The translations under genes and the position numbers were made by a program. This document shows positions 1 to 64,000 of a stretch of DNA of 64,000 nt, in pieces. This DNA is from Erythrobacter sp. SD-21 (GTDB lineage Bacteria; Pseudomonadota; Alphaproteobacteria; Sphingomonadales; Sphingomonadaceae), in assembly GCF_000181515.1 (NCBI RefSeq), contig NZ_ABCG01000001.1, positions 434,001 to 498,000 on the forward strand, read 5' to 3'. How positions within the stretch are numbered: the stretch's first letter is position 1; each line of letters begins with the position of its first letter. The notes under the pieces were generated by a model. That model was not told the origin of the DNA, ran no database searches, and saw only the letters and a list, made by a program, of their open reading frames with translations.

Positions 1-171
1 CGCACGGCCGTGGTGAAGGACGGCACGATGCATGTGCAGGCCGGCGCCGGGATAGTCGCGGACAGCGATCCCGCCTATGAACAACGCGAGTGCGAGGCCA
101 AGGCCGGCGCGCTCTTCGCAGCAGCACGCGAAGCGGTCCGCCTCGCACAGGAACCCGGTTACGGACAATGA
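1..171 (+). CDS. trpE: Anthranilate synthase component I, C-terminal fragment
   Basis: The window opens inside this gene; only the last 56 residues are present, in frame from base 1 to a TGA at 169-171. They contain the chorismate-binding-enzyme ending (AGAGIVADSDPAYEQRECE), in which the GAGIVADS stretch closes the active site. The full enzyme makes anthranilate from chorismate using ammonia supplied by TrpG. Its stop overlaps the start of the next gene (ATGA). The identity is strengthened by trpG, trpD and trpC downstream on the same strand. Confidence 0.9.
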   Translation, partial: RTAVVKDGTMHVQAGAGIVADSDPAYEQRECEAKAGALFAAAREAVRLAQEPGYGQ

Positions 172-1007
172 AATACGCTTTCCTCGCCCTTCCCCTGCTT
201 GCGCTCACCGCTTGCGAGCCTGCGCCCGAGGGTGAGCCGGTCACCCGCACCCGCATCGATGGCAACGCTCCCGCCCCCAGCCCGAGCGCGACGGAAACGG
301 CTTCGGGCACGACACAGGTCGAAAGCGCCTGTCGCTCGATCATCTTCGAGGACACCCCGCTTACCCATTGCCTCGCGACGCCCGCGCGCCATCGCATATC
401 GATGGACCTCAGCCCTTCGGGCGAGGTGCCCTATCGCAGCCTTTCCGCCTATTCCCAGGCACATTCCGCAGGCACAATCGCCTTTGCCATGAACGCGGGC
501 ATGTATGACGACGAGGGCAAGCCCATCGGCTATTACGTTGAGGACGGTGATCGCCTGCAGACCCTCAGCACAAGCGATGGAGAGGGCAATTTCCACATGA
601 AGCCCAACGGCGTGTTTTTCGGCAGCGGCGACGCCTGGGAAGTGCGCACCACCGACGACTTCCTCGCCAATGTCCGCGAACGGCCGCAGTTCGGCACACA
701 ATCGGGCCCGATGCTCGTAATCGATGGCAAGCTCCACCCCGAAATCGCGCAGGACGGCGATTCCCGTCTCGTCCGCAACGGCGTGGGCGTCGACGAAAGG
801 GGGCGCGCGCATTTCGTCATCTCCAACGCGCCGATCAGCTTCGGCAAGCTGGCGCGCTTCTACCGTGACGAACTGGAGGTGAAGAACGCGCTTTATCTCG
901 ACGGCAATGTCTCTGCGCTCTGGAACCCGGCGACGGGCCGCCTCGACACGGGCGCACCGATCGGCCCCATCGTGGTCGTCGAGAAAAAGGAACAATCCGA
1001 TGATTGA
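168..1007 (+). CDS. Phosphodiester glycosidase-like (DUF2233) lipoprotein
   Basis: A protein of 279 residues starting at the ATG that overlaps the trpE stop; an earlier in-frame start at 90 would lie inside trpE and precede the signal sequence, so it was not used. The N-terminus is a lipoprotein signal (MKYAFLALPLLALTAC) with the lipobox cysteine at residue 16, so it is probably membrane-anchored facing the periplasm. The body has features of the NAGPA/DUF2233 fold: FAMNAGMYDDEGKPIGYYV, MKPNGVFF, GPMLVIDGK and NALYLDGN. Family members cleave phosphodiester-linked sugars; the substrate here is unknown. It sits between trpE and pip with no gap, so it should be co-transcribed with tryptophan genes although it has no evident role in that pathway. 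Confidence 0.8.
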   Translation: MKYAFLALPLLALTACEPAPEGEPVTRTRIDGNAPAPSPSATETASGTTQVESACRSIIFEDTPLTHCLATPARHRISMDLSPSGEVPYRSLSAYSQAHSAGTIAFAMNAGMYDDEGKPIGYYVEDGDRLQTLSTSDGEGNFHMKPNGVFFGSGDAWEVRTTDDFLANVRERPQFGTQSGPMLVIDGKLHPEIAQDGDSRLVRNGVGVDERGRAHFVISNAPISFGKLARFYRDELEVKNALYLDGNVSALWNPATGRLDTGAPIGPIVVVEKKEQSDD

Positions 1008-1962
1008 GTACGAGCGCGGCCTCTATCCGGAGATCGAACCCTACGAGACCGGCCTGCTCGACGTCGGCGACGGCCACTCGCTCTATTACGAGCGCGTCGG
1101 CACGCCGGGCGGCAAGCCCGCGGTGTTTCTCCACGGCGGACCGGGTGGCGGAATGTCGCCCAGCCATCGCCGGCAGTGGGACCCGGAGCTCTATGACGTC
1201 CTCCTCTTCGACCAGCGCGGCTGCGGCAAATCGCTGCCCTTCGCCGAGATCGAACACAACGACACCTGGCGTATCGTCGAGGATATCGAGAAACTGCGCC
1301 AAATGTGCGGCCATGAGAAATGGCAGGCGTTTGGCGGCAGCTGGGGCGCAACGCTCGCTCTCGCCTACGCCCAGACGCATCCGGAACGCGTGAGCGAGAT
1401 CGTCCTTCGCGGCGTTTTCCTCGCGCGCCAGAAGGAAAAGGACTGGCTCTACACCTACGGCGCGAGCGAGATCATGGCCGAACAATGGGACGATTTCGCC
1501 GGTCTCATCCCCGAAGGTGAGCGCTCCAATCTCGTCCAGGCCTATTACGATCGCCTCACCAGCGACGACGAACCCACCCGCCTTGCCGCCGCGCGCGAAT
1601 GGTCGCTGTGGGAAGGCAATGTCGCCACACTGCTGCCCGACGAGGAGTTGCTCGACAGTTTCGGCGATCCGGCCAAGGCCGTCCCCTTCGCCCGTATCTG
1701 CGCCAAGTTCTTCCTGCAGGACTTCTTCCTGGAAGAAGCGCAGCTGCTGAAGAACGTCGACAAGATCAAGCACATCCCCGGTATCATCGTGCAAGGGCGT
1801 CACGACATCTGCACCCCGCCCACTTCGGCATGGGAGCTGAAGAAAGCGTGGCCCGAAGCCGAGCTGTGGATCGTCCATGATGCGGGGCATTCGGCGGGCG
1901 AACCGGGCATCATCGAGGGCCTCGTGCGCGCGACCGACAAGCTTGCTGGCAAGGAGGCGTGA
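1000..1962 (+). CDS. pip: Proline iminopeptidase
   Basis: This 320-residue alpha/beta-hydrolase removes N-terminal proline from peptides in the cytoplasm. The oxyanion motif HGGPGGG starts near residue 45, the nucleophile lies in GGSWG (Ser114), and the Asp and His of the triad are probably in GRHDICTP and [10 protein letters not shown]. Length and motifs match the S33 peptidase family. The ATG at 1000 overlaps the end of the lipoprotein gene by 8 bases, which suggests translational coupling. The link with neighbouring tryptophan biosynthesis is not obvious. Confidence 0.92.
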
Positions 1963-2023
1963 TCGCTCTGGCAGCTTTCCTTGCTTGAAAGCGAGGGCAG
2001 CCGCCGCCAATCATTCTGCACCC

Positions 2024-2638
2024 ATGACCGCCAACCGATCCATCCTCGTCATCGACAATTACGACAGCTTCACCTTCAACCTGGTCCATTACCTGATGGA
2101 ACTGGGGGCCGAGGTGGAGGTGGTGCGCAACGACGCCATCACCGCCGAAGAAGCGCTGACCAAGGACGCGGCGGGATATTTGATCTCGCCCGGCCCCTGC
2201 ACGCCCAATGAGGCCGGAATCAGCCTCGACCTCGTAGCGGCTTGTGCGCAGGAGAAGAAACCGCTGCTCGGCGTGTGCCTCGGCCACCAGTCGATTGGTC
2301 AGCATTTCGGCGGCACGGTCGTGCGCGGCGGGCTGATGCACGGCAAGACCAGCGATCTCACCCATGACGGCGCCGGCGTTTTTGCCGGACTGCCCTCCCC
2401 CTATACGGCGACGCGCTACCATTCGCTCGTGGTCGAGGACATTCCCGACTGCCTCGTGATCAACGCCACCAGCGAAACACCCGGTCTCGACGGATCGAGC
2501 GTGATGGGCTTCCGCCACCGCGAATTGCCCATCCACGGAGTCCAGTTCCACCCCGAAAGCATTGCCACCGAGCACGGCCACGCCCTCCTCGCCAACTTCC
2601 TCGAACTGTGCGGGATCGCAACCAAGGTGCCAGCATGA
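2024..2638 (+). CDS. trpG: Anthranilate synthase component II (glutamine amidotransferase)
   Basis: A 204-residue class I glutamine amidotransferase that supplies ammonia to TrpE. The nucleophile is Cys85 in LLGVCLGHQ, and the His/Glu pair is H176 and E178 in FHPES. The chosen ATG precedes [10 protein letters not shown], the usual N-terminus of the family; earlier in-frame starts would overlap pip. A gap of about 60 bases separates it from pip. The stop overlaps the trpD start (ATGA). PabA is the close alternative because the two families are very similar, but the trp neighbours favour TrpG. Confidence 0.93.
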
Positions 2639-3627
2639 AGACGCTTCCCTCCGCCGACACCCATCTCACAGAAAGCGACGCTCACGAGATTTTCGGCTGG
2701 ATCCTCGACGGCGAGACGAGTGACGAGGAAATCGGCCGCTTTCTGGTCGAGATGTCCGCCCGTAGCGAAACTTCGGAGGAAATCGCCGGGGCTGCGCGGG
2801 CCTTGCGCGAACGGCTGATCCCCATCGACGCGCCCGAAGGAACAGTCGACTGTTGCGGCACCGGCGGCGACGGACACCACACGCTCAATGTCTCGACGGC
2901 AGTTAGCCTTCTGGTCGCGGCGTCCGGCGTACCGGTAGCGAAGCATGGCAACCGTGCCGCCAGCTCCAAATCGGGCGCCGCGGACACGCTCGAAGCGCTC
3001 GGGCTCGACATGGAAGCGGCGGGAAGAACCGCCGAGAAGACTCTGAACAAATTGGGTATTTGTTTCCTTTTCGCCAAGAACCACCACCCGGCCATGGGGT
3101 GCATCCAGCCCATTCGCCAGAAGTTGGGCGTGCGCACGATCTTCAACCTGATGGGCCCGCTGTCGAACCCCGCTGGCGTCACGCGCCAGCTCATCGGCAT
3201 CGCGCGCCCGGCCTATGTCCCGATCTACGCAGCGGCAAAGGCGAAGCTCGGGACCGAGCGCACCTTCATCGCCTCGGGCGACGAGGGCCTGGACGAACTC
3301 AGCCTCGCAGGCGGCAACGAGCTTGCCGACGTGAAGGGTAATGAATTCGAGATGCGCCGTGTCATCGCTGTGCAGGCCAACCTGCCCCACGCGCCGGTCG
3401 AGGCGATCCGCGGCGGCGATCCGGCCCATAATGCCAAGGCCCTCGAAGCGCTGCTCATGGGCGCCCCAGGGCCCTATCGCGACGCTGTCTTGTTCAACAC
3501 CGCCGCGACGCTGATCGTTGCCGGCCAGACGAGCGACTGGACCGAGGGCGCCGAGATGGGCGCCGAGGCGATCGATTCCGGGCGCGCCAAGCAGCTCCTC
3601 GCCGACTGGATTGCGCTGGCCAAATGA
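2635..3627 (+). CDS. trpD: Anthranilate phosphoribosyltransferase
   Basis: A 330-residue enzyme that transfers phosphoribosyl from PRPP to anthranilate, the second dedicated tryptophan step. The PRPP/anthranilate site is visible as [16 protein letters not shown], followed by [21 protein letters not shown] and [11 protein letters not shown], all diagnostic. It starts at the ATG overlapping the trpG stop and its own stop overlaps the trpC start, so trpG-trpD-trpC are tightly coupled. Confidence 0.95.
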
Positions 3628-4409
3628 ACAAGCTCGAGCAGATTTGCGCGACCAAGCGCGAGGAAGTGGCGGCACGCAAGGGCGAACGAAGCCTTGCCGA
3701 CCTCGAAACGCTGGCCACCGAACAGAGCGCGCCGCGCGGGTTCCTTGCCGCGCTGGAACAAGCGCAGTCAGCGGGCTTCGGTCTTATTGCGGAGATCAAG
3801 AAGGCCTCGCCGTCGAAAGGCCTCATCCGTCCCGACTTCCAGCCCGCGGATCACGCGCGCGCTTATGCCGCAGGGGGCGCGGCCTGCCTCTCGGTCCTGA
3901 CCGACGCGCCCTATTTCCAGGGGCACGAGGATTATCTCGTCGCGGCGCGGGCCGCCTGCGACCTGCCCGTCCTGCGCAAGGATTTCATGGTCGATCCCTG
4001 GCAGGTCACAGAGGCGCGCGCCATCGGGGCCGATGCGATCCTGATTATCGTGGCCGCGCTAGACGATACGCAGATGACGGAGATCGAAGCGGCTGCCTTC
4101 GAGCAGGGAATGGATGTGCTGGTCGAAGTCCATGACGCCATGGAAATGGAGCGCGCGTCGCGATTGAAGTCACGCCTTCTCGGAGTGAACAACCGCAACC
4201 TCAGGACATTCGAGACCGATCTTGCCACGACGGAAGAACTTGCAAAGCGCGCTCCGGCCGATCGACTGATGATCGGGGAGAGTGGTATCTTCTCGCATGA
4301 CGATTGCCAACGCCTGGCCCGCGCGGGTGTGCGCAGTTTCCTCGTCGGCGAGAGCCTGATGCGGCAGGACGATGTCGAGGCGGCAACCCGTTGCCTCCTC
4401 AAAGGCTGA
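3624..4409 (+). CDS. trpC: Indole-3-glycerol phosphate synthase
   Basis: A 261-residue TIM-barrel enzyme that closes the indole ring from carboxyphenylamino-deoxyribulose phosphate. Typical motifs are [12 protein letters not shown], the catalytic-Lys region [16 protein letters not shown] and GESGI near the C-terminus. There is no fused TrpF domain. It is the last trp gene in the window and its ATG overlaps the trpD stop. About 170 bases without a supported gene follow before moaC. Confidence 0.95.
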
Positions 4410-4580
4410 TCCTCTGTCCTACCGTGCGCATTCGTGGCATGTAGCGGCCATGAACTCGATCCCCCCGCATTCGCTCGCTAGTGCCCGAAGCCTTTCGCAG
4501 CGCGGCTGTGCGGCAGGGGGGATTTCTTTCCCAGGACCGTGTTCCATGTGTTCCATCGTTCAGCTTGAGGGCGAGGTTCG

Positions 4581-5054
4581 ATGAACGGGCTGACCCATCT
4601 CGACGAAACCGGCGCGGCGCGCATGGTCGATGTGAGTGCGAAGCCCGAGACCAAACGTTCGGCCATGGCCGGGGGGCGTATTCGGATGCGGTCCGATGCT
4701 CTCGAGGCTATGCTCTCGGGCAATGTGCCGAAAGGTGACGCCCTCGCCACGGCACGGATCGCCGGCATCATGGCTGCCAAGAAGACCGGCGAGTTGATCC
4801 CGCTCTGCCATCCCCTCGGGCTGGAAAGCGTGACCATCGACTTCGAGCGCGAATCGGACGCGATCCGCGTCACCGCCACAGCCGGATTGACCGGAAGGAC
4901 CGGTGTCGAAATGGAGGCAATGACCGCCGCGAGCGTCGCGCTGCTCACGCTGTACGACATGGGCAAGGCGCTCGACCGGGGCATGGTGATCGAGGGCGTC
5001 CGCCTCCTTGCCAAGACCGGCGGCAAGTCCGGCAAATGGCATGCGGGGGACTGA
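4581..5054 (+). CDS. moaC: Cyclic pyranopterin monophosphate synthase
   Basis: A 157-residue protein that forms the pyranopterin ring with MoaA in molybdenum cofactor synthesis. Family signatures are [14 protein letters not shown] at the N-terminus, the LIPLCHPL motif, [20 protein letters not shown] and the TGGKSG tail. In related genomes moaC is commonly followed by moeA before lexA (from memory); here no moeA lies between moaC and lexA. The 4410-4580 stretch upstream shows no convincing gene. Confidence 0.93.
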
Positions 5055-5103
5055 AACGGGAACGCCTGTTCTCGCGCAACTGCCTCCAAAACGGGGGGAT
5101 TGC

Positions 5104-5132
5104 TTGACTTGGCAAAAATGGTTGCCTAATTG
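5104..5132 (+). promoter_or_regulatory. lexA promoter
   Basis: A sigma-70-type promoter: -35 TTGACT at 5104-5109, a 17-base spacer and -10 TAATTG at 5127-5132. It lies in the moaC-lexA gap, about 60 bases before the lexA start. The -10 element touches the SOS box, so a bound repressor would block RNA polymerase. Confidence 0.7.
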
Positions 5133-5160
5133 TTCCACATTCGTTCACAACCTTGTGAAC
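5132..5160 (+). promoter_or_regulatory. LexA operator (SOS box) with adjoining palindrome
   Basis: GTTC at 5132-5135 and GTTC at 5143-5146 are separated by exactly seven bases, which matches the alphaproteobacterial LexA site GTTC-N7-GTTC. The second GTTC also begins an inverted repeat, GTTCACAA-CC-TTGTGAAC, at 5143-5160. The site overlaps the promoter -10 and probable start point, consistent with lexA autorepression. Confidence 0.8.
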
Positions 5161-5193
5161 AGATAATGTGACAAGGACCATGGGGAGAACCCG

Positions 5194-5886
5194 ATGCTGA
5201 CTGCCAAGCAGCACGAACTGATACGCTTCATTCAGCAGAAGCTGGAAGAAACCGGCATTTCGCCTTCGTTCGAAGAGATGAAGGAAGCGCTCGACCTCAA
5301 GAGCAAGTCGGGCGTGCACCGACTGATCTCGGCTCTGGAGGAACGCGGCTTCATCCGTCGTCTGCCCAACCGGGCGCGCGCTCTGGAAGTGATCAAGCTG
5401 CCCGAGGATTCGGTCACCAGCCCGTCCAAGCCGGCGGCTCCCGCCAACGACACGGTCGTCGCGGTGCATGCGCCGAAAACGGCGGCTCCGGAACCCGCTA
5501 ACGACATCATAGAAGTGCCGCTGCACGGTCGGATTGCCGCCGGTGCCCCGATCGAGGCGATCGAGGGACAGGCTTCGATGCCGGTTCCCGCGGCCCTGCT
5601 CGGCCCGGGCGATCACTACGCGCTGGAAGTCAGCGGCGATTCCATGATCGAAGCGGGTATCTTCGATGGCGACTTCGCGCTCGTGAAACGCGCCGAAACC
5701 GCACGCGATGGCGAGATCGTGGTGGCGCTCGTCGATAACGAGGAAGCGACGCTCAAATACCTGCGCAAGGAAGGCGGCATGGTGCGGCTCGATCCGGCCA
5801 ATGGGGCTTACGAACCGCAGATCTACGAAGCAGGGCGGGTAAAGGTTCAGGGCAAGCTTGCCGGCCTGCTGCGCCGTTATCACTGA
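5194..5886 (+). CDS. lexA: SOS-response transcriptional repressor LexA
   Basis: A 230-residue repressor that binds SOS operators and cleaves itself when RecA is activated by DNA damage. Residues 1-70 form the winged helix-turn-helix, starting [11 protein letters not shown] flexible Pro/Ala linker spans roughly 71-105. The peptidase domain has the scissile Ala116-Gly117 (RIAAGAP), catalytic Ser150 (SGDSM) and Lys188 (TLKYL). The linker is longer than in E. coli LexA (202 residues), as is usual in alphaproteobacteria. Its promoter carries an SOS box, so it should be self-regulated and damage-inducible. Confidence 0.96.
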
Positions 5887-5905
5887 GGCATAACAGTAAT
5901 GAGAC

Positions 5906-5940
5906 GGGGGTGCAGGCGTCGTCACTGCCCCCCTTCCTTC
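5906..5940. terminator. Possible bidirectional terminator between lexA and comEC
   Basis: GGGGG-t-GCAG (5906-5915) can pair with CTGCCCCC (5925-5932) with one bulged base, followed by a pyrimidine-rich TTCCTTC run. It sits between convergent genes lexA and comEC. The T-tract is poor, so this is a weak call. Confidence 0.35.
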
Positions 5941-5960
5941 AGCTAGCGGTCGGCCCTTTT

Positions 5961-8126
5961 TCACCAGCCATGCTGTCCTTGGCGACTTCCGACGGTGTCG
6001 ATACGTTCATCGGCGAGATAAATCGCCGTTCCGCCGTTCGCCGCCAGATATCGCCCGTCGGCCTTCAGCCACCGTGGCAGGCAACTCCTCGGAAGCCAGC
6101 GACTTGCGATGACGATATCGGCGCGTTCACAAGCCGCCGCCAAGGCCCGCTCATCGATTTGCTGGCGGCTGCGGGCAAGCAGCAAGTGCCAGGTCCCTCC
6201 GCCGCGGACCACCGGCAGGCTGCAGAAATCTGCGCTGCACCGGGCGCCGGGCCATGTGTCCATCGAATGCGGCAGCGCTTCGGTACCGGCAAGTTCCACC
6301 AGGTTCTCCTGCGCATAGGAGCCGGGCGAGTCGCGCAGCACGAAAAGCCGCCCATCTCCGTCGACAAGACCCACATCCCTGCCGTCGCGGGCGATGAGGA
6401 TATCGGGCGCGGCAGAGATGCTCAGGAGCAGCGCGCCGAGCGAGGCAGGAACAAGACCCAGAATTCTCGCCCTTCCCCGCCACAGAGCCAGCCACAAGCC
6501 GCCCGCCACGCAAAGGAGTACTGTGGGAAGGCCGATATGGGGGACCAGACGTACCGCACCGGGTTGCTCGGCCGTAGTGTGCGCGATGAGCAGAAGAAGG
6601 TCGAGCGATTGTCCCGCAAACCACCACACCGGCGCGCCGAGCCCGATCAAGTCCAACGTAAGGGCTATGGCAATGAGCGGCATCGACACGAAAGTAACGA
6701 GAGGAATGGCAATGACATTTGCGAAGGCCCCGTAAAGCCCCGCCCGGTGGAAATGGAAAAGCACGATGGGTGTCAACGCGATCTCGATGACCAGTCCCGT
6801 GACGAACAGCATTAGGATACGTCGCGAGAGCCAGCGCACCCACACTTCCTCCTGGGGCGCCAAAAAGTCGCGCACCGGCCTGGCGTTGTGCAGCGCCACA
6901 ATTGCGATGACTGCGGCAAAACTCATCTGGAAGCTCGGCCCCACGAGGGACTCCGGCCAAATCAGCAGGACCACGGCCGCAGCGGCCGCGACCATCCGCA
7001 TCGAGAGCGGCTCTCGCCCCAAGGCCAGCGCAATCAGGACGAGAACCGCGCCAATGCAACTTCGCACCGTAGGCACCTGCGCGCCGGTGAGCAGCGTGTA
7101 TCCTATCCCGACACCCGCCGCGATGGCCGCAGCAAGCAAGGGCAGCCGCACGCGCAAGGTCAGCCACGGCCACAAAGCCAGAATCTTGAGCGCGAGGAAA
7201 TAGGCCGCGGCGATCACCGCACTTACATGCAGCCCGCTGATCGAGAGCAGATGGGTGAGGCCGGCATCGCGCATCGCGACTTCATCGGCCTCGGAAATCG
7301 CGCCGCGATCCCCGCTTGCGAAGGCTGCGGCAATGCTCCCGGAGGATCCGCCGAGTTCGCCCCTCACATGCCCCGACAACCACCGCTGCATGCGCGCCAG
7401 CCCGCCCTGGTCCCCTCCGGCATTCTCGAGAATTTCGATTTCTCCCACGAGAGCGCCGGTCGCCGCGTAGCCATCGAACCATGCCCTGCGGGCAAAGTCG
7501 TATGCCCCCGGCAGCATCGGTGGGGAAGGAGGCATCAGCCGTGCACGCAAACGGACGCGGGCTCCCTCATCGAGATCGGGCATATCCTTGGCGAGCGGAA
7601 CATTCACCCGAAGCTTGAGGCTCCTGCCGTTAACGGCGTCCCGTGCGGCAAGGACCAGCCTGACACGCTCTTCCGCAGGTTGTTCCTGACGTTCAAGCAC
7701 GCGCGCGTCGATTTGCATCAACGAAGGCCGCTCGATCGGTTCGGCCCCGATGAGCTCGGAGCGTGCCCAGACTATGGCGATCCCTGCCGCAAACGCGAGG
7801 CCGAGGGCGGTACCCGAAAGCCTGAGCAACGCCCGCCCGTCCTCACCCTTCCAGAGGGCCAATGCGCCAAGCGAGCCTATCAAGGCGCAGCACATGGTGG
7901 CGACCCATTGCCACGGTCCCGGCAGGAGAAACCAGCTACCGATCCCGGATGCAAAGGCAATGACGAGCCAGGGGCCGCGGTCGAACCCCGATCCTTCCAG
8001 AAAGCGCTCGATCGCATCGCCGAATCTGGACATTGAAGCGCGCATGCGCCAAGGGCGCTGCACTGCCGCATCGGCGGATAATTCCGCATCGCTGATCGGA
8101 ACCAGCGGCGTCCCCTGCGTCGCCAT
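5961..8126 (-). CDS. comEC: ComEC/Rec2-family competence membrane protein
   Basis: A multi-spanning protein of about 721 residues that, in the family, forms the inner-membrane channel importing transforming DNA. The central competence domain is clear: LTHLLSISGLHVS, then the membrane helices and VPTVRSCIGA. An N-terminal DUF4131-like membrane and OB-type part precedes it. The C-terminal region (after GRDVGLVDGDG) shows no HxHxDH metallo-beta-lactamase motif, so the nuclease-like domain of long ComEC proteins is absent or degenerate. The ATG at 8126 leaves only 28 bases to the divergent gltX start; a later ATG (MRASM) is possible. Confidence 0.85.
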   Translation of the reverse strand: MATQGTPLVPISDAELSADAAVQRPWRMRASMSRFGDAIERFLEGSGFDRGPWLVIAFASGIGSWFLLPGPWQWVATMCCALIGSLGALALWKGEDGRALLRLSGTALGLAFAAGIAIVWARSELIGAEPIERPSLMQIDARVLERQEQPAEERVRLVLAARDAVNGRSLKLRVNVPLAKDMPDLDEGARVRLRARLMPPSPPMLPGAYDFARRAWFDGYAATGALVGEIEILENAGGDQGGLARMQRWLSGHVRGELGGSSGSIAAAFASGDRGAISEADEVAMRDAGLTHLLSISGLHVSAVIAAAYFLALKILALWPWLTLRVRLPLLAAAIAAGVGIGYTLLTGAQVPTVRSCIGAVLVLIALALGREPLSMRMVAAAAAVVLLIWPESLVGPSFQMSFAAVIAIVALHNARPVRDFLAPQEEVWVRWLSRRILMLFVTGLVIEIALTPIVLFHFHRAGLYGAFANVIAIPLVTFVSMPLIAIALTLDLIGLGAPVWWFAGQSLDLLLLIAHTTAEQPGAVRLVPHIGLPTVLLCVAGGLWLALWRGRARILGLVPASLGALLLSISAAPDILIARDGRDVGLVDGDGRLFVLRDSPGSYAQENLVELAGTEALPHSMDTWPGARCSADFCSLPVVRGGGTWHLLLARSRQQIDERALAAACERADIVIASRWLPRSCLPRWLKADGRYLAANGGTAIYLADERIDTVGSRQGQHGW

Positions 8127-8154
8127 GCAAGTACCTGAAAGGAAAGAGCAAGGA

Positions 8155-9585
8155 ATGGCAAGCGAAACCGGCAAACAGGTCGTCACGCGGTTCGCCCCCT
8201 CGCCCACCGGCTTCCTTCACATCGGCGGCGCGCGCACCGCGCTGTTCAACTGGCTCTATGCCCGCCACCACCGCGGCCGCGCGCTCCTGCGGATCGAAGA
8301 CACCGATCGCAAGCGCAGCACGCAGGACGCGATCGACAAGATCATCGAAGGGCTAGACTGGCTCGGCCTCGACTACGACGAGCCGCCCCTGTTCCAGTCT
8401 GACCGCGCTGCGCGTCACGCAGAGGTGGCCAACCAGCTTCTTGAAGCCGGACACGCATACAAGTGCTACGCCACGCCCGAAGACCTCGAGGCCATGCGCG
8501 CGGAGCAGCGCGCCAACAAGCAGCCCATGCGCTACGACCGTCGCTGGCGCGACCGCGATGAAAGCGAAGCGCCGAAAGGCGCGCCATATGTGATCCGCCT
8601 CAAGGTCCCTACCGAGGGCGAGACCGTCATCGAGGACGAGGTCCAGGGCAAGGTCACGGTCCAGAACGCCGAGATTGACGATTACGTGCTGCTGCGCGCC
8701 GATGGTACGCCTACCTACATGCTTGCCGTCGTGGTGGACGATCACGACATGGGCGTTACCCATATCATCCGCGGCGATGACCACCTCAACAACGCCTTCC
8801 GCCAGCTGCCCGTGATCCGGGCGATGGATGCGATCGAAGGCGGATGGCCGGACCCGGTCTACGCCCATGTGCCGCTGATCCACGGAGCCGATGGCGCCAA
8901 GCTGTCCAAGCGCCACGGCGCGGTGGGTGTGGAAGCCTATCGCGACGAGGAAGGCGTCCTTCCCGAAGCGCTGTTCAACTACCTCCTCCGCCTTGGCTGG
9001 GGCCATGGCGATCGCGAGGAAATCACCCGCGAGGAAGCGATCGAGCTGTTCGATCTCGATGGCGTGGGCAAGAGCCCTTCGCGCTTCGACATCAAGAAGC
9101 TTCAGAACCTCAACGGGCATTACATCCGCGAGGCAGACGATGCGCGGCTTGCCGCCCTTGTCGCGGAAAAGCTGGGCGGGCATGCCCACCAGCAGCTTCT
9201 GACCGAAGCCATGCCGGTGCTGAAACCGCGTGCGAAAAGCGTCGACGAACTCGCTGAAGGCGCAGCCTTTCTCTTCAAGCAGCGCCCGCTGGAAATGACC
9301 GAGAAAGCCGCCGGGCTGCTCGACGACGAGGCACGTGTCCGCCTGGCAGGCCTTTCGGAGCGCCTTGCACAGGAAAATAACTGGACATTGGAGGCTCTCG
9401 AAGCCACTACGAAATCGTATGCCGAACAGCTCGAACTGGGCCTCGGCAAGCTGGCGCAGCCCATGCGGGCGGCGTTGACGGGCACAACCACGTCGCCCGG
9501 AATTTTCGATGTACTGGTCCTGCTGGGCAAGGAAGAGTCGCTGGCGCGTATCGACGCGCAGGCCTCGCCCGCAGGCAAGGAATAA
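8155..9585 (+). CDS. gltX: Glutamyl-tRNA synthetase
   Basis: A 476-residue class Ic synthetase that charges tRNA-Glu (and in many alphaproteobacteria tRNA-Gln as well, for later amidation). The nucleotide-binding HIGH-type motif is HIGG (residues 22-25, after APSPTGFL) and the KMSKS-type loop is KLSKR (249-253). The ATG at 8155 is preceded by a purine-rich AAGGA. The gltA gene follows 20 bases after the stop, so the two are probably co-transcribed. Confidence 0.95.
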
Positions 9586-9605
9586 GACGGACCAAGGAGA
9601 CACGC

Positions 9606-10892
9606 GTGGCCGACAAGCAGGCAACTCTCAATCTCGGCGATCAGGCCCAGGACTTCCCCGTACTGGAGGGAAGCGTCGGACCCGACGTTATCGACATCCG
9701 CAAGCTCTACGGGGCGACCGGCAAGTTCACCTACGATCCGGGCTACAAGTCCACTGCAAGCTGCGAAAGTGCGCTCACCTATATCGACGGTGAAGCCGGC
9801 GTCCTGCTGCACCGCGGCTATCCGATCGGCCAGCTCGCCGAACACTCCAGCTTAATGGAAGTCGCCTACCTCCTGCTCAACGGCGAACTGCCGAACCGAG
9901 ACGAGCTCGACGATTTCGACAACACGATCACGCGCCACACCATGGTGCACGACCAGCTGCGCCAGTTCTACCAGGGCTTCCGCCGTGATGCGCACCCGAT
10001 GGCCATCATGTGCGGCGTGGTCGGCGCGCTGTCCGCGTTCTATCACGACAGCACCGACATCTCCGATCCCGAACAGCGCAAGATCGCCAGCCACCGTCTC
10101 ATCGCCAAGATGCCGACGATTGCGGCGATGGCGTACAAATATGCGGTCGGCCAGCCCTTCATGCAGCCGAAGAACGACCTCAGCTACACGGGCAACTTCC
10201 TGCGTATGACCTTCGGCGTTCCGGCCGAAGAGTATGAAGTGCACCCTGCAATCGAGAAGGCGATGGACCGGATCTTCATCCTCCATGCCGATCACGAACA
10301 GAACGCTTCTACCTCGACCGTGCGCCTTGCCGGTTCGTCGGGCGCGAACCCCTTCGCCTGCATCGCGGCCGGCATCGCCTGCCTGTGGGGCCCGGCGCAT
10401 GGCGGCGCGAACGAAGCGGCGCTCAACATGCTGCAGGAAATCGGCTCGCCCGATCGCATCCCGCACTACATCGAACGCGCCAAGGACAAGAACGACCCGT
10501 TCCGCCTGATGGGCTTCGGTCACCGCGTCTACAAGAACTACGACCCGCGCGCGACGGTCATGCAGCAGACGCTGCGCGAAGTGTTCGAAGCGCTCAACGT
10601 CAGCGACCCGGTCTTCGAAACCGCTCTACAACTGGAAGAGCTTGCGCTGAACGACGATTACTTCAAGGAAAAGAAGCTCTTCCCGAACGTGGACTTCTAC
10701 TCGGGTATCATCCTGAATTCGATCGGCTTCCCGACGACCATGTTCACCGCGCTCTTCGCCCTCGCCCGGACCGTGGGCTGGGTCGCGCAGTGGAACGAGA
10801 TGATTTCGGATCCCGGCCAGGTCATCGGCCGTCCGCGCCAGCTCTATACCGGCCCGACGGAGCGCGATTATACGCCCATCGGCCAGCGCTGA
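9606..10892 (+). CDS. gltA: Citrate synthase (type II)
   Basis: A 428-residue enzyme that condenses oxaloacetate with acetyl-CoA in the TCA cycle. The catalytic residues are visible: His in [13 protein letters not shown], His in [14 protein letters not shown] and Asp in NVDFYSG. The start is a GTG at 9606 with a strong AAGGAGA Shine-Dalgarno immediately upstream; no suitable ATG is near. Length fits the hexameric, NADH-sensitive bacterial type. A strong terminator follows. Confidence 0.96.
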
Positions 10893-10916
10893 GTTCGCTA
10901 GCAACTATAAGGATCA

Positions 10917-10939
10917 GGGGCGCTTCGGCGCCCCTTTTT
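10917..10939. terminator. Strong intrinsic terminator after gltA
   Basis: GGGGCGC-TTCG-GCGCCCC is a perfect 7-base-pair stem with a UUCG tetraloop, followed by TTTTT at 10935-10939. It lies between convergent gltA and the kinase-like gene ending at 10947. The T-tract favours termination of gltA transcripts. Confidence 0.93.
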
Positions 10940-10946
10940 CATGGCC

Positions 10947-12317
10947 TCAACCCGCTTCTTTGGAGCCAGCTGGGACTGACAAAGTGAAGCGAGCACCCTG
11001 ACCGGGAGCGCTTTCCACCGTCAGGTCGCCGCCCATGGCCCGCGCTATCCGGCGCGAGATGTAGAGGCCGAGACCCGATCCGCCGTCTTCTCCGCGGCCG
11101 AGGCGTTCGAATTTCTCGAACACCTTCTCCTGTTGCTCCTCATCGAGCCCATAGCCCTGATCGGCGACGGTAATCGTCGCCCGCTCGCCAATCTCGTCGA
11201 GCCTAATCCAGACGCGGCTCTTTTCCGGCGAATAGCGGATGGCGTTGCCGATAAGGTTGAGCAGGACCTGCAGGACCCGTCTGAACTCGGCGACGGCTAG
11301 TTGGCTTTCACCCTCGGGCGGAGGATCGAGCGTAATGTCGCGTTCGGCAGCGCGCACACCGAGGATGCCGCAGGCGCGCCGCGCAACATCGGCAAGGTCG
11401 ATGTGGTCGGGAGCGGTGGAAAAGTCCTCCGCTTCCACCACTTCGAGATCCGCCAAATCGTCGATCAGCCCGAGAAGGTGCTGGCCTGCGCTCGCGATAT
11501 CGGCGGCATATTCGCTGTATTCGTCCTTGAGCGGGCCTGCGAGCTTGGTGCGGATTGTTTCCGCGTTGGCGATGATCCTGTTGACCGGCTGCCTGAGCAC
11601 CGGGGTTAGATCGCGTCCGAGTGATGGTGTGCGAGCCGCTGCCTGGCCGATAGCCCTGAGCGGTTCGTTTGCGCTCAGGTGCAGAACGAAACCTGCGCTT
11701 CCCGGTTCTGGCTGGCCCAGCGGCTCGAGAAATGCCGTCCATTGCCGCTTTGATCCGGCCATCCGGCATGCCGCACCGTCGAGCAGGCGCCAGTGAGCTG
11801 GCTGTTCGAGGACATTACCGGTCAGTGTGACGAAATCTGTCCACGGTCGCCCGATCCCCTTCGCCGCAATGCCGACGAATTCGACGAGGTCGGGAGCGTC
11901 GCTCTCTATTGAAAGGATGCGCTGGCCCGGGTCGAGCCGCGCCGTGCACTCGGCCAGATGGCGATTGATTTCGGTCTGTCGCTGGGCTGCTTTCGTTTCG
12001 GCTTCCGGGGCGACGTCCTCCACCTGCCAGTTCGAAATAGCGATCTCGCATCCTGCGGCTTCGTCGAATCCAGGCGAGATGTCGGCCCAGGCGGTTACGC
12101 GCTCGTGGTCTTGGCTTGCGCTGAACTGGCGCGAAAGACGCAGACCGTACTCACGCGCCTTTACGACGAGGGCAAGCAATTCGGGAATGGCCAGGGTTTG
12201 TCCGAGTTCCCCTCCGCAGGCGCGGTTGAGCACTCCAAGCCTGTCATCGGCCTCGATAAGGCGATGCTCGTCGTCAGTCAGGCCGCGAGCGATATAGTGT
12301 GTGGCGACGCTGCTCAC
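10947..12317 (-). CDS. Histidine-kinase-like protein lacking the phospho-acceptor His
   Basis: A 456-residue protein with PAS-like input regions (roughly 1-220), a dimerisation region and a C-terminal HATPase domain. The ATPase domain looks intact: N box LIGNAIRYS, G1 DQGYGLDEEQQ, F box VFEKFERLG and G2 GGSGLGLYIS. The H box reads LTPVLRQPVNRII (237-249), aligning position for position with the usual LSHELRTPLNAII but with Pro239 (codon at 11601-11603) where His should be. It cannot autophosphorylate at the usual site. No membrane segment is obvious. The GTG start overlaps the stop of the preceding gene, implying coupling. It may be a pseudokinase sensor or an ATP-dependent regulator. Confidence 0.85.
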   Translation of the reverse strand: MSSVATHYIARGLTDDEHRLIEADDRLGVLNRACGGELGQTLAIPELLALVVKAREYGLRLSRQFSASQDHERVTAWADISPGFDEAAGCEIAISNWQVEDVAPEAETKAAQRQTEINRHLAECTARLDPGQRILSIESDAPDLVEFVGIAAKGIGRPWTDFVTLTGNVLEQPAHWRLLDGAACRMAGSKRQWTAFLEPLGQPEPGSAGFVLHLSANEPLRAIGQAAARTPSLGRDLTPVLRQPVNRIIANAETIRTKLAGPLKDEYSEYAADIASAGQHLLGLIDDLADLEVVEAEDFSTAPDHIDLADVARRACGILGVRAAERDITLDPPPEGESQLAVAEFRRVLQVLLNLIGNAIRYSPEKSRVWIRLDEIGERATITVADQGYGLDEEQQEKVFEKFERLGRGEDGGSGLGLYISRRIARAMGGDLTVESAPGQGARFTLSVPAGSKEAG

Positions 12318-13279
12318 GCGCCGCGCTCCAGAACCTGGACAGCGTCCAGCAACATGCCGCGCGCCGCGTCCTCATCGATGTCTTCAAGGCCAGCGAACGG
12401 AGCAGCGCCCGGATGCAGACGGAGGAGCAATTCGTCGATCCGCCTTGGTTCGATCCCGGACGCCCGTAGGCCAAGCGCGAGCCGTACGGTCTGACGCGCA
12501 TGGCTCGACAGGACGGCGAACTCGCGCGGCTGTCCGGAGTGGACCGACAGCGCGCTGAAGAACAGGCCGGCCCCTGCCTTGTCGAGCAGGAGGGCACTGC
12601 GAGCACCCGGCCCCGCGACAAGTCGGGCGAAAAGGGCGAGCCTTCCCGCGCTCTCGTCGTAGGCATGTCGCATCTTGCTCTCGGCACGGTCGACGGCCTC
12701 GCTGGAAGTTTCTCCGCAATAGCGGCGCCATGCGCGCAGTGTTTTGTGCAAGAGGTCTCCGGGCAGTTCGTTGAGCGGCAATTCCATGCGCCGTTGGGAC
12801 TGTGTGAATCGCGCTTGCGCTGCGAGGGCGGCCATCGCGCTGCTGGAAGTCGCGCTCTCGTCATCGGCAATCATTTTCTGAAGCAGGGGCGAAAGTACGG
12901 GGTCGAGACCGTTCTCGGCCTCCAGTCTTTCGGTCAGCTGCCATTCCAGTGCCAAGGCATGGCAATGGGCGAGAAGCGCCGGAGATGCCTGGAAATGTTC
13001 GGACAGAGCGGCTCCGTGGCGCTCGACGAAAGCATCGCGGCCTGTTTGCCCGGTGGCTTCCGCCTGCATCCGCAAAACCTGTCGCGCAAGGTGGGCCAGC
13101 ATTCCGCGGACCCGGGCGACGATTTCGTCGCTGAAGAGCGAATAGTCGGGTGCCGATAGCAAGTGACCGAGAATGGGGCCCACGCCAGCCAGCATCGCGT
13201 CGCCTCGCGCCAGTTCCAGGCGCAAGGTTTCGCTAGCCGCGCGAGCAGTGTCGTTCGAGGCGTGAGCTCGGTCCATCAT
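12314..13279 (-). CDS. Uncharacterised protein in operon with a kinase-like gene
   Basis: A 321-residue, mostly helical, Ala/Leu/Arg-rich soluble protein that I do not recognise. I see no signal peptide, membrane segment, cofactor motif or known catalytic signature. Its stop overlaps the GTG start of the kinase-like gene by 4 bases and it follows the fusion-protein gene by about 30 bases, so the three probably form one operon. No clear Shine-Dalgarno is visible; ATG codons at 13279 and 13276 and a GTG at 13282 are all possible starts. A helical partner or regulator of the kinase-like protein is a guess. Confidence 0.7.
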   Translation of the reverse strand: MMDRAHASNDTARAASETLRLELARGDAMLAGVGPILGHLLSAPDYSLFSDEIVARVRGMLAHLARQVLRMQAEATGQTGRDAFVERHGAALSEHFQASPALLAHCHALALEWQLTERLEAENGLDPVLSPLLQKMIADDESATSSSAMAALAAQARFTQSQRRMELPLNELPGDLLHKTLRAWRRYCGETSSEAVDRAESKMRHAYDESAGRLALFARLVAGPGARSALLLDKAGAGLFFSALSVHSGQPREFAVLSSHARQTVRLALGLRASGIEPRRIDELLLRLHPGAAPFAGLEDIDEDAARGMLLDAVQVLERGA

Positions 13280-13311
13280 CACGGATTTAGTGGGCTGTGG
13301 TTAATTCGCCG

Positions 13312-14490
13312 TTAGTCGCCGCGAAGGGTGGGAAAGAAGCGCGTCGCGAGCACCAAGAGGGCAATGGCTGCTGCCATTTCGGTCGAAAATCCCAAGAAAG
13401 CGGCTGGGGCAAGGAGGACGCCCAGAAGGATGCGGTCGGCATAGGTCGCCCGCCACTTCTTGCTGGAATAATTTTCACCGAGGCGAAGCAGGCCGAAGAG
13501 CACCAGGGGAACGAAGGCGCGCAGGAATCCGAATTCTTTAGGTGCGGAAATGGTCAGCAGGAGGATGAAAACCGGATCGATGGCGTGACCTAGCAGGCGG
13601 TGGAGCAGGCCGTGATTGGTCTTCGGCCTGCTGAGCTGCGCGACCCGATCGACCACACCTGCCATATGGCCGAACAGCGCAGCGAGACCGGTCATTGCAA
13701 TACCGGCGGCCGGAAAGCCGAACGCCGCAAGTCCCAGGGCCGTGATCACGGAGGCCATGGCTGCCAGGATCGGGACCGATTCTGCGGATTGGCCGAGGAT
13801 ATCGCGCGCAAGTCGTGCCCCCGCCCTTTCGGCGACGGCAAGTCCGGGCGCGCGGAAGGCGATCTTGCGACGCTGCGCATCGATCCAGCGCTTCTCGCGC
13901 GCATCGAGCTCCGCGCGGTCGGCATCTATATGCCAGTGCCCCTCACTCAACAGATCGCGATCCAGGTGGCGGATCGGACTGCCCGATTGCAGCGAAAGCC
14001 GCATCAAGGTGCTCGGGACATCTACGTCGCCCGGCAACTCCGCGAGCCGCTCGACGATCCTTCCCGGGACCAGCATCACCCCGCCCCACGCCAGTTCGAG
14101 ATCGATCCTCTCATAGCCGAGCGGCACTGCGGTATCTGCCGGAAATGCCAGCACGCCTTTGCCGGTGAGAGTTTCTTCCACTTCGGCATCGTCCGGCAAG
14201 ACACCCGGAGCGACCACGAACAGCTCGTCGTCAGCGGTCACCATTCCAGACAGGCGCGATGGGTGCCGGATAGCCCGGAACTTTATCCCGGCACTTTCCG
14301 CGCGACCCTGGAGTTCGACCACCTCTCGCTCGACCGCATCGACAAGGCAGGCCACCCGCTCACAGCCAAGCTTTATTGCAAGGTCCAGCTGTCGCTCCAC
14401 CACCATCGCGCCTGCAAACGCTGCGAAGGCTGGGCGCACAGTTCCCGGCTTGGGAGCGCAGTCCAACGTTGACAGCAAGGCGATGCGCAC
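13312..14490 (-). CDS. Nucleotidyltransferase-like/CDP-alcohol transferase-like fusion, apparently inactive
   Basis: A 392-residue protein with a GTG start. Residues 1-200 look like a nucleotidyltransferase-type alpha/beta fold, without a clear GxGxR loop. Residues about 225-390 are a membrane domain with several hydrophobic helices. The layout recalls bifunctional inositol-1-phosphate cytidylyltransferase/DIPP synthases. The stretch GHMAGVVDRVAQL falls where a CDP-alcohol phosphotransferase motif (DG..AR........G...D...D) would be, but the expected aspartates are missing. This assignment comes from eye alignment only. It leads the three-gene operon and is divergent from the TipN-like gene. 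Confidence 0.55.
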   Translation of the reverse strand: MRIALLSTLDCAPKPGTVRPAFAAFAGAMVVERQLDLAIKLGCERVACLVDAVEREVVELQGRAESAGIKFRAIRHPSRLSGMVTADDELFVVAPGVLPDDAEVEETLTGKGVLAFPADTAVPLGYERIDLELAWGGVMLVPGRIVERLAELPGDVDVPSTLMRLSLQSGSPIRHLDRDLLSEGHWHIDADRAELDAREKRWIDAQRRKIAFRAPGLAVAERAGARLARDILGQSAESVPILAAMASVITALGLAAFGFPAAGIAMTGLAALFGHMAGVVDRVAQLSRPKTNHGLLHRLLGHAIDPVFILLLTISAPKEFGFLRAFVPLVLFGLLRLGENYSSKKWRATYADRILLGVLLAPAAFLGFSTEMAAAIALLVLATRFFPTLRGD

Positions 14491-14691
14491 GAGCGCTCCT
14501 TTGTTCCGATGCGGGAGCGATTACATAGGTGGCGCGCCGTTAGCCTGCCAAGCGCAGCCGGGCAAATGCCCACCGCTTATTCCCCCACGCCGTGCCGGTC
14601 GGCCGCCATGACACGACGAACTCACCGTGCGCTGCGGCCTTCAATAGTTAACAAGGGTTTCTGGCATGGGCGATTGTGATACAAGCGCGTC
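14491..14691. promoter_or_regulatory. Divergent intergenic region
   Basis: About 200 bases separate two divergent genes and must contain both promoters. Toward the forward gene the stretch GTTAACAAGGGTTT and a GATACA element 10-20 bases before the ATG are A/T-richer than the surroundings. I could not pick a convincing -35/-10 pair. No open frame or RNA gene is supported. Confidence 0.4.
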
Positions 14692-17409
14692 ATGAGAAAA
14701 CGCTCGCATATCACTGTCGTCGAAGGCGAAAACGAGACTAACGAGGGAGCCGAACAGCTTCCCGTCACCGGAACCGAGCCCGTTGAGGAGCCGGAAAGTG
14801 TCGAAAGCTACGACGAAGAAGAGTGGTTCGAGACAGAACCGACGGCCCACAGCCGTGGATGGCTGGTTCCGTCTGTAGCGTTCCTGGCTATTGCAGGATG
14901 GACCGGTTTCTTCCTGTGGGCGAACGGTGCCGCAATGCAAGCGGGCGCCAGTGCGCATGACTGGTCGGGCTGGATCGTAAACTGGTCGGTGCCGGTCCTG
15001 CTCGTCGTGGCACTCTGGATCCTTGCTTCGCGAAATTCCACCCGTGAAACGATCCGTTACGGCGAAGTCGCGCGCTCGCTTTCCGAAGAGTCGGCACTTC
15101 TCGAACGGCGTCTTGTCACCGTTAATCGCGAACTTAGCCTTGCCCGTGAGTTTCTCGGCAACCAGTCGCGCGACCTCGAATACCTCGGCCGCAGCGCTTC
15201 GGAGAAAATTTCCGAACATGCGGACAGGCTGCAGGGCCTGATCCGCAACAATGGCGAGCAGGTAGATGCTATTGCCGGAACGAGCACTGCCGCGCTCGAG
15301 AACATGGAAAAGCTGCGCGACAATCTTCCCGTCATTGCCAATTCGGCGCGCGACGTTTCCAACCAAATCGGAGGTGCGGGACGCACGGCCCAGGACCAGC
15401 TCGGAGCGTTGGTCGCCGGGTTCGAGAGGCTTAACGAATTCGGAGAGGCGAGCGAGCGTCAGGTCGGCTCGCTCAGAAAGCGGGTGGATGAAGCCTTGGC
15501 CGCTTTCACTGCACAGTCCGAAGAACTCGAAGCCATCGTCACCAACCGTTTCGCGACCCTGGCCGACGGCAGCGAAGCCATTCGAAAAGATTTGCAAGCA
15601 CAGGAAATCGAGGCTCTTGCCGCCTTGCGCGCTCGCAGCATGGCGTTGCGCAGCGAACTCGCGGAAGCGCACGCCGCCGCCGGCGAAGAAGAAGAACAAG
15701 CGCTCGCGGCGTTGCGCGCCAACCGTGTAGCGCTCCGCAGCGAATTGGCAGAAGCCCATGCTGCGGCCGTCGAAGAAGAAGAGCAGGCGCTCGACGCAAT
15801 GCGTGTCCGCGTGAACGCGCTGCGCGACGAGGCCGCCGGCATCGCACAATCCGTGCGCGACGGAGAAGATACCGCCCTCGGAGCTTGGGGTTCGCAGGTC
15901 GAGGCGATGAAAAAGCGGCTGGAAGACGCCGTATCGCAAATCAAGGACATCGACGAAGCTGCGCTCGACGCAGCGAACGCGAAACTCCTAGCGCTTTCCG
16001 AGGAAGCGAATGCCGTCGATGGCCGCATCACCGAGCGCAACCGGATTTTCGAGGCGGAAACGCTCCGTCGCGTCGAAGCCCTGTCTACCGCCCAGGAAGA
16101 AATCGCCCTGGCACTTGAAGGGCATATGGCTGCACTCGATGACGCCATCGCTCAGCGCCGCGAGAAGCAACGCGAACAACTCGAAAGTCTTGCCAGCGAT
16201 AGCGAAGTCCTCGGGGAGCGCATCGGCTCGCTTTCGACGACCTTTAGCACCATTGCCGCCCAAGGGCACGAAGCTCGCGAAACGCTTGCCGGAGGGATCG
16301 ATGCCCTCGTTGCGCAACTCCGCAGCAGCCGCGAGGCGCTCGACGGAACCGATCAGGACCTTGCCCGACTTACCGACGCAAGCGTGCGCCTTCTCGAACT
16401 TATCCAGGCCAGCGCCAAGCAGAGCGCCGACACATTGCCCAAGGCCATGGAAGCCTCCGAAGCGAGACTCGCCGAAATCGAGCGCCGCGCCGGGGAAGTA
16501 CACACTCTGCTCGACCAGGCTCGTCTCACCGGAGAAACTCTGTCCGAGGGCATGGTCACAATCGAGGACCGGACCCGCACTGCGATGGAAGGCTTCGACG
16601 CCTTCCATCAGGACTTCGAGGGGACATCGGCACGCCGGATCGACAGCGTGGAACAGCTCCGCGCCAGCCTCGCTGGCCTTTCAAGCGACAGCCAGGCCCT
16701 TGCAGAACAGGTCCAGGGGGAATTGCGGGACGCGATCTCCACTCTCGAAGAAAAGGCTCGCCACGCTCTCGCTGCAATAGAGGACGAACAGGCTGGAAAG
16801 GTCGCGCATATCGCGGACACGATCAGCGAACGGAGCGTCGAACATATCAAGGCGGCACTGGCCGAGCGGACCGAAACCGCTCTTGCCGATCTTGATGAGG
16901 CCCGCACGCGGTCCAATGAGTCTGCCCGCGAGATGACCCAGAACCTGCGCGACCAGCTGGGCCGCTTAAACGAGCTAACCCTGAATCTGGAATCGCGAAT
17001 TGCAAGCGCTCGTGAACAGTCGACCGACAATGTCGATGGCGATTTCGCGCGGCGCGTGGCTCTGATAACGGAAAGCCTGAATTCAAGCTCGATCGATATC
17101 GCCAAGGCTCTATCGAGCGAAGTGACCGACACCGCCTGGGCCAGCTACCTGCGCGGCGACCGCGGCATCTTCACCCGCCGGGCCGTCAGGCTGCTCGACA
17201 ATTCCGAGGCGCGCGAAATCGCTGAGCTTTACGACAGCGACAGCGACTTCCGCGAACATGTGAACCGGTACATCCATGACTTCGAGGCGATGCTGCGCTC
17301 GGTGCTTGCGACCCGTGACGGCAATGCCGTCAGCGTGACGCTGCTTTCGAGCGACATGGGCAAGCTTTATGTGGTCCTTGCGCAGGCGCTGGAACGCCTC
17401 CGGCAGTAG
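14692..17409 (+). CDS. Membrane-anchored long coiled-coil protein, TipN-like
   Basis: A 905-residue protein with an acidic N-terminus, two transmembrane helices (about 57-78 and 94-112), then about 690 residues of Ala/Glu/Leu/Arg-rich coiled coil and a compact C-terminal segment (SYLRGDRGIFTRRAVRLLD ... LLSSDMGKLYVVLAQALE). This architecture and length resemble Caulobacter TipN, which marks the new cell pole and helps place the division plane and flagellum. Residues 308-394 hold three 29-residue tandem repeats. Polarity scaffolding is inferred from architecture and C-terminal resemblance; other large coiled-coil membrane proteins cannot be excluded. It ends one base before the convergent DUF1467 gene. 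Confidence 0.6.
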   Translation: MRKRSHITVVEGENETNEGAEQLPVTGTEPVEEPESVESYDEEEWFETEPTAHSRGWLVPSVAFLAIAGWTGFFLWANGAAMQAGASAHDWSGWIVNWSVPVLLVVALWILASRNSTRETIRYGEVARSLSEESALLERRLVTVNRELSLAREFLGNQSRDLEYLGRSASEKISEHADRLQGLIRNNGEQVDAIAGTSTAALENMEKLRDNLPVIANSARDVSNQIGGAGRTAQDQLGALVAGFERLNEFGEASERQVGSLRKRVDEALAAFTAQSEELEAIVTNRFATLADGSEAIRKDLQAQEIEALAALRARSMALRSELAEAHAAAGEEEEQALAALRANRVALRSELAEAHAAAVEEEEQALDAMRVRVNALRDEAAGIAQSVRDGEDTALGAWGSQVEAMKKRLEDAVSQIKDIDEAALDAANAKLLALSEEANAVDGRITERNRIFEAETLRRVEALSTAQEEIALALEGHMAALDDAIAQRREKQREQLESLASDSEVLGERIGSLSTTFSTIAAQGHEARETLAGGIDALVAQLRSSREALDGTDQDLARLTDASVRLLELIQASAKQSADTLPKAMEASEARLAEIERRAGEVHTLLDQARLTGETLSEGMVTIEDRTRTAMEGFDAFHQDFEGTSARRIDSVEQLRASLAGLSSDSQALAEQVQGELRDAISTLEEKARHALAAIEDEQAGKVAHIADTISERSVEHIKAALAERTETALADLDEARTRSNESAREMTQNLRDQLGRLNELTLNLESRIASAREQSTDNVDGDFARRVALITESLNSSSIDIAKALSSEVTDTAWASYLRGDRGIFTRRAVRLLDNSEAREIAELYDSDSDFREHVNRYIHDFEAMLRSVLATRDGNAVSVTLLSSDMGKLYVVLAQALERLRQ
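15613..15873 (+). repeat. Three tandem 87-base (29-residue) repeats in the coiled-coil gene
   Basis: Units at 15613-15699, 15700-15786 and 15787-15873 encode ALAALRARSMALRSELAEAH..., ALAALRANRVALRSELAEAH... and a diverged ALDAMRVRVNALRDE... copy. The first two are near-identical in protein and similar in DNA, suggesting recent in-frame duplication that lengthened the coiled coil. Confidence 0.85.
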
Positions 17410-17410
17410 G

Positions 17411-17695
17411 TCAGCGCGGTTCGGGACCCCAAAAGATCAGATCTTCGGCACTAATCCAGCCATAGCCGTAGTTGAGGACATAAAGCGTCGTCAGCACGAT
17501 AGCGAGCACGCTTGCCCGCTTTGCCACGAGACCGGGGCGGAAGTTTGCCGGGGCGCTATCAGCCTGTCCCGGGACTTTTTCCATACCCACTTCCTCATGC
17601 GTTTTCACGCCGAAGGGAAGCAGAACGAACGCGCTCACCACCCAGAAGAGGGCGAAGATAGCGACGATCGAAGTCCATTCCATCGGAAGCGTCAT
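17411..17695 (-). CDS. DUF1467 family small membrane protein
   Basis: A protein of about 94 residues with two hydrophobic helices (SIVAIFALFWVVSAFVLLPF and VLAIVLTTLYVLNYGYGWI) and a central GVKTHEE motif, matching the alphaproteobacterial DUF1467 family of unknown function. I start it at the ATG at 17695. A TTG at 17704 that overlaps the rnj stop (TTGA) is the alternative. It is the last gene of the long nuo-birA-coaX-rnj operon. DUF1467 next to rnj is, as I recall, a common arrangement in sphingomonads. Confidence 0.8.
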   Translation of the reverse strand: MTLPMEWTSIVAIFALFWVVSAFVLLPFGVKTHEEVGMEKVPGQADSAPANFRPGLVAKRASVLAIVLTTLYVLNYGYGWISAEDLIFWGPEPR

Positions 17696-17700
17696 GGCGC

Positions 17701-19359
17701 TCAATCCAGTCCATCGGTGGGCAGGAGAACGCGCACCTGCGGGCGCTTGCCCGACCAGCGTTGGGCGGCCCGTCGCGCGGCCAGTCGCGCAGCTTCGTGC
17801 ACCGCGCCACGCGATTTCCTGTCCGAGCCTTTCAGCTTGCCAATTGCCGAGCGGATATCCTGCATGGTCTCGGCAACGAAGTCCTCGTAGTCCTCGTCCA
17901 GCGGAAGACCGAGGCTGTCGATGATCGGGTTGAGCCGATCGTCCAGCGCGACGATAACGACGCCTTCGTGCATGATCCGGCGTCGCATGACGATGCTGTC
18001 GCCATCGGCAGGAGTGATGATATCACCATCAAGAACGAGGCGCCCTGCCCTAACCTCTGCGATCTTGCCCGGCGCGCCCGGTGCAAGGCGGACGATGTCG
18101 CCGTTTTGCTGCACCACAGCGTCGGGTATCCCATTGGCAAGCCCGAGCCGCGCCTGCTCCTGCATGTGCCGCATCTCGCCATGCACGGGAACGAGCACTT
18201 CGGGCCGTAGCCAGCCATAGAGCGCTTCCAGTTCTGGACGTCCTGGATGCCCTGATACGTGAATCATGCTTTGCCGATCGGTGACCATAGTCACGCCTTT
18301 GGAAGCCAAGCGATTCTGGACCGCGCCGATGGCAAGTTCGTTGCCGGGAATTTGGCGACTTGAGAACAGGACCACGTCACCCGAAACCAGTTCTATCGGG
18401 TGGTTGTCCTCAGAAATACGCGACAGGGCCGCGCGCGGTTCCCCCTGGCCGCCTGTTGCGAGGATCAGGACCTCTCCGCGCGGCAGAGACATCGCGGTGT
18501 CGAAATCGACCGGCTGAGGGAAGTCGGTAAGATAGCCGTTCTGCTGCGCGACATCGATGATGCGATCGAGCGAGCGACCGGCGACGCAAAGCTGGCGCCC
18601 GGTTTCTCGCGCCACCTCGCCAAGCGTGTGCAGGCGCGCGACATTGCTGGCGAAGGTCGTGACCAGCACCCGCTTGCCGCCGTGCCGCTGTGCCTCTTCC
18701 AGCAGGCCCTTGAACACCGCGCCTTCCGACCCGCTGGGCGCGGGATTGAAGACGTTGGTGCTGTCGCAAACCAGCGCAAGGACACCCTCGTCACCGATTT
18801 CCGTAAGCTCTTCTTCGGTTGTTGGTTCACCGATGATCGGGTCTTCATCGAGTTTCCAGTCACCGGTGTGGAAGATCCTGCCATGCGGCGTGTCGATCAG
18901 CAGGGCATTGCCCTCGGCGATGGAATGCGCGAGCGGGATATAGGTAACCTCAAACGGACCCACTCGGAAGCTGCCATGGTCTTCCTCGATAATGTGGAGT
19001 TCGACCGCGCTTTCGAGGTCGGCTTCCTCCAGCTTGCGCCGGACCAGTTCCGCCGTGAAAGGCGTCGCGTAAATGGGCACGCCGAGGTCGGCCGCGAAAT
19101 ACGGGACCGCGCCAATATGATCCTCATGCGCGTGGGTCAGGACGATGGCCTCGAGGTCCTGCGTGCGCTCTTCGATGAGTTCCAGATCGGCAAAGACGAG
19201 ATCGACGCCCGGATATTGTCCACCCGAAAAGCTCATGCCGAGATCGACCATCAGCCAGCGGCCCTGGCAGCCGTAGAGATTGACGTTCATCCCGATCTCG
19301 CCGGACCCGCCGAGGGCCAGGAACAGCAATTCGTCTTCGGGTTTGAAATTTTTCTTCAC
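17701..19359 (-). CDS. rnj: Ribonuclease J
   Basis: A 552-residue metallo-beta-lactamase/beta-CASP ribonuclease with 5'-exonuclease and endonuclease activity in RNA maturation and decay. The metal site is HAHEDHIG (H76, H78, D80, H81), with GDWKLDEDP and the beta-CASP part ([40 protein letters not shown]) in order. The ATG overlaps the coaX stop by 4 bases. The window therefore encodes both RNase J and RNase E, which coexist in many alphaproteobacteria. Confidence 0.94.
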
Positions 19360-20132
19360 GAGGATGCGCGCTCCGCAAGCATTGCCAGGCCTTCAAGGGT
19401 GAGATCGCTGTCCACGGCATCGAACAGGTCGGTGATTTCGTCGAACAACAGCGCCAGCCCGCCGGTCGCAACGACCTTGGCCGGGCGGCCGATTTCTTTC
19501 TTCATCCGCGCCACAAGCCCTTCGATCAGCGCAACATAGCCCCAGAAGACGCCGATCAGCATCTGGTCTTCGGTATTGCGCCCAATCACGCTCTTGCTTG
19601 ACGGTTTTTCGATGGCGATGCGCGGCAATTTGGCCGTGTTTCCAACCAACGCGTCGAGCGAAAGGTTGATGCCGGGCGCGATGATGCCGCCCTTGTAGGC
19701 GCCGTTGAAATCGACCGCATCGATGGTGGTCGCCGTGCCGAAATCGATGACGATCAAGTCGCCATCGTATTTCGCATGGGCGGCGATAGCGTTCAGCGCA
19801 CGATCGGCGCCGAGCGAACGCGGTTCATCGACATCCACCTCGATTCCCCAGTCGGTGCCCCCTGCCCCGGCGATCATGGGTTCGACTCCGAAATATTTGC
19901 GCGCCAACACGCTCAAGTTGTGGATCGAGCGCGGCACGACCGAGCCGATGATGATTTGCCCGATATCCTTGCGCGAATAGCCCTCGATCTCGAGCAGCTG
20001 GAGGAGCCAGACCGCGTATTCGTCACCCGTGCGGCGCGCGTCGGTGGCGATACGCCAGCGCGCCTTGATCTCGGTCCCGTCGAACAGGGCGAAGACCACA
20101 TTGGTATTCCCGACATCGGCTGCGAGCAGCAT
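19356..20132 (-). CDS. coaX: Type III pantothenate kinase
   Basis: A 258-residue ASKHA-fold kinase that phosphorylates pantothenate in the first step of coenzyme A synthesis. The N-terminal phosphate-binding motif is [12 protein letters not shown] (Asp6), followed by [24 protein letters not shown] and ATGGLALLF. It starts 3 bases after birA ends and its stop overlaps the rnj start. Sitting beside birA, it gives the operon tail a cofactor theme. Confidence 0.94.
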
Positions 20133-20135
20133 GGC

Positions 20136-20858
20136 TCAGCCCTCCTCGTTTGCGAGCATCACATCGCCTGCATGAATGACACGGCTCTCGCCTCCAGCCA
20201 AGCGGAGGCGCAAGGCACCGTCTTCGGTCAATCCAGCGTATTCGCCCAGGATCGGTTCCTCGCCGGGAGGATGGACCCGCAACGAGGTTCCCGGCGGATG
20301 CGCCACGCTTTCCCATCGCCGGACAAGCGGTTCAAGGCCAACGCTGCGCCAACGCTCCAGTTCGCGGTCGAAGCTGGCGGCAAGTGAGTGGGCGAAGGTG
20401 TCACGCTCGGGCGCCGGGCCGAAGGCTGACAGGGCCACTGTGCGGCGATCGGGCAGGTCGGGTGCGGCAGCCAGGTTCACGCCGATTCCAACTATGATGG
20501 CGTCGCCTTCGCGCTCGAGCAGGATGCCGGACAGCTTGGCGCCTGCCAGCATCAGGTCGTTGGGCCATTTGAGCGACAATTCAGACGGGTTTGCGATCAG
20601 CGGCACGACCGCCTCGTAAACCGCAAGGGCAGACACGAGTGCCAGGCTGGCCGGGGCCGGATCGCGCTCATGTGGCCGGACAATTGTCGAGCCCATAAAA
20701 TTGCCATGGCCGTCGAACCAGGTCCGGCCCTGCCGCCCTCGCCCTGCAGTCTGGCGGTCGGCGACCAGCCAGCTGGCCTCGCCCACCGCCTCGCCGGCGC
20801 GGAGTTGCGCAGCAAGGTCGGCGTTGGTGCTACCGGTTTCGGGAACCGTGCGGATCAA
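20136..20858 (-). CDS. birA: Biotin-[acetyl-CoA carboxylase] ligase
   Basis: A 240-residue ligase that attaches biotin to the carboxyl carrier protein through biotinyl-AMP. Motifs are ETGSTNADL, the biotinoyl-AMP loop GRGRQGRTW and KWPNDLML. There is no N-terminal DNA-binding domain, so it should not repress transcription as E. coli BirA does. I chose the TTG at 20858, which overlaps the nuoN stop (TTGA) and gives MIRTVPETGSTN, the usual N-terminus; a longer GTG start at 20909 would run deep into nuoN. Confidence 0.9.
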   Translation of the reverse strand: MIRTVPETGSTNADLAAQLRAGEAVGEASWLVADRQTAGRGRQGRTWFDGHGNFMGSTIVRPHERDPAPASLALVSALAVYEAVVPLIANPSELSLKWPNDLMLAGAKLSGILLEREGDAIIVGIGVNLAAAPDLPDRRTVALSAFGPAPERDTFAHSLAASFDRELERWRSVGLEPLVRRWESVAHPPGTSLRVHPPGEEPILGEYAGLTEDGALRLRLAGGESRVIHAGDVMLANEEG

Positions 20859-22308
20859 GCGGCGAAGAACAGCGCCTGCGCCGCCGCACCTGCCATGTCG
20901 CTCAGCCACGGCGTGAGCAGATATCCGAGCGGCGAGATCACGAGGACGCTGAGGCCGAGCACGACCCAGTGCGATACCGAGGCCTCGGCGGGGGCTGCAC
21001 CTTTCGGCTCATCGAAGAACATCACCTTGATGAACTTGATGTAGTAGAAGGCGCCGATCACGCTGGCGGCGATACCGATGGCGGCAAGCGCGATCATGTC
21101 TGCCTGCACCGCGGCCTGGAAGACCACGAACTTGGCCCAGAAGCCGAACAGCGGCGGGATACCGGCAAGGCTGAACATCAGGGCCAACAGGCACCAGGCA
21201 AGCGCCGGGCTGGTGGTCGAAAGGCCCGAGATATCGTCGAAGGTGGCCAGCGCCTTGCCTTTTGCATCGCGCAGCATGAGCAGGGCAACGAAGCTGCCGA
21301 TGGTCATGAAGACATAGATGAAGAGATAGACGAGCACGCCTTCGATGCCCTTCGGCGTTGCTGCGGCCAGACCGATCAGGATGAAGCCGACGTTGTTGAT
21401 CGACGAATAGGCCAGCAGTCGCTTGAGGTTCGCTTGCCCGATTGCGCCGAGCGCACCGACCACGATGGATGCGAGTGCAGCGAAGATGACGATCTGCTGC
21501 CATGCTTCGACCTGACCGCCGAAGGGACCGGCTGCCATGCGTACCAGCATTGCGACAGCGGCCACTTTAGGAGCGCTGGCGAAAAAAGCGGTGACCGGCG
21601 TCGGCGCGCCTTCATAAACATCGGGGGTCCACATGTGAAAGGGGACAGCAGCGATCTTGAAAGCCACACCGGCGAGTACGAAGACCGTGCCGAACATGGC
21701 GCCGGTCGAGAAATCGGCGGTGAACGCGGCCCGGATTCCATCGTAGCTGGTCGTGCCCGAAAAACCGTAGACTAAGCTCACACCGTAAAGGATGATGCCC
21801 GAGGCGAGGCCGCCCAGAACGAAGTATTTGAGGCCCGCTTCGCTCGACTTGCCGTCACGCCGCGCAAAGCTGGCGAGGACGTAAGACGAAAGGCTCGACA
21901 TCTCGAGGCCGATGTAAAGCGTCATCAGGTCGATGGCTGAAACCATCATGCCCATGCCGACCGCGTTGAACAGCATCAACACTGGGTATTCGCCGCGATA
22001 TTCGCCGCGTGCATCGAAATAGCGCGGGGCCACGATCAGGCATGCGATAGTGGCGATATATACCAGGCTCTTGGCGAAGATCGCGAAATTGTCCGAGCGG
22101 AAAAGACCGCTGAACGCATCGGCCGCGACACCTTGCCCGAATAGCGAAAGGTTGAAAACAAGCGCACCGAATAGCGCGGCCACGGCGGCAATCGTGATAG
22201 CACGCGCGGCCCTCTCGCCGGTCCACGCCGTCACCAGCAGCAGGACGAGCCCGGTAAGCGAAAGGCCGATCTCGGCGCCGGTGAGGTAAAGGGAGGTCGA
22301 ATAGGACA

Positions 22309-22309
<1 letters not shown>
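20855..22309 (-). CDS. nuoN: NADH-quinone oxidoreductase subunit N
   Basis: A 484-residue, roughly 14-helix proton-pumping antiporter-like subunit of complex I. Conserved stretches are YIGLEMSSLSSYVLA, FKIAAVPFHMWTPDVYEGAP and LKRLLAYSSINNVGF. The start shares one base with the nuoM stop. It is the last complex I gene; birA follows with an overlapping start. Confidence 0.96.
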
Positions 22310-23852
<1,543 letters not shown>

Positions 23853-23853
<1 letters not shown>

Positions 23854-25916
23854 CAGAACAGCACCCAGGTGATGGCGGCGACAAGCCCGAGGAGCATCAC
23901 CAGCGCGTAGCTATACAGATATCCGGTCTGGAACTTCTTGGCGCCGACCGAGCCCTTTTCGATCACCCAGGCCACGCCATTGGGGCCGAAGCGGTCGATC
24001 GTGCCGATATCGCCGAGTTTCCAGAACTGGCGGCCCAGCCAGAAGGCGGGGACCACGAAGAGGTAGTGGTAGAGCTCGTCGAAATACCACTTGTTGTAGA
24101 AGAAGCGGTAGACGGGACCGAGCTGCTCGGCCGCCTTTCCGGGGATGCTGGTGTCCTTGATGTAGGCGAGCCATGCCACGAAGAGGCCGATAAGCATCAC
24201 AATGAAGGCAGCGTACTTCACGAGGTAAGGCACGTTGTGCATCGCGTGGATCAACGGCTCGTTGTAGAAGATGGATTGACCCCAGAAGGCAGCGTCGTCG
24301 AGGAAGGTCGGCGCAAAGACCTGACCGGCTAGCACCGCGCCTACCGACAGAACTCCCAGCGGGATGAGCATCGAAATCGGACTCTCATGCGGGTGATAGC
24401 CTGCGGTCCCTGCGTCGTAATGCGGCGATGGTACGGCGTGCTTCACATCTTGGCCGGCATCTTCCTGCTTGGGCGGATTATGCTCGTCCGGCTCGTCATG
24501 CCCGGCGTTTACGGCGTGCTGGATGTGGTGACTATCAGCCCAACGGGGTTTGCCCCAGAAGGTGAGGAACATCAGGCGCCAGCTGTAGAAGCTGGTCAGC
24601 AGCGCTGCGAGCGTACCCATCCAGAAGGCGAAGTTGCCGAGTTCCGTACCGCGGCCATAGGCCACCTCGAGAATGGCATCCTTCGACCAGAAGCCCGCAA
24701 AGCCAGCACCGAGGTGATAGATACCTACGCCGGTAATCGCCAAGGTCCCAGCCAACATAGCCCAAAACGTGAACGGGATTTCCTTACGCAGCGCGCCGTA
24801 ATAGCGCATGTCCTGCTCGTGGTGCATCGCATGTATGACCGAGCCTGCGCCGAGGAACAGCAGCGCCTTGAAGAAAGCGTGCGTGAACAGGTGGAACATG
24901 GCCGCGCCGTACGCGCCCACGCCTGCGGCGAAGAACATGTAGCCCAGCTGCGAACAGGTCGAATAGGCGATGACGCGCTTGATGTCCCACTGGGTCGTGC
25001 CGACGGTGGCGGCAAAGATACAAGTAGCGGCGCCGATGAAGGTTACCATGCCGAGCGCGACGGGCGCGGTCTCGAACATGGGGCTAAGGCGGCACACCAT
25101 GAACACGCCCGCCGTCACCATGGTGGCGGCGTGGATCAAGGCCGAGACCGGCGTCGGGCCTTCCATTGCGTCAGGCAGCCAGGTGTGCAGGCCGAGCTGC
25201 GCCGACTTGCCCATTGCGCCGATGAACAGGAGGATGCAGAGCACGTCCATCGTGTGCACGCGCAGGCCGAGGAAGCCGATGGTCGCCCCGCTCATGCCGG
25301 GAGCCGCTTCGAGGACCTCGGGGATCGATACTGTGCCGAACACCCAGAAGGTGCCGAAAATGCCCAGCATGAAGCCAAGGTCGCCCACGCGGTTGACCAC
25401 GAAGGCCTTGATCGCTGCAGCATTAGCGCTGGGCTTCTTGAACCAGAAACCGATCAGCAGGTAGCTGGCCAGACCCACGCCTTCCCAACCGAAGAACATC
25501 TGGACGAGGTTGTCGGCCGTCACCAGCATCAGCATGGCGAAGGTGAAGAGCGAGAGGTAGGCGAAGAAACGCGGTTGGTCCGGGTCTTCCTCCATATAGC
25601 CCCAGCTATAGAGGTGAACGAGCGCCGAGACGGTGGTGATGACTACCAACATGACGGCGGTCAGCGTGTCGACGCGCAGCGCCCAGTCAAACGACAGCGC
25701 GCCTGACTGCACCCAGGTGAGGACTGGCACGACCTCTTCGGATAGACTGCCGCTCACAAAGCCTAGGAAGATCGGCCAACTCAGCGCGCAGGAAATGAAC
25801 AGCGCGCCGGTCGTGATCGACTTGGCGAAGACGCTGGGCGCGCTCTTGTTGACCAGCCCCGCCACGATGGCAGCGAGAAGGGGCAGGAAGACGATATAGG
25901 GAATGAAGCCGTTCAC
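23853..25916 (-). CDS. nuoL: NADH-quinone oxidoreductase subunit L
   Basis: A 687-residue subunit, the most distal antiporter-like part of complex I, with a long lateral helix at the C-terminus. Motifs include [39 protein letters not shown] and [18 protein letters not shown] His/Asp/Glu-rich loop ([20 protein letters not shown]) precedes the final helices. The start is GTG at 25916, six bases after the nuoK stop. Confidence 0.96.
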
Positions 25917-25922
25917 TGATGC

Positions 25923-26228
25923 TTATCCCTTCATCCGGTTGGCATCGTCGACCGCGATGGTGCCGCGACCACGGAAATAGATGACGAGAATGGCGAGCCC
26001 GATAGCCGCCTCGCCCGCGGCGACGGTCAGCACGAACATGGCAAAGACCTGCCCGACGAGATCACCGAGAAAGGCGCTGAAGGCTACGAGGTTGATGTTC
26101 ACGCTGAGCAGAATGAGTTCGATCGCCATCAGGATGACGATGATGTTCTTCCGGTTGAGGAAGATGCCGAGCACGCCCAGCACGAACAGGATCGCGCTGA
26201 CGATGACATAGTGTTCGATGCCGATCAC
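25923..26228 (-). CDS. nuoK: NADH-quinone oxidoreductase subunit K
   Basis: A 101-residue, three-helix subunit carrying the conserved membrane glutamates of the central proton path ([17 protein letters not shown] and [13 protein letters not shown]). The start is the GTG at 26228, whose last two bases are shared with the nuoJ stop (GTGA). It gives [10 protein letters not shown] at the N-terminus, as expected for NuoK. Longer in-frame readings run into nuoJ in another frame and are not real. Confidence 0.94.
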
Positions 26229-26845
26229 AGCTCGACCCCCTCGCCCACGATGGGCTGCTTCATGACAGTTGCCTCGTCGGGATTGCGGCGGTTCTGTTTG
26301 CCGATGTCTTGGTGTCCGCGCGTGGTCTTGGGCGGACGATGGGTCAGCACGATCGCACCGATCATCGCGACCAGCAGGATGATCCCCGCCGCCTCGAACA
26401 GGAACAGGTACTTGGTATAGAGAAGTGCGCCGATGGCACCCGTGTTGCTCTCCATCATGGCAGGCGCCTCGCTCGCCATCGGCGTTCCGAGCTCCATGAC
26501 GCCGACACGATATGCGCCCACGCCCAGAACCAATTCGGCAAGCAGTACGAGGGCGATGACCAGCCCAAGCGGTGCGTTCTTCACGAAACCGGCGCGCATC
26601 GCGGCGATATCGATGTCGAGCATCATCACTACGAAGAGAAACAGCACCGCGACCGCGCCGACATAAACGATGACCAGCAGCATCGCGATGAATTCCGCTC
26701 CGACGAGGACCATCAGGCCCGCGGCGTTGAAGAAGGCGAGGATGAGCCACAGCACGGAATGCACCGGATTGCGCGCCGTGATGACCATCACGGCCGATGC
26801 AATCACAAGCACCGCGAACATGTAAAAGGCGATTGTCTGGATCAT
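26225..26845 (-). CDS. nuoJ: NADH-quinone oxidoreductase subunit J
   Basis: A 206-residue subunit with five predicted helices. The conserved part is [20 protein letters not shown] and [20 protein letters not shown], containing the pi-bulge helix. The last about 30 residues are polar and basic, with no membrane character. It starts 27 bases after nuoI, one of the few real gaps in this operon. Confidence 0.95.
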
Positions 26846-26872
26846 GATGTCCCGATTTCGATTGCGGCGCGG

Positions 26873-27358
26873 TTAGCGATAGGGCGCGTCGGCTTCAAGG
26901 TTTGCGGCGATCGCCCGCTCCCACTTGTCACCGTTCGCGAGCAGCTTGGCCTTGTCGTAAAGCAGCTCCTCGCGGGTTTCGGTTGCGTATTCGAAGTTCG
27001 GACCCTCGACCACGGCATCGACTGGGCAGGCTTCTTGGCAGAAGCCGCAGTATATGCACTTCGTCATGTCGATATCGTAGCGCGTGGTGCGGCGGCTGCC
27101 GTCCTCGCGCGGTTCGCTCTCGATGGTGATCGCTTGGGCCGGACAGACGGCCTCGCACAGCTTGCAGGCGATGCAGCGTTCCTCGCCATTGGGATAACGG
27201 CGCAGCGCGTGTTCTCCGCGGAAGCGCGGGGAGAGCGGGTTCTTCTCGAACGGATAGTTGATCGTCACCTTGGGCTTGAAAAAATACTTCAGCGTGAGGG
27301 CATGCGCCTTCACGAACTCCCAAAGGGTGAAAGACTTGATAAGGTGGGCGACGCTCAT
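26873..27358 (-). CDS. nuoI: NADH-quinone oxidoreductase subunit I (ferredoxin-type)
   Basis: A 161-residue protein that carries the two [4Fe-4S] clusters N6a and N6b, passing electrons toward NuoB. Both motifs are complete: [12 protein letters not shown] and [12 protein letters not shown]. The ATG at 27358 overlaps the nuoH stop (ATGA); longer in-frame readings enter nuoH. Confidence 0.96.
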
Positions 27359-28410
27359 GCGGCGGCTCCATAGTGGCCGGTCGCCATGAGGTAACCGGAA
27401 ATCAGGACGACGAATAACAAGCTCAGCGGAAGGAAAACCTTCCAGCCCAGGCGCATCAACTGGTCGTAGCGATAGCGCGGGACGGTCGCCATGACCCAGC
27501 TGAACATGAAGAAGAAGAAGAATGTCTTCAGCAGGATCCACACGATGCCGGGAACCATGTAGAGCGGCTCCCAATCGATCGGGGGCAGCCAGCCACCCCA
27601 GAACAGGATCGCGTTGAGCATGCACATAAGGAGGATGTTCGCATACTCGCCCAGCCAGAACAGCGCAAAGGCCATCGAGCTGTATTCGGTCTGGTAACCG
27701 GCGACGAGCTCGCTCTCCGCCTCCGTCAGGTCGAAGGGCACGCGCTGCGTTTCGGCCAGGCTGGAGATGAAGAACATCACCCAGATCGGGAACAGCAGCA
27801 GGTTGAAGCCAAAGCCGTTCACGATGCCGAGGCCATGCCCCTTCTGCGCCATGACGATCTCGTTCAGGTTGAACGTGCCCGCATAGAGCACCACGCCGAC
27901 GAGGATGAAGCCGATCGAAACTTCATAGCTGATCATCTGCGCGGCGGCGCGCATGGCTGAAAAGAACGGGTATTTGGAATTCGATGCCCAGCCCGCCATC
28001 ACCACGCCGTAGACCGACAGCGAGCTGATCGCGAGAATGTAGAGCAGGCCGACATTGATGTTGGCCAGAACGGCGGTCGCGCTGAACGGGATCACCGCCC
28101 ATGCCGCCAGCGCCACGGTGAAGGTGACGATGGGCGCGAGGATGAAGATGCCCTTGTTCGCCGCGCTCGGGATGATGGTTTCCTGCAGGAAGACCTTCAG
28201 GCCGTCGGCGAACGACTGCAGCAGGCCGAAAGGCCCGACCACGTTCGGGCCGCGGCGCAGGTTGATTGCTGCCCAAACCTTGCGGTCGACATAAATGATC
28301 ATGGCCACGGCCAGCATCAGCGGCAGTGCGATGAGCAGGATGCCTGCCAGCGTGGCGACGGCCCAGGCCCATTCGTAGCTCATGCCGAGGGATTGGAAGA
28401 ATTCGGTCAT
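27355..28410 (-). CDS. nuoH: NADH-quinone oxidoreductase subunit H
   Basis: A 351-residue, eight-helix subunit that forms much of the quinone tunnel. Typical segments are [37 protein letters not shown] and [20 protein letters not shown]. It overlaps nuoG and nuoI by 4 bases each. Confidence 0.96.
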
Positions 28411-30395
28411 TCCGCGGCCTCCGCCAGCTCGACGCCGTGGAGCAGTTCGTCCGAGCAGCGCTGCATCACCGCGCTCGCGCGGGCGATGGGATTGGTGAGG
28501 TAGAAGTCCTTGATTGGATAGGCGCTCATCGTGCCTTCGGCCTTGGCCTGGGCATCCGCCTTGGGCAGCGCCCCCAAATCGGCAAGACCTTCTTCGCCCA
28601 GCGCCGGGACTTCCTTGATCATGGCCGACTGGAGCGCGGCAAAGCTGTTGAAGCCGACATCGACCTTCAGAGCATCGGCAAGAGCGCGAAGGATCGTCCA
28701 GTCTTCGCGGGCATCTCCTGGCGCGAAGACCGCCTTCTCGGCGAACTGCACGCGGCCTTCGGTGTTGACGTAGGTCCCGTCCTTCTCGGCGTAGCTCGCT
28801 GCCGGCAGGATGATGTCCGCCGCATGCGCGCCCTTGTCGCCGTGATGGCCAATGTAGACCTTCAGCGCGTCGGCGAAGGGTTCGAAATCCATCTCGTCCG
28901 CGCCGAGGCTGATGACGACCTTGGGCTTGGCCTTAACGATATCCGCCATGCCGCCCTTCTGCGCGAAGCCGAGCATCAGCCCGCCCATGCGCGCGGCAGA
29001 GAAATGCAGCACGTTGAAATCCGCACCCCACTGGCTTGCCAGCGCCATCGCCTTGCCGTGAGCGCCTTTAAGCGCCCCCCCGCCGACGATCACCGCGCTG
29101 CGGTCGGCGTCCTTGAAAGCATCGGAGATGTGGCCCGGTAGGTCGTTCAGGACGGCAAAATCGGTGCCGAGGAATTCGGCCGGATAGGTCGTTTCCCATT
29201 CGGGCCCGACGACGAATACCTTCGCACCGCGCTTCACCGCCTTGCGAATACGCACGTTCACCAGCGGGGCTTCCCAGCGAATGTGGCTGCCGACGATCAG
29301 GATCGCCTTGGCGTGTTCGAGACCTTCGAAGGTCGAATTGAAATTGACCGCCGCGAGGTTTGAGACGTCGTAATCCATGCCGGTCTGGCGGCCTTCGATC
29401 AGGTTCGATCCGCAAGCCCTCAGCAGCGCCTTGGCCGCGAACATGGTCTCGCAATCGACCATGTCGCCGGCAATCGCAGCAATGCTCTTGCCCGGTTTCG
29501 CCTTGGCGATCGCCTTGAAAGCCTCATCCCAGCTCGACGGCTCGAAGCCGCCCTTCTTGCGCACGAAGACCTTGTCGAGACGGCGCTTGGACAGGCCGTC
29601 GACCATGTAGCGCCCCTTGTCGGACAGCCATTCCTCGTTGACCGCATCGTTGACGCGGGGGAGCGCGCGCATGACTTCGCGGCCACGGCTGTCGAGGCGG
29701 ATATTCGCGCCGACTGCGTCGGACACGTCGATGCTGAGCGTCTTCTTGAGCTCCCACGGACGCGCTTCGAAGGCATAGGGGCGCGAAGTAAGCGCACCCA
29801 CCGGACAGAGGTCGATCACATTGGCGGACAGTTCGTGCTCGGCCGCCTGCTCCAGGTAGGTCGTGATCTGCATGTCCTCGCCGCGGCCCACAGCACCGAT
29901 CTCGTCCACGCCAGCGATCTCTTCGCTAAAGCGCACACAGCGGGTGCAGTGGATGCAGCGGGTCATGACCGTCTTGATCAGCGGGCCCATGTATTTCTCG
30001 GTCACCGCGCGCTTGTTTTCTTCATAGCGCGTTGCGCCGCGGCCATAGGCAACCGACTGGTCCTGCAAATCGCATTCGCCGCCCTGATCGCATATCGGGC
30101 AATCTAGCGGGTGGTTGATGAGGAGGAATTCCATCACGCCTTCGCGGGCGGTCTTGACCATCTCGCTGTCGGTGCGGATTTCCTGGCCATCGGTGGCGGG
30201 AAGTGCACAGCTCGCCTGAGGCTTGGGCGGACCCGGCTTCACTTCGACGAGGCACATGCGGCAGTTGCCGGCAATGCTCAGCCTCTCATGATAGCAGAAG
30301 CGCGGGATTTCCTTGCCAGCAAGTTCGCAGGCCTGAAGGACGGTCGCGCCTTCGGGGACTTCGATTTCCTGTCCATCTACTTTGACCTTAGGCAT
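28407..30395 (-). CDS. nuoG: NADH-quinone oxidoreductase subunit G
   Basis: A 662-residue peripheral-arm subunit, similar in length to the mitochondrial 75-kDa subunit. Iron-sulfur ligands are seen in [32 protein letters not shown] and [18 protein letters not shown] molybdopterin-oxidoreductase-like domain without a catalytic role follows. Its start overlaps the end of the preceding 94-residue gene by 8 bases, so that inserted gene lies in the translational relay from nuoF to nuoG. Confidence 0.96.
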
Positions 30396-30672
30396 TTGCT
30401 ACATCCCTGATCTCTTTGGGTGAGATCAAATTCCGTTGACCGGTTAATTCACCGCGCATCCGGAGCGAGAACCCATATTCACGGACAAGCCGGACGGCGT
30501 TTTCCTGCTCTTCGACAAAAATTGCGTTTGGCTTGTGATGCTTAGTTTTACCCATTTGCGGGTCGCCAAGTTCATAGAGGCCACGCACATCTGGATCTGG
30601 CCAATAGCGCTCGGTCTTGCCAGCAAGTTCGCCCTCAGTGTGAACGCGATCACGATAGACAAGGTGCGTCAT
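30388..30672 (-). CDS. Unrecognised 94-residue soluble protein between nuoF and nuoG
   Basis: The ATG at 30672 overlaps the nuoF stop (ATGA) and the TAA stop lies 8 bases inside nuoG, so this is clearly a translated part of the operon. The protein is hydrophilic and rich in Lys, Arg, Glu and Asp, begins [19 protein letters not shown], and has no signal or membrane segment. I recognise no family. By direct count the gene is 147/285 GC (51.6%), against about 70% in adjoining nuoF, which suggests acquisition. It is not a known complex I subunit. Assembly factor, accessory subunit or unrelated passenger are all possible. Confidence 0.8.
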
Positions 30673-31961
30673 TCCGCAGCCTCCGCGAACTTGGCGTTGT
30701 GTTCTTCGATCCGGCGTTCGAGCTCGGGGCGGAAGTGGCGGATGAGGCCCTGGATCGGCCATGCCGCTGCATCGCCCAGCGCGCAGATGGTGTGGCCTTC
30801 GACCTGCTTGGTGACCTGCTGCAACATGTCGATTTCCTCGATGGCCGCATCGCCGGTGCGCAGGCGTTCCATCATGCGCCACATCCAGCCAGTGCCTTCG
30901 CGGCAGGGCGTGCACTGGCCGCAGCTCTCGTGCTTGTAGAAATAGCTGAGACGGGAAATCGCGCGGACGATGTCGGTCGACTTGTCCATCACGATGACAC
31001 CGGCCGTGCCGAGGCCTGACCCCAAGTCCTTGAGGCCGTCGAAATCCATCGGCGCGTCCCAGATCTGCTCTGCCGGGACCAGCGGAACCGAGGAACCGCC
31101 CGGGATGACGGCGAGGAGATTGTCCTTGCCGCCGGTAATGCCGCCGCAATGCTTTTCGATCAGCTCGCTGAAAGGGATCGAGAGCGCTTCCTCGACCACG
31201 CAGGGCTTGTTCACATGGCCGCTGATCTGGAAGAGCTTGGTGCCCTTGTTGTTCTCGCGCCCGAAGCTTGAAAACCACGATGCGCCGCGGCGCAGGATGG
31301 TCGGGACGACGGCGATCGATTCCACGTTGTTGACCGTGGTCGGGCAGCCATAAAGGCCCGCGCCTGCCGGGAACGGCGGCTTGAGGCGGGGCTGGCCCTT
31401 CTTGCCTTCGAGGCTTTCGATCATCGCGGTTTCTTCGCCGCAGATGTAGGCGCCTGCACCGCGGTGCAGGAAGACATCGAAATCATAACCCGACTTCGAG
31501 GCGTTCTTGCCGATCAGACCGGCGTCGTAAGCCTCATCGATCGCGGCCTGCAGCACCTCGGCCTCGCGAATGTATTCACCGCGGATGTAGATATAGGCCG
31601 CCCTCGCCCGCATGGCATAGCCGGAAACCAACGCGCCTTCGATCAGCTTGTGCGGATCGTGGCGGATGATCTCGCGGTCCTTGCAGGAACCGGGTTCGGA
31701 TTCGTCGGCGTTGATAACGAGGAAGCTGGGACGTCCGTCCTTCGATTCCTTCGGCATGAACGACCACTTGAGACCGGTCGGGAAGCCTGCTCCGCCGCGA
31801 CCGCGAAGACCCGAGGCTTTCACTTCCTCGATGATATTGTCGTGACCGCGCGCGATCAGCGACTTGGTATCGTCCCAGTCGCCGCGCGCTTCTGCCGCCT
31901 TCAGGCCCCAGTTCTGGAAGCCGTAAAGATTGGTAAAGATGCGATCCTTGTCGGCGAGCAT
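30669..31961 (-). CDS. nuoF: NADH-quinone oxidoreductase subunit F
   Basis: A 430-residue subunit that binds NADH and FMN and holds cluster N3. The Gly-rich nucleotide and flavin sites are [16 protein letters not shown] and [20 protein letters not shown], and the [4Fe-4S] motif is [12 protein letters not shown] with a later Cys. Its ATG shares a base with the stop of the upstream 47-residue gene (TGATG). Confidence 0.96.
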
Positions 31962-32104
31962 CAGAAGCCTCCCCCAAACACTACCATGGCCGCGACAATC
32001 AGGATTGCCACGAGCGCCACGGTCTTGATGATGCCCTTGAGGACCTTCCAGGCGACGACCACCGCGACGATGGCGAGGATGATGGTGAGCCAGTCAGCGC
32101 TCAT
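31961..32104 (-). CDS. 47-residue hydrophobic small protein between nuoE and nuoF
   Basis: A short frame exactly fills the nuoE-nuoF gap: its ATG (32104-32102) overlaps the nuoE stop as ATGA, and its TGA (31963-31961) shares a base with the nuoF ATG. The product begins [17 protein letters not shown] and is almost entirely hydrophobic, with two candidate membrane segments (about 5-19 and 26-43) around a short basic KVLKGIIK turn. Its GC content matches the nuo genes, unlike the other two small insertions. Function is unknown. The perfect coupling at both ends argues that it is translated. Confidence 0.72.
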
Positions 32105-32772
32105 TTCCATTCTCCGCGGTAATCGTGGTTTGCGTCGACCATTTCTTTAAGCGTCGTCGGACCGCCGGCGGGTTCGCTTGTGTGGCGGCCGGGTTCCTGC
32201 GTACCGCTCTTGGGCTGCTTGCCCGCGGCCAGTTCGTCGAGGATTTCGTCGAGGCGCTCGGGCGTCAGGTCTTCGTAATTGTCGTCGTTGATCTGAACCA
32301 TCGGCGCGGTGGCGCAATTGCCCATGCATTCGACTTCGGTGAGGGTCCAGAGGCCATCGTCCGAGACGTGGCCCTTCTTCATGCCGCGCTTCTTGCAGGT
32401 CTCGAACAGACCGTCAGAGCCGCGCAGCATGCAAGGCGTCGTGCCGCAGACCTGCACGTGGTACTTACCCACCGGCACCATGTTGTACATGAAATAGAAG
32501 CTGGCGACTTCCAGTACGCGGATGACCGGCATGTCGAGATAGTCGGCGACATATTCGATCACCGGCAGCGGCAACCACCCTTGCGTATCGGTTTCCTCGC
32601 CGACCTGACGCTGGGCCAGATCGAGCAGCGGCATCACGGCAGAGCGCTGGCGCCCCTCGGGATAGCGCGCAATCGCCTTGTCCGCCTTGGCGCGGTAGCT
32701 CTCGGTAAACTCAAAAGCACCCCAGCGCTCGCGCAGTTCGGGAGTATCGGGTGCGGGATTACGGTCAGCCAT
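32101..32772 (-). CDS. nuoE: NADH-quinone oxidoreductase subunit E
   Basis: A 223-residue subunit with the [2Fe-2S] cluster N1a. Ligands are in VCGTTPCMLRG and VECMGNCATAPM. The C-terminal 30 residues are polar and Pro/Gly-rich. I start at the ATG at 32772 ([12 protein letters not shown]); longer in-frame readings enter the upstream 63-residue gene, which already overlaps nuoE by 8 bases. Confidence 0.95.
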   Translation of the reverse strand: MADRNPAPDTPELRERWGAFEFTESYRAKADKAIARYPEGRQRSAVMPLLDLAQRQVGEETDTQGWLPLPVIEYVADYLDMPVIRVLEVASFYFMYNMVPVGKYHVQVCGTTPCMLRGSDGLFETCKKRGMKKGHVSDDGLWTLTEVECMGNCATAPMVQINDDNYEDLTPERLDEILDELAAGKQPKSGTQEPGRHTSEPAGGPTTLKEMVDANHDYRGEWK

Positions 32773-32956
32773 GCTCGGCCTCCGTTGAAATTCGTTCGTC
32801 CCTGATTGCAAGCAAAGACGGGATCACAAAAGCGGCAATGACCACGGCACCAACCGTTATAAGCACATTGAAATCAATCGAACTAAGCAAGTGAAGGACA
32901 ACCAAGCCTGCCAACGTGTTCAATTCGGCGAAAGTGAGGAGTCCAAGCTTGCTCAC
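32765..32956 (-). CDS. 63-residue small membrane protein between nuoD and nuoE
   Basis: The GTG at 32956 overlaps the nuoD stop (GTGA) and the stop lies 8 bases inside nuoE, so the gene is embedded in the translational relay. The product has one strong membrane helix ([20 protein letters not shown], about 32-51), a second weaker hydrophobic stretch (about 15-25) and a charged C-terminus. No family is recognised. By direct count it is 96/192 GC (50.0%), far below adjoining nuo genes, suggesting separate ancestry. Confidence 0.75.
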
Positions 32957-34170
32957 CGGTCACACTCCCCAAACACGACGTCGATGGCGCCGAGGATGGC
33001 GGTGGCATCGGGCAGCATGTGACCTTTGCACATGAAATCCATTGCTTGAAGGTGGCTGAAGGCCGTCGGGCGGATCTTGCAGCGGTAGGGTTTGTTCGAG
33101 CCGTCGCTGACGAGGTAGACGCCGAATTCGCCCTTGGGGCTTTCGGTGGCGACGTAGACTTCGCCCGCGGGTACGTGGAAGCCTTCTGTATAAAGCTTGA
33201 AGTGGTGGATCAGCGCTTCCATCGACTGCTTCATCTCGGCGCGCTTGGGCGGCGAAACCTTGCGGTCGTAGCTCGCGATCGGGCCGGTCGGCATGTCGCG
33301 CAGACACTGCTTCATGATCTTCGCGCTCTCGTAGACTTCCTTCACGCGTACCACGAAACGGTCGTAGCAGTCCGAATTGGTGCCGACGGGAATATCGAAC
33401 TCCATCCGGTCGTAGACATCGTAGGGCTGCGATTTGCGCAGGTCCCACGGGACGCCGGCTGCGCGGATCATCGGGCCGGAGAAGCCCCAGGCCACGGCAT
33501 CGTCCTTGCTGACCACGGCGATATCGACATTGCGCTGCTTGAAGATGCGGTTGTCGAGTACGAGGCTCATCGCATCGCCAAAGAGTTCGGGCAGACGCGT
33601 GTCGAGCCATTCGCCGATGTCGACCAGCAGCTTTTCCGGCACGTCCTGATGGACACCGCCCGGGCGCAGATAGGCATGGTGCATTCGCGCGCCGCTCATC
33701 CGCTCGAAGAAATTGAGGCAATCCTCGCGCAGTTCGAATACCCACAGGTTCGGCGTCATCGCGCCCACGTCCATGACATGCGCGCCGATATTGAGCATGT
33801 GGTTGCAGATGCGCGTAAGCTCGGCGAACAGCACGCGGATGTACTGCGCACGCTCGGGCACCTCGACGTTGAGCAGCTTTTCGATGGCGAGAACGTAGCT
33901 GTATTCCTGCGCCAGCGGCGAGCAATAGTCGAGCCGGTCGAAATAGGGCAGCGCCTGCAAATAGGTCTTGTGCTCGATCAGTTTTTCGGTGCCGCGATGC
34001 AGCAGGCCGACATGCGGGTCGACGCGTTCGATGATCTCGCCGTCGAGTTCCATCACCATGCGCAGCACGCCGTGCGCAGCGGGGTGCTGGGGGCCGAAGT
34101 TGATCGTGTAATTGGTGATCGTCTCGTCGCCGGTGGTCGGCGATTCCTCGATGTGCAGTGCACTACTCAT
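32953..34170 (-). CDS. nuoD: NADH-quinone oxidoreductase subunit D
   Basis: A 405-residue subunit of the quinone-binding Q module, related to NiFe-hydrogenase large subunits but without their metal ligands. Motifs include [21 protein letters not shown] with the quinone-site His, [26 protein letters not shown] and the C-terminal DVVFGECDR. Its ATG overlaps the stop of the preceding lipoprotein gene by 4 bases. Confidence 0.96.
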
Positions 34171-34691
34171 GCGCAGATCCAGTTGCCGGAATAGGTTTGC
34201 GAATTGCCGCCTACGTCGCTGACGACGACATTGGCCGGGCGGGACTGCGCCGCGCCTTCGGCAGGCATGATTTGAATGGTGAAGCCTTCGCCCGTGAAGG
34301 TCGTGCCCGCCTTGATCGCGGCCAGACCGTCGGGCCCGGAATCGGTTACGACCAGCGCATCGCCCAGGCGGACCACGGCCTTGCCCGGCAGGTCCTCATT
34401 CATCCCCGAAGCGATGATCAGCTCCTGGTTCTCGACCATGAAGGTGCAGCCACCGTCACGCGGGCCGAGATTGACGCCACCGATATCCCCAAGACGCTGG
34501 AGCTGGGTAAGGTTTGCGCCGGACGGCACGCTTTCTGCCACAGTGTTCGGATTCTCGGAGTCGGCGGCAACCGCGCCTTCCTGCTGGCCGATGCGGCTGG
34601 CGAAATCGTCCGCCGATTCCTGCTTCGCGGCCGGTTCCTGGGAACAAGCTGCAAGCGCGAGCAGCGCGAAAGTGGCGACAGCGAAACGCAT
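34167..34691 (-). CDS. Unrecognised lipoprotein between nuoC and nuoD
   Basis: A 174-residue protein with a lipoprotein signal ([16 protein letters not shown]) and lipobox cysteine near residue 16, so it is probably anchored in the membrane facing the periplasm. The mature part is acidic and contains [18 protein letters not shown] and a C-terminal NWICA; its two cysteines could form a disulfide. I recognise no family. The ATG shares a base with the nuoC stop (TGATG) and its stop overlaps the nuoD start, so it is translated with complex I. No known NADH dehydrogenase subunit is a lipoprotein of this kind, so an assembly or envelope role is only inference. Confidence 0.8.
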
Positions 34692-35611
34692 CACTCGTCG
34701 TCCTTCTTCTTGCCCGGAGCCTTGCGCTTGGCAGGCGCCTTCTTGGCCGCAGGCTTTTTCCTGGCGGATACCTTCTTCTTCGGTTCGGTCGCCTTTGCCG
34801 TATCGCTCGTCTTGCCCTGGCGCTTGGCGCGGGCGGGACGATCTTCGGTCGGCTTGGGCGGCTCGGCATCCTTGCCGCCTTCCTCTTCCGCCGGAGCGCC
34901 TGCGCTGACCTTGTCAGCAGCCTTGTCATCGGCTTTCTTGCCGGCGCCGGTCTGCTTGGGGCTCTCTGTCGTCTTGGGCTCGTCGACCGGCGGCGTGGTT
35001 GCCTTCTCGTCACCCGGCAGCACGTAATCCGCACCTTCCCACGGGCTCATGAAGTCGAACTGGCGCAGGTCCTGGGCAAGCTCGACCGGCTCATAGACCA
35101 CACGCTTCTCGTCTTCCGAATACCGGAGCTCGACATAGCCAGTGAGCGGGAAATCCTTGCGGAAGGGGTGCCCTTCGAAGCCATAGTCAGTCAGGATTCG
35201 GCGCAGGTCGGTGTTTCCGTCGAACAGCACACCATACATGTCGAAGACTTCGCGTTCGAGCCAGCCCGCGTTGGGCCAGAGCGTCGTCACGGTCGGCACG
35301 GGCGTGTCTTCCGACGCGGTGCACTTGACCATGATCCGGCTATTCTTCGTCAGGCTGAGTAGCATGTAGACGACTTCGAACCGCTCTGCGCGGCTCGGGT
35401 AGTCGACCCCTGCGATTTCCATAAGCTGCTGGTAGCCATGATCGTCGCGCAGGATGCGCAGCGCGTCCTCGATCGAGGCGCGGTGCACCGCCAGCAGAAG
35501 CTCGCCATGTTCTTCATGCACGGAGACGAGATGGTCGCCAAGCGCTGAGCTTAGTGTGCCCGCCAGCCCGTCGATCTGCGTGAACCGGGGCGCGGAGTGA
35601 AGTGTTGCCAT
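34691..35611 (-). CDS. nuoC: NADH-quinone oxidoreductase subunit C with long basic tail
   Basis: A 306-residue protein. Residues 1-200 are the normal 30-kDa Q-module subunit, with [40 protein letters not shown] and [15 protein letters not shown]. Residues 201-306 are an unusual Lys/Ala/Pro-rich low-complexity extension ending in histone-H1-like runs ([20 protein letters not shown]). Typical bacterial NuoC stops near residue 200. I use the ATG at 35611, eleven bases after nuoB. Confidence 0.94.
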
Positions 35612-35622
35612 CTTACCTGCCC

Positions 35623-36255
35623 TCAACGCTCGATCGTGCCGACGCGGCGGATTTTCCGCTGCAGCTGCATGACGCCGTAGAGCAGCGCTTCGGCTGTCGG
35701 CGGGCAGCCGGGAACGTAGATGTCGACCGGGACGATCCGGTCACACCCGCGCACGACGCTGTAGCTGTAGTGATAGTAGCCGCCGCCATTGGCGCAGCTA
35801 CCCATCGAGATGACGTATTTCGGTTCCGACATCTGGTCGTAAACCTTGCGCAGCGCAGGTGCCATCTTGTTGCACAGAGTACCGGCGACGATCATCACGT
35901 CGCTCTGGCGCGGGGAGGCGCGCGGGGCGACGCCGAAACGCTCCATGTCGTAACGCGGCATGTTGACGTGGATCATCTCGACTGCGCAACACGCGAGGCC
36001 GAAGGTCATCCACCACAGCGAACCGGTGCGCGCCCATTGGAAAAGGTCCTCGGTCGAGGTGACTAGGAAACCCTTGTCGTTCACTTCCGTCTGGAGCGCG
36101 TTGAAATAGTCCGCATCTGGCTTGCGCATCTCGCCAGGTTGCGCGGTGGGCGAACTGTGAAGCTCTTGATTATGATCTGCCGTAAGCGGACGATAGTGAT
36201 CAAGACGCGGTATTCTGTCGTTCTCGGAGGCCGAGGAGGTTTTCGGATTACTCAT
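35623..36255 (-). CDS. nuoB: NADH-quinone oxidoreductase subunit B
   Basis: A 210-residue subunit holding cluster N2, the last iron-sulfur centre before quinone. The ligands are in [30 protein letters not shown] and VPGCPP. The N-terminal about 50 residues are polar and variable. The ATG lies one base after the nuoA stop. Confidence 0.96.
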
Positions 36256-36256
36256 G

Positions 36257-36631
36257 TCAGTCCCACTCCAGCGCGCCAACTTTCCAGGCGTAGGCGAAGC
36301 CTACGATCAGTTCAGCAAGGAAGACCATCATGGTAATCCAGCCCGGCCAGCCCGTCAGGTCGAGGCTGACGGCCCATGGAAACAGGAAGGCCGCTTCGAG
36401 GTCGAAGATGATGAACAGGATCGCGACGAGGTAGAAACGCACGTCGAACTGGCTGCGCGGATCTTCGAAAGCGGGAAAGCCGCATTCATATTCGCTGTAC
36501 TTCTCTGCCGTCGGCTGGTGCGCCCCCGTCAGGCGCGACACGCCCATGGGAAGAAACACGAAGGCCGCAGAAAGGGCCACCGCAATGAACAGGAAGATCA
36601 GGATCGGAAGATATTGTTCGAGGTCGACCAC
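36257..36631 (-). CDS. nuoA: NADH-quinone oxidoreductase subunit A
   Basis: A 124-residue, three-helix membrane subunit at the junction of the two arms. Conserved elements are [20 protein letters not shown] and [15 protein letters not shown] start at the GTG at 36631 ([13 protein letters not shown]), which gives normal family length; an upstream TTG at 36652 is possible. It is the first gene of the operon that runs to DUF1467 about 19 kb away. Confidence 0.93.
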
Positions 36632-36666
36632 GTATGATTCCGTCTGGCACAAGGGTTTCGCGCCCG

Positions 36667-36695
36667 CCTCTAGGCCCCTCGCCGCGATGGTGCAA
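36667..36695 (-). promoter_or_regulatory. Candidate nuo operon promoter
   Basis: On the reverse strand, TTGCAC (36695-36690) and TAGAGG (36672-36667) are spaced by 17 bases, about 30-35 bases before the nuoA start codon. The -35 element is good and the -10 is poor. It is the best pair I found in the nuoA upstream region, but the call is tentative. Confidence 0.3.
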
Positions 36696-36804
36696 GGGTA
36701 ACGCTCGTTAGATATCCCGCGAATTTCGCAAGGGCTGTTGAGCCAGTGTTAAGACCTTGGCATCATGGCAGCCACGGGATCAATCAACCGGGAAAATAGG
36801 CAAA

Positions 36805-37287
36805 ATGATCAAACACGCTCTTTCGGGCGCCGTCATTGCTGCCGGCTTGCTGGCGGCAAGCCCGCTGGCCGCCAAGAACATCGTCGCAGACGTCGACCAG
36901 ATCGCCAATCTTCTTCGGGCAGAAGGCTACAAAGCCAAGGTCGAAGGCGAAGGCGGCGACCGCCACATCAAGACCGGCATGGCCGGCTACAGCTTCCTCA
37001 TCCTGCCCTACGACTGCAACGACAAGGGCGATGCGTGCAAGTCGGTTCAATTCTACAAGGCCTTCACGCCCAAGGACAAGCCGACGCTGGAAGAGATGAA
37101 CTCCTATGCCGCCGAGAACCGCTTCGGTCGCATCTATCTCGATCAGGACCGCGACCCCGCCATCGAGATGGACATCGATCTCGAAGCGGGTGGCATGTCG
37201 AAGGAACTGTTCATCGACAACCTCCTCTACTGGGAATCCGTCATGGTCGGTTTTGCAGAGTTCTCCTTCAGCAAGGACAACGATTGA
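36805..37287 (+). CDS. YbjN-like secreted protein
   Basis: A 160-residue protein with a clear signal peptide (MIKHALSGAVIAAGLLAASP, cleavage after AAA or LAA). The mature part (VDQIANLLRAEGYKAKVEGE, FLILPYDCNDKGDACKSVQF, EAGGMSKELFIDNLLYWES) resembles the YbjN/type III secretion-chaperone-like fold. The ATG at 36805 was chosen because the signal peptide starts there. It is monocistronic, divergent from nuoA, with a strong terminator after it. Exact function is unknown. Confidence 0.75.
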   Translation: MIKHALSGAVIAAGLLAASPLAAKNIVADVDQIANLLRAEGYKAKVEGEGGDRHIKTGMAGYSFLILPYDCNDKGDACKSVQFYKAFTPKDKPTLEEMNSYAAENRFGRIYLDQDRDPAIEMDIDLEAGGMSKELFIDNLLYWESVMVGFAEFSFSKDND

Positions 37288-37324
37288 TCCGCTGACTTTT
37301 AGCCCACCTATCGAGGCTGACGAA

Positions 37325-37359
37325 AAGGCCGCCCGGTCCAACTGGATCCGGGCGGCCTT
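37325..37359. terminator. Bidirectional intrinsic terminator
   Basis: AAGGCCGCCCGG (37325-37336) pairs perfectly with CCGGGCGGCCTT (37348-37359) around an 11-base loop, with flanking A and T runs suited to both strands. It separates the forward YbjN-like gene from the convergent aldehyde dehydrogenase. Confidence 0.88.
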
Positions 37360-37388
37360 TCTGTTCCAAGCGATCGCGTCTTAGTGCG

Positions 37389-38819
37389 TCACTTCATCAT
37401 CCCTTTGACGGCCTTCTCCGTCGCCGAACCATAGGGCGGCTTGAACCCACCCAGTTTGGCCACATCGATCTTGGGCTGCGTGTAGACGCTGCGCGCGTGG
37501 CTGAATTCGCGGAAGCCCTCGACACCGTGATAACTTCCCATTCCCGAAGGGCCGACGCCGCCGAAGGGCAGGTCTTCCATCGAGACATGGAAGATCACAT
37601 CGTTCACGGTGACACCGCCGCTGATCGTCTTCGTCAGCACCTTCTCGCGTTCGCTGCTGTCCTCGCCGAAGTAATAGAGGCCAAGCGGGCGGTCATTCTC
37701 GTTCACGTAGTCGATCGCATCGTCGATCTGCGTGTAGGTCTTCACCGGCAGGACCGGGCCGAAAATTTCCTCCTGCATGGCCTTCATGTCATCGGTCACG
37801 CCCTTGAGGATGGTGAGCGGCATCTTGCGTGCGTTGCTGCTGCCGAAGTCTTCATTGCCCGGATTGACCTCGATCACTTCCGCGCCCTTGTCGCGCGCGT
37901 CGGCCACCATGTCCTGCAAGCGGTCGAAGTGGCGGTCGGATACGAGGCTGGCGTAATCCTCGTTCTCCAGCATTGTGGGATACATGTCTGCCGTGCCCTG
38001 CCAAACGCCGTGGATCGCCTCGTCCTGCTTGCTTTCGGGAACATACATATAGTCGGGCGCGAGGCAAATCTGACCTGCGTTCATCATCTTGCCCATCGCG
38101 ATGCGCTCGCCTGCCTTGGCGAAGTCCGCGCTCTCGCCGAGGAAGACCGGGCTCTTGCCGCCCAGTTCCAGCGTAACGGGCACGAGGTTCTTCGAAGCCG
38201 CTTCCATCACCTTGCGCCCCGTGGCGGTGGAGCCGGTGAAGACGAGGTGATCGAAGGGCAGCTCGGAAAAGGCCGCCGCGACTTCTGGGCCGCCGGTGAA
38301 GACCGCGCATTCGTCGGGCGTGAAGTATTCCTCCACCAGTTCCTTCATCATCAGGCTGGTTTTGGCTGTAAACTCGCTCGGCTTGATCATCGCGCGGTTA
38401 CCGGCAGCGAAGACCTGCATCAGCGGGCCGAAGGTCAGGTTGACCGGGAAATTCCACGGGCTGAGAATGCCGACAATGCCCTTGGGCTCGTACCGCAGTT
38501 CTGCCTTCGCACCGAGCAGGCCGAGCGGGAATTGCACGCTGCGCTTTTCGCTGCGCGACCATTTGTCGACATGCTTGAGGCAGTATTTGCCGAAATTCAC
38601 CGTACCCGCGATGTCGGTGATCATCGACTGCATCGGCGAGCGGTTGCCGAAATCGGCGCTCATCACCTTGCACAAGTCGTCACCGTGGTCCTTGAGGAGT
38701 TTCATCGCGCGCTTGATGCGGTCCTTGCGGGCAGACAGCGGCTCCGGGCGCATCTGGGTGTGGACGGCACGCTGCTTGCGCAGGACATCTTCCATCTCGA
38801 GCTTGCGATTGTCCGCCAT
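37389..38819 (-). CDS. Coniferyl-aldehyde-dehydrogenase-type aldehyde dehydrogenase
   Basis: A 476-residue NAD(P)-dependent aldehyde dehydrogenase. The catalytic Cys is in NAGQICLAPDY and the general-base Glu in TLELGGKSPVF; cofactor segments are SPWNFPVNLTFGPLM and FTGSTATGRKVM. The hydrophobic C-terminal sequence without a transmembrane end and the LAPDY motif place it with coniferyl aldehyde dehydrogenases (CalB-like), but substrate is not certain. I start at the ATG at 38819. It is divergent from the thiolase across about 100 bases. Confidence 0.85.
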   Translation of the reverse strand: MADNRKLEMEDVLRKQRAVHTQMRPEPLSARKDRIKRAMKLLKDHGDDLCKVMSADFGNRSPMQSMITDIAGTVNFGKYCLKHVDKWSRSEKRSVQFPLGLLGAKAELRYEPKGIVGILSPWNFPVNLTFGPLMQVFAAGNRAMIKPSEFTAKTSLMMKELVEEYFTPDECAVFTGGPEVAAAFSELPFDHLVFTGSTATGRKVMEAASKNLVPVTLELGGKSPVFLGESADFAKAGERIAMGKMMNAGQICLAPDYMYVPESKQDEAIHGVWQGTADMYPTMLENEDYASLVSDRHFDRLQDMVADARDKGAEVIEVNPGNEDFGSSNARKMPLTILKGVTDDMKAMQEEIFGPVLPVKTYTQIDDAIDYVNENDRPLGLYYFGEDSSEREKVLTKTISGGVTVNDVIFHVSMEDLPFGGVGPSGMGSYHGVEGFREFSHARSVYTQPKIDVAKLGGFKPPYGSATEKAVKGMMK

Positions 38820-38921
38820 TTGTATTCTCCCGGGGTCTATGTTGCGCTGCACCAGCACAAGGCCTATCTCGACGACGAGATATTCCAGACTAAGTTCCAG
38901 ACTACAAGGACAACCACCAGC

Positions 38922-40118
38922 ATGACCCAGTTCAGCGCCACCGACCCCGTCGTCATTCTATCGTACGCCCGCACTCCGATGGGCAGCATGCAGGGGGCGC
39001 TGGCCGATGTATCCGCGACCGATCTGGGCGCGACGGCCGTGAAGGCGGCGGTCGAGCGTTCGGGTGTCGCGGCCGACAAGTTCGACCGCACCTACATGGG
39101 CTGCGTCCTTCCGGCCGGCCTCGGCCAGGCCCCTGCCCGCCAGGCTTCGATCAAGGCTGGCCTGCCCAAGTCAGTTCAGGCGACCACGGTCAACAAGGTT
39201 TGCGGCAGCGGCATGCAGACGGTCATCATGGGCGCGGAAGGGCTCGCCAGCGGCACGATCGACTATGTCGTCGCCGGCGGCATGGAGAGCATGACCAACG
39301 CGCCCTACCTCCTCAAGAAGCACCGCAGCGGCGCGCGCATCGGCCATGACACCACCTACGACCATATGTTTCTCGACGGTCTCGAAGACGCGTATGAAGA
39401 AGGCCGCGCCATGGGCACCTTCGCGCAGGAAACCGCAAACGACTACCAGCTTACGCGCGAACAGATGGACGATTACTCGATCGAATCGCTACGCCGCGCC
39501 AACGCCGCCATCGACAGCGGCGCCTTTGCGGATGAAGTGGTCCCGGTGACGGTCAAGACCCGCAAGGGCGACGTCACGGTCGACAAGGACGAAGCGCCCG
39601 GCCGCGGTAATCCCGACAAGATCCCGCAGCTGCGCCCCGCTTTCGCCAAGGACGGTACGATCACGGCGGCGACTTCGTCCTCGATCTCGGACGGCGCGGC
39701 CGCCGTTGTCCTCACCCGCGAGAGCGTGGCAAAAGAAAACGGTCAGCAGCCGGTGGCAAAGATCGCCGCCATGGCCGCGCACGCGCAGGAGCCGAGCGAG
39801 TTCACCGTCGCACCCATCGGCGCGATCGAGAAGGTTCTCGACAAGGCCGGCTGGAGCGCGGACGATGTCGATCTGTGGGAAGTCAACGAGGCCTTCGCCT
39901 GCGTCGCCATGTTCGCCATGCGCGACATCGGCATCCCTCATGAAAAAATCAACGTGAACGGCGGCGGCACGGCCTTGGGCCACCCCATCGGTGCCAGCGG
40001 CACGCGCATTATCGTCACGCTGCTCAACGCACTGAAGAGCCAGGGCAAGAAGCGTGGCGTCGCCAGTCTCTGCATCGGCGGCGGCGAGGCGACTGCCGTG
40101 GCTGTCGAACTGGTCTGA
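38922..40118 (+). CDS. Acetyl-CoA C-acetyltransferase (thiolase)
   Basis: A 398-residue thiolase that reversibly condenses or cleaves acyl-CoA. The nucleophilic Cys is in NKVCGSGMQTV, the His in NGGGTALGHPIGASG and the second Cys in SLCIGGGEATA. An AAGGA lies 12-16 bases before the ATG at 38922; the same frame is open far upstream but that part is antisense to the aldehyde dehydrogenase. The biosynthetic (PhaA-like) type is likely given length, while a role in fatty-acid or aromatic degradation beside the aldehyde dehydrogenase is possible. Confidence 0.93.
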   Translation: MTQFSATDPVVILSYARTPMGSMQGALADVSATDLGATAVKAAVERSGVAADKFDRTYMGCVLPAGLGQAPARQASIKAGLPKSVQATTVNKVCGSGMQTVIMGAEGLASGTIDYVVAGGMESMTNAPYLLKKHRSGARIGHDTTYDHMFLDGLEDAYEEGRAMGTFAQETANDYQLTREQMDDYSIESLRRANAAIDSGAFADEVVPVTVKTRKGDVTVDKDEAPGRGNPDKIPQLRPAFAKDGTITAATSSSISDGAAAVVLTRESVAKENGQQPVAKIAAMAAHAQEPSEFTVAPIGAIEKVLDKAGWSADDVDLWEVNEAFACVAMFAMRDIGIPHEKINVNGGGTALGHPIGASGTRIIVTLLNALKSQGKKRGVASLCIGGGEATAVAVELV

Positions 40119-40127
40119 TTGCCGGGA

Positions 40128-40164
40128 CCCTTCCCCGCACCAACAGCGTTGGTGCGGGAAAGGG
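40128..40164 (+). promoter_or_regulatory. Very stable hairpin over the ribosome binding site of a lipoprotein gene
   Basis: CCCTTcCCCGCACCAAC (40128-40144), loop AGC, then GTTGGTGCGGGaAAGGG (40148-40164) gives 16 pairs with one mismatch. No T-tract follows. The right arm holds the AAAGGGG that would serve as Shine-Dalgarno for the ATG at 40173. It may end thiolase transcripts in a rho-assisted way or hide the ribosome binding site. Confidence 0.6.
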
Positions 40165-40172
40165 GAATAGCT

Positions 40173-40583
40173 ATGAAGAGACTGATGGTTGTCGCGGCCT
40201 GCGGAATGCTCGCAGCTTGCGGATCGAACGAGGCCGAAGAGCCGGTCAATCCGATCGAGACCACGGCGCCTGCCGGCACCACCGACACCGCTACGGCGGG
40301 TCAGATGGCAGGCACCTACGAAATGACCATGGATGACGGCACGGTCGTCCGCCAGCAGGTCAACGCCGATGGCACCTATGTCGATACCGATATGGAGGGC
40401 AATGAGCTGGAACGTGGTACCTGGCGCCAGCAAGGCGACCAGCTTTGCTATGATGCCAATGGTGCGGACCCGGAAGAATGCTGGACCGGTGGAACGCCGG
40501 CCGCGGACGGCACCTTCGAAGCGACCGGAGCCGATGGCACGTCCAGTACCGTGCGCCGCGTTCAGGACGAGCCGGTGATGTAA
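40173..40583 (+). CDS. Small lipoprotein, paralogue A
   Basis: A 136-residue protein with signal MKRLMVVAACGMLAAC and a lipobox cysteine at residue 16. A Thr/Ala/Pro-rich linker is followed by a compact acidic domain: GTYEMTMDDGTVVRQQ, NADGTYVDTD, RGTWRQQGDQLCYD and EECWTGG. Two cysteines in the C-terminal domain could pair. The next gene encodes a clear paralogue. Function unknown; no known family was recognised. Confidence 0.8.
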   Translation: MKRLMVVAACGMLAACGSNEAEEPVNPIETTAPAGTTDTATAGQMAGTYEMTMDDGTVVRQQVNADGTYVDTDMEGNELERGTWRQQGDQLCYDANGADPEECWTGGTPAADGTFEATGADGTSSTVRRVQDEPVM

Positions 40584-40613
40584 CGTGTCGCGTTTTTTCG
40601 CAAAGTACGATAC

Positions 40614-40645
40614 GGGCGGTCCGGTGGGCCGCCCTTTCTCGTTTT
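40614..40645 (+). terminator. Terminator between the two lipoprotein genes
   Basis: GGGCGG-T-CC (40614-40622) pairs with GG-G-CCGCCC (40626-40634), followed by TTTCTCGTTTT. It lies 30 bases after the first lipoprotein stop and just before the second lipoprotein signal sequence, which implies separate or attenuated transcription of the second gene. Confidence 0.75.
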
Positions 40646-40659
40646 GCGCGAGATTTGAT

Positions 40660-41061
40660 TTGCGTACCCTTGCCATTCTCGCCCCCTTGACCCTCGCCGC
40701 CTGTGGTCAGGCTTCCGAACCGGAGGCTCAGCCCGAGAGCACGGCGCAGGCCGAAGCGCCCTCGCCCGAATTCTATACCATGGACCCCGTTACGTTCGAC
40801 ATCGTGGGAGAAAACGTGGTCTACGCGACCACCGAACTGCGCGAGGACGGGACCTACATCGACAGCGCCGAGGGGCAGGAAGGGGGCCGGGGCACGTGGA
40901 AAGCGGATGGCCCGGAGGTCTGTTTCGATCCCGAAGGCGATGACGAGGGCCAGCAGGAACGCTGCTGGACGAACTCGCCGATGTTACCCGACGGTTCGTT
41001 CGTCACGACCCGCGACGACGGCAGCGAAAGCTATACGGTCAAGCCGCGCGCAGCAGAGTAA
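40660..41061 (+). CDS. Small lipoprotein, paralogue B
   Basis: I start this 133-residue protein at a TTG (40660) that opens a lipoprotein signal (LRTLAILAPLTLAAC); a GTG at 40585 in the same frame would put the terminator hairpin inside the gene. The mature domain repeats the pattern of the upstream gene: REDGTYIDSAEG, GGRGTWKADGPEVCFDP, QERCWTNSPMLPDGSF and TTRDDGSESYTVKP. The pair probably arose by tandem duplication. Start choice is uncertain; function is unknown. Confidence 0.7.
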   Translation: MRTLAILAPLTLAACGQASEPEAQPESTAQAEAPSPEFYTMDPVTFDIVGENVVYATTELREDGTYIDSAEGQEGGRGTWKADGPEVCFDPEGDDEGQQERCWTNSPMLPDGSFVTTRDDGSESYTVKPRAAE

Positions 41062-41529
41062 TTAGGGCTCGCCCGCGCCCCACAGTTGGGTCTGACGCAC
41101 CCAGCCCGACCGCTTGCCGACGCTCATCTCGCACCAGCCCCGCGCGCAATCGCCCAGCGTGCCGACGACGCCGGGGGCAAGCTGCCACTTGATCGGCGCG
41201 CTGGCGTCGGCGTCTTCTCGCATGGGAGCGGCGTCCTTCCCGATGACCATGGCGCCGCGTGCGGGGTCGAGTAGGCGTGAGGCCACCCAGCCCCGCGTGC
41301 CGTCCGGATCCTCGATCAGGCGCCAGCCCTCCATCACGCGCACGACTTTCACAGGTAGGCCCTTGCGGCGATAAACCCAGTCGATCTTGTAGTCCGCGCT
41401 CGGCCCCACGCGCATGTTGATTTCGTTCGCCCGCAGGCTCGCCCAATAGGGCACTTCGCGGTCCTGCGCCTGCGCAGGCGTGCCGAGCAGCGTAAGTGCC
41501 GCGAGAGTAAGGATTAAACGCTGGATCAT
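41062..41529 (-). CDS. Secreted SH3-domain protein
   Basis: A 155-residue protein with a cleavable signal peptide (MIQRLILTLAALTLLGTPAQA). It has two bacterial SH3-like repeats: NEINMRVGPSADYKIDWVY ... VKVVRVMEGWRLIEDPDGT ... GWVASRLL, and a second ending GDCARGWCEMSVGKRSGWV. Such domains usually bind peptidoglycan or proteins in the periplasm. I start at the ATG at 41529 because the signal peptide begins there. It is divergent from the hydroxyacid dehydrogenase. Confidence 0.85.
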   Translation of the reverse strand: MIQRLILTLAALTLLGTPAQAQDREVPYWASLRANEINMRVGPSADYKIDWVYRRKGLPVKVVRVMEGWRLIEDPDGTRGWVASRLLDPARGAMVIGKDAAPMREDADASAPIKWQLAPGVVGTLGDCARGWCEMSVGKRSGWVRQTQLWGAGEP

Positions 41530-41614
41530 TGCCCCTGTCCAATAGCCGCAGGCTTGCTCCCAAACAAGCGCCGCTTGACCGCTCCAATGCCATAAGCGTA
41601 GCGAGCGTGATTGC

Positions 41615-42640
41615 ATGGAACCGACAAGCGAAAGCAACCTCGCGCCGCAAAAGCGGCTGACCCGAACTCCCCGCGTCACCGTTACCCGGAGGCTGGGCCC
41701 GGCGGTGGAAGAGCGCATGGGCGAACTCTTCGAGGTGCGCACGAACGCGAGCGACATGCCGCTGACGCGCGAACAGCTGGTCGAGGCAATGCAGGAGTGC
41801 GATGTCCTCGTGCCTACGGTCACCGACCGGATCGATGCCGAGATGATTGCGCAGGCCGGCGAGGACCTCGGCCTGATCGCCAACTTCGGCGCCGGGACAG
41901 AACATATCGACCTCGTGGCCGCGGCGAAACGCAAGATCATCGTCACCAACACGCCCGGCGTTTTCACCGACGACACGGCCGACCTCACCATGGCGGGAAT
42001 CATCGGTGTGCCGCGCCGTATCCGCGAGGGCGTGCAGCTCATCCGCAGCGGCGAATGGACCGGCTGGGCGCCCACCGCCATGCTTGGCCGCAAGCTGGGC
42101 GGCAAGACGCTCGGCATCGTGGGCATGGGCCGGATCGGCCAGGCGGTCGCCCACCGGGCCCGCGCCTTCGGTCTCGAAATCGCCTATCACAACCGCAAGC
42201 GCCTGCCGGTGGCAGTGGAGCGCATGTTCGGCGCGCGCTGGGTCGACACGCTAGACGAACTGGTGGCCGAGGCCGACATCCTCACTCTGCACTGCCCGGC
42301 AAGCCCCGAAAGCCGCCACATGATCGACGCGCGGCGCCTCTCGCTGATGAAGAAAGGCGCCTGCCTCATCAACACCGCCCGCGGCGACCTGGTGGACCAG
42401 GAGGCGCTCATCGCGGCGCTGGAAAGCGGCCAGCTAGAGGGTGCAGGCCTCGATGTCTATCCCGACGAGCCCAAGGTCGACGAGCGACTCATCCGTCACC
42501 CCAACGTGATGACCCTGCCCCACATCGGCAGCGCCACGCGCGAAGGGCGCGAGGATTCGGGCATGAAGGTCATCGCCAATATCCGCATGTGGGCCGATGG
42601 TCACCGCCCGCCCGACCAGGTGCTGAGCGGCCTTGCCTGA
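41615..42640 (+). CDS. D-2-hydroxyacid dehydrogenase (glyoxylate/hydroxypyruvate reductase type)
   Basis: A 341-residue NAD(P)-dependent enzyme. The Rossmann motif is GIVGMGRIGQAV; the catalytic residues are Arg in NTARGDLVDQ, Glu in DVYPDEPKVD and His in LPHIGSATREGR. Best guess is glyoxylate reductase or D-glycerate dehydrogenase, which act in two-carbon metabolism. Substrate cannot be settled from sequence. An NTF2-like gene follows after about 40 bases on the same strand. Confidence 0.88.
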   Translation: MEPTSESNLAPQKRLTRTPRVTVTRRLGPAVEERMGELFEVRTNASDMPLTREQLVEAMQECDVLVPTVTDRIDAEMIAQAGEDLGLIANFGAGTEHIDLVAAAKRKIIVTNTPGVFTDDTADLTMAGIIGVPRRIREGVQLIRSGEWTGWAPTAMLGRKLGGKTLGIVGMGRIGQAVAHRARAFGLEIAYHNRKRLPVAVERMFGARWVDTLDELVAEADILTLHCPASPESRHMIDARRLSLMKKGACLINTARGDLVDQEALIAALESGQLEGAGLDVYPDEPKVDERLIRHPNVMTLPHIGSATREGREDSGMKVIANIRMWADGHRPPDQVLSGLA

Positions 42641-42683
42641 CAGGGCTTGCCCCTTACGTGCCATGCTGTAAGCGGCTATTCCC

Positions 42684-43112
42684 ATGGACGAATTTGCCGC
42701 TAGGATCGAAGCTCTCGAGCACCTGTGGATGCGCAGCTGGGTGCAGCGCGACCGCAACCAGATGAAGAAACTCGCCGCGCGCGAATTCATCTTCCTGCTG
42801 GGCTCGACCAAGCCCGCCATTCTCGACCGGGCCAGCTGGCTGGAAGCGGCCACCACGCGCTTTCGCTGCAACGGCTACCGCTTCGACGAAGTCTACGTCC
42901 GCCGCCACGGTCCCACCGCCGTCTTCGCCACCCGCCTGACGCTGGACGCGATGATGGGCGAGCACGAGTGGTCGGGCGACACCTGGCTCATGGACCTGTG
43001 GCAAAAGGGCAAGGTGAGCCGCAAATGGCGGATCGTCGAACGCACCCTCTCGCGGCCCGACACCGACGAGAAAATGCCCGAAGCGATCAAGTCGATGCAG
43101 CTCTGGCGTTAG
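42684..43112 (+). CDS. NTF2-like (SnoaL/DUF4440-type) protein
   Basis: A 142-residue protein with the N-terminal helix and curved-sheet pattern of NTF2-like folds: IEALEHLWMRSWVQRDRNQM, AAREFIFLLGS, VRRHGPTAVFATRLTLDA and KWRIVERTLS. Such proteins bind small hydrophobic ligands or are enzymes; nothing fixes which. It probably shares a transcript with the dehydrogenase upstream. Confidence 0.7.
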   Translation: MDEFAARIEALEHLWMRSWVQRDRNQMKKLAAREFIFLLGSTKPAILDRASWLEAATTRFRCNGYRFDEVYVRRHGPTAVFATRLTLDAMMGEHEWSGDTWLMDLWQKGKVSRKWRIVERTLSRPDTDEKMPEAIKSMQLWR

Positions 43113-43166
43113 GCTACCGCTGGTAGGACGGGGATACTGCCCGGGATGCGCACGGGAGTTTCCGGA

Positions 43167-43958
43167 TCACAGGTTATCCTGCTGCGGCATGCCCAGAACG
43201 TGGAATCCGCCGTCGACGCGCAGGATCTCGCCGGTCGTGCAAGACCCTGCATCCGAGCATAGGTAGACCGCCGTCCCGCCCACCGCATCGAGCGTTGCGT
43301 TGCTACGCATCGGCGCATTGGCCTCGGTGTGCTTGTAGGTTCGCCGCGCGCCGCCGATGGCCGAGCCAGCCAGAGTTTTCATCGGGCCGGGGCTGATCGC
43401 GTTGACCCGGATGCCATCCGGTCCAAGATCGTTGGCCAGATAGCGGACGCTGGCTTCGAGCGCGGCCTTTGCAACGCCCATGACGTTGTAATTCGGCGTC
43501 ACGCGCGTCGATCCCATATAGGTGAGAGTCAGCAAGGTGCCACCATTCTCCACCATCATGGGATGAGCGCGGCGCGCCACCTCGATGAAGCTGTAGGCGG
43601 AGATATCCAGCGAGTTCTTGAAGTTGGCGCGCGAGGTATCGAGGATGCGGCCGGTCAGCTCCGATTTGTCGGAATACGCAATCGCGTGCACGACGAAGTC
43701 GAGACGCCCCCAACGCTTCTCCAGTTCAGCAAAAGCGGCGTCCATTGAGGCTTCGTCGGTCACATCGACATCGAGCATGAAATCCGATCCGACGCTTTGG
43801 GCCAGGGGCTCGAGCCGCTTGCCGAAAGCATCTCCCTGGTAGGTGAACGCCAGTTCGGCGCCCGCCTCGGCACAGGCCTTCGCGATGCCCCATGCAATCG
43901 AGCGGTCGTTGGCGACGCCCATGATGAGCCCGCGTTTACCTTCAAGAACGCTCGTCAT
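43167..43958 (-). CDS. fabI: Enoyl-[acyl-carrier-protein] reductase (NADH)
   Basis: A 263-residue short-chain dehydrogenase-type enzyme that completes each fatty acid elongation cycle. The N-terminal cofactor site is GLIMGVANDRSIAWGIA, and the catalytic Tyr-X6-Lys is YNVMGVAK. SPGPMKTLAGSAI is the substrate-binding loop. It is third in a fabA-fabB-fabI order on the reverse strand, 31 bases after fabB, so the three are probably co-transcribed. Confidence 0.95.
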   Translation of the reverse strand: MTSVLEGKRGLIMGVANDRSIAWGIAKACAEAGAELAFTYQGDAFGKRLEPLAQSVGSDFMLDVDVTDEASMDAAFAELEKRWGRLDFVVHAIAYSDKSELTGRILDTSRANFKNSLDISAYSFIEVARRAHPMMVENGGTLLTLTYMGSTRVTPNYNVMGVAKAALEASVRYLANDLGPDGIRVNAISPGPMKTLAGSAIGGARRTYKHTEANAPMRSNATLDAVGGTAVYLCSDAGSCTTGEILRVDGGFHVLGMPQQDNL

Positions 43959-43989
43959 TTCTCTTCCCTTCCGCCAAGTTCCAACGATC

Positions 43990-45219
43990 TCACGCCCGGA
44001 ACTTGGACAGCAGCATCGACCCGTTGGTCCCTCCGAAGCCGAAGGAGTTCGTCATCACCGTGTCCAGACCTGCATCTTCGACCAGCTCGGTTGCGATCTC
44101 TTCCGGCTTGAGGGCAGGATCAAGCGTTTCGACATTGATCGAGGGGATGATGAAATCATGCTCCAGTGCAAGCAGGCAGTAGACCGCTTCCTGCGCGCCG
44201 GTGGCCCCCTGGCTGTGACCGGTCATGGATTTGGTCGAGCTCACCGGAGGCGTCGCGCCTTCCCCGAAGACGCGGCGCACCGCTTCGATCTCGCCTACGT
44301 CCCCCACCGGCGTCGACGTGCCGTGAGCGTTGATGTAGCTGACCTTGCGATCTTCGGCCAAGGTCCGCAGCGCACCGCGCATGGCGCGTTCGCCGCCTTC
44401 GCCCGAAGGCGCAACCATGTCCGCACCGTCCGACGTGGCAGCAAAGCCGGTTACCTCGGCATAGATCTTGGCACCGCGCGCCTGCGCATGCTCGAGGCTT
44501 TCGAGCACGACAATGGCACCACCGCCACCGATGACGAAACCGTCGCGGTCCGCATCGAAAGCGCGGCTGGCGCGTTCGGGAGTGTCGTTATATTTGCTGG
44601 ACATGGCACCCATCGCATCGAACAGGCAGGACAAGGTCCAATCCAGTTCCTCGCCGCCACCGCCGAACATCACGTCCTGCAGGCCGAGCGCGATCTGCTG
44701 CGCCGCCATCCCGATACAGTGAAGCGAGGTCGAGCAGGCCGAGGTGATCGAGAAGTTCATCCCCTTGATCTGATAAGCCGTCGCAAGGTTCGCGCTGACG
44801 GTGGAGGACATGGTTTTCGGCACCGCGAAAGGACCGACACGCTTGGTAGCGCCGGTCTTGAGCACGGTCTGGTGCGCGGCGAGCATCGCCGAAGTCGACG
44901 GACCGCCCGATCCGGCAATGACGCCGGTCATCGGATTAATGACGTCCTTCTCCTCCAGACCAGCATCGGCGATGGCCTGTCCCATCGCGATATGCGCGTA
45001 GGCGGCACCCGGCCCCATGAAGCGCAAGGTACGCTTGTCGACATGCTCGGCAACGTCGAGATCGACCTTGCCCGCAACCTGCGAACGGAAACCGTGCTCG
45101 GCCATATCCTCGTTGAAGGTTATCCCGGAGTTACCGGCCTTCAGGGAGGTAAGGACCTCCTGCGAATTGTTACCTATTGAGGAGACGATCCCCAGACCGG
45201 TTATGACTACGCGACGCAT
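43990..45219 (-). CDS. fabB: 3-oxoacyl-[acyl-carrier-protein] synthase I
   Basis: A 409-residue condensing enzyme. The active-site Cys is in [12 protein letters not shown], and the two His are in [11 protein letters not shown] and [12 protein letters not shown]. Pairing with fabA immediately upstream (8-base gap) indicates the FabB type, which elongates the cis-3-decenoyl product in unsaturated fatty acid synthesis. I start at the ATG at 45219 ([10 protein letters not shown]). Confidence 0.95.
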
Positions 45220-45227
45220 ATCTCTCC

Positions 45228-45737
45228 TCACGCCTCCGACAAGGCGACTTTCATGTCCTTGACCTGATAGATGACTTCACCATCGGCCTCGACCCGGCCG
45301 TCGGCGACACCCATGGTCAGGCGACGGTTTTGGACCGCCTTAGTAAAATCGACAAAGTATTTCAGCATTTTACGGTCCGGACGGACCATTCCGGTCAGCT
45401 TGACCTCACCGACACCCAGCGCGTAGCCGCGGCCTTGCCAGCCACGCCAGCCCAGGTTGAAACCGGTCAACTGCCACAGGCCGTCGAGGCCAAGGCAACC
45501 CGGCATGATGGGATTGCCGGGAAAGTGGCATTCGAAGAACCAGAGATCTGGCGTGATGTCGAATTCAGCAACGACATGGCCCTTCCCATGCTCGCCTCCG
45601 TCGCTCGAGATCTCGGTGATTCGGTCCATCATCAGCATCGGCGGTTCGGGAAGCTGCGCATTGCCCGGGCCGAACAGTTCGCCCCGCGCACACTTGAGCA
45701 GATCTTCGCGATCGAAACTGGTTGGAAAATCACTCAT
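45228..45737 (-). CDS. fabA: 3-hydroxydecanoyl-[acyl-carrier-protein] dehydratase/isomerase
   Basis: A 169-residue hot-dog enzyme that introduces the cis double bond into fatty acids. The active-site His lies in [13 protein letters not shown] and the Asp in GLDGLWQ. It is the first gene of fabA-fabB-fabI. Its leader contains a perfect hairpin GCGCCT-AGC-AGGCGC at 45778-45792. A TTGCTG/TCTAAA pair spaced by 17 lies farther upstream on the reverse strand and may be the promoter. Confidence 0.95.
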
Positions 45738-45908
45738 TCTCGGCGGTGCTCCTCACCCTTGATTGCTATTCGCCGATGCGCCTAGCAGGCGCTTGGGGTG
45801 CTGGAAAGGGCGTTCCGAACGGGCGATATGCTGCGCTTTAGACCAAACGCAACAACGCGCAGCAAACACTTGTATTTCGATACTTTAGTTTTGCCGCCAA
45901 TGCGGCGT
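45738..45908. promoter_or_regulatory. fabA upstream region
   Basis: About 170 bases between the lipoprotein methyltransferase stop and fabA. It includes an A/T-rich stretch near 45865-45890, a small perfect hairpin (45778-45792) in the fabA leader, and no supported gene. Confidence 0.35.
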
Positions 45909-46628
45909 TTACCCTTGCGTCACGCTGTCGCTGCGGCAGGGTTTGATCTCTCCGGGTTCGGGCCTCTTAGCGGCTGCCTTGAACTGCGCATAGTAGCCCG
46001 ACAACTCGGGCGCATCCTTGAAGGCGACGAGTTCGTAGCCCACGCGGCTGAATTCGCAGGACAGCAGCAAGGGGTCGATCCCGTGCTGGTCCGTCGGGCG
46101 GTCGACGTCGACGACCACCACTTGTCCTTCGGCGCGCAGCGCGGGCCACATGCGCCAGAGGAATTCGTACGGCTCTTCGATCTCATGGTACATATGCACC
46201 ATGAAAATGCGGTCGAAACTGTTGTCAGGCAGGCGCGGATCGGAGAATTCGCCGCGCCGGATCGAGACATTGTCGAGCCGGTATCGCTCCACTCGCCGAC
46301 CGAGCCGGTCGAGCGCGCGCTGGTCGATATCCTGCGCGAGCACCCGGCCCTCAGAACCAACGCGCTCGGCTAGGCGTACGGTGTAGTAGCCGTTGCCCGC
46401 GCCGATATCGGCCACGGTCATGCCCGGTTCGATCTCGGCCAGATCCATCACGGTCTGCGCTTCGCCGCGGCTGTCGCGCTGGTCCTCGGTCGAGAACTGG
46501 GCCGAGACCACCTCCGAAACCGGGCGGTCGGGTTCGGGAAAGCGGCGCTCGCCACTACCGGACGCATCGCAGCCCGTCAGCCCAAGGCCGAAGAGTGCGG
46601 TCAGCAGGACGGGCGCTTTGCCCTTCAC
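45909..46628 (-). CDS. Lipoprotein with a class I SAM-methyltransferase domain
   Basis: A 239-residue protein starting at a GTG that overlaps the prfB stop (GTGA). The N-terminus is a lipoprotein signal ([20 protein letters not shown]) with the lipobox cysteine at residue 20. The rest is a methyltransferase fold: motif I VADIGAGNGYYTVRLAE, then LAQDIDQRALDRLG, FDRIFMVHMYHEI and GQVVVVDVDRP. The combination is odd because S-adenosylmethionine is a cytoplasmic cofactor and the signal predicts export. Similar exported methyltransferase-like proteins occur in proteobacteria, without known function. Confidence 0.82.
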   Translation of the reverse strand: MKGKAPVLLTALFGLGLTGCDASGSGERRFPEPDRPVSEVVSAQFSTEDQRDSRGEAQTVMDLAEIEPGMTVADIGAGNGYYTVRLAERVGSEGRVLAQDIDQRALDRLGRRVERYRLDNVSIRRGEFSDPRLPDNSFDRIFMVHMYHEIEEPYEFLWRMWPALRAEGQVVVVDVDRPTDQHGIDPLLLSCEFSRVGYELVAFKDAPELSGYYAQFKAAAKRPEPGEIKPCRSDSVTQG

Positions 46629-47752
46629 TCGGCGTCCTCCACCTCGACGGTCTCGCCCGTGACGCGCTGGGCAAGCGCGGCGGAGATAAAGGGATCGAGC
46701 GCGCCATCGAGCACATCGTCGGGCGTAGGCGAGGTCACACCGGTGCGCAGGTCCTTGACCATCTGGTAGGGCTGCAGGACGTAGGAACGGATCTGGTGGC
46801 CCCACCCGATGTCGCTCTTTTCCTGGTATTCGCCCGAGGCGGCCGCTTCACGCTCCGCCATTTCGCGTTCGAACAGGCGCGCCTTGAGCATGTTCATCGC
46901 GGTTGCCTTGTTCTTGTGCTGGCTGCGATCGTTCTGGCTCGCCACCACGATGCCGGTCGGCTGGTGGGTGATGCGCACGGCGGAGTCGGTCGTGTTGACG
47001 TGCTGGCCGCCAGCACCCGACGCGCGATAAGTGTCGATCTTGAGATCGGACGGGTTGATCTCGATGTCGATGTCGTCATCGATGACGGGATAAACCCAGA
47101 CCGAGCTGAAACTGGTATGGCGGCGCGCCGAGCTGTCGTAAGGACTAATCCGGACGAGGCGGTGCACACCGCTCTCGGTCTTGGCATAACCATAAGCGTT
47201 TTCGCCCTTGAGCAGCAGCGTCGCGCTCTTGATGCCGGCCTGATCGCCCGCCTGGTATTCGACCGTCTCGACCTTGAAGCCTCGCCGTTCGGCCCAGCGG
47301 CCGTACATGCGGAACAGCATCTCGGCCCAGTCCTGGCTCTCGGTCCCGCCGGCTCCGGCATGAATCTCGATGTAGGAATCGTTGCCGTCGGCCTCGCCCG
47401 AAAGCAGCGCTTGCACCTTGTCGCGATCGGCTCGGTCTGCAAGCGTGGATAGGCTGGTCAGACCTTCGTTGACGACATCGTCGTCGCCTTCGGCCTCGCC
47501 CATCTCGACGAATTCCATCGCGTCGCCCATCTCGCTCTCGATCTCGCGAACCGTATTGATGGCGGTTTCGAGGCGCTTCTGTTCCTGCGTGATGGCCTGC
47601 GCCTGCTTGGGATCGTCCCACAAGGTGGGGTCCTGCACACGGGCGTCCAGCTCGTCGAGGCGGCGCAGCGCGCGCTCCCAGTCGAGCGACTGGCGCACCA
47701 GCGCAAGCGCGGCTTCGATACGGTCGATATGGGCCTGCCCTTCGGCACGCAT
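46625..47752 (-). CDS. prfB: Peptide chain release factor 2
   Basis: A 375-residue factor that reads UGA and UAA stop codons. The GGQ motif is in [16 protein letters not shown]. The anticodon tripeptide region reads [16 protein letters not shown], so the usual SPF is SPY. There is no in-frame UGA and no programmed frameshift like that in E. coli prfB, so the autoregulatory loop is absent. It is followed by the lipoprotein methyltransferase with overlapping start. Confidence 0.93.
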
Positions 47753-47827
47753 AGGGAATTCCTCAGCTATTCGGTCCGCCCACCTAGCGCGGCTGCGGCG
47801 ATTGTAAAGTTGTGCCCACAGGGCCGG

Positions 47828-50335
47828 TCAGTAGATGCCGCCCTGATCCTCGACAAAGTCGGAAGGCTCCTCTTCGCGCCGTTCAGCCCGGCGACCGCGC
47901 ACGCCTTCGCGAGCTCGGCGAATGAGGTCGAGGATTTCGCTGCGCTTGGCGGCGAGTTCGTCCGACCGGGTGGAGCGGGCCGGTTCGGTATCGGGCTTGA
48001 AAGCTTCCCAGATGATCGGAGCCTTGGGATCGTCGGTTGGCGTTCCTTCGAAAACGCGCTTGCCGGTGCGGCGGTCGATCTTGACCATGCGGACACCCGG
48101 GGGCGCGATGAAATCGTCGCTGGTCCAGCGCTCGCGCGTTTCCTCGATGAATTGCTTCATGATCGGCGCAGCGGTGTTACCGCCCTGCACCCACCCGCCG
48201 AGATTGCGCGGCTGGTCGAAGCCGACATACATACCGGCAATGATGTCCGGTGTGCCGCCGACGAACCAGGCGTTGGTCGGGCCGTTGGTGGTACCGGTCT
48301 TGCCGAAAAGCGGCAGTTCGAGGCTGCGCAGGCGCACCGCGGTGCCGCGCGTCACCACGCCCTGGAGCATGTGGACCACCTGGAAGGCCGTGCGCGGATC
48401 GAGGACCTGACGGCCACCCGGTTCGAACCTGGGCATGGGCTGGCCGTCCCAGTCATCCTTGTTGCAGCTGGTGCATTCGCGCTTGTCGCTGCGGAAAATT
48501 ACCTTGCCGCGGCGATCCTGCACGTAGTCGATCACCGAGCCTTCGTGCTGGCGCCCCCAGTTGGCGAGCGCGGCGTAGCCGTTGACCATCTTGGCCACGG
48601 TCGTGTCGCCCGCGCCGAGCGCGAAGGAGTAGTAGGGCTCGTAATCGCCGACGCCGAGGCGCCTGATCGTCTCGGTGACATTCTGCATGCCGGTGTCGTC
48701 GGCGATGTGCACCGTCATCAGGTTTCGGCTCTGTTCAAGGCCCCAGCGCATCGTGTGCTCACCGCCGCCGCCGCCGCCGAAGTTGCGGAAGCATTTCTCA
48801 CCGAGGTTCGCGCCTTGCCACACGCAGAAAGTCTGGTCGGGAACCATGGTCGCCGGAGTCATGCCATTGTCGAGGGCGGAGGCGTAGACGAAGGGCTTGA
48901 TCGTCGAGCCCGGCTGGCGCAGCGCCTGCGTTGCGCGGTTGAAGCTGCCAAGACGGCTGTCGAAGCCACCCTGCATCGCAAGCACGCGGCCCGTCTTGGG
49001 CGATGCGGCGAGGAACGCGCCGGAGACTTCGGGCACGCCGCGGATGCGGTATCCATTGCCCGATTCCTCGACCGCGATCACGTCGCCAACCTTGATCGAG
49101 GACGGCGCGCCGGAAAGGTCGTAATCCTCGCCATCGGTCAGCCCGACCTTCGCGTCCGAGCCGCCCTGCGTGACGACGCCGATGCGCCAGTCATCGTAAT
49201 TGATCGAGATGTTCGACGACAGCAGCTGTCCGTGCAGGTCGCCGTTGTCGGGGTTGAGCGTAGCGATCGGGCCGGTGTAGCCACGGTTGCCGTGATAACG
49301 CAGCAGCTGGGCCCGCAGCGCATCGCGCGCGGCATCCTGCAACTCGACATCGAGCGAGGTGCGCACCCAGAGGCCGCCAGCATAAACGCTGTCGCCGCCG
49401 TCTTCCGCCGTCTCGCCGAATTCCTCGATCAGCTGGCGGCGAACTTCCTCGAGGAAGTAGCCGGCATCCGCCGAACGCTCCGTGCGCTGCTGGACGAGGC
49501 CGAGCGGCTGGCGCTTGGCCGCAGCCGCATCGGAGGCGGAAACGAAGTCGTTGGCGACCATCTGGTCAAGCACGAAATTCCGGCGCGCTATGGCCAGATC
49601 CTCGTAACGCGAACGGCCATAGCGTTCCGGGGCCTTGGGCAGGATTGCTAGAAAAGCCGTCTCGTGAAGGTCAAGATCGGCCACGTCCTTGTCGAAATAG
49701 GCGCGCGCAGCCGCCTGCACGCCGAAGCTGCGGCGACCCAACGGAATTTCGTTGAGATAGAGTTCCAGAATTTCCTGCTTGGTCAGCACATGCTCGATGC
49801 GTTGGGCGAGGATCATTTCCTTCAGTTTGCGGGTGACCGAATACTCGTCGCCCAGAAGCAGGTTCTTGGCGACCTGCTGGGTGATGGTCGAACCGCCCAC
49901 CGCACGCTCGCCCGATCCGTATTTGGTCGCGTAATCGACCACGGCGTTGAGCGTGCCGGTGAAATCGACACCGCTGTGGCTGAAGAAGGTCTTGTCCTCG
50001 GCCGAGAGGAAAGCCTCGATCATCTGCTGCGGGAAATCGACATATTGCAGCTGGACGCGGCGTTCGCGGGCGTAAGAATGGACGATCTCGCCATCGACGC
50101 CGCGCACCACGGTCGGCAGCGGAGTCTCGTATTCGAGCAGCGAATCGGCTTCGGGCAGGTTGCGCGCCAGCGAGGCCCAGGCCAGCACCAGCAGGAGGAC
50201 ACCGATCCCGACGATGTAGGTCGCCACTCGCAGGCGGCGGCTGTGGTGCCAGTTTTCGCGCATCCACGCGGCAGACCGCGCAGGGTCACCTGTCAGCCGG
50301 CGGCGGACGTAGTCCAGTGTGGGAATTGCAACCAT
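47828..50335 (-). CDS. mrcA: Penicillin-binding protein 1A (bifunctional transglycosylase/transpeptidase)
   Basis: An 835-residue class A PBP that polymerises and crosslinks peptidoglycan at the inner membrane. A membrane anchor lies at about 38-58. The glycosyltransferase domain has the catalytic Glu in SAEDKTFFSHSG (near residue 113) and GGSTITQQ (147-154). An OB-like insert follows. The transpeptidase has RQPGSTIKPF (nucleophile Ser), EQSRNLM (SxN) and FGKTGTTN. A Gly run (NFGGGGGGEH) sits near the active site, and the C-terminus is charged. The amidase gene lies just upstream on the same strand. Confidence 0.94.
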   Translation of the reverse strand: MVAIPTLDYVRRRLTGDPARSAAWMRENWHHSRRLRVATYIVGIGVLLLVLAWASLARNLPEADSLLEYETPLPTVVRGVDGEIVHSYARERRVQLQYVDFPQQMIEAFLSAEDKTFFSHSGVDFTGTLNAVVDYATKYGSGERAVGGSTITQQVAKNLLLGDEYSVTRKLKEMILAQRIEHVLTKQEILELYLNEIPLGRRSFGVQAAARAYFDKDVADLDLHETAFLAILPKAPERYGRSRYEDLAIARRNFVLDQMVANDFVSASDAAAAKRQPLGLVQQRTERSADAGYFLEEVRRQLIEEFGETAEDGGDSVYAGGLWVRTSLDVELQDAARDALRAQLLRYHGNRGYTGPIATLNPDNGDLHGQLLSSNISINYDDWRIGVVTQGGSDAKVGLTDGEDYDLSGAPSSIKVGDVIAVEESGNGYRIRGVPEVSGAFLAASPKTGRVLAMQGGFDSRLGSFNRATQALRQPGSTIKPFVYASALDNGMTPATMVPDQTFCVWQGANLGEKCFRNFGGGGGGEHTMRWGLEQSRNLMTVHIADDTGMQNVTETIRRLGVGDYEPYYSFALGAGDTTVAKMVNGYAALANWGRQHEGSVIDYVQDRRGKVIFRSDKRECTSCNKDDWDGQPMPRFEPGGRQVLDPRTAFQVVHMLQGVVTRGTAVRLRSLELPLFGKTGTTNGPTNAWFVGGTPDIIAGMYVGFDQPRNLGGWVQGGNTAAPIMKQFIEETRERWTSDDFIAPPGVRMVKIDRRTGKRVFEGTPTDDPKAPIIWEAFKPDTEPARSTRSDELAAKRSEILDLIRRAREGVRGRRAERREEEPSDFVEDQGGIY

Positions 50336-50379
50336 AGTCGGCTGCGGCCTCTAGCACGCAGCTTTATCGAAGCGCCAGA

Positions 50380-51264
50380 TCAAGAATCGCCCCTGTCGTC
50401 GCGATTTGTCGTCTCGCGCAGGAGATAGACGGCGATGGCCTTGCTCATCGCCTCGGCAAAGGCCTCGCGCCCCTCGTCCGAGGCAAGCCTTTGCGCATCG
50501 GTCTCGTTGGAGATGAAGCCGCTTTCGAACAGGACCGAAGGAATGTCGGGTGCCCGCAGCACCGCCAGCCAAGCAGAACGGCGGGCCTGTGGATGGAATT
50601 GAAGGTAGTCCTGCCCTTCCCGCTCGATCAGCTCGGCAAAACGCACTGAACGTTCCTGCGTGCGACGCTGGGAGAGATCGACAAGGATATCGCTGACGAC
50701 CTTGTCCTCCCGCGACAAGTCGACGCCGCCGATGATATCCGATGCGTTTTCCTTCGCTGCGAAAAGCGCCGCCGCACGGCTCGATGCCTCCTTGGACAGC
50801 GTGTAGATGCTCGCCCCGGTTACTTCGTCCGCCGTCCCTGCGCTGTCGGCATGGATCGAGAGGAACAGGTCGGCTCCGAGGCGCTGGGCGATGCGGTAGC
50901 GTTCGTTGTGGAGGAGATAGGTGTCGTCCTCTCGTGTCAGCGCGACACGCGCAATTCCCTGCTGTTCGAGTTCGTCCCGAAGCGCCTCGGCAAGCCCCAT
51001 GACAAGGCGCTTCTCCACGTATCCTCGTGCGGAAGCACCCGGATCATGCCCGCCATGCCCGGGATCGATCACCACCAGCGGCAGGTCCTCCCCGCCCGTC
51101 ACCTGCGGAAGGTCGATCGCGTCCTCGCCGCGCGGGAGGTCGACGCGCATCACATAGCCCGCACCAGGTCCAATAACCCCCGCTCCGCGTGCGAGCAACA
51201 CCAGCGCGCCGATGAGGGCGACCGGCAGCGCGACGAGCGTCAGAAGGTGAAGCGTGCGGTTCAT
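50380..51264 (-). CDS. N-acetylmuramoyl-L-alanine amidase
   Basis: A 294-residue Amidase_3 zinc enzyme that removes stem peptides from peptidoglycan, needed for daughter-cell separation. An N-terminal hydrophobic segment (about 5-29) targets it to the periplasm. Zinc ligands are in VVIDPGHGGHDPG, the Glu in GYVEKRLV and the His in LSIHADSAG; the catalytic Glu is in VLFESGFISN. There is no AMIN domain. It is followed at about 45 bases by the PBP1A gene. Confidence 0.92.
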   Translation of the reverse strand: MNRTLHLLTLVALPVALIGALVLLARGAGVIGPGAGYVMRVDLPRGEDAIDLPQVTGGEDLPLVVIDPGHGGHDPGASARGYVEKRLVMGLAEALRDELEQQGIARVALTREDDTYLLHNERYRIAQRLGADLFLSIHADSAGTADEVTGASIYTLSKEASSRAAALFAAKENASDIIGGVDLSREDKVVSDILVDLSQRRTQERSVRFAELIEREGQDYLQFHPQARRSAWLAVLRAPDIPSVLFESGFISNETDAQRLASDEGREAFAEAMSKAIAVYLLRETTNRDDRGDS

Positions 51265-51702
51265 GTGGCGCGATGGTTAAAAGCTAACGAGCCCTAAGCG
51301 CAATATAGTTGCCGAGTGATACCCACGGTGCTAGCGAACGGGAACCTCCGGGAAACCGGTGCCTCCGATCGGCGCGTTCAAGTCGCGACGAAGAGGGTCA
51401 CTCCCCCGGACGGTCGCCGCCATCCCGGCCGCGACTTCGAATGAACAGGTTGATGCAGGACACGCTTCGCTCCCTCCCGACACAGATCACGCAAGCGCAG
51501 AAATGCGCTGCAGCGATCGCGGGACGGACGGATCGGGAGACCCGCAAGGGCATCCTCGCAGACACGAATCACCGGCCTTCCGCAAATGCGGGCCGCCGGA
51601 TCCCGAATGCCGCAAGTCCCTCTTTGACAAGCGGATTCCCAACACTGACGCGCGGCAGGTACGGCGGGTATACCCCGCCCCGCTGCGCATGGAGAATTAT
51701 CA
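51265..51702 (+). promoter_or_regulatory. Long intergenic region and probable leader of the RNase E gene
   Basis: 438 bases between divergent genes, with no supported open frame. A TATAGT element at 51304-51309 could be a -10 for rne but no good -35 lies upstream. Just before the gene, GGCGGG-TATA-CCCCGCC (51663-51679) forms a hairpin, 23 bases before the ATG. In E. coli rne is autoregulated through its long leader; whether that holds here is inference. Confidence 0.4.
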
Positions 51703-54444
51703 ATGGCAACGCGCATGCTCATCGACGCGCGCCACCCGGAAGAAACACGGGTGGCGGTCCTCAAGGGAAACCGGATTGAGGAATTCGATTTCGAATCTGC
51801 CGACAAGCGGCAGATCAAGGGCAATATCTACCTCGCCAAGGTAACCCGGGTCGAACCTTCGCTGCAGGCGGCCTTCGTCGATTTTGGCGGTAACCGCCAC
51901 GGCTTCCTCGCCTTCAGCGAAATTCACCCCGACTATTACCAAATTCCCAAGGAAGACCGCGACGCCCTGCTCGCAGCAGAGGCAGAAGTCGCCGAGGAAG
52001 AGCAGCGCCTGCGTGCCGAAGAGGAAGAACGCGGCGAAATGCCCGGCGACGAATACGACGCCGAAGACGAAAGCGCCGAAGCCCTCGCCGAAGATCTCGC
52101 CGAAGACGGCCTTGAGGAAGTCGACACCTCCGACAAGGACGACGTCGCCACTATCGAGGAAGGCCAGCTCGACGGCGACGAAGATGACGACGACGACAGC
52201 GAAGACGAAGGCGACGACAAGCCAAAGGGCCGTGGTCGCCGCGGTCGCGGCCGTCGCCAGGGCAAGGGTGGCCGTACCCGCGCCAAGGAAGTCGACGAAG
52301 CGCGCGCCAAGCGCATGGCGCTGCGTCGCAAGTACAAGATCCAGGATGTCATCCAGCGTCGCCAGGTCCTGCTGGTGCAGGTCGTCAAGGAAGAGCGCGG
52401 CAACAAGGGCGCGGCCCTCACCACCTACCTCAGCCTCGCCGGCCGTTACACCGTGCTCATGCCCAACAGCAGCCACGGCGGCGGCATCAGCCGCAAGATC
52501 AACTCGGCCAGCGATCGCAAGCGCCTGAAGCAAGTCGTCTCGGACCTCAGCCTGCCGCGCAGCATGGGCCTGATCGTACGCACCGCCGGCCTCAGCCGCA
52601 CCAAGACCGAAATCAAGCGCGACTTCGACTATCTCGCCCGCCTGTGGGACGAAATACGCGAGCGAACACTGTCCTCCGCCGCGCCCGCACTGATCCATTC
52701 GGACAGCGACCTCATCAAACGCGCCATTCGCGACATCTACAATCGCGAGATCGAGGAAGTCGTTGTCGAGGGCGAGGACGGCTACAAGTCGGCCAAGGCC
52801 TTCATGAAGATGCTCATGCCCAGCCACGCGCGCCGGGTTAAGCAATATGCCGACCCCGTACCGCTGTTCCAAAGATATGGTGCGGAAGACCAGCTGAAAG
52901 CGATGTACGATCCTGTGGTCCAGCTCAAATCGGGCGGCTACCTCGTGATCAACCCGACAGAAGCTCTTGTCTCGATCGATATCAACTCGGGCCGCTCCAC
53001 CAAGGAGCATAATATCGAGCAGACCGCGCTCCATACCAATCTGGAAGCGGCCAAGGAAATCGCCCGCCAGCTGCGCCTGCGCGACATGGCCGGCCTCGTC
53101 GTGATCGACTTCATCGACCAGGAGCACCACTCGAACACCCGCAAGGTCGAGCGCGCGATGAAGGATGCGCTCAAGAACGACCGCGCGCGTATCCAGGTCG
53201 GCCGCATCTCCAGCTTCGGCCTTATGGAAATGAGCCGCCAGCGCCTGCGCACCGGCGTGCTCGAAGCGACTACGCGCGAATGCCCGCATTGCGACGGCAC
53301 CGGGCTCGTCCGCACCGCCAGCTCCGCTGGTCTCTCCGCGCTGCGCCTCATCGAAGAGGAAGCGGCCAAGGGCAAGGGCACGAAGATCCGTCTCGCCGCC
53401 AGCACTGAGGCGGCCGTCTATCTCCTCAACGAAAAGCGCGCCGAACTGGTCGAGATCGGAGAACGCTATGGCGTGACCGTCGAAGTCGTCCCCGAAGGCG
53501 AAGACGAAGGCGCGAAGATGCATGTGTCGAGCCACGGCCCCAAGCCGTTGGATGCGCCCAAGTTCGAAGCCCTCGTCGATGACGAGGAAGACGAAGAAGA
53601 AGACGACGACATCGACACCTCCGACGAGGACGAAGACGAAGACGACCGTCCGCGCAAGAAGCGTCGCCGCCGCCGGGGTGGCCGTGGTCGCAACAAGAAC
53701 CGCAACCAGAACGATAACGGTGACGACAGCGACGACGACGATGGCGATGCCGAGGAAGGCAATGACAGCGACGATGATGATGGCGAGGACAAGCCGAAGA
53801 AGCGTCGCCGTCGCGGTGGCCGCCGCCGTGGCGGTCGCGGCCGCGGGAAGGGCAATGGCGAGGAAATAACCGCGGACGACGCGGAGAAGCTCGAAGCCGT
53901 TTCCGAACAGGTCGCCGATGACATGGCCGTCGTTGCGGGTCCCGAGGATACGCCGGAAACCGCCGAAGCGGCGGCCGAGGAAAAGCCCAAGAAGCGCGCC
54001 CCGCGCCGCAAGAAGAAGGCCGATGAACCGGCTGCCGAAGAGGCTGCGAGCAAAAAGGCAACGGCGGAAGAAAAGCCGAAGCCCAAGCGCACGCGCAAGA
54101 AGAAGGCCGACACCGAAGAGGCCCCTACTGCCGAAACGGAGGAAGCACCCAAGCCCAAGCGCACCCGTCGCAAGAAAGCCGATGCCGAAACTGCCGAAGC
54201 TCCGGCTGATGCGGCAGCCAAGGAAGAGCCCGCTGCCGCGGCTCCCAAGCCCAAGCGGACCCGCAAGAAGAAGGCCGAGCCGGCCGAAGTCGCCGAACAG
54301 GTCGCCGACGACATCGCAGTCGTCGCGGGTCCCGAGGACGTACCGCAGACCGCCGAAGCGGCTGCCGACGCAGCGGACGAAGGTTCGGATGCCAAGGACG
54401 CCAAGCCCAAGCGCGGCTGGTGGCAGCGCACCTTCGGCGAGTGA
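51703..54444 (+). CDS. rne: Ribonuclease E/G
   Basis: A 913-residue endoribonuclease that organises the RNA degradosome. The S1 domain (about 35-80) is split by an acidic then Arg/Gly-rich insert (about 84-210). The catalytic core has SIDINSGRSTKEHN and VVIDFID (metal-binding Asp) and the Zn-link CPHCDGTG (C527, C530). The tail from about 610 is low complexity with alternating acidic and basic blocks, KPKRTRKKK repeats and a final RGWWQRTFGE. In Caulobacter a C-terminal GWW motif of RNase E recruits PNPase, and GWW at 905-907 suggests the same here. A strong terminator follows. Confidence 0.94.
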   Translation: MATRMLIDARHPEETRVAVLKGNRIEEFDFESADKRQIKGNIYLAKVTRVEPSLQAAFVDFGGNRHGFLAFSEIHPDYYQIPKEDRDALLAAEAEVAEEEQRLRAEEEERGEMPGDEYDAEDESAEALAEDLAEDGLEEVDTSDKDDVATIEEGQLDGDEDDDDDSEDEGDDKPKGRGRRGRGRRQGKGGRTRAKEVDEARAKRMALRRKYKIQDVIQRRQVLLVQVVKEERGNKGAALTTYLSLAGRYTVLMPNSSHGGGISRKINSASDRKRLKQVVSDLSLPRSMGLIVRTAGLSRTKTEIKRDFDYLARLWDEIRERTLSSAAPALIHSDSDLIKRAIRDIYNREIEEVVVEGEDGYKSAKAFMKMLMPSHARRVKQYADPVPLFQRYGAEDQLKAMYDPVVQLKSGGYLVINPTEALVSIDINSGRSTKEHNIEQTALHTNLEAAKEIARQLRLRDMAGLVVIDFIDQEHHSNTRKVERAMKDALKNDRARIQVGRISSFGLMEMSRQRLRTGVLEATTRECPHCDGTGLVRTASSAGLSALRLIEEEAAKGKGTKIRLAASTEAAVYLLNEKRAELVEIGERYGVTVEVVPEGEDEGAKMHVSSHGPKPLDAPKFEALVDDEEDEEEDDDIDTSDEDEDEDDRPRKKRRRRRGGRGRNKNRNQNDNGDDSDDDDGDAEEGNDSDDDDGEDKPKKRRRRGGRRRGGRGRGKGNGEEITADDAEKLEAVSEQVADDMAVVAGPEDTPETAEAAAEEKPKKRAPRRKKKADEPAAEEAASKKATAEEKPKPKRTRKKKADTEEAPTAETEEAPKPKRTRRKKADAETAEAPADAAAKEEPAAAAPKPKRTRKKKAEPAEVAEQVADDIAVVAGPEDVPQTAEAAADAADEGSDAKDAKPKRGWWQRTFGE
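53905..54369 (+). repeat. Pair of 75-base direct repeats in the RNase E tail
   Basis: 53905-53979 and 54295-54369 encode EQVADDMAVVAGPEDTPETA and EQVADDIAVVAGPEDVPQTA, flanking a block with several KPKRTRKKK-type elements. This points to internal duplication of a tail module. Confidence 0.8.
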
Positions 54445-54466
54445 TCCTCGCGCCTATGCGACAGAG

Positions 54467-54499
54467 ACCCCGCCGGACCTCAGGTTCGGCGGGGTTTTT
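54467..54499 (+). terminator. Intrinsic terminator after RNase E
   Basis: ACCCCGCCG (54467-54475) pairs with CGGCGGGGT (54487-54495), the loop being able to pair further, followed by TTTT. It lies 22 bases after the rne stop and just before the convergent methyltransferase gene. Confidence 0.88.
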
Positions 54500-54508
54500 C
54501 GTGGGAGA

Positions 54509-55144
54509 TCAGGCGCCGGCTCTCCGGGCGACACCCCATTCCATCCAGCCCATCACCTTGGGCGTCTTGTCGAGATAGGCCTGACCGATCGGTTCGACCT
54601 CGAAGCCGGCTCCGCGCAGAGATGCGCCGATCGGGCGGGTCAAATGGCAGCCGCCGGCCATGGGCTTCCAATAGGGTTCGATTCGCTCCTGCCAACGCGC
54701 AACCTCGGGATCGGGCGCCTTGCCATGTTCGAGGAAGAGCAACCACCCGCGCGGCTTCAGTATGCGGCGCAGTTCGCTCAGGACCCTGTCCGGATCGCCG
54801 ACCGTACACAAAGTGTAGGTGCACACGGCGGTATCGAAGCTGCTGTCGGGGAAAGGAATGTCCTCCCCTACCCCTTCTCGAATGTCGTGATCCCAGCCTT
54901 TTGCTCTCGCCCTCTCGCGCGCGCCTTCGAGCAGTTTTGCATGCGGATCGATGCCAGCGAAACGCGTGATGCGCGATGGATCGTAAAGCGCCTGGTTAAG
55001 GCCGCCGCCGCAGCCCAGTTCGAAGACTTGCCCTTCGGCGAGTGGCACTACTTCGCGGCGCCGTTTCTCGATCCCGCGCTGCCCGCACGCCAGCGTTATG
55101 ACGCGGGGCATCACATGCGCGTCGTAGAACCGTTTGATCCCCAT
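54509..55144 (-). CDS. Class I SAM-dependent methyltransferase
   Basis: A 211-residue protein of the UbiE/Methyltransf_11 type. Motif I is VFELGCGGGLNQALYD, followed by GIDPHAKLLEGAR, FPDSSFDTAVCTYTLCTV and PRGWLLFLEHG. Substrate is unknown; the family includes phospholipid and quinone methyltransferases. I start at the ATG at 55144 (MGIKRFYD). It is last of a reverse-strand set with a nucleotidyltransferase and a flippase. Confidence 0.82.
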   Translation of the reverse strand: MGIKRFYDAHVMPRVITLACGQRGIEKRRREVVPLAEGQVFELGCGGGLNQALYDPSRITRFAGIDPHAKLLEGARERARAKGWDHDIREGVGEDIPFPDSSFDTAVCTYTLCTVGDPDRVLSELRRILKPRGWLLFLEHGKAPDPEVARWQERIEPYWKPMAGGCHLTRPIGASLRGAGFEVEPIGQAYLDKTPKVMGWMEWGVARRAGA

Positions 55145-55210
55145 AAGCTCTCCGGCCTGCGACTCGAGCGGACAGCTTAGCGTCATTCCCGCGCGGCGGA
55201 AGCGTTTTGG

Positions 55211-55963
55211 TTAACGTGCGGCCAGCAGCGCTCTTACGAGGTCGAGATCGGCCTGTTTGTCTATGTCGACGGCGGCAAACCCGTCACTGGCCGGGACGAG
55301 GCAGGCAGACACGCCTATCCGGCGCCCGAGCCGTGGCAGCGCTTCGGCCATCGTGAGCCGCCCGAGCAGCATCGAAACAAGCGTTCCCGGACCAAGCCGC
55401 GCCGCTATCCGCCAGGGCCGCTTGCGATCCGCTTCCACCATCGACCAGGTGTCGAGCGCCCGGCGCGCCGCCGGTGTGCGAAGGTAGAAGAGGTTGCAAC
55501 CTGACCAGTGCCCATCGGCGAACCGGAGATAGGTCCGCTTGCTCCCCAGCACGGCGGCTTCGACGCGGGAGCGCTCGGCGAGCATGACAGAGAGATCGCA
55601 CCCCTCGCCCGTGCCTTCGACAAGCTCACGTACCCATGCGCCTTCGAGCAAACCATGGTCGCTGGTCGTCACCAGCAGCGGCGCACCTGTGCGGTCGAAA
55701 CCCGCGGCCACGCTGGCGCTCGGCCCAGCCTCTGCCGGAATGACTTCCGCGCCCAATTTTTGCGCAAGATCGGCAACCGGACCGGGCAAACAGCTGACAA
55801 GCACGCGCTCCATCCCCGCCGCGCGCAGAGCCCCGACAACGCGCGCCAGCAGCGTCTCTCCCTCAAGCTCGATCAGCGCCTTGTGCGGTAGCCCCAGTTC
55901 ATCGGCGAAAGGATCGCCGCCGGGCCGCGTTCCGGCGAGGACAAGGGCTGCTGGTGCGCTCAC
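55211..55963 (-). CDS. MobA-like nucleotidyltransferase family protein
   Basis: A 250-residue protein with an N-terminal nucleotide-binding loop (LVLAGTRPGGDPFADELGLP), a downstream Lys in PHKALIELEG and an Asp in VTTSDHGLLEG, consistent with the MobA/NTP-transferase fold. The loop is not the canonical GxGxR. Because the gene overlaps the flippase by 4 bases, a role in activating a sugar or other building block for surface glycan is more likely than molybdenum cofactor work. Confidence 0.75.
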   Translation of the reverse strand: MSAPAALVLAGTRPGGDPFADELGLPHKALIELEGETLLARVVGALRAAGMERVLVSCLPGPVADLAQKLGAEVIPAEAGPSASVAAGFDRTGAPLLVTTSDHGLLEGAWVRELVEGTGEGCDLSVMLAERSRVEAAVLGSKRTYLRFADGHWSGCNLFYLRTPAARRALDTWSMVEADRKRPWRIAARLGPGTLVSMLLGRLTMAEALPRLGRRIGVSACLVPASDGFAAVDIDKQADLDLVRALLAAR

Positions 55964-57291
55964 TTCGCCTGACCGGACGCAGCCATGGACTGGAGGACCA
56001 GCCTAACCGTAATTCCCATAGCCAGCGACACCGCCGCGGCCAACGCCGCGACCATCCACCCGATGGCCACCGGGCCAGCCTCATGGAACAGCAGGATCGT
56101 AATCCCCAATGCGACGGCGCCCACGGCCCGGATGATAAAGGGATATTGCGCGTGCCCGGTCGAGAACAGCAGCGGCTCGAACGCCACGCCCGCCAGCCCG
56201 AGCGAGGCTCCGATGGCCACCGGCACGAGGATGTCGGCGGCTTTGAGGAATTCCTCGCCGCCCATCAGCAGCATTATCCAGTCGCCCAGCGTCAGGGCGA
56301 GCACCGCGACAAGTACGCCGCCAAGGCTCGCCAGTATTGTCACTTGCCGCACGAGCTTGCGGAATTCCCCGATCTCGACGCTTGTGCGCGCCATCACGAA
56401 CTCCGGCAGGGCGGCGCGGGTGATCATGTTCGCCACGCGCGCCACACCCAGCGCCAGCTGGTCGGCAAGCCGGTAGAGCCCCGCTGCGCTGGTGCCGAGG
56501 AAATAGCCGACAGCGAGCAGCGGCCCCTGCCGCGTCAGCGCGTCGAGCGAGGAGGAGCCGTAGGTAATACCGAAGAATTGCCGCAGCGCGCGCTCCTCGC
56601 GAAGGGCCTTGAACGGGTTACGGAAATTGGACCAGCGCAGGGCCTCGGGCGCCAGCCTCTTGGCCATGATCCAGTAGAGCGCGCCCACCAGCAGGTCGAA
56701 AAAGGCCCAAGCGAAAAGGAACCGCCCGACCGTCGCGCCCACAAGTATGATGACGAGGCTCGCCAGCAGTCGCCCGGCGGGCATGACCGCCTCGACATAA
56801 GTGCCGACATCGAAGCGGTCGAGCACGCGCACGATGCCGGTCGGTGTCGTCATGCGCGACCACAGCATGGCGCAATTGAATGCGAAGGCCATGTCGACAT
56901 ATTCGGGGTTGAGCTCGAGCAGGCTGCCGAAACCGTAGTAGATTACGCCCGCAAGGACGCAGCCCACGATGGCGCCCATCACGTCGATACTGCCGCACAG
57001 CCAGCCCAATTCGCCGAACCGTTTCCAGTCCTTGCGTTGCACGGGCTCAGCGCCGAAGCGGACCATGGTCTGCCAGGTCTCGAAGGTCGCCAGCGCGCAG
57101 AGCAGCTGTCCGGTGGCGAAGATCAGCGAAAAATGGCCGAAGTCCTTAAGCTCCAGCGAACGCGCGAGGATGGCCAGATAGGCTAGGCTGCAGATGGCAG
57201 CAAACCCCTTGCCGCCGAGCAGCCAGGCGAGGTTTTTCAGGATGTTCGCGAAGCCGGAACGGCGTGTCTTCGCGGTCTCTGAGCCTTCCAT
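55960..57291 (-). CDS. Polysaccharide flippase (Wzx/MATE-like)
   Basis: A 443-residue, about 12-helix membrane protein: LARSLELKDFGHFSLIFATG at the N-terminus, RQGPLLAVGYFLGTSAAGLY mid-protein and LVPVAIGASLGLAGVAFEPL near the C-terminus, typical of O-antigen/teichoic acid exporters. It would move lipid-linked glycan across the inner membrane. I start at the ATG at 57291 (MEGSETAKTRR). It is divergent from two sugar-transferase-type genes across about 130 bases. Confidence 0.85.
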   Translation of the reverse strand: MEGSETAKTRRSGFANILKNLAWLLGGKGFAAICSLAYLAILARSLELKDFGHFSLIFATGQLLCALATFETWQTMVRFGAEPVQRKDWKRFGELGWLCGSIDVMGAIVGCVLAGVIYYGFGSLLELNPEYVDMAFAFNCAMLWSRMTTPTGIVRVLDRFDVGTYVEAVMPAGRLLASLVIILVGATVGRFLFAWAFFDLLVGALYWIMAKRLAPEALRWSNFRNPFKALREERALRQFFGITYGSSSLDALTRQGPLLAVGYFLGTSAAGLYRLADQLALGVARVANMITRAALPEFVMARTSVEIGEFRKLVRQVTILASLGGVLVAVLALTLGDWIMLLMGGEEFLKAADILVPVAIGASLGLAGVAFEPLLFSTGHAQYPFIIRAVGAVALGITILLFHEAGPVAIGWMVAALAAAVSLAMGITVRLVLQSMAASGQAK

Positions 57292-57421
57292 GCGCGCCCT
57301 TTGGACGAGTGCACGCTGTCGATCAATGGCGCGACACTGCCCTTGCCCCGAAAACCGGGCGCTGCGAGGATCGGACGACAGCCGCTTTGCAATCCGCGCG
57401 TCGCTAGCATATCGGCGCGCG

Positions 57422-58603
57422 ATGGCTCGCGTCCTCTTCCTCTTCAACCACGATGCCCCGCACCAGGTCGCCCATCTTGCAGGCATCGCCGCCGCAACCG
57501 CGCGCGGTTTTCCGCAGATCGATTGCCAGCTGGCCTATGCGACCGACCGGATCGAGCAGCAGGTGCGCGCAATCCTGAGCGAGGACGATGCAGAAAGTCT
57601 CGAATGGGTCCAGCTCGACCTCCCCGCCTGGGCGCGCGTGGTAGCGAGACTGACCGACCGTATCCTGCCCGCCTCGCGCCTCCTGCGGCTACGACTAAAC
57701 CTCGATCTGTTCGAACAGGCCGACCTCGTTATGTCGACGGAGCGCACCTGCCTGCGCACCAAGAAGCACCTGCCTTCGGGCAAGACCCCGCTCTACGCCA
57801 AGGTCCCTCATGGCGCCGGCGATCGCAGCGTTGCCTACCATCCCGACTATCGCAAATTCGACCGGGCATTCGTGGCGGGGCGAAAGGTGGTCGACCAGCT
57901 GGTCGCTCATGGGGTCGAACGCGAGAAGGTCGTCGTAATCGGCTACCCCAAGTTTGAGACGGTCGACCTCGATGCCAAGCGTGACTTCTTCGGCAACGGC
58001 CGCCCGACTTTCCTCTACAACCCCCATTTCGACCCGCATCTTTCCAGCTGGTACGGTGCCGGGCCCGACCTCCTGCGCTGGTTCGCCTCGCCGGAGGGGC
58101 AGAAGTTCAACCTTATCTTCGCGCCCCATGTCATGCTGTTTCGCAAGGAAACGCATATCTCGCCCGAATACAAACTCGCGCGCCGGCGGCCCGATGTACC
58201 GGAGGAAGCGCTCGCCGCCGACAACGTACTGGTCGATGTCGACGGCCCACACCTGTTCGACATGGCCTACACGCTGTCTGCCGACGCCTACATCGGCGAC
58301 GTGTCGAGCCAGATGTATGAGTTCCTTGTGAAGCCCCGGCCCGCCTATTTCCTCGACTGCCGCGACAAGGGCCGCGCAAGCGATGACGAATGGCACCACT
58401 TCTGGAAGAGCGGGCCGGTGTGCTCCTCGGTGGAAGATCTGACCGCGAAGCTGGACGATTTCGAAGCCTTAGGCGCGCAGTACCGCGAGGCGCAGTGGGA
58501 GCTCATCGACTACACCTTCGACCTGCAAGAAAAGCCTGCCTCGCAGCGCGCCGCGGAAGCGATTGCCGACCTTCTTGGCGTCAGCGAGACCGCAGCGCAA
58601 TGA
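57422..58603 (+). CDS. CDP-glycerol glycerophosphotransferase-like protein
   Basis: A 393-residue GT-B-like protein. It starts ARVLFLFNHDAPHQ; the C-terminal half has LYNPHFDPHLSSWYG, FAPHVMLF, YIGDVSSQMYEFLVKPRP and AYFLDC, resembling the glycerophosphotransferase/TagB-TagF fold that adds poly-glycerol or ribitol phosphate to polymers. The donor and acceptor are unknown; a Gram-negative surface glycan is likely. Its stop overlaps the start of a GT4 gene (ATGA). Confidence 0.7.
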   Translation: MARVLFLFNHDAPHQVAHLAGIAAATARGFPQIDCQLAYATDRIEQQVRAILSEDDAESLEWVQLDLPAWARVVARLTDRILPASRLLRLRLNLDLFEQADLVMSTERTCLRTKKHLPSGKTPLYAKVPHGAGDRSVAYHPDYRKFDRAFVAGRKVVDQLVAHGVEREKVVVIGYPKFETVDLDAKRDFFGNGRPTFLYNPHFDPHLSSWYGAGPDLLRWFASPEGQKFNLIFAPHVMLFRKETHISPEYKLARRRPDVPEEALAADNVLVDVDGPHLFDMAYTLSADAYIGDVSSQMYEFLVKPRPAYFLDCRDKGRASDDEWHHFWKSGPVCSSVEDLTAKLDDFEALGAQYREAQWELIDYTFDLQEKPASQRAAEAIADLLGVSETAAQ

Positions 58604-59697
58604 GTGACGCCCCCTTGCGCATCGCCTATGTGATCAACTCGATGGAGGGCGGTGGGGCGCAGTCCCCCCTTCCCGCCATTATCCGCAGCATCGAGGCGAA
58701 CGGGGCTGAAGTCCGGTTGTTCGCCCTGGCGCGGAAAGACGGCAAGGCGATCCCGCGCCTGGTCGAGGCCGGCATCGAGCCGCGCGTTTTCGATGGCTCG
58801 CTGTCCGATCACCTCGGCGCGCTGCGCTGGTTGCGAGGGGAGATCAAGGAATTTGCCCCCGACGCGATCTGGACATCGCTGACACGTGCCACGCTGCTTG
58901 GGCAAGAAGTCGGTCGCGAGCTTCGCGTGCCCGTCGCCAGCTGGCAACACAGCGCCTATCTCAAGCCTTGGAACGAGCGGCTGCTGCGCTGGCGGCGCAA
59001 GGCGAGCGCATTCTGGATCGCCGACAGCACCGAGGTCGCGCAGCTGACCCGCGAGCGGCTGAAGCTGGCGCCGGATAGGGTCGTGACCTGGCCGATCTTT
59101 GCAGCCGATCCGGATGCCCCCACACCTGCCCGCTGGAGCGATGGCCAACCCGTACGCATCGGCGCATTGGGGCGGCTCCACGTGAGCAAGGCCTACGACC
59201 TCCTTCTCGAGGCGCTGGCGCTTCTGCGCGGGCGAGACCTCCCCGACTTTGAGCTGATCATCGGGGGACAGGGGCCGGAAGGAGAAGCCCTTCGCGAGCA
59301 GGCCGAAGCAATCGGGCTGGCAAACATCACCTTCGCGGGCTTCATAGACCGGCCTGCCGAGTTCCTTGCCGGACTGCACCTCTACCTCCAGCCCTCGCGC
59401 CGCGAGGGATTCTGCATCGCCATGCACGAAGCCATGGCGACCGGGCTGCCCGTGGTGGTGTCCGATGTCGGCGAAATGCCGCACACGGTCGACAGCGAGG
59501 CGATGGGCCGTATCGTGCCCGCCGAGGACCCGAAGGCCTTGGCCGGAGCGCTGGGCGACCTGCTGGCGAATCCGCAGGATCTCGCCGCCATGGGAGAGGC
59601 CGCGCGCCAGCGGGCGCTCGATCTCTATCCGCAGGATCGGTTCGAAAGGGTCGCCGCCGAAATTGTCGAGCGTCTGCGCGAACTCGCTCGCAGCTAG
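58600..59697 (+). CDS. GT4-family glycosyltransferase
   Basis: A 365-residue retaining glycosyltransferase. It shows the N-terminal Gly-rich acceptor loop NSMEGGGAQ, the nucleotide-sugar side GALGRLHVSKAYDLLLEA and the EX7E motif in REGFCIAMHEAMATGLPVVV. It probably adds a sugar to the glycan handled by the neighbouring flippase. It is translationally coupled to the gene before it and its TAG shares a CTAG with the convergent HAD gene. Confidence 0.9.
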   Translation: MSDAPLRIAYVINSMEGGGAQSPLPAIIRSIEANGAEVRLFALARKDGKAIPRLVEAGIEPRVFDGSLSDHLGALRWLRGEIKEFAPDAIWTSLTRATLLGQEVGRELRVPVASWQHSAYLKPWNERLLRWRRKASAFWIADSTEVAQLTRERLKLAPDRVVTWPIFAADPDAPTPARWSDGQPVRIGALGRLHVSKAYDLLLEALALLRGRDLPDFELIIGGQGPEGEALREQAEAIGLANITFAGFIDRPAEFLAGLHLYLQPSRREGFCIAMHEAMATGLPVVVSDVGEMPHTVDSEAMGRIVPAEDPKALAGALGDLLANPQDLAAMGEAARQRALDLYPQDRFERVAAEIVERLRELARS

Positions 59698-60332
59698 AGC
59701 CCCTCGACTACTCGCCACCCGCGTGCCTCGGCACGGGCTTTCTTGCGCGGGCTTGCGGTAACGAACACCGCATCATCCGCCTGCTCGAGCGACGGGGCAT
59801 CGGCAAAACTGTCGCTGGCGAAACGGACCGAGGACACCTCGCCTTGCACTGCGAGCCATTCGGTCACGCGTCGGCGCTTTTCCTCGCCATAGCAATTGCC
59901 GCCCGGAATGCCGCTGCCGTCCCAGCGCGTGGCGATGACAACCTCGATGCCGAGCCGGCGGGCAAAGGCACGGGCGTAGAATTCGAAGGCCGCCGTCGCC
60001 ACCACCAGCACAGATCCCTCGGCGCGATCGTGCTCAGCCATCGTCACCACCTCGCCGATCCAACCCGCCCTTGCAAGATGATGCTCGGCAAACGCTTCCC
60101 CGACCGCTTCCAACCGGCCAAGGTCGGGCCGTCCCAGCATCAGCTTCATCCCGTGCGTCTTGAGCGTGGTTCGGTCATAGAGCCCGATCCGATAACCCAC
60201 CATCATCAGCACCCAGACTGGTAGCAGGACAAGCCGCCAGGGGGCGATCCGGCGCGCGGCGAAGGCCAGGAACGGCGTGAAGGTCGCGCGCCGCACCAGC
60301 GTCTTGTCGAGATCGTAGATCGCCACTTTCAT
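59694..60332 (-). CDS. HAD-superfamily phosphatase
   Basis: A 212-residue protein with catalytic motif DLDKT in VAIYDLDKTLVRR, a Thr/Ser region VLVVATAAFEFYA, and SVRFASDSFADAPSLEQAD as motifs III/IV. A hydrophobic stretch (LVLLPVWVLMMVGYRIG, about 35-52) suggests the class IB type with a cap helix, as in SerB/phosphatidylglycerophosphatase-like members. I start at the ATG at 60332. Substrate is unknown; the glycan context is suggestive. Its end overlaps the GT4 gene on the other strand. Confidence 0.8.
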   Translation of the reverse strand: MKVAIYDLDKTLVRRATFTPFLAFAARRIAPWRLVLLPVWVLMMVGYRIGLYDRTTLKTHGMKLMLGRPDLGRLEAVGEAFAEHHLARAGWIGEVVTMAEHDRAEGSVLVVATAAFEFYARAFARRLGIEVVIATRWDGSGIPGGNCYGEEKRRRVTEWLAVQGEVSSVRFASDSFADAPSLEQADDAVFVTASPRKKARAEARGWRVVEGL

Positions 60333-60456
60333 TGCGCCGCTGACTGGCAGCTTCGGTTCCATGCATCAAGCGATGCGTAATTCGCGCCTTCCACCCCCTT
60401 GCGCCATGCCGTGCAACAGCTAGAGAGGGCGCAACCGCAGACAGGATCGAATACAC

Positions 60457-61239
60457 ATGGCGACCTTCACCCTTCCGAAGAATTCGAAGATCACCGGCAA
60501 GTCCCGCGTGCATAAGGCCGAGGGCGCCGCACGCGTGAAGAAGTTCAAGGTCTATCGCTACGATCCCGACACCGGCGAAAATCCCCGTTACGACACCTTC
60601 GAGATCGACCTCGACGAATGCGGCCCGATGGTCCTCGACGCGCTGTTCAAGATCAAGAACGAGGTCGACCCGACGCTGACCTTCCGCCGTTCGTGCCGCG
60701 AAGGCATCTGCGGTTCGTGCTCGATGAACATGAACGGCAAGAACGGTCTGGCCTGCACCACCGCGATCGACGACCTGAAGGGCGAGATCCGCATCACGCC
60801 GCTGCCGCACATGGAAGTGATCAAGGACCTCGTCCCCGATTTCACCCACTTCTACGCACAGTATGCCAGCATCCGCCCCTGGCTGCAGACCGTCTCCACC
60901 ACGCCCAGCGGCAAGGAACGCCTCCAGTCGCCCGAACAGCGTGAGAAGCTCGACGGCCTTTACGAATGCATCCTGTGCGCCTGCTGCTCGACCTCGTGCC
61001 CGAGCTATTGGTGGAACAGCGACAAGTTCCTCGGCCCGGCGATACTGCTTCAGGCCTACCGCTGGCTTGCCGACAGTCGCGACGAGATGACCGGTGAGCG
61101 GTTGGACCAGCTGGAAGATCCCTTCCGCCTCTATCGCTGCCACACGATCATGAACTGCGCGAACGTCTGCCCCAAGGGCCTAAGCCCCGCCAAGGCGATC
61201 GCCGAAACCAAGAAGATGATGGCCGAACGCGCCATCTGA
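60457..61239 (+). CDS. sdhB: Succinate dehydrogenase iron-sulfur subunit
   Basis: A 260-residue subunit of complex II that carries electrons from the flavoprotein to quinone. All three cluster motifs are complete: [15 protein letters not shown] ... CTTA ([2Fe-2S]), [12 protein letters not shown] ([4Fe-4S]) and [17 protein letters not shown] ([3Fe-4S]). It stands apart from sdhC, sdhD and sdhA, which are not in the window; upstream lies the oppositely oriented HAD gene, so it needs its own promoter. Confidence 0.96.
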
Positions 61240-61242
61240 TTC

Positions 61243-61704
61243 GTGGCTTTAAGCGAAGACGTTTTCGAGCACGGCCCCGACCCGGACAATCCGGGCTGGC
61301 GGCACTGGAACCTCAAGGACGAGACGCTGTTCAACGGCGCGGTGATGGGCAAGCTCATCACCCGCCTCGATCCTGACGGCAAGCACGCGCGCCTGCGCAT
61401 GTTTCCCGAACGCCGCCACGAAAACCTGCAAGGCATCATCCACGGCGCGGTTACGCTGTCGCTGATCGACATCTCGCTCTTCACCACCATGCACACGCTG
61501 GGCAGCGGCAACGCCGGCCCCTCGGTGACGCTGGAACTTTCGACCCAGTTCACCGGCGGCGGCAAGCCCGACCGTCCGCTCGACGCAGTGACCGAGATCG
61601 TGAAGGAAACCGGCGGCCTCGTTTTCGTGCGCGGCACGGTCGAGCAGGACGAACACGTGGTCGCCTCCTTCTCCGGCATCGTGAAGAAGATGCGTCCCAA
61701 ATGA
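61243..61704 (+). CDS. PaaI-type hot-dog thioesterase
   Basis: A 153-residue protein with the hot-dog signature NLQGIIHGAVTLSLIDISLF and the sheet segments GPSVTLELSTQFTGGG and GGLVFVRGTVEQDEHVVA. Such enzymes hydrolyse acyl-CoA thioesters; the specific substrate is unknown. The start is a GTG three bases after the sdhB stop, and the stop overlaps the zapE start, so sdhB-paaI-zapE look like one transcript. Confidence 0.85.
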   Translation: MALSEDVFEHGPDPDNPGWRHWNLKDETLFNGAVMGKLITRLDPDGKHARLRMFPERRHENLQGIIHGAVTLSLIDISLFTTMHTLGSGNAGPSVTLELSTQFTGGGKPDRPLDAVTEIVKETGGLVFVRGTVEQDEHVVASFSGIVKKMRPK

Positions 61705-62813
61705 CCGGCATGCTCGCGCGCTACGAGAAGCTCGTCGCTGCCGGCGAACTGCGCGCCGATCCCGACCAGCGCCGCGCCGCCGAACGGCTCGACAAGCTCC
61801 AGAAGGACCTCGAGGCGGAGACCTCCGGCGGCATCCTCAGCCAGCTGTTCCGGCCGAAGAAAACCCGTCCGCAGGGTGTCTACATGTGGGGCGGCGTCGG
61901 GCGCGGCAAATCCATGCTGATGGATATCTTCGTGGAAACGCTGGCCATTGCCGAGAAGCGCCGCGTACACTTTCACGAGTTCATGCTGGAAGTCGACCGC
62001 CTGATCCGCGAAGAGCGGAAGAAGGAAGCGGGTGATCCCATCGCTCTCGTGGCCGCGCGGCTTGCTAGCGATGTCCGCTGCCTCGCCTTCGACGAAATGG
62101 TGGTCAACAATACCGCCGACGCGGCGATCATGGCGCGCCTGTTCACGGCGCTGATCTGCGACGAAGGCGTAAGCGTCGTGACCACCAGCAACCGGCCCCC
62201 GTCCGATCTCTACAAGGACGGCCTCAACCGCTCGCTCTTCCTGCCGTTCATCGATCTCATCCAGGCCGAACTCGATGGGATGCCGCTGAACGGCCCGACC
62301 GATTACCGGCTCGACCGTCTGGGCGATCTCGACACCTGGCACACGCCACTGGGTGATCCAGCAACTGCCCAAGTGCGCGAGGCCTTCTTCCGGCTGACCG
62401 ACTACAAGCCCGAGGACGCCGAGCACGTCCCTAGCGGCGAAATCGATCTCGGCGGCGGACGGACGCTCCACGTCCCCAAGAGCCTCAAGGGGGTCGGAGT
62501 CTTCAGCTTCAAGCGCTTGTGCGGCGAGAACCGCGGCGCGGCGGATTACCTCGCCCTCGCCCACGCCTATCACACGGTGATCGTGGTCGGCATTCCGCGC
62601 CTGTCGCCGGAAAACCGCAACGAGGCAATACGCTTCACCAAGCTGGTCGATGCGCTGTACGAAAACAACGTGAAGCTCTTCGCCACGGCGGCGGCCGAGC
62701 CCGAAGACCTCTACACCGCAGGCGACGGCGCTTTCGAGTTCGAGCGCACTGTCAGCCGCCTCAAGGAAATGCAAAGCGCCGATTACATGGCGCGCGGCCA
62801 CGGGTTCGCCTGA
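61701..62813 (+). CDS. zapE: Cell division ATPase ZapE (AFG1-like)
   Basis: A 370-residue AAA-type ATPase. Walker A is GGVGRGKS (64-71), Walker B is LAFDEMVV, and SNRPPSDLYKDGLNR and a C-terminal ERTVSRLKEMQS match the AFG1/ZapE family. ZapE associates with the Z-ring and in mitochondria AFG1 aids respiratory-chain quality control. Here it follows sdhB and is coupled to a thioesterase gene. Confidence 0.92.
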   Translation: MTGMLARYEKLVAAGELRADPDQRRAAERLDKLQKDLEAETSGGILSQLFRPKKTRPQGVYMWGGVGRGKSMLMDIFVETLAIAEKRRVHFHEFMLEVDRLIREERKKEAGDPIALVAARLASDVRCLAFDEMVVNNTADAAIMARLFTALICDEGVSVVTTSNRPPSDLYKDGLNRSLFLPFIDLIQAELDGMPLNGPTDYRLDRLGDLDTWHTPLGDPATAQVREAFFRLTDYKPEDAEHVPSGEIDLGGGRTLHVPKSLKGVGVFSFKRLCGENRGAADYLALAHAYHTVIVVGIPRLSPENRNEAIRFTKLVDALYENNVKLFATAAAEPEDLYTAGDGAFEFERTVSRLKEMQSADYMARGHGFA

Positions 62814-62819
62814 GAAACG

Positions 62820-64000
62820 TCAGGCGGCGTTGCGCGTGGCGCTGCTCTCGAAATAGTCGATCATCATCGTCAGCACGTGGCGCAGCGAGCGTTCCTGCTC
62901 ATCGAGCCGGGTTTCGATTGCCGCAAGGCGCGCGTCGTGGCTGCCATCGGAAGGCTCGGCAGGCGGCGTATCACGAAGCTGTGCGACTTCTCGTCGGAGC
63001 GAAGCGATGACCTTGTCGCGCTGGGCGAAGGCTTCCTCAATCGCGGAAATCTGCGCGTCGAGAAGGGCGTTGCCCTCGTCCTGCCCCGGCCTATCGTCCC
63101 ACTCCTGATAGCCTTCCACTTCGGGAGCCGGATTGTCCTCGACCGGAGCTGTCGGCATGGGCTGGAGGCCGGATTTCTCGGACCGGGGCGTGTATTCGCT
63201 CATCGGGGCCTCCTCGGGTGCCTTGCCATTGATCTCGTCGATGACCGCAGCAACGAAAGCGTCATCGATCACCTCGCGCTCTTCCCCCGCACCCTTCATC
63301 AGCACGCGCGACATGATGCGGTTGACGAGGCGCGGAATACCGCGGCTTTCGCGCTGGATACGCTCCCAGATCGCGTCCTCGAACCGGGGCCGGAACTTGT
63401 AACCGACATGTTCGAGCCGGTGAATCACATAAGGCTCGATTTCTTCGGGCTGCATCGCATCGAGATGATGCGCCGCGATCACGCGCTGGCGCAATTGTTC
63501 GAGCTGGTCCCATTCGGACAGCAGCTGCTTGAACTCCGGCTGGCCGAGCAGAAGCATCTGCAACAGCGGCTGCGCGCCCAGATGGAAGTTCGACAACATC
63601 CGCAGTTCTTCGAGCGCGCCGACGGTGAGGTTCTGCGCCTCGTCCACCACGAGCAGCACCTTGCGCCCCGCGCGCGCTTCGTCCTGCAGGAAATTCTCGA
63701 TTTTCGAGAGCGCCCCGGCCTTGTCCGCGTGATCGACCTCCAGGCCGAAGCTGTGCGCGGCCATGGCGATCATTTCCTCGCTGCCGAGCGCGCTGGTAAC
63801 GACTTCGCCCACGGTGACGCTGTTCCAGTCGAGCCGGTTGCGCAAATGGCCCACCAGCGTGGACTTGCCCGCCCCGACCTCGCCAGTGATGACGATGAAG
63901 CCCTCGCCCTGCTGAAGGCCAAAGCTGAGATAGCTCAGCGCCTTCTTGTGCGTGACGCTCTCGAAATAGAACGAGGGATCCGGCGTAAGCTGGAAGGGCC
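62820..64000 (-). CDS. XrtA/PEP-CTERM-associated ATPase, 5' end outside the window
   Basis: The reading frame is open to the right edge, so the start is missing; about 392 residues are visible. Read from the edge it begins PFQLTPDPSFYFESVTHKKA and has Walker A TGEVGAGKST and Walker B VLLVVDEAQNL, then RESRGIPRLVNRI. This matches the AAA ATPase found with exosortase A and exopolysaccharide loci in sphingomonads. The C-terminal 130 residues are a Pro/Glu-rich linker and a coiled coil. It suggests an exopolysaccharide/exosortase cluster continues beyond the window. Confidence 0.85.
   Translation of the reverse strand, partial: PFQLTPDPSFYFESVTHKKALSYLSFGLQQGEGFIVITGEVGAGKSTLVGHLRNRLDWNSVTVGEVVTSALGSEEMIAMAAHSFGLEVDHADKAGALSKIENFLQDEARAGRKVLLVVDEAQNLTVGALEELRMLSNFHLGAQPLLQMLLLGQPEFKQLLSEWDQLEQLRQRVIAAHHLDAMQPEEIEPYVIHRLEHVGYKFRPRFEDAIWERIQRESRGIPRLVNRIMSRVLMKGAGEEREVIDDAFVAAVIDEINGKAPEEAPMSEYTPRSEKSGLQPMPTAPVEDNPAPEVEGYQEWDDRPGQDEGNALLDAQISAIEEAFAQRDKVIASLRREVAQLRDTPPAEPSDGSHDARLAAIETRLDEQERSLRHVLTMMIDYFESSATRNAA

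Follow-up and report, generated by a model that had tools for sequence, protein, structure and literature searches.

A fused nucleotidyltransferase-like and CDP-alcohol phosphotransferase-like protein of sphingomonads as a probable repurposed double pseudoenzyme

This locus raises the question of what becomes of a protein built like a bifunctional enzyme of inositol-phosphate synthesis when the catalytic residues of both of its halves are gone. The protein (392 aa) is encoded at 13312..14490 on the minus strand of the window, i.e., the whole 64,000-nucleotide stretch of the Erythrobacter sp. SD-21 genome (G000, 2.97 Mb) analyzed in this study. Its open reading frame, homologues, a profile match, and structural re-alignment characterize it as a fused pseudo-nucleotidyltransferase (NT)/pseudo-CDP-alcohol phosphotransferase (CDP-AP).

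Gene, locus, and distribution

The frame opens with a GTG codon, and the start residue is the same in five named close relatives. Homologues were present in 131 of the 149 genomes sampled from one family (code f1), which is wider than the Erythrobacteraceae and which we take to be the Sphingomonadaceae of GTDB. This distribution, together with the shared start residue, indicates that the frame codes for a real protein. The best match was an open frame without stops in all 131 genomes, and the sole match containing stops was a weak second match in G139. The nearest named relatives were Qipengyuania/Erythrobacter (52-70% identity in the fused protein; Qipengyuania is classed by NCBI in Erythrobacteraceae, Sphingomonadales), and identity to two genomes of the same genus was 46 and 47%, i.e., a fast divergence.

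The protein set comprised 136 members (131 family genomes and the five named relatives) after L002, an ordinary CDP-AP, was removed from 137 profile matches, and addition of extra loci, some of them from other families, enlarged it to 160 members. Nine of the 18 family genomes without a first match were inspected: the gene was present in G051, G090, G040, G113, and G140, and inspection of the locus showed that it is absent there in G006, G100, G064, and G025. G022 was inspected on one 5.5-kb contig only. The copies of G113 and G140, both intact, had been missed by the window-protein query and were found later. The gene is dispensable in some lineages.

The fused gene is the first of three minus-strand genes. 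It is followed, after a gap of 29 nt, by a gene for a DUF2336-like protein of 322 aa (12314..13282, minus strand), which overlaps by 4 nt with a gene for a histidine-kinase-like protein of 456 aa (10947..12317, minus strand). On the other side, 201 nt away, a divergent gene (14692..17409, plus strand) encodes a protein of 905 aa with two N-terminal hydrophobic stretches, an apolipoprotein-like coiled coil, and a conserved C-terminal domain (16999-17406, plus strand). The recurring order is gltA (forward), the kinase, 322-aa, and fused genes (all reverse), the coiled-coil gene (forward), and DUF1467 and RNase J (both reverse). The fetched loci were about 11 kb each, so that some are cut, and locus counts are given for the 123 loci of at least 6 kb. 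Among these, tblastn matched gltA in 96, the kinase in 101, the coiled-coil gene in 113, and RNase J in 93.

The sequence-only reading had described the fused gene as operonic with a dead kinase, and this holds by sequence: besides the tight spacing, P239 stands in place of the phospho-acceptor His, the ATP-binding boxes are intact, and the protein has no hydrophobic stretch. The His was absent in 105 of 112 kinase homologues of the fetched loci (Pro in 66), and the ATP-site residues were kept in 110-112 of the 112. Five kinases retained the canonical SHELRTPL (G040, G012, G052, G056, and G085), and those of L060 and L061 have His in a divergent box. The 112 kinases include loci fetched for the kinase itself (L158, L159, L160, L169, and L232), of which L169 and L232 have it on contigs other than that of the fused gene. 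No paper on a His-less Novosphingobium kinase was found in our search.

The 322-aa protein alone matched neither DUF2336 nor SpbR. When profiles were iterated, the 322-aa protein and a DUF2336 protein (L042) as starting points led to the same 104 ORFs, and the L042 protein matched DUF2336, with SpbR below the cut-off. To judge by a title cited in PMC12700997, SpbR concerns cell-pole development in Caulobacter; our literature search found no paper on DUF2336. The C-terminal domain of the coiled-coil protein was detected in 53 of 142 genomes of the class, in frames of 266 to 2418 aa, and often ends long frames. The apolipoprotein-like match of the 905-aa protein was below the cut-off, and its resemblance to Agrobacterium GPR, as portrayed in part of PMC8262873, is one of layout alone.

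Five genomes keep the fused gene without the kinase and DUF2336-like genes at the locus, and three keep that pair without the fused gene. This loss on each side contradicts the idea that kinase and fused protein are obligate partners. The coiled-coil gene was considered as the true partner, since it is adjacent in eight rearranged loci; this is weakened by nine loci that have the kinase match only. The coiled-coil gene occurs without the kinase in 21 loci and the kinase without the coiled-coil gene in nine.

Fold and lost active sites

The window protein alone gave no match in Pfam (E up to 10), NCBIfam, or PDB sequences, and stays below the gathering cut-off of PF01066 (22 bits), which two intact relatives exceed at 41.1 and 35.0 bits. 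A profile of 38 motif-less ("dead") relatives had as its first match 4MND, a bifunctional IPCT-DIPPS (E 6e-6), with an alignment that spans the linker and the CDP-AP helices; the runner-up (E 0.03) was a low-complexity match. The 38 members, all on the window's side of the family, were drawn from 128 dead proteins after 68 diverse ones had been picked; the more motif-like dead members of the family's other side were left out. Pfam scans of each of the 38 returned no CDP-AP match and three weak matches to NTP_transf_3 (best 0.011), and the MobA-like PF12804 appeared below threshold in some relatives only. A profile of eight intact relatives matched AF2299 (1e-12), 4MND, and PIP synthases. Dead and intact profiles were matched by hhalign at 99.7%, over the NT half and the first helices and not over the motif.

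Structure prediction agreed with the profiles, at low model confidence (full-length AF2 model from six sequences, pLDDT 57; model of residues 191-392, pLDDT 60). Foldseek on the full-length model gave no significant match (4o6m at rank 4, E 0.77). VIA-align, which is a re-alignment of Foldseek's top 1000 and not an independent search, placed CDP-APs in all eleven best rows for this low-confidence model. 4MND came first (Z 10.6, 222 residues, rmsd 16.9, the two domains being differently placed), AF2299 reached Z 10.1, and single-domain rows had Z 8.3-10.0 over 142-160 residues (rmsd 4.3-6.2). The re-aligner warns that helical bundles with Z under about 13 may be chance matches, and the assignment of the CDP-AP fold therefore rests on the agreement of VIA-align with the sequence profile. 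The model of residues 191-392 was likewise re-aligned, within 300 chains whose rank 1 and many further rows are unrelated short helical matches, to 4MND (Z 9.5, 147 residues) and other CDP-APs over 129-159 residues; among the matches listed, the rows with more than 120 aligned residues are CDP-APs. In the full-length low-confidence model, which begins at residue 2, helices are predicted at 234-256, 260-287, 294-315, 323-341, 347-366, and 369-385, i.e., the six that are expected. The C-terminal half (residues 191-392; 13315..13920, minus strand) is hence described as a CDP-AP-like membrane domain, with a juxtamembrane helix followed by six helices, a predicted fold that is reached by convergence of methods rather than by any single one.

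For the N-terminal half (residues 1-190, end approximate; 13921..14490, minus strand), VIA-align rows on model residues 1-174 (Z 6.4 to 8.2) were mostly nucleotidyltransferases, the best being a GMPPA/GMPPB complex chain; short-chain dehydrogenases, shikimate dehydrogenases, and glucuronyltransferases were interspersed among them. An NT domain followed by a CDP-AP domain in one chain is the predicted architecture, in which the NT half is placed by structural re-alignment. The order proposed from the letters alone, NT-like and then CDP-AP-like, is borne out by the 4MND profile match and the re-alignments. The profile search and structure prediction against DIPPS that had been suggested as a check put 4MND on top in both, with low-confidence models. 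The suspected likeness to enzymes of inositol-phosphate synthesis is supported by this first match and by the gene cluster in which the intact relatives stand.

The CDP-AP motif, in the form quoted in a passage of PMC9246714, is D1xxD2GxxAR...GxxxD3xxxD4. In the window protein, GHMAGVVDRVAQL occupies the D1xxD2GxxAR position (13645..13671, minus strand; now G274-HM-A277-G278-VV-D281-R282), where both Asp are gone and G278 and R282 are retained. The D3xxxD4 site (13588..13602, minus strand), as located by the alignments, now reads H297-RLL-G301. All four acids are consequently replaced, by G274, A277, H297, and G301, and the lost motif falls on the second and third predicted helices. The HMMER alignment of the motif-less profile with 4MND gave the same places for D2, D3, and D4, with D1 one residue earlier (F273); because the places are nearly identical, the motif register is not the product of one alignment. 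The sequence-only reading, which had located a segment at the motif position without the aspartates, was correct, the second pair being replaced as well. An intact motif elsewhere in the chain, which would have spoken against it, was sought and not found: no DxxD occurs anywhere in the 392 aa.

Across the 136 family proteins, D..DG..AR was matched by eight. Acidic residues at the four positions numbered zero in 95, one in 32, and two in two of the 129 dead family members, and two in four, one in seven, and zero in one of 12 dead members of another family. The 18 intact members had four acidic residues in 17 cases and three in one, with E at D3 in all 18; "intact" here means by motif, enzymatic activity being predicted only. 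Intermediates, TPLDGIAERLARL (L087) and GPIDAIAGRIDLA (L088), align in the same motif columns.

The NT signature, G.G.R-x(3-14)-[PS]K, was found in none of the 160 members, including those with an intact CDP-AP site. A control protein, one stand-alone IPCT-like member of the pathway, did match it, and loose traces of the glycine-rich loop (G.G.R) were seen in 13 of the 160. Since the signature is missing even in intact CDP-AP members, the NT-like half was, as judged from sequence, probably non-catalytic before the CDP-AP half died. A CDP-AP fold without its defining motif is not filed here as a CDP-alcohol phosphotransferase, and we classify the protein as a pseudoenzyme derived from an IPCT-DIPPS-like fusion.

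Ancestry in an inositol gene cluster and number of losses

An inositol-phosphate synthase gene adjoins all seven intact loci of at least 6 kb and none of the 116 other loci, and an eighth intact locus ends with its contig within such a gene. The window genome has no match to inositol-phosphate synthase (PF01658), which was found in 40 of 149 genomes. Two dead copies were later found beside the synthase gene, in G040 of the family and in G536 outside it, showing that motif and pathway need not be lost together. The proposal that a dead copy always goes with absence of the pathway was ruled out by G536, G040, and G623.

Most intact copies are found in the slot of the window gene, with the coiled-coil gene or RNase J as neighbour (L042, L052, L057, L059, L063, L067, L058, and L167), and the intact clusters of G072, G140, and G623 stand outside it. 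In G017 and G085 the full set reads gltA (forward), the kinase, DUF2336, IPCT-like, inositol-phosphate synthase (INO1), and fused genes (all reverse), and then a second CDP-AP gene and the coiled-coil gene (both forward). The IPCT-like protein matched the IPCT-DIPPS model in its IPCT part (E 5e-25, below the cut-off), and the INO1 protein matched TIGR03450 (E 5e-139, below the cut-off) and PF01658 (above it). The same combination of INO1, IPCT-like protein, fused NT-like/CDP-AP protein, and second CDP-AP was seen in the intact clusters L042 (G017), L067 (G085), and L063 (G038). These clusters are candidates for an unassigned inositol-lipid or inositol-phosphodiester pathway. In this regard, a passage of PMC9246714 reports an inositol-phosphate-type sphingolipid in Novosphingobium acidiphilum without the known clusters.

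The number of losses was estimated from two trees, which disagree. In a single-gene tree of RNase J (84 tips, rooted with two class outgroups), the intact lineages branch off as a basal grade. The window lies in a crown of 58 tips, of which 57 are dead, and the sister of this crown is G017 (support 99). Dead G040/G052/G056 and dead G012 stand among the intact lineages, where supports are weak (33 for G012 and 71 for G085). Counting by eye, we read about five separate losses (the crown, G040/G052/G056, G012, G536, and G563). The computed minimum on the RNase J tree is four changes between intact and dead, calculated without G536 and G563, one of the four being the intact G623. In the protein tree, all 129 dead family members fall into a single clade, and three changes are required. 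This tree used 24 of 33 extra loci: L167, L171, L172, L173, L195, and L196 are from genomes already included, L170 matched in the CDP-AP part only, L200 is partly masked, and L199, a dead family member, was unused. We take the protein-tree grouping of the dead members to be partly long-branch attraction. A single loss of the motif was rejected since the RNase J tree scatters dead G040/G052/G056 and G012 among intact lineages.

Within the crown, G623 (L234 and L247) combines a dead copy in the resident position with an intact cluster at another site, the latter possibly acquired. In a genus of another family in the order (L184-L193, L197, and L198), the motif has decayed separately, next to a second CDP-AP that was kept. 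In G017, the CDP-AP site is intact yet the kinase is already His-less, so that on this branch the kinase probably changed first.

Selection, competing explanations, and known systems

Constraint has shifted towards the NT-like half in the dead proteins. The CDP-AP half was the more conserved in all 153 intact pairs (mean identity 0.52 vs. 0.30 for the NT half), as compared with 22 of 4116 dead pairs within family groups (3 of 2346 on the window's side and 19 of 1770 among the remaining family members) and 1 of 66 in the dead clade of a genus of another family; each dead family pair was taken within one of the two groups, and pairs share ancestry and are not independent. Where N-half identity was matched at 0.38, C-half identity came to 0.58 among intact pairs (n = 47) and to 0.21 among dead ones (n = 3009). 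In the closest pair, L034/L035, dN was 0.050 and dS 0.98 (dN/dS about 0.05), with 0.032/0.94 for the N half and 0.066/1.01 (ratio 0.065) for the C half; in the other pairs dS was saturated or not computable. These low ratios indicate that selection acts on both halves within the genus, and the value for the C half suggests that it may do more than anchor the protein.

The NT-like core (E127, R128, D130, W135, G137, L162, and R164; 13999..14112, minus strand) is kept, residue by residue, in 121-129 of the 129 motif-less family members. R164 was present in all 129, D130 in 127, and W135 in 121, vs. 10, 7, and 5 of the 11 intact family members. Given that D130 and W135 are rarer in intact than in dead members, constraint on the core seems to have tightened in the latter. 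In other families, none of the seven residues is kept in more than one of seven intact or three of 12 dead members, which marks the ERxD...WxG...LxR core as a feature of the sampled family. By its predicted position, the core would lie on the sugar-phosphate side of the NT fold and not on the NTP side. In the membrane half, D305, D352, and R353 (codons within 13432-13578) occur in 0.87, 0.93, and 0.87, respectively, of the 69 proteins on the window's side. The protein thus combines homology to enzymes, absence of the catalytic residues, and purifying selection, by which pseudoenzymes are recognized.

We favor, with a probability of roughly two in three, the reading that this is a repurposed double pseudoenzyme consisting of a membrane anchor and a non-catalytic NT-like binding domain, which would make it a tethered sensor or scaffold. 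Its ancestor would be the fused second-stage protein of a CDP-inositol-type pathway located in the slot between gltA and RNase J and comprising inositol-phosphate synthase, a separate cytidylyltransferase, the fused protein, and a second CDP-AP. In the family crown, the pathway genes would have left the locus and the fused protein would have lost its four metal/catalytic acids, with the gene staying in place. Selection would now mainly keep the cytosolic NT-like domain with its ERxD...WxG...LxR core, and the CDP-AP fold would serve as a (probably dimeric) membrane anchor. The NT-like domain may bind a ligand (a nucleotide, nucleotide-polyol, sugar, or polyol phosphate) or a partner protein without turnover, and a signal might pass at the membrane to the apolipoprotein-like scaffold, the DUF2336-like protein, and the His-less kinase, neighbours of a cell-pole/cell-cycle type that hint at a role at the cell pole. 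By analogy with GMPPA, which binds GDP-mannose, the protein may sense a nucleotide or polyol phosphate. The supported findings on ancestry, fold, motif loss, separate losses, selection, and shift of constraint carry this explanation. We put forward only tentatively its widest form, which is probably not right in full: that a CDP-inositol protein turned, several times and once for the crown, into a membrane-anchored NT-like sensor that forms a signalling or cell-pole module with the His-less kinase, the SpbR-like protein, and the apolipoprotein-like scaffold, and that represents a conserved pseudoenzyme lineage of the CDP-AP fold.

Other explanations were weighed against the same data. Within the three-gene operon, the protein might serve both as input module and as membrane anchor, tethering and controlling the soluble His-less kinase with the DUF2336-like protein. 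The 29-nt gap and 4-nt overlap, the kinase match in 101 of 123 loci, the lack of a hydrophobic stretch in the window kinase, the absence of the His in 105 of 112 homologues, and the precedent of DivL as a repurposed kinase (in the part of PMC4211667 that treats it) all fit such a module. Nevertheless, the fused gene is kept without the kinase pair in five genomes and the reverse holds in three, and the coiled-coil gene accompanies the fused gene slightly more often (113 of 123 loci); we regard this proposal, which may overlap with the double-pseudoenzyme reading, as rather improbable on its own. We consider it somewhat less probable still that the protein remains an enzyme with a new site on E127, R128, D130, and R164 or on membrane residues D305 and D352-R353. 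In favour of such a site, dead members hardly vary at the charged NT-like residues, many proteins on the window's side carry D305 and D352, and pseudoenzymes with migrated residues are known (as described in part of PMC10211241). However, E127, R128, and R164 are already present in 10 of the 11 intact family members and therefore did not replace a lost site, D305 and D352 belong mainly to the window's side (D352 at 0.32, and D305 less, in other dead members), and the NT signature is missing in 160 of 160.

That the C-terminal half is an unrelated membrane domain, with the motif register an accident of alignment, appears very unlikely. Such a view could draw on the missing Pfam and NCBIfam matches of the window protein, the low model confidence, the hhalign match that stops before the motif, and the ease with which helical bundles re-align, but the motif-less profile matches 4MND across the linker and the CDP-AP domain, CDP-APs cover most of the domain in the re-alignments of two separate models, and the graded intermediates L087 and L088 share the motif columns and the family shares the gene slot. 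Least credible of all is a decaying gene without function, which would be in keeping with the fast divergence (46 and 47% identity to two congeneric genomes), repeated motif losses, and some gene losses, and is contradicted by the selection data: open frames in 131 genomes, dN/dS of about 0.05 in the closest pair, and R164 in 129 of 129.

Taken together, the double-pseudoenzyme reading suggests a conversion from an enzyme to a regulatory or structural part. The CDP-AP fold is that of a large lipid-enzyme family, and we found no report of a catalytically dead CDP-AP lineage among the open-access papers listed by our searches, nor, in our literature search, a paper joining DIPPS, CDP-AP, and cytidylyltransferase. 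Intact, half-decayed, and dead copies stand mostly in one gene slot, so that successive stages of the departure from an enzyme can be traced. These results also point to a testable function for a gene kept by most of the sampled family genomes.

Among known systems, IPCT-DIPPS (4MND) shares with the pseudoenzyme the domain order, the linker, and the CDP-AP fold, and differs in that the pseudoenzyme has lost both active sites and belongs to a genome without an inositol-phosphate synthase match. The PF01066 enzymes (AF2299, PIP synthases, and PSS) share the six-helix domain, re-aligned over 129-160 residues, whereas in the pseudoenzyme the four acids of D1xxD2GxxAR...D3xxxD4 are replaced and no Pfam match is obtained. 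The operon kinase, and thus the neighbour gene only, resembles DivL in that the ATP site is kept and the phospho-acceptor lost, with Pro in the kinase. DivL has Tyr at the phospho-acceptor position. In a passage of PMC4211667, DivL of Caulobacter is described as having neither kinase nor phosphatase activity. GMPPA, a regulator of GMPPB that binds GDP-mannose according to an excerpt of PMC11228364, keeps a nucleotidyltransferase fold without catalysis, as is predicted for the pseudoenzyme; the latter may resemble it in function and differs from it in that it is fused to a membrane domain and lacks a known active partner. The alternative inositol-lipid cluster of Bacteroidetes, as outlined in part of Heaver et al. 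2022 (PMC9246714), contains inositol-phosphate synthase, a separate NTP transferase, and a CDP-AP, as do the intact clusters of the sphingomonad family, which, compared with that outline, add the fused NT-like/CDP-AP protein and a second CDP-AP.
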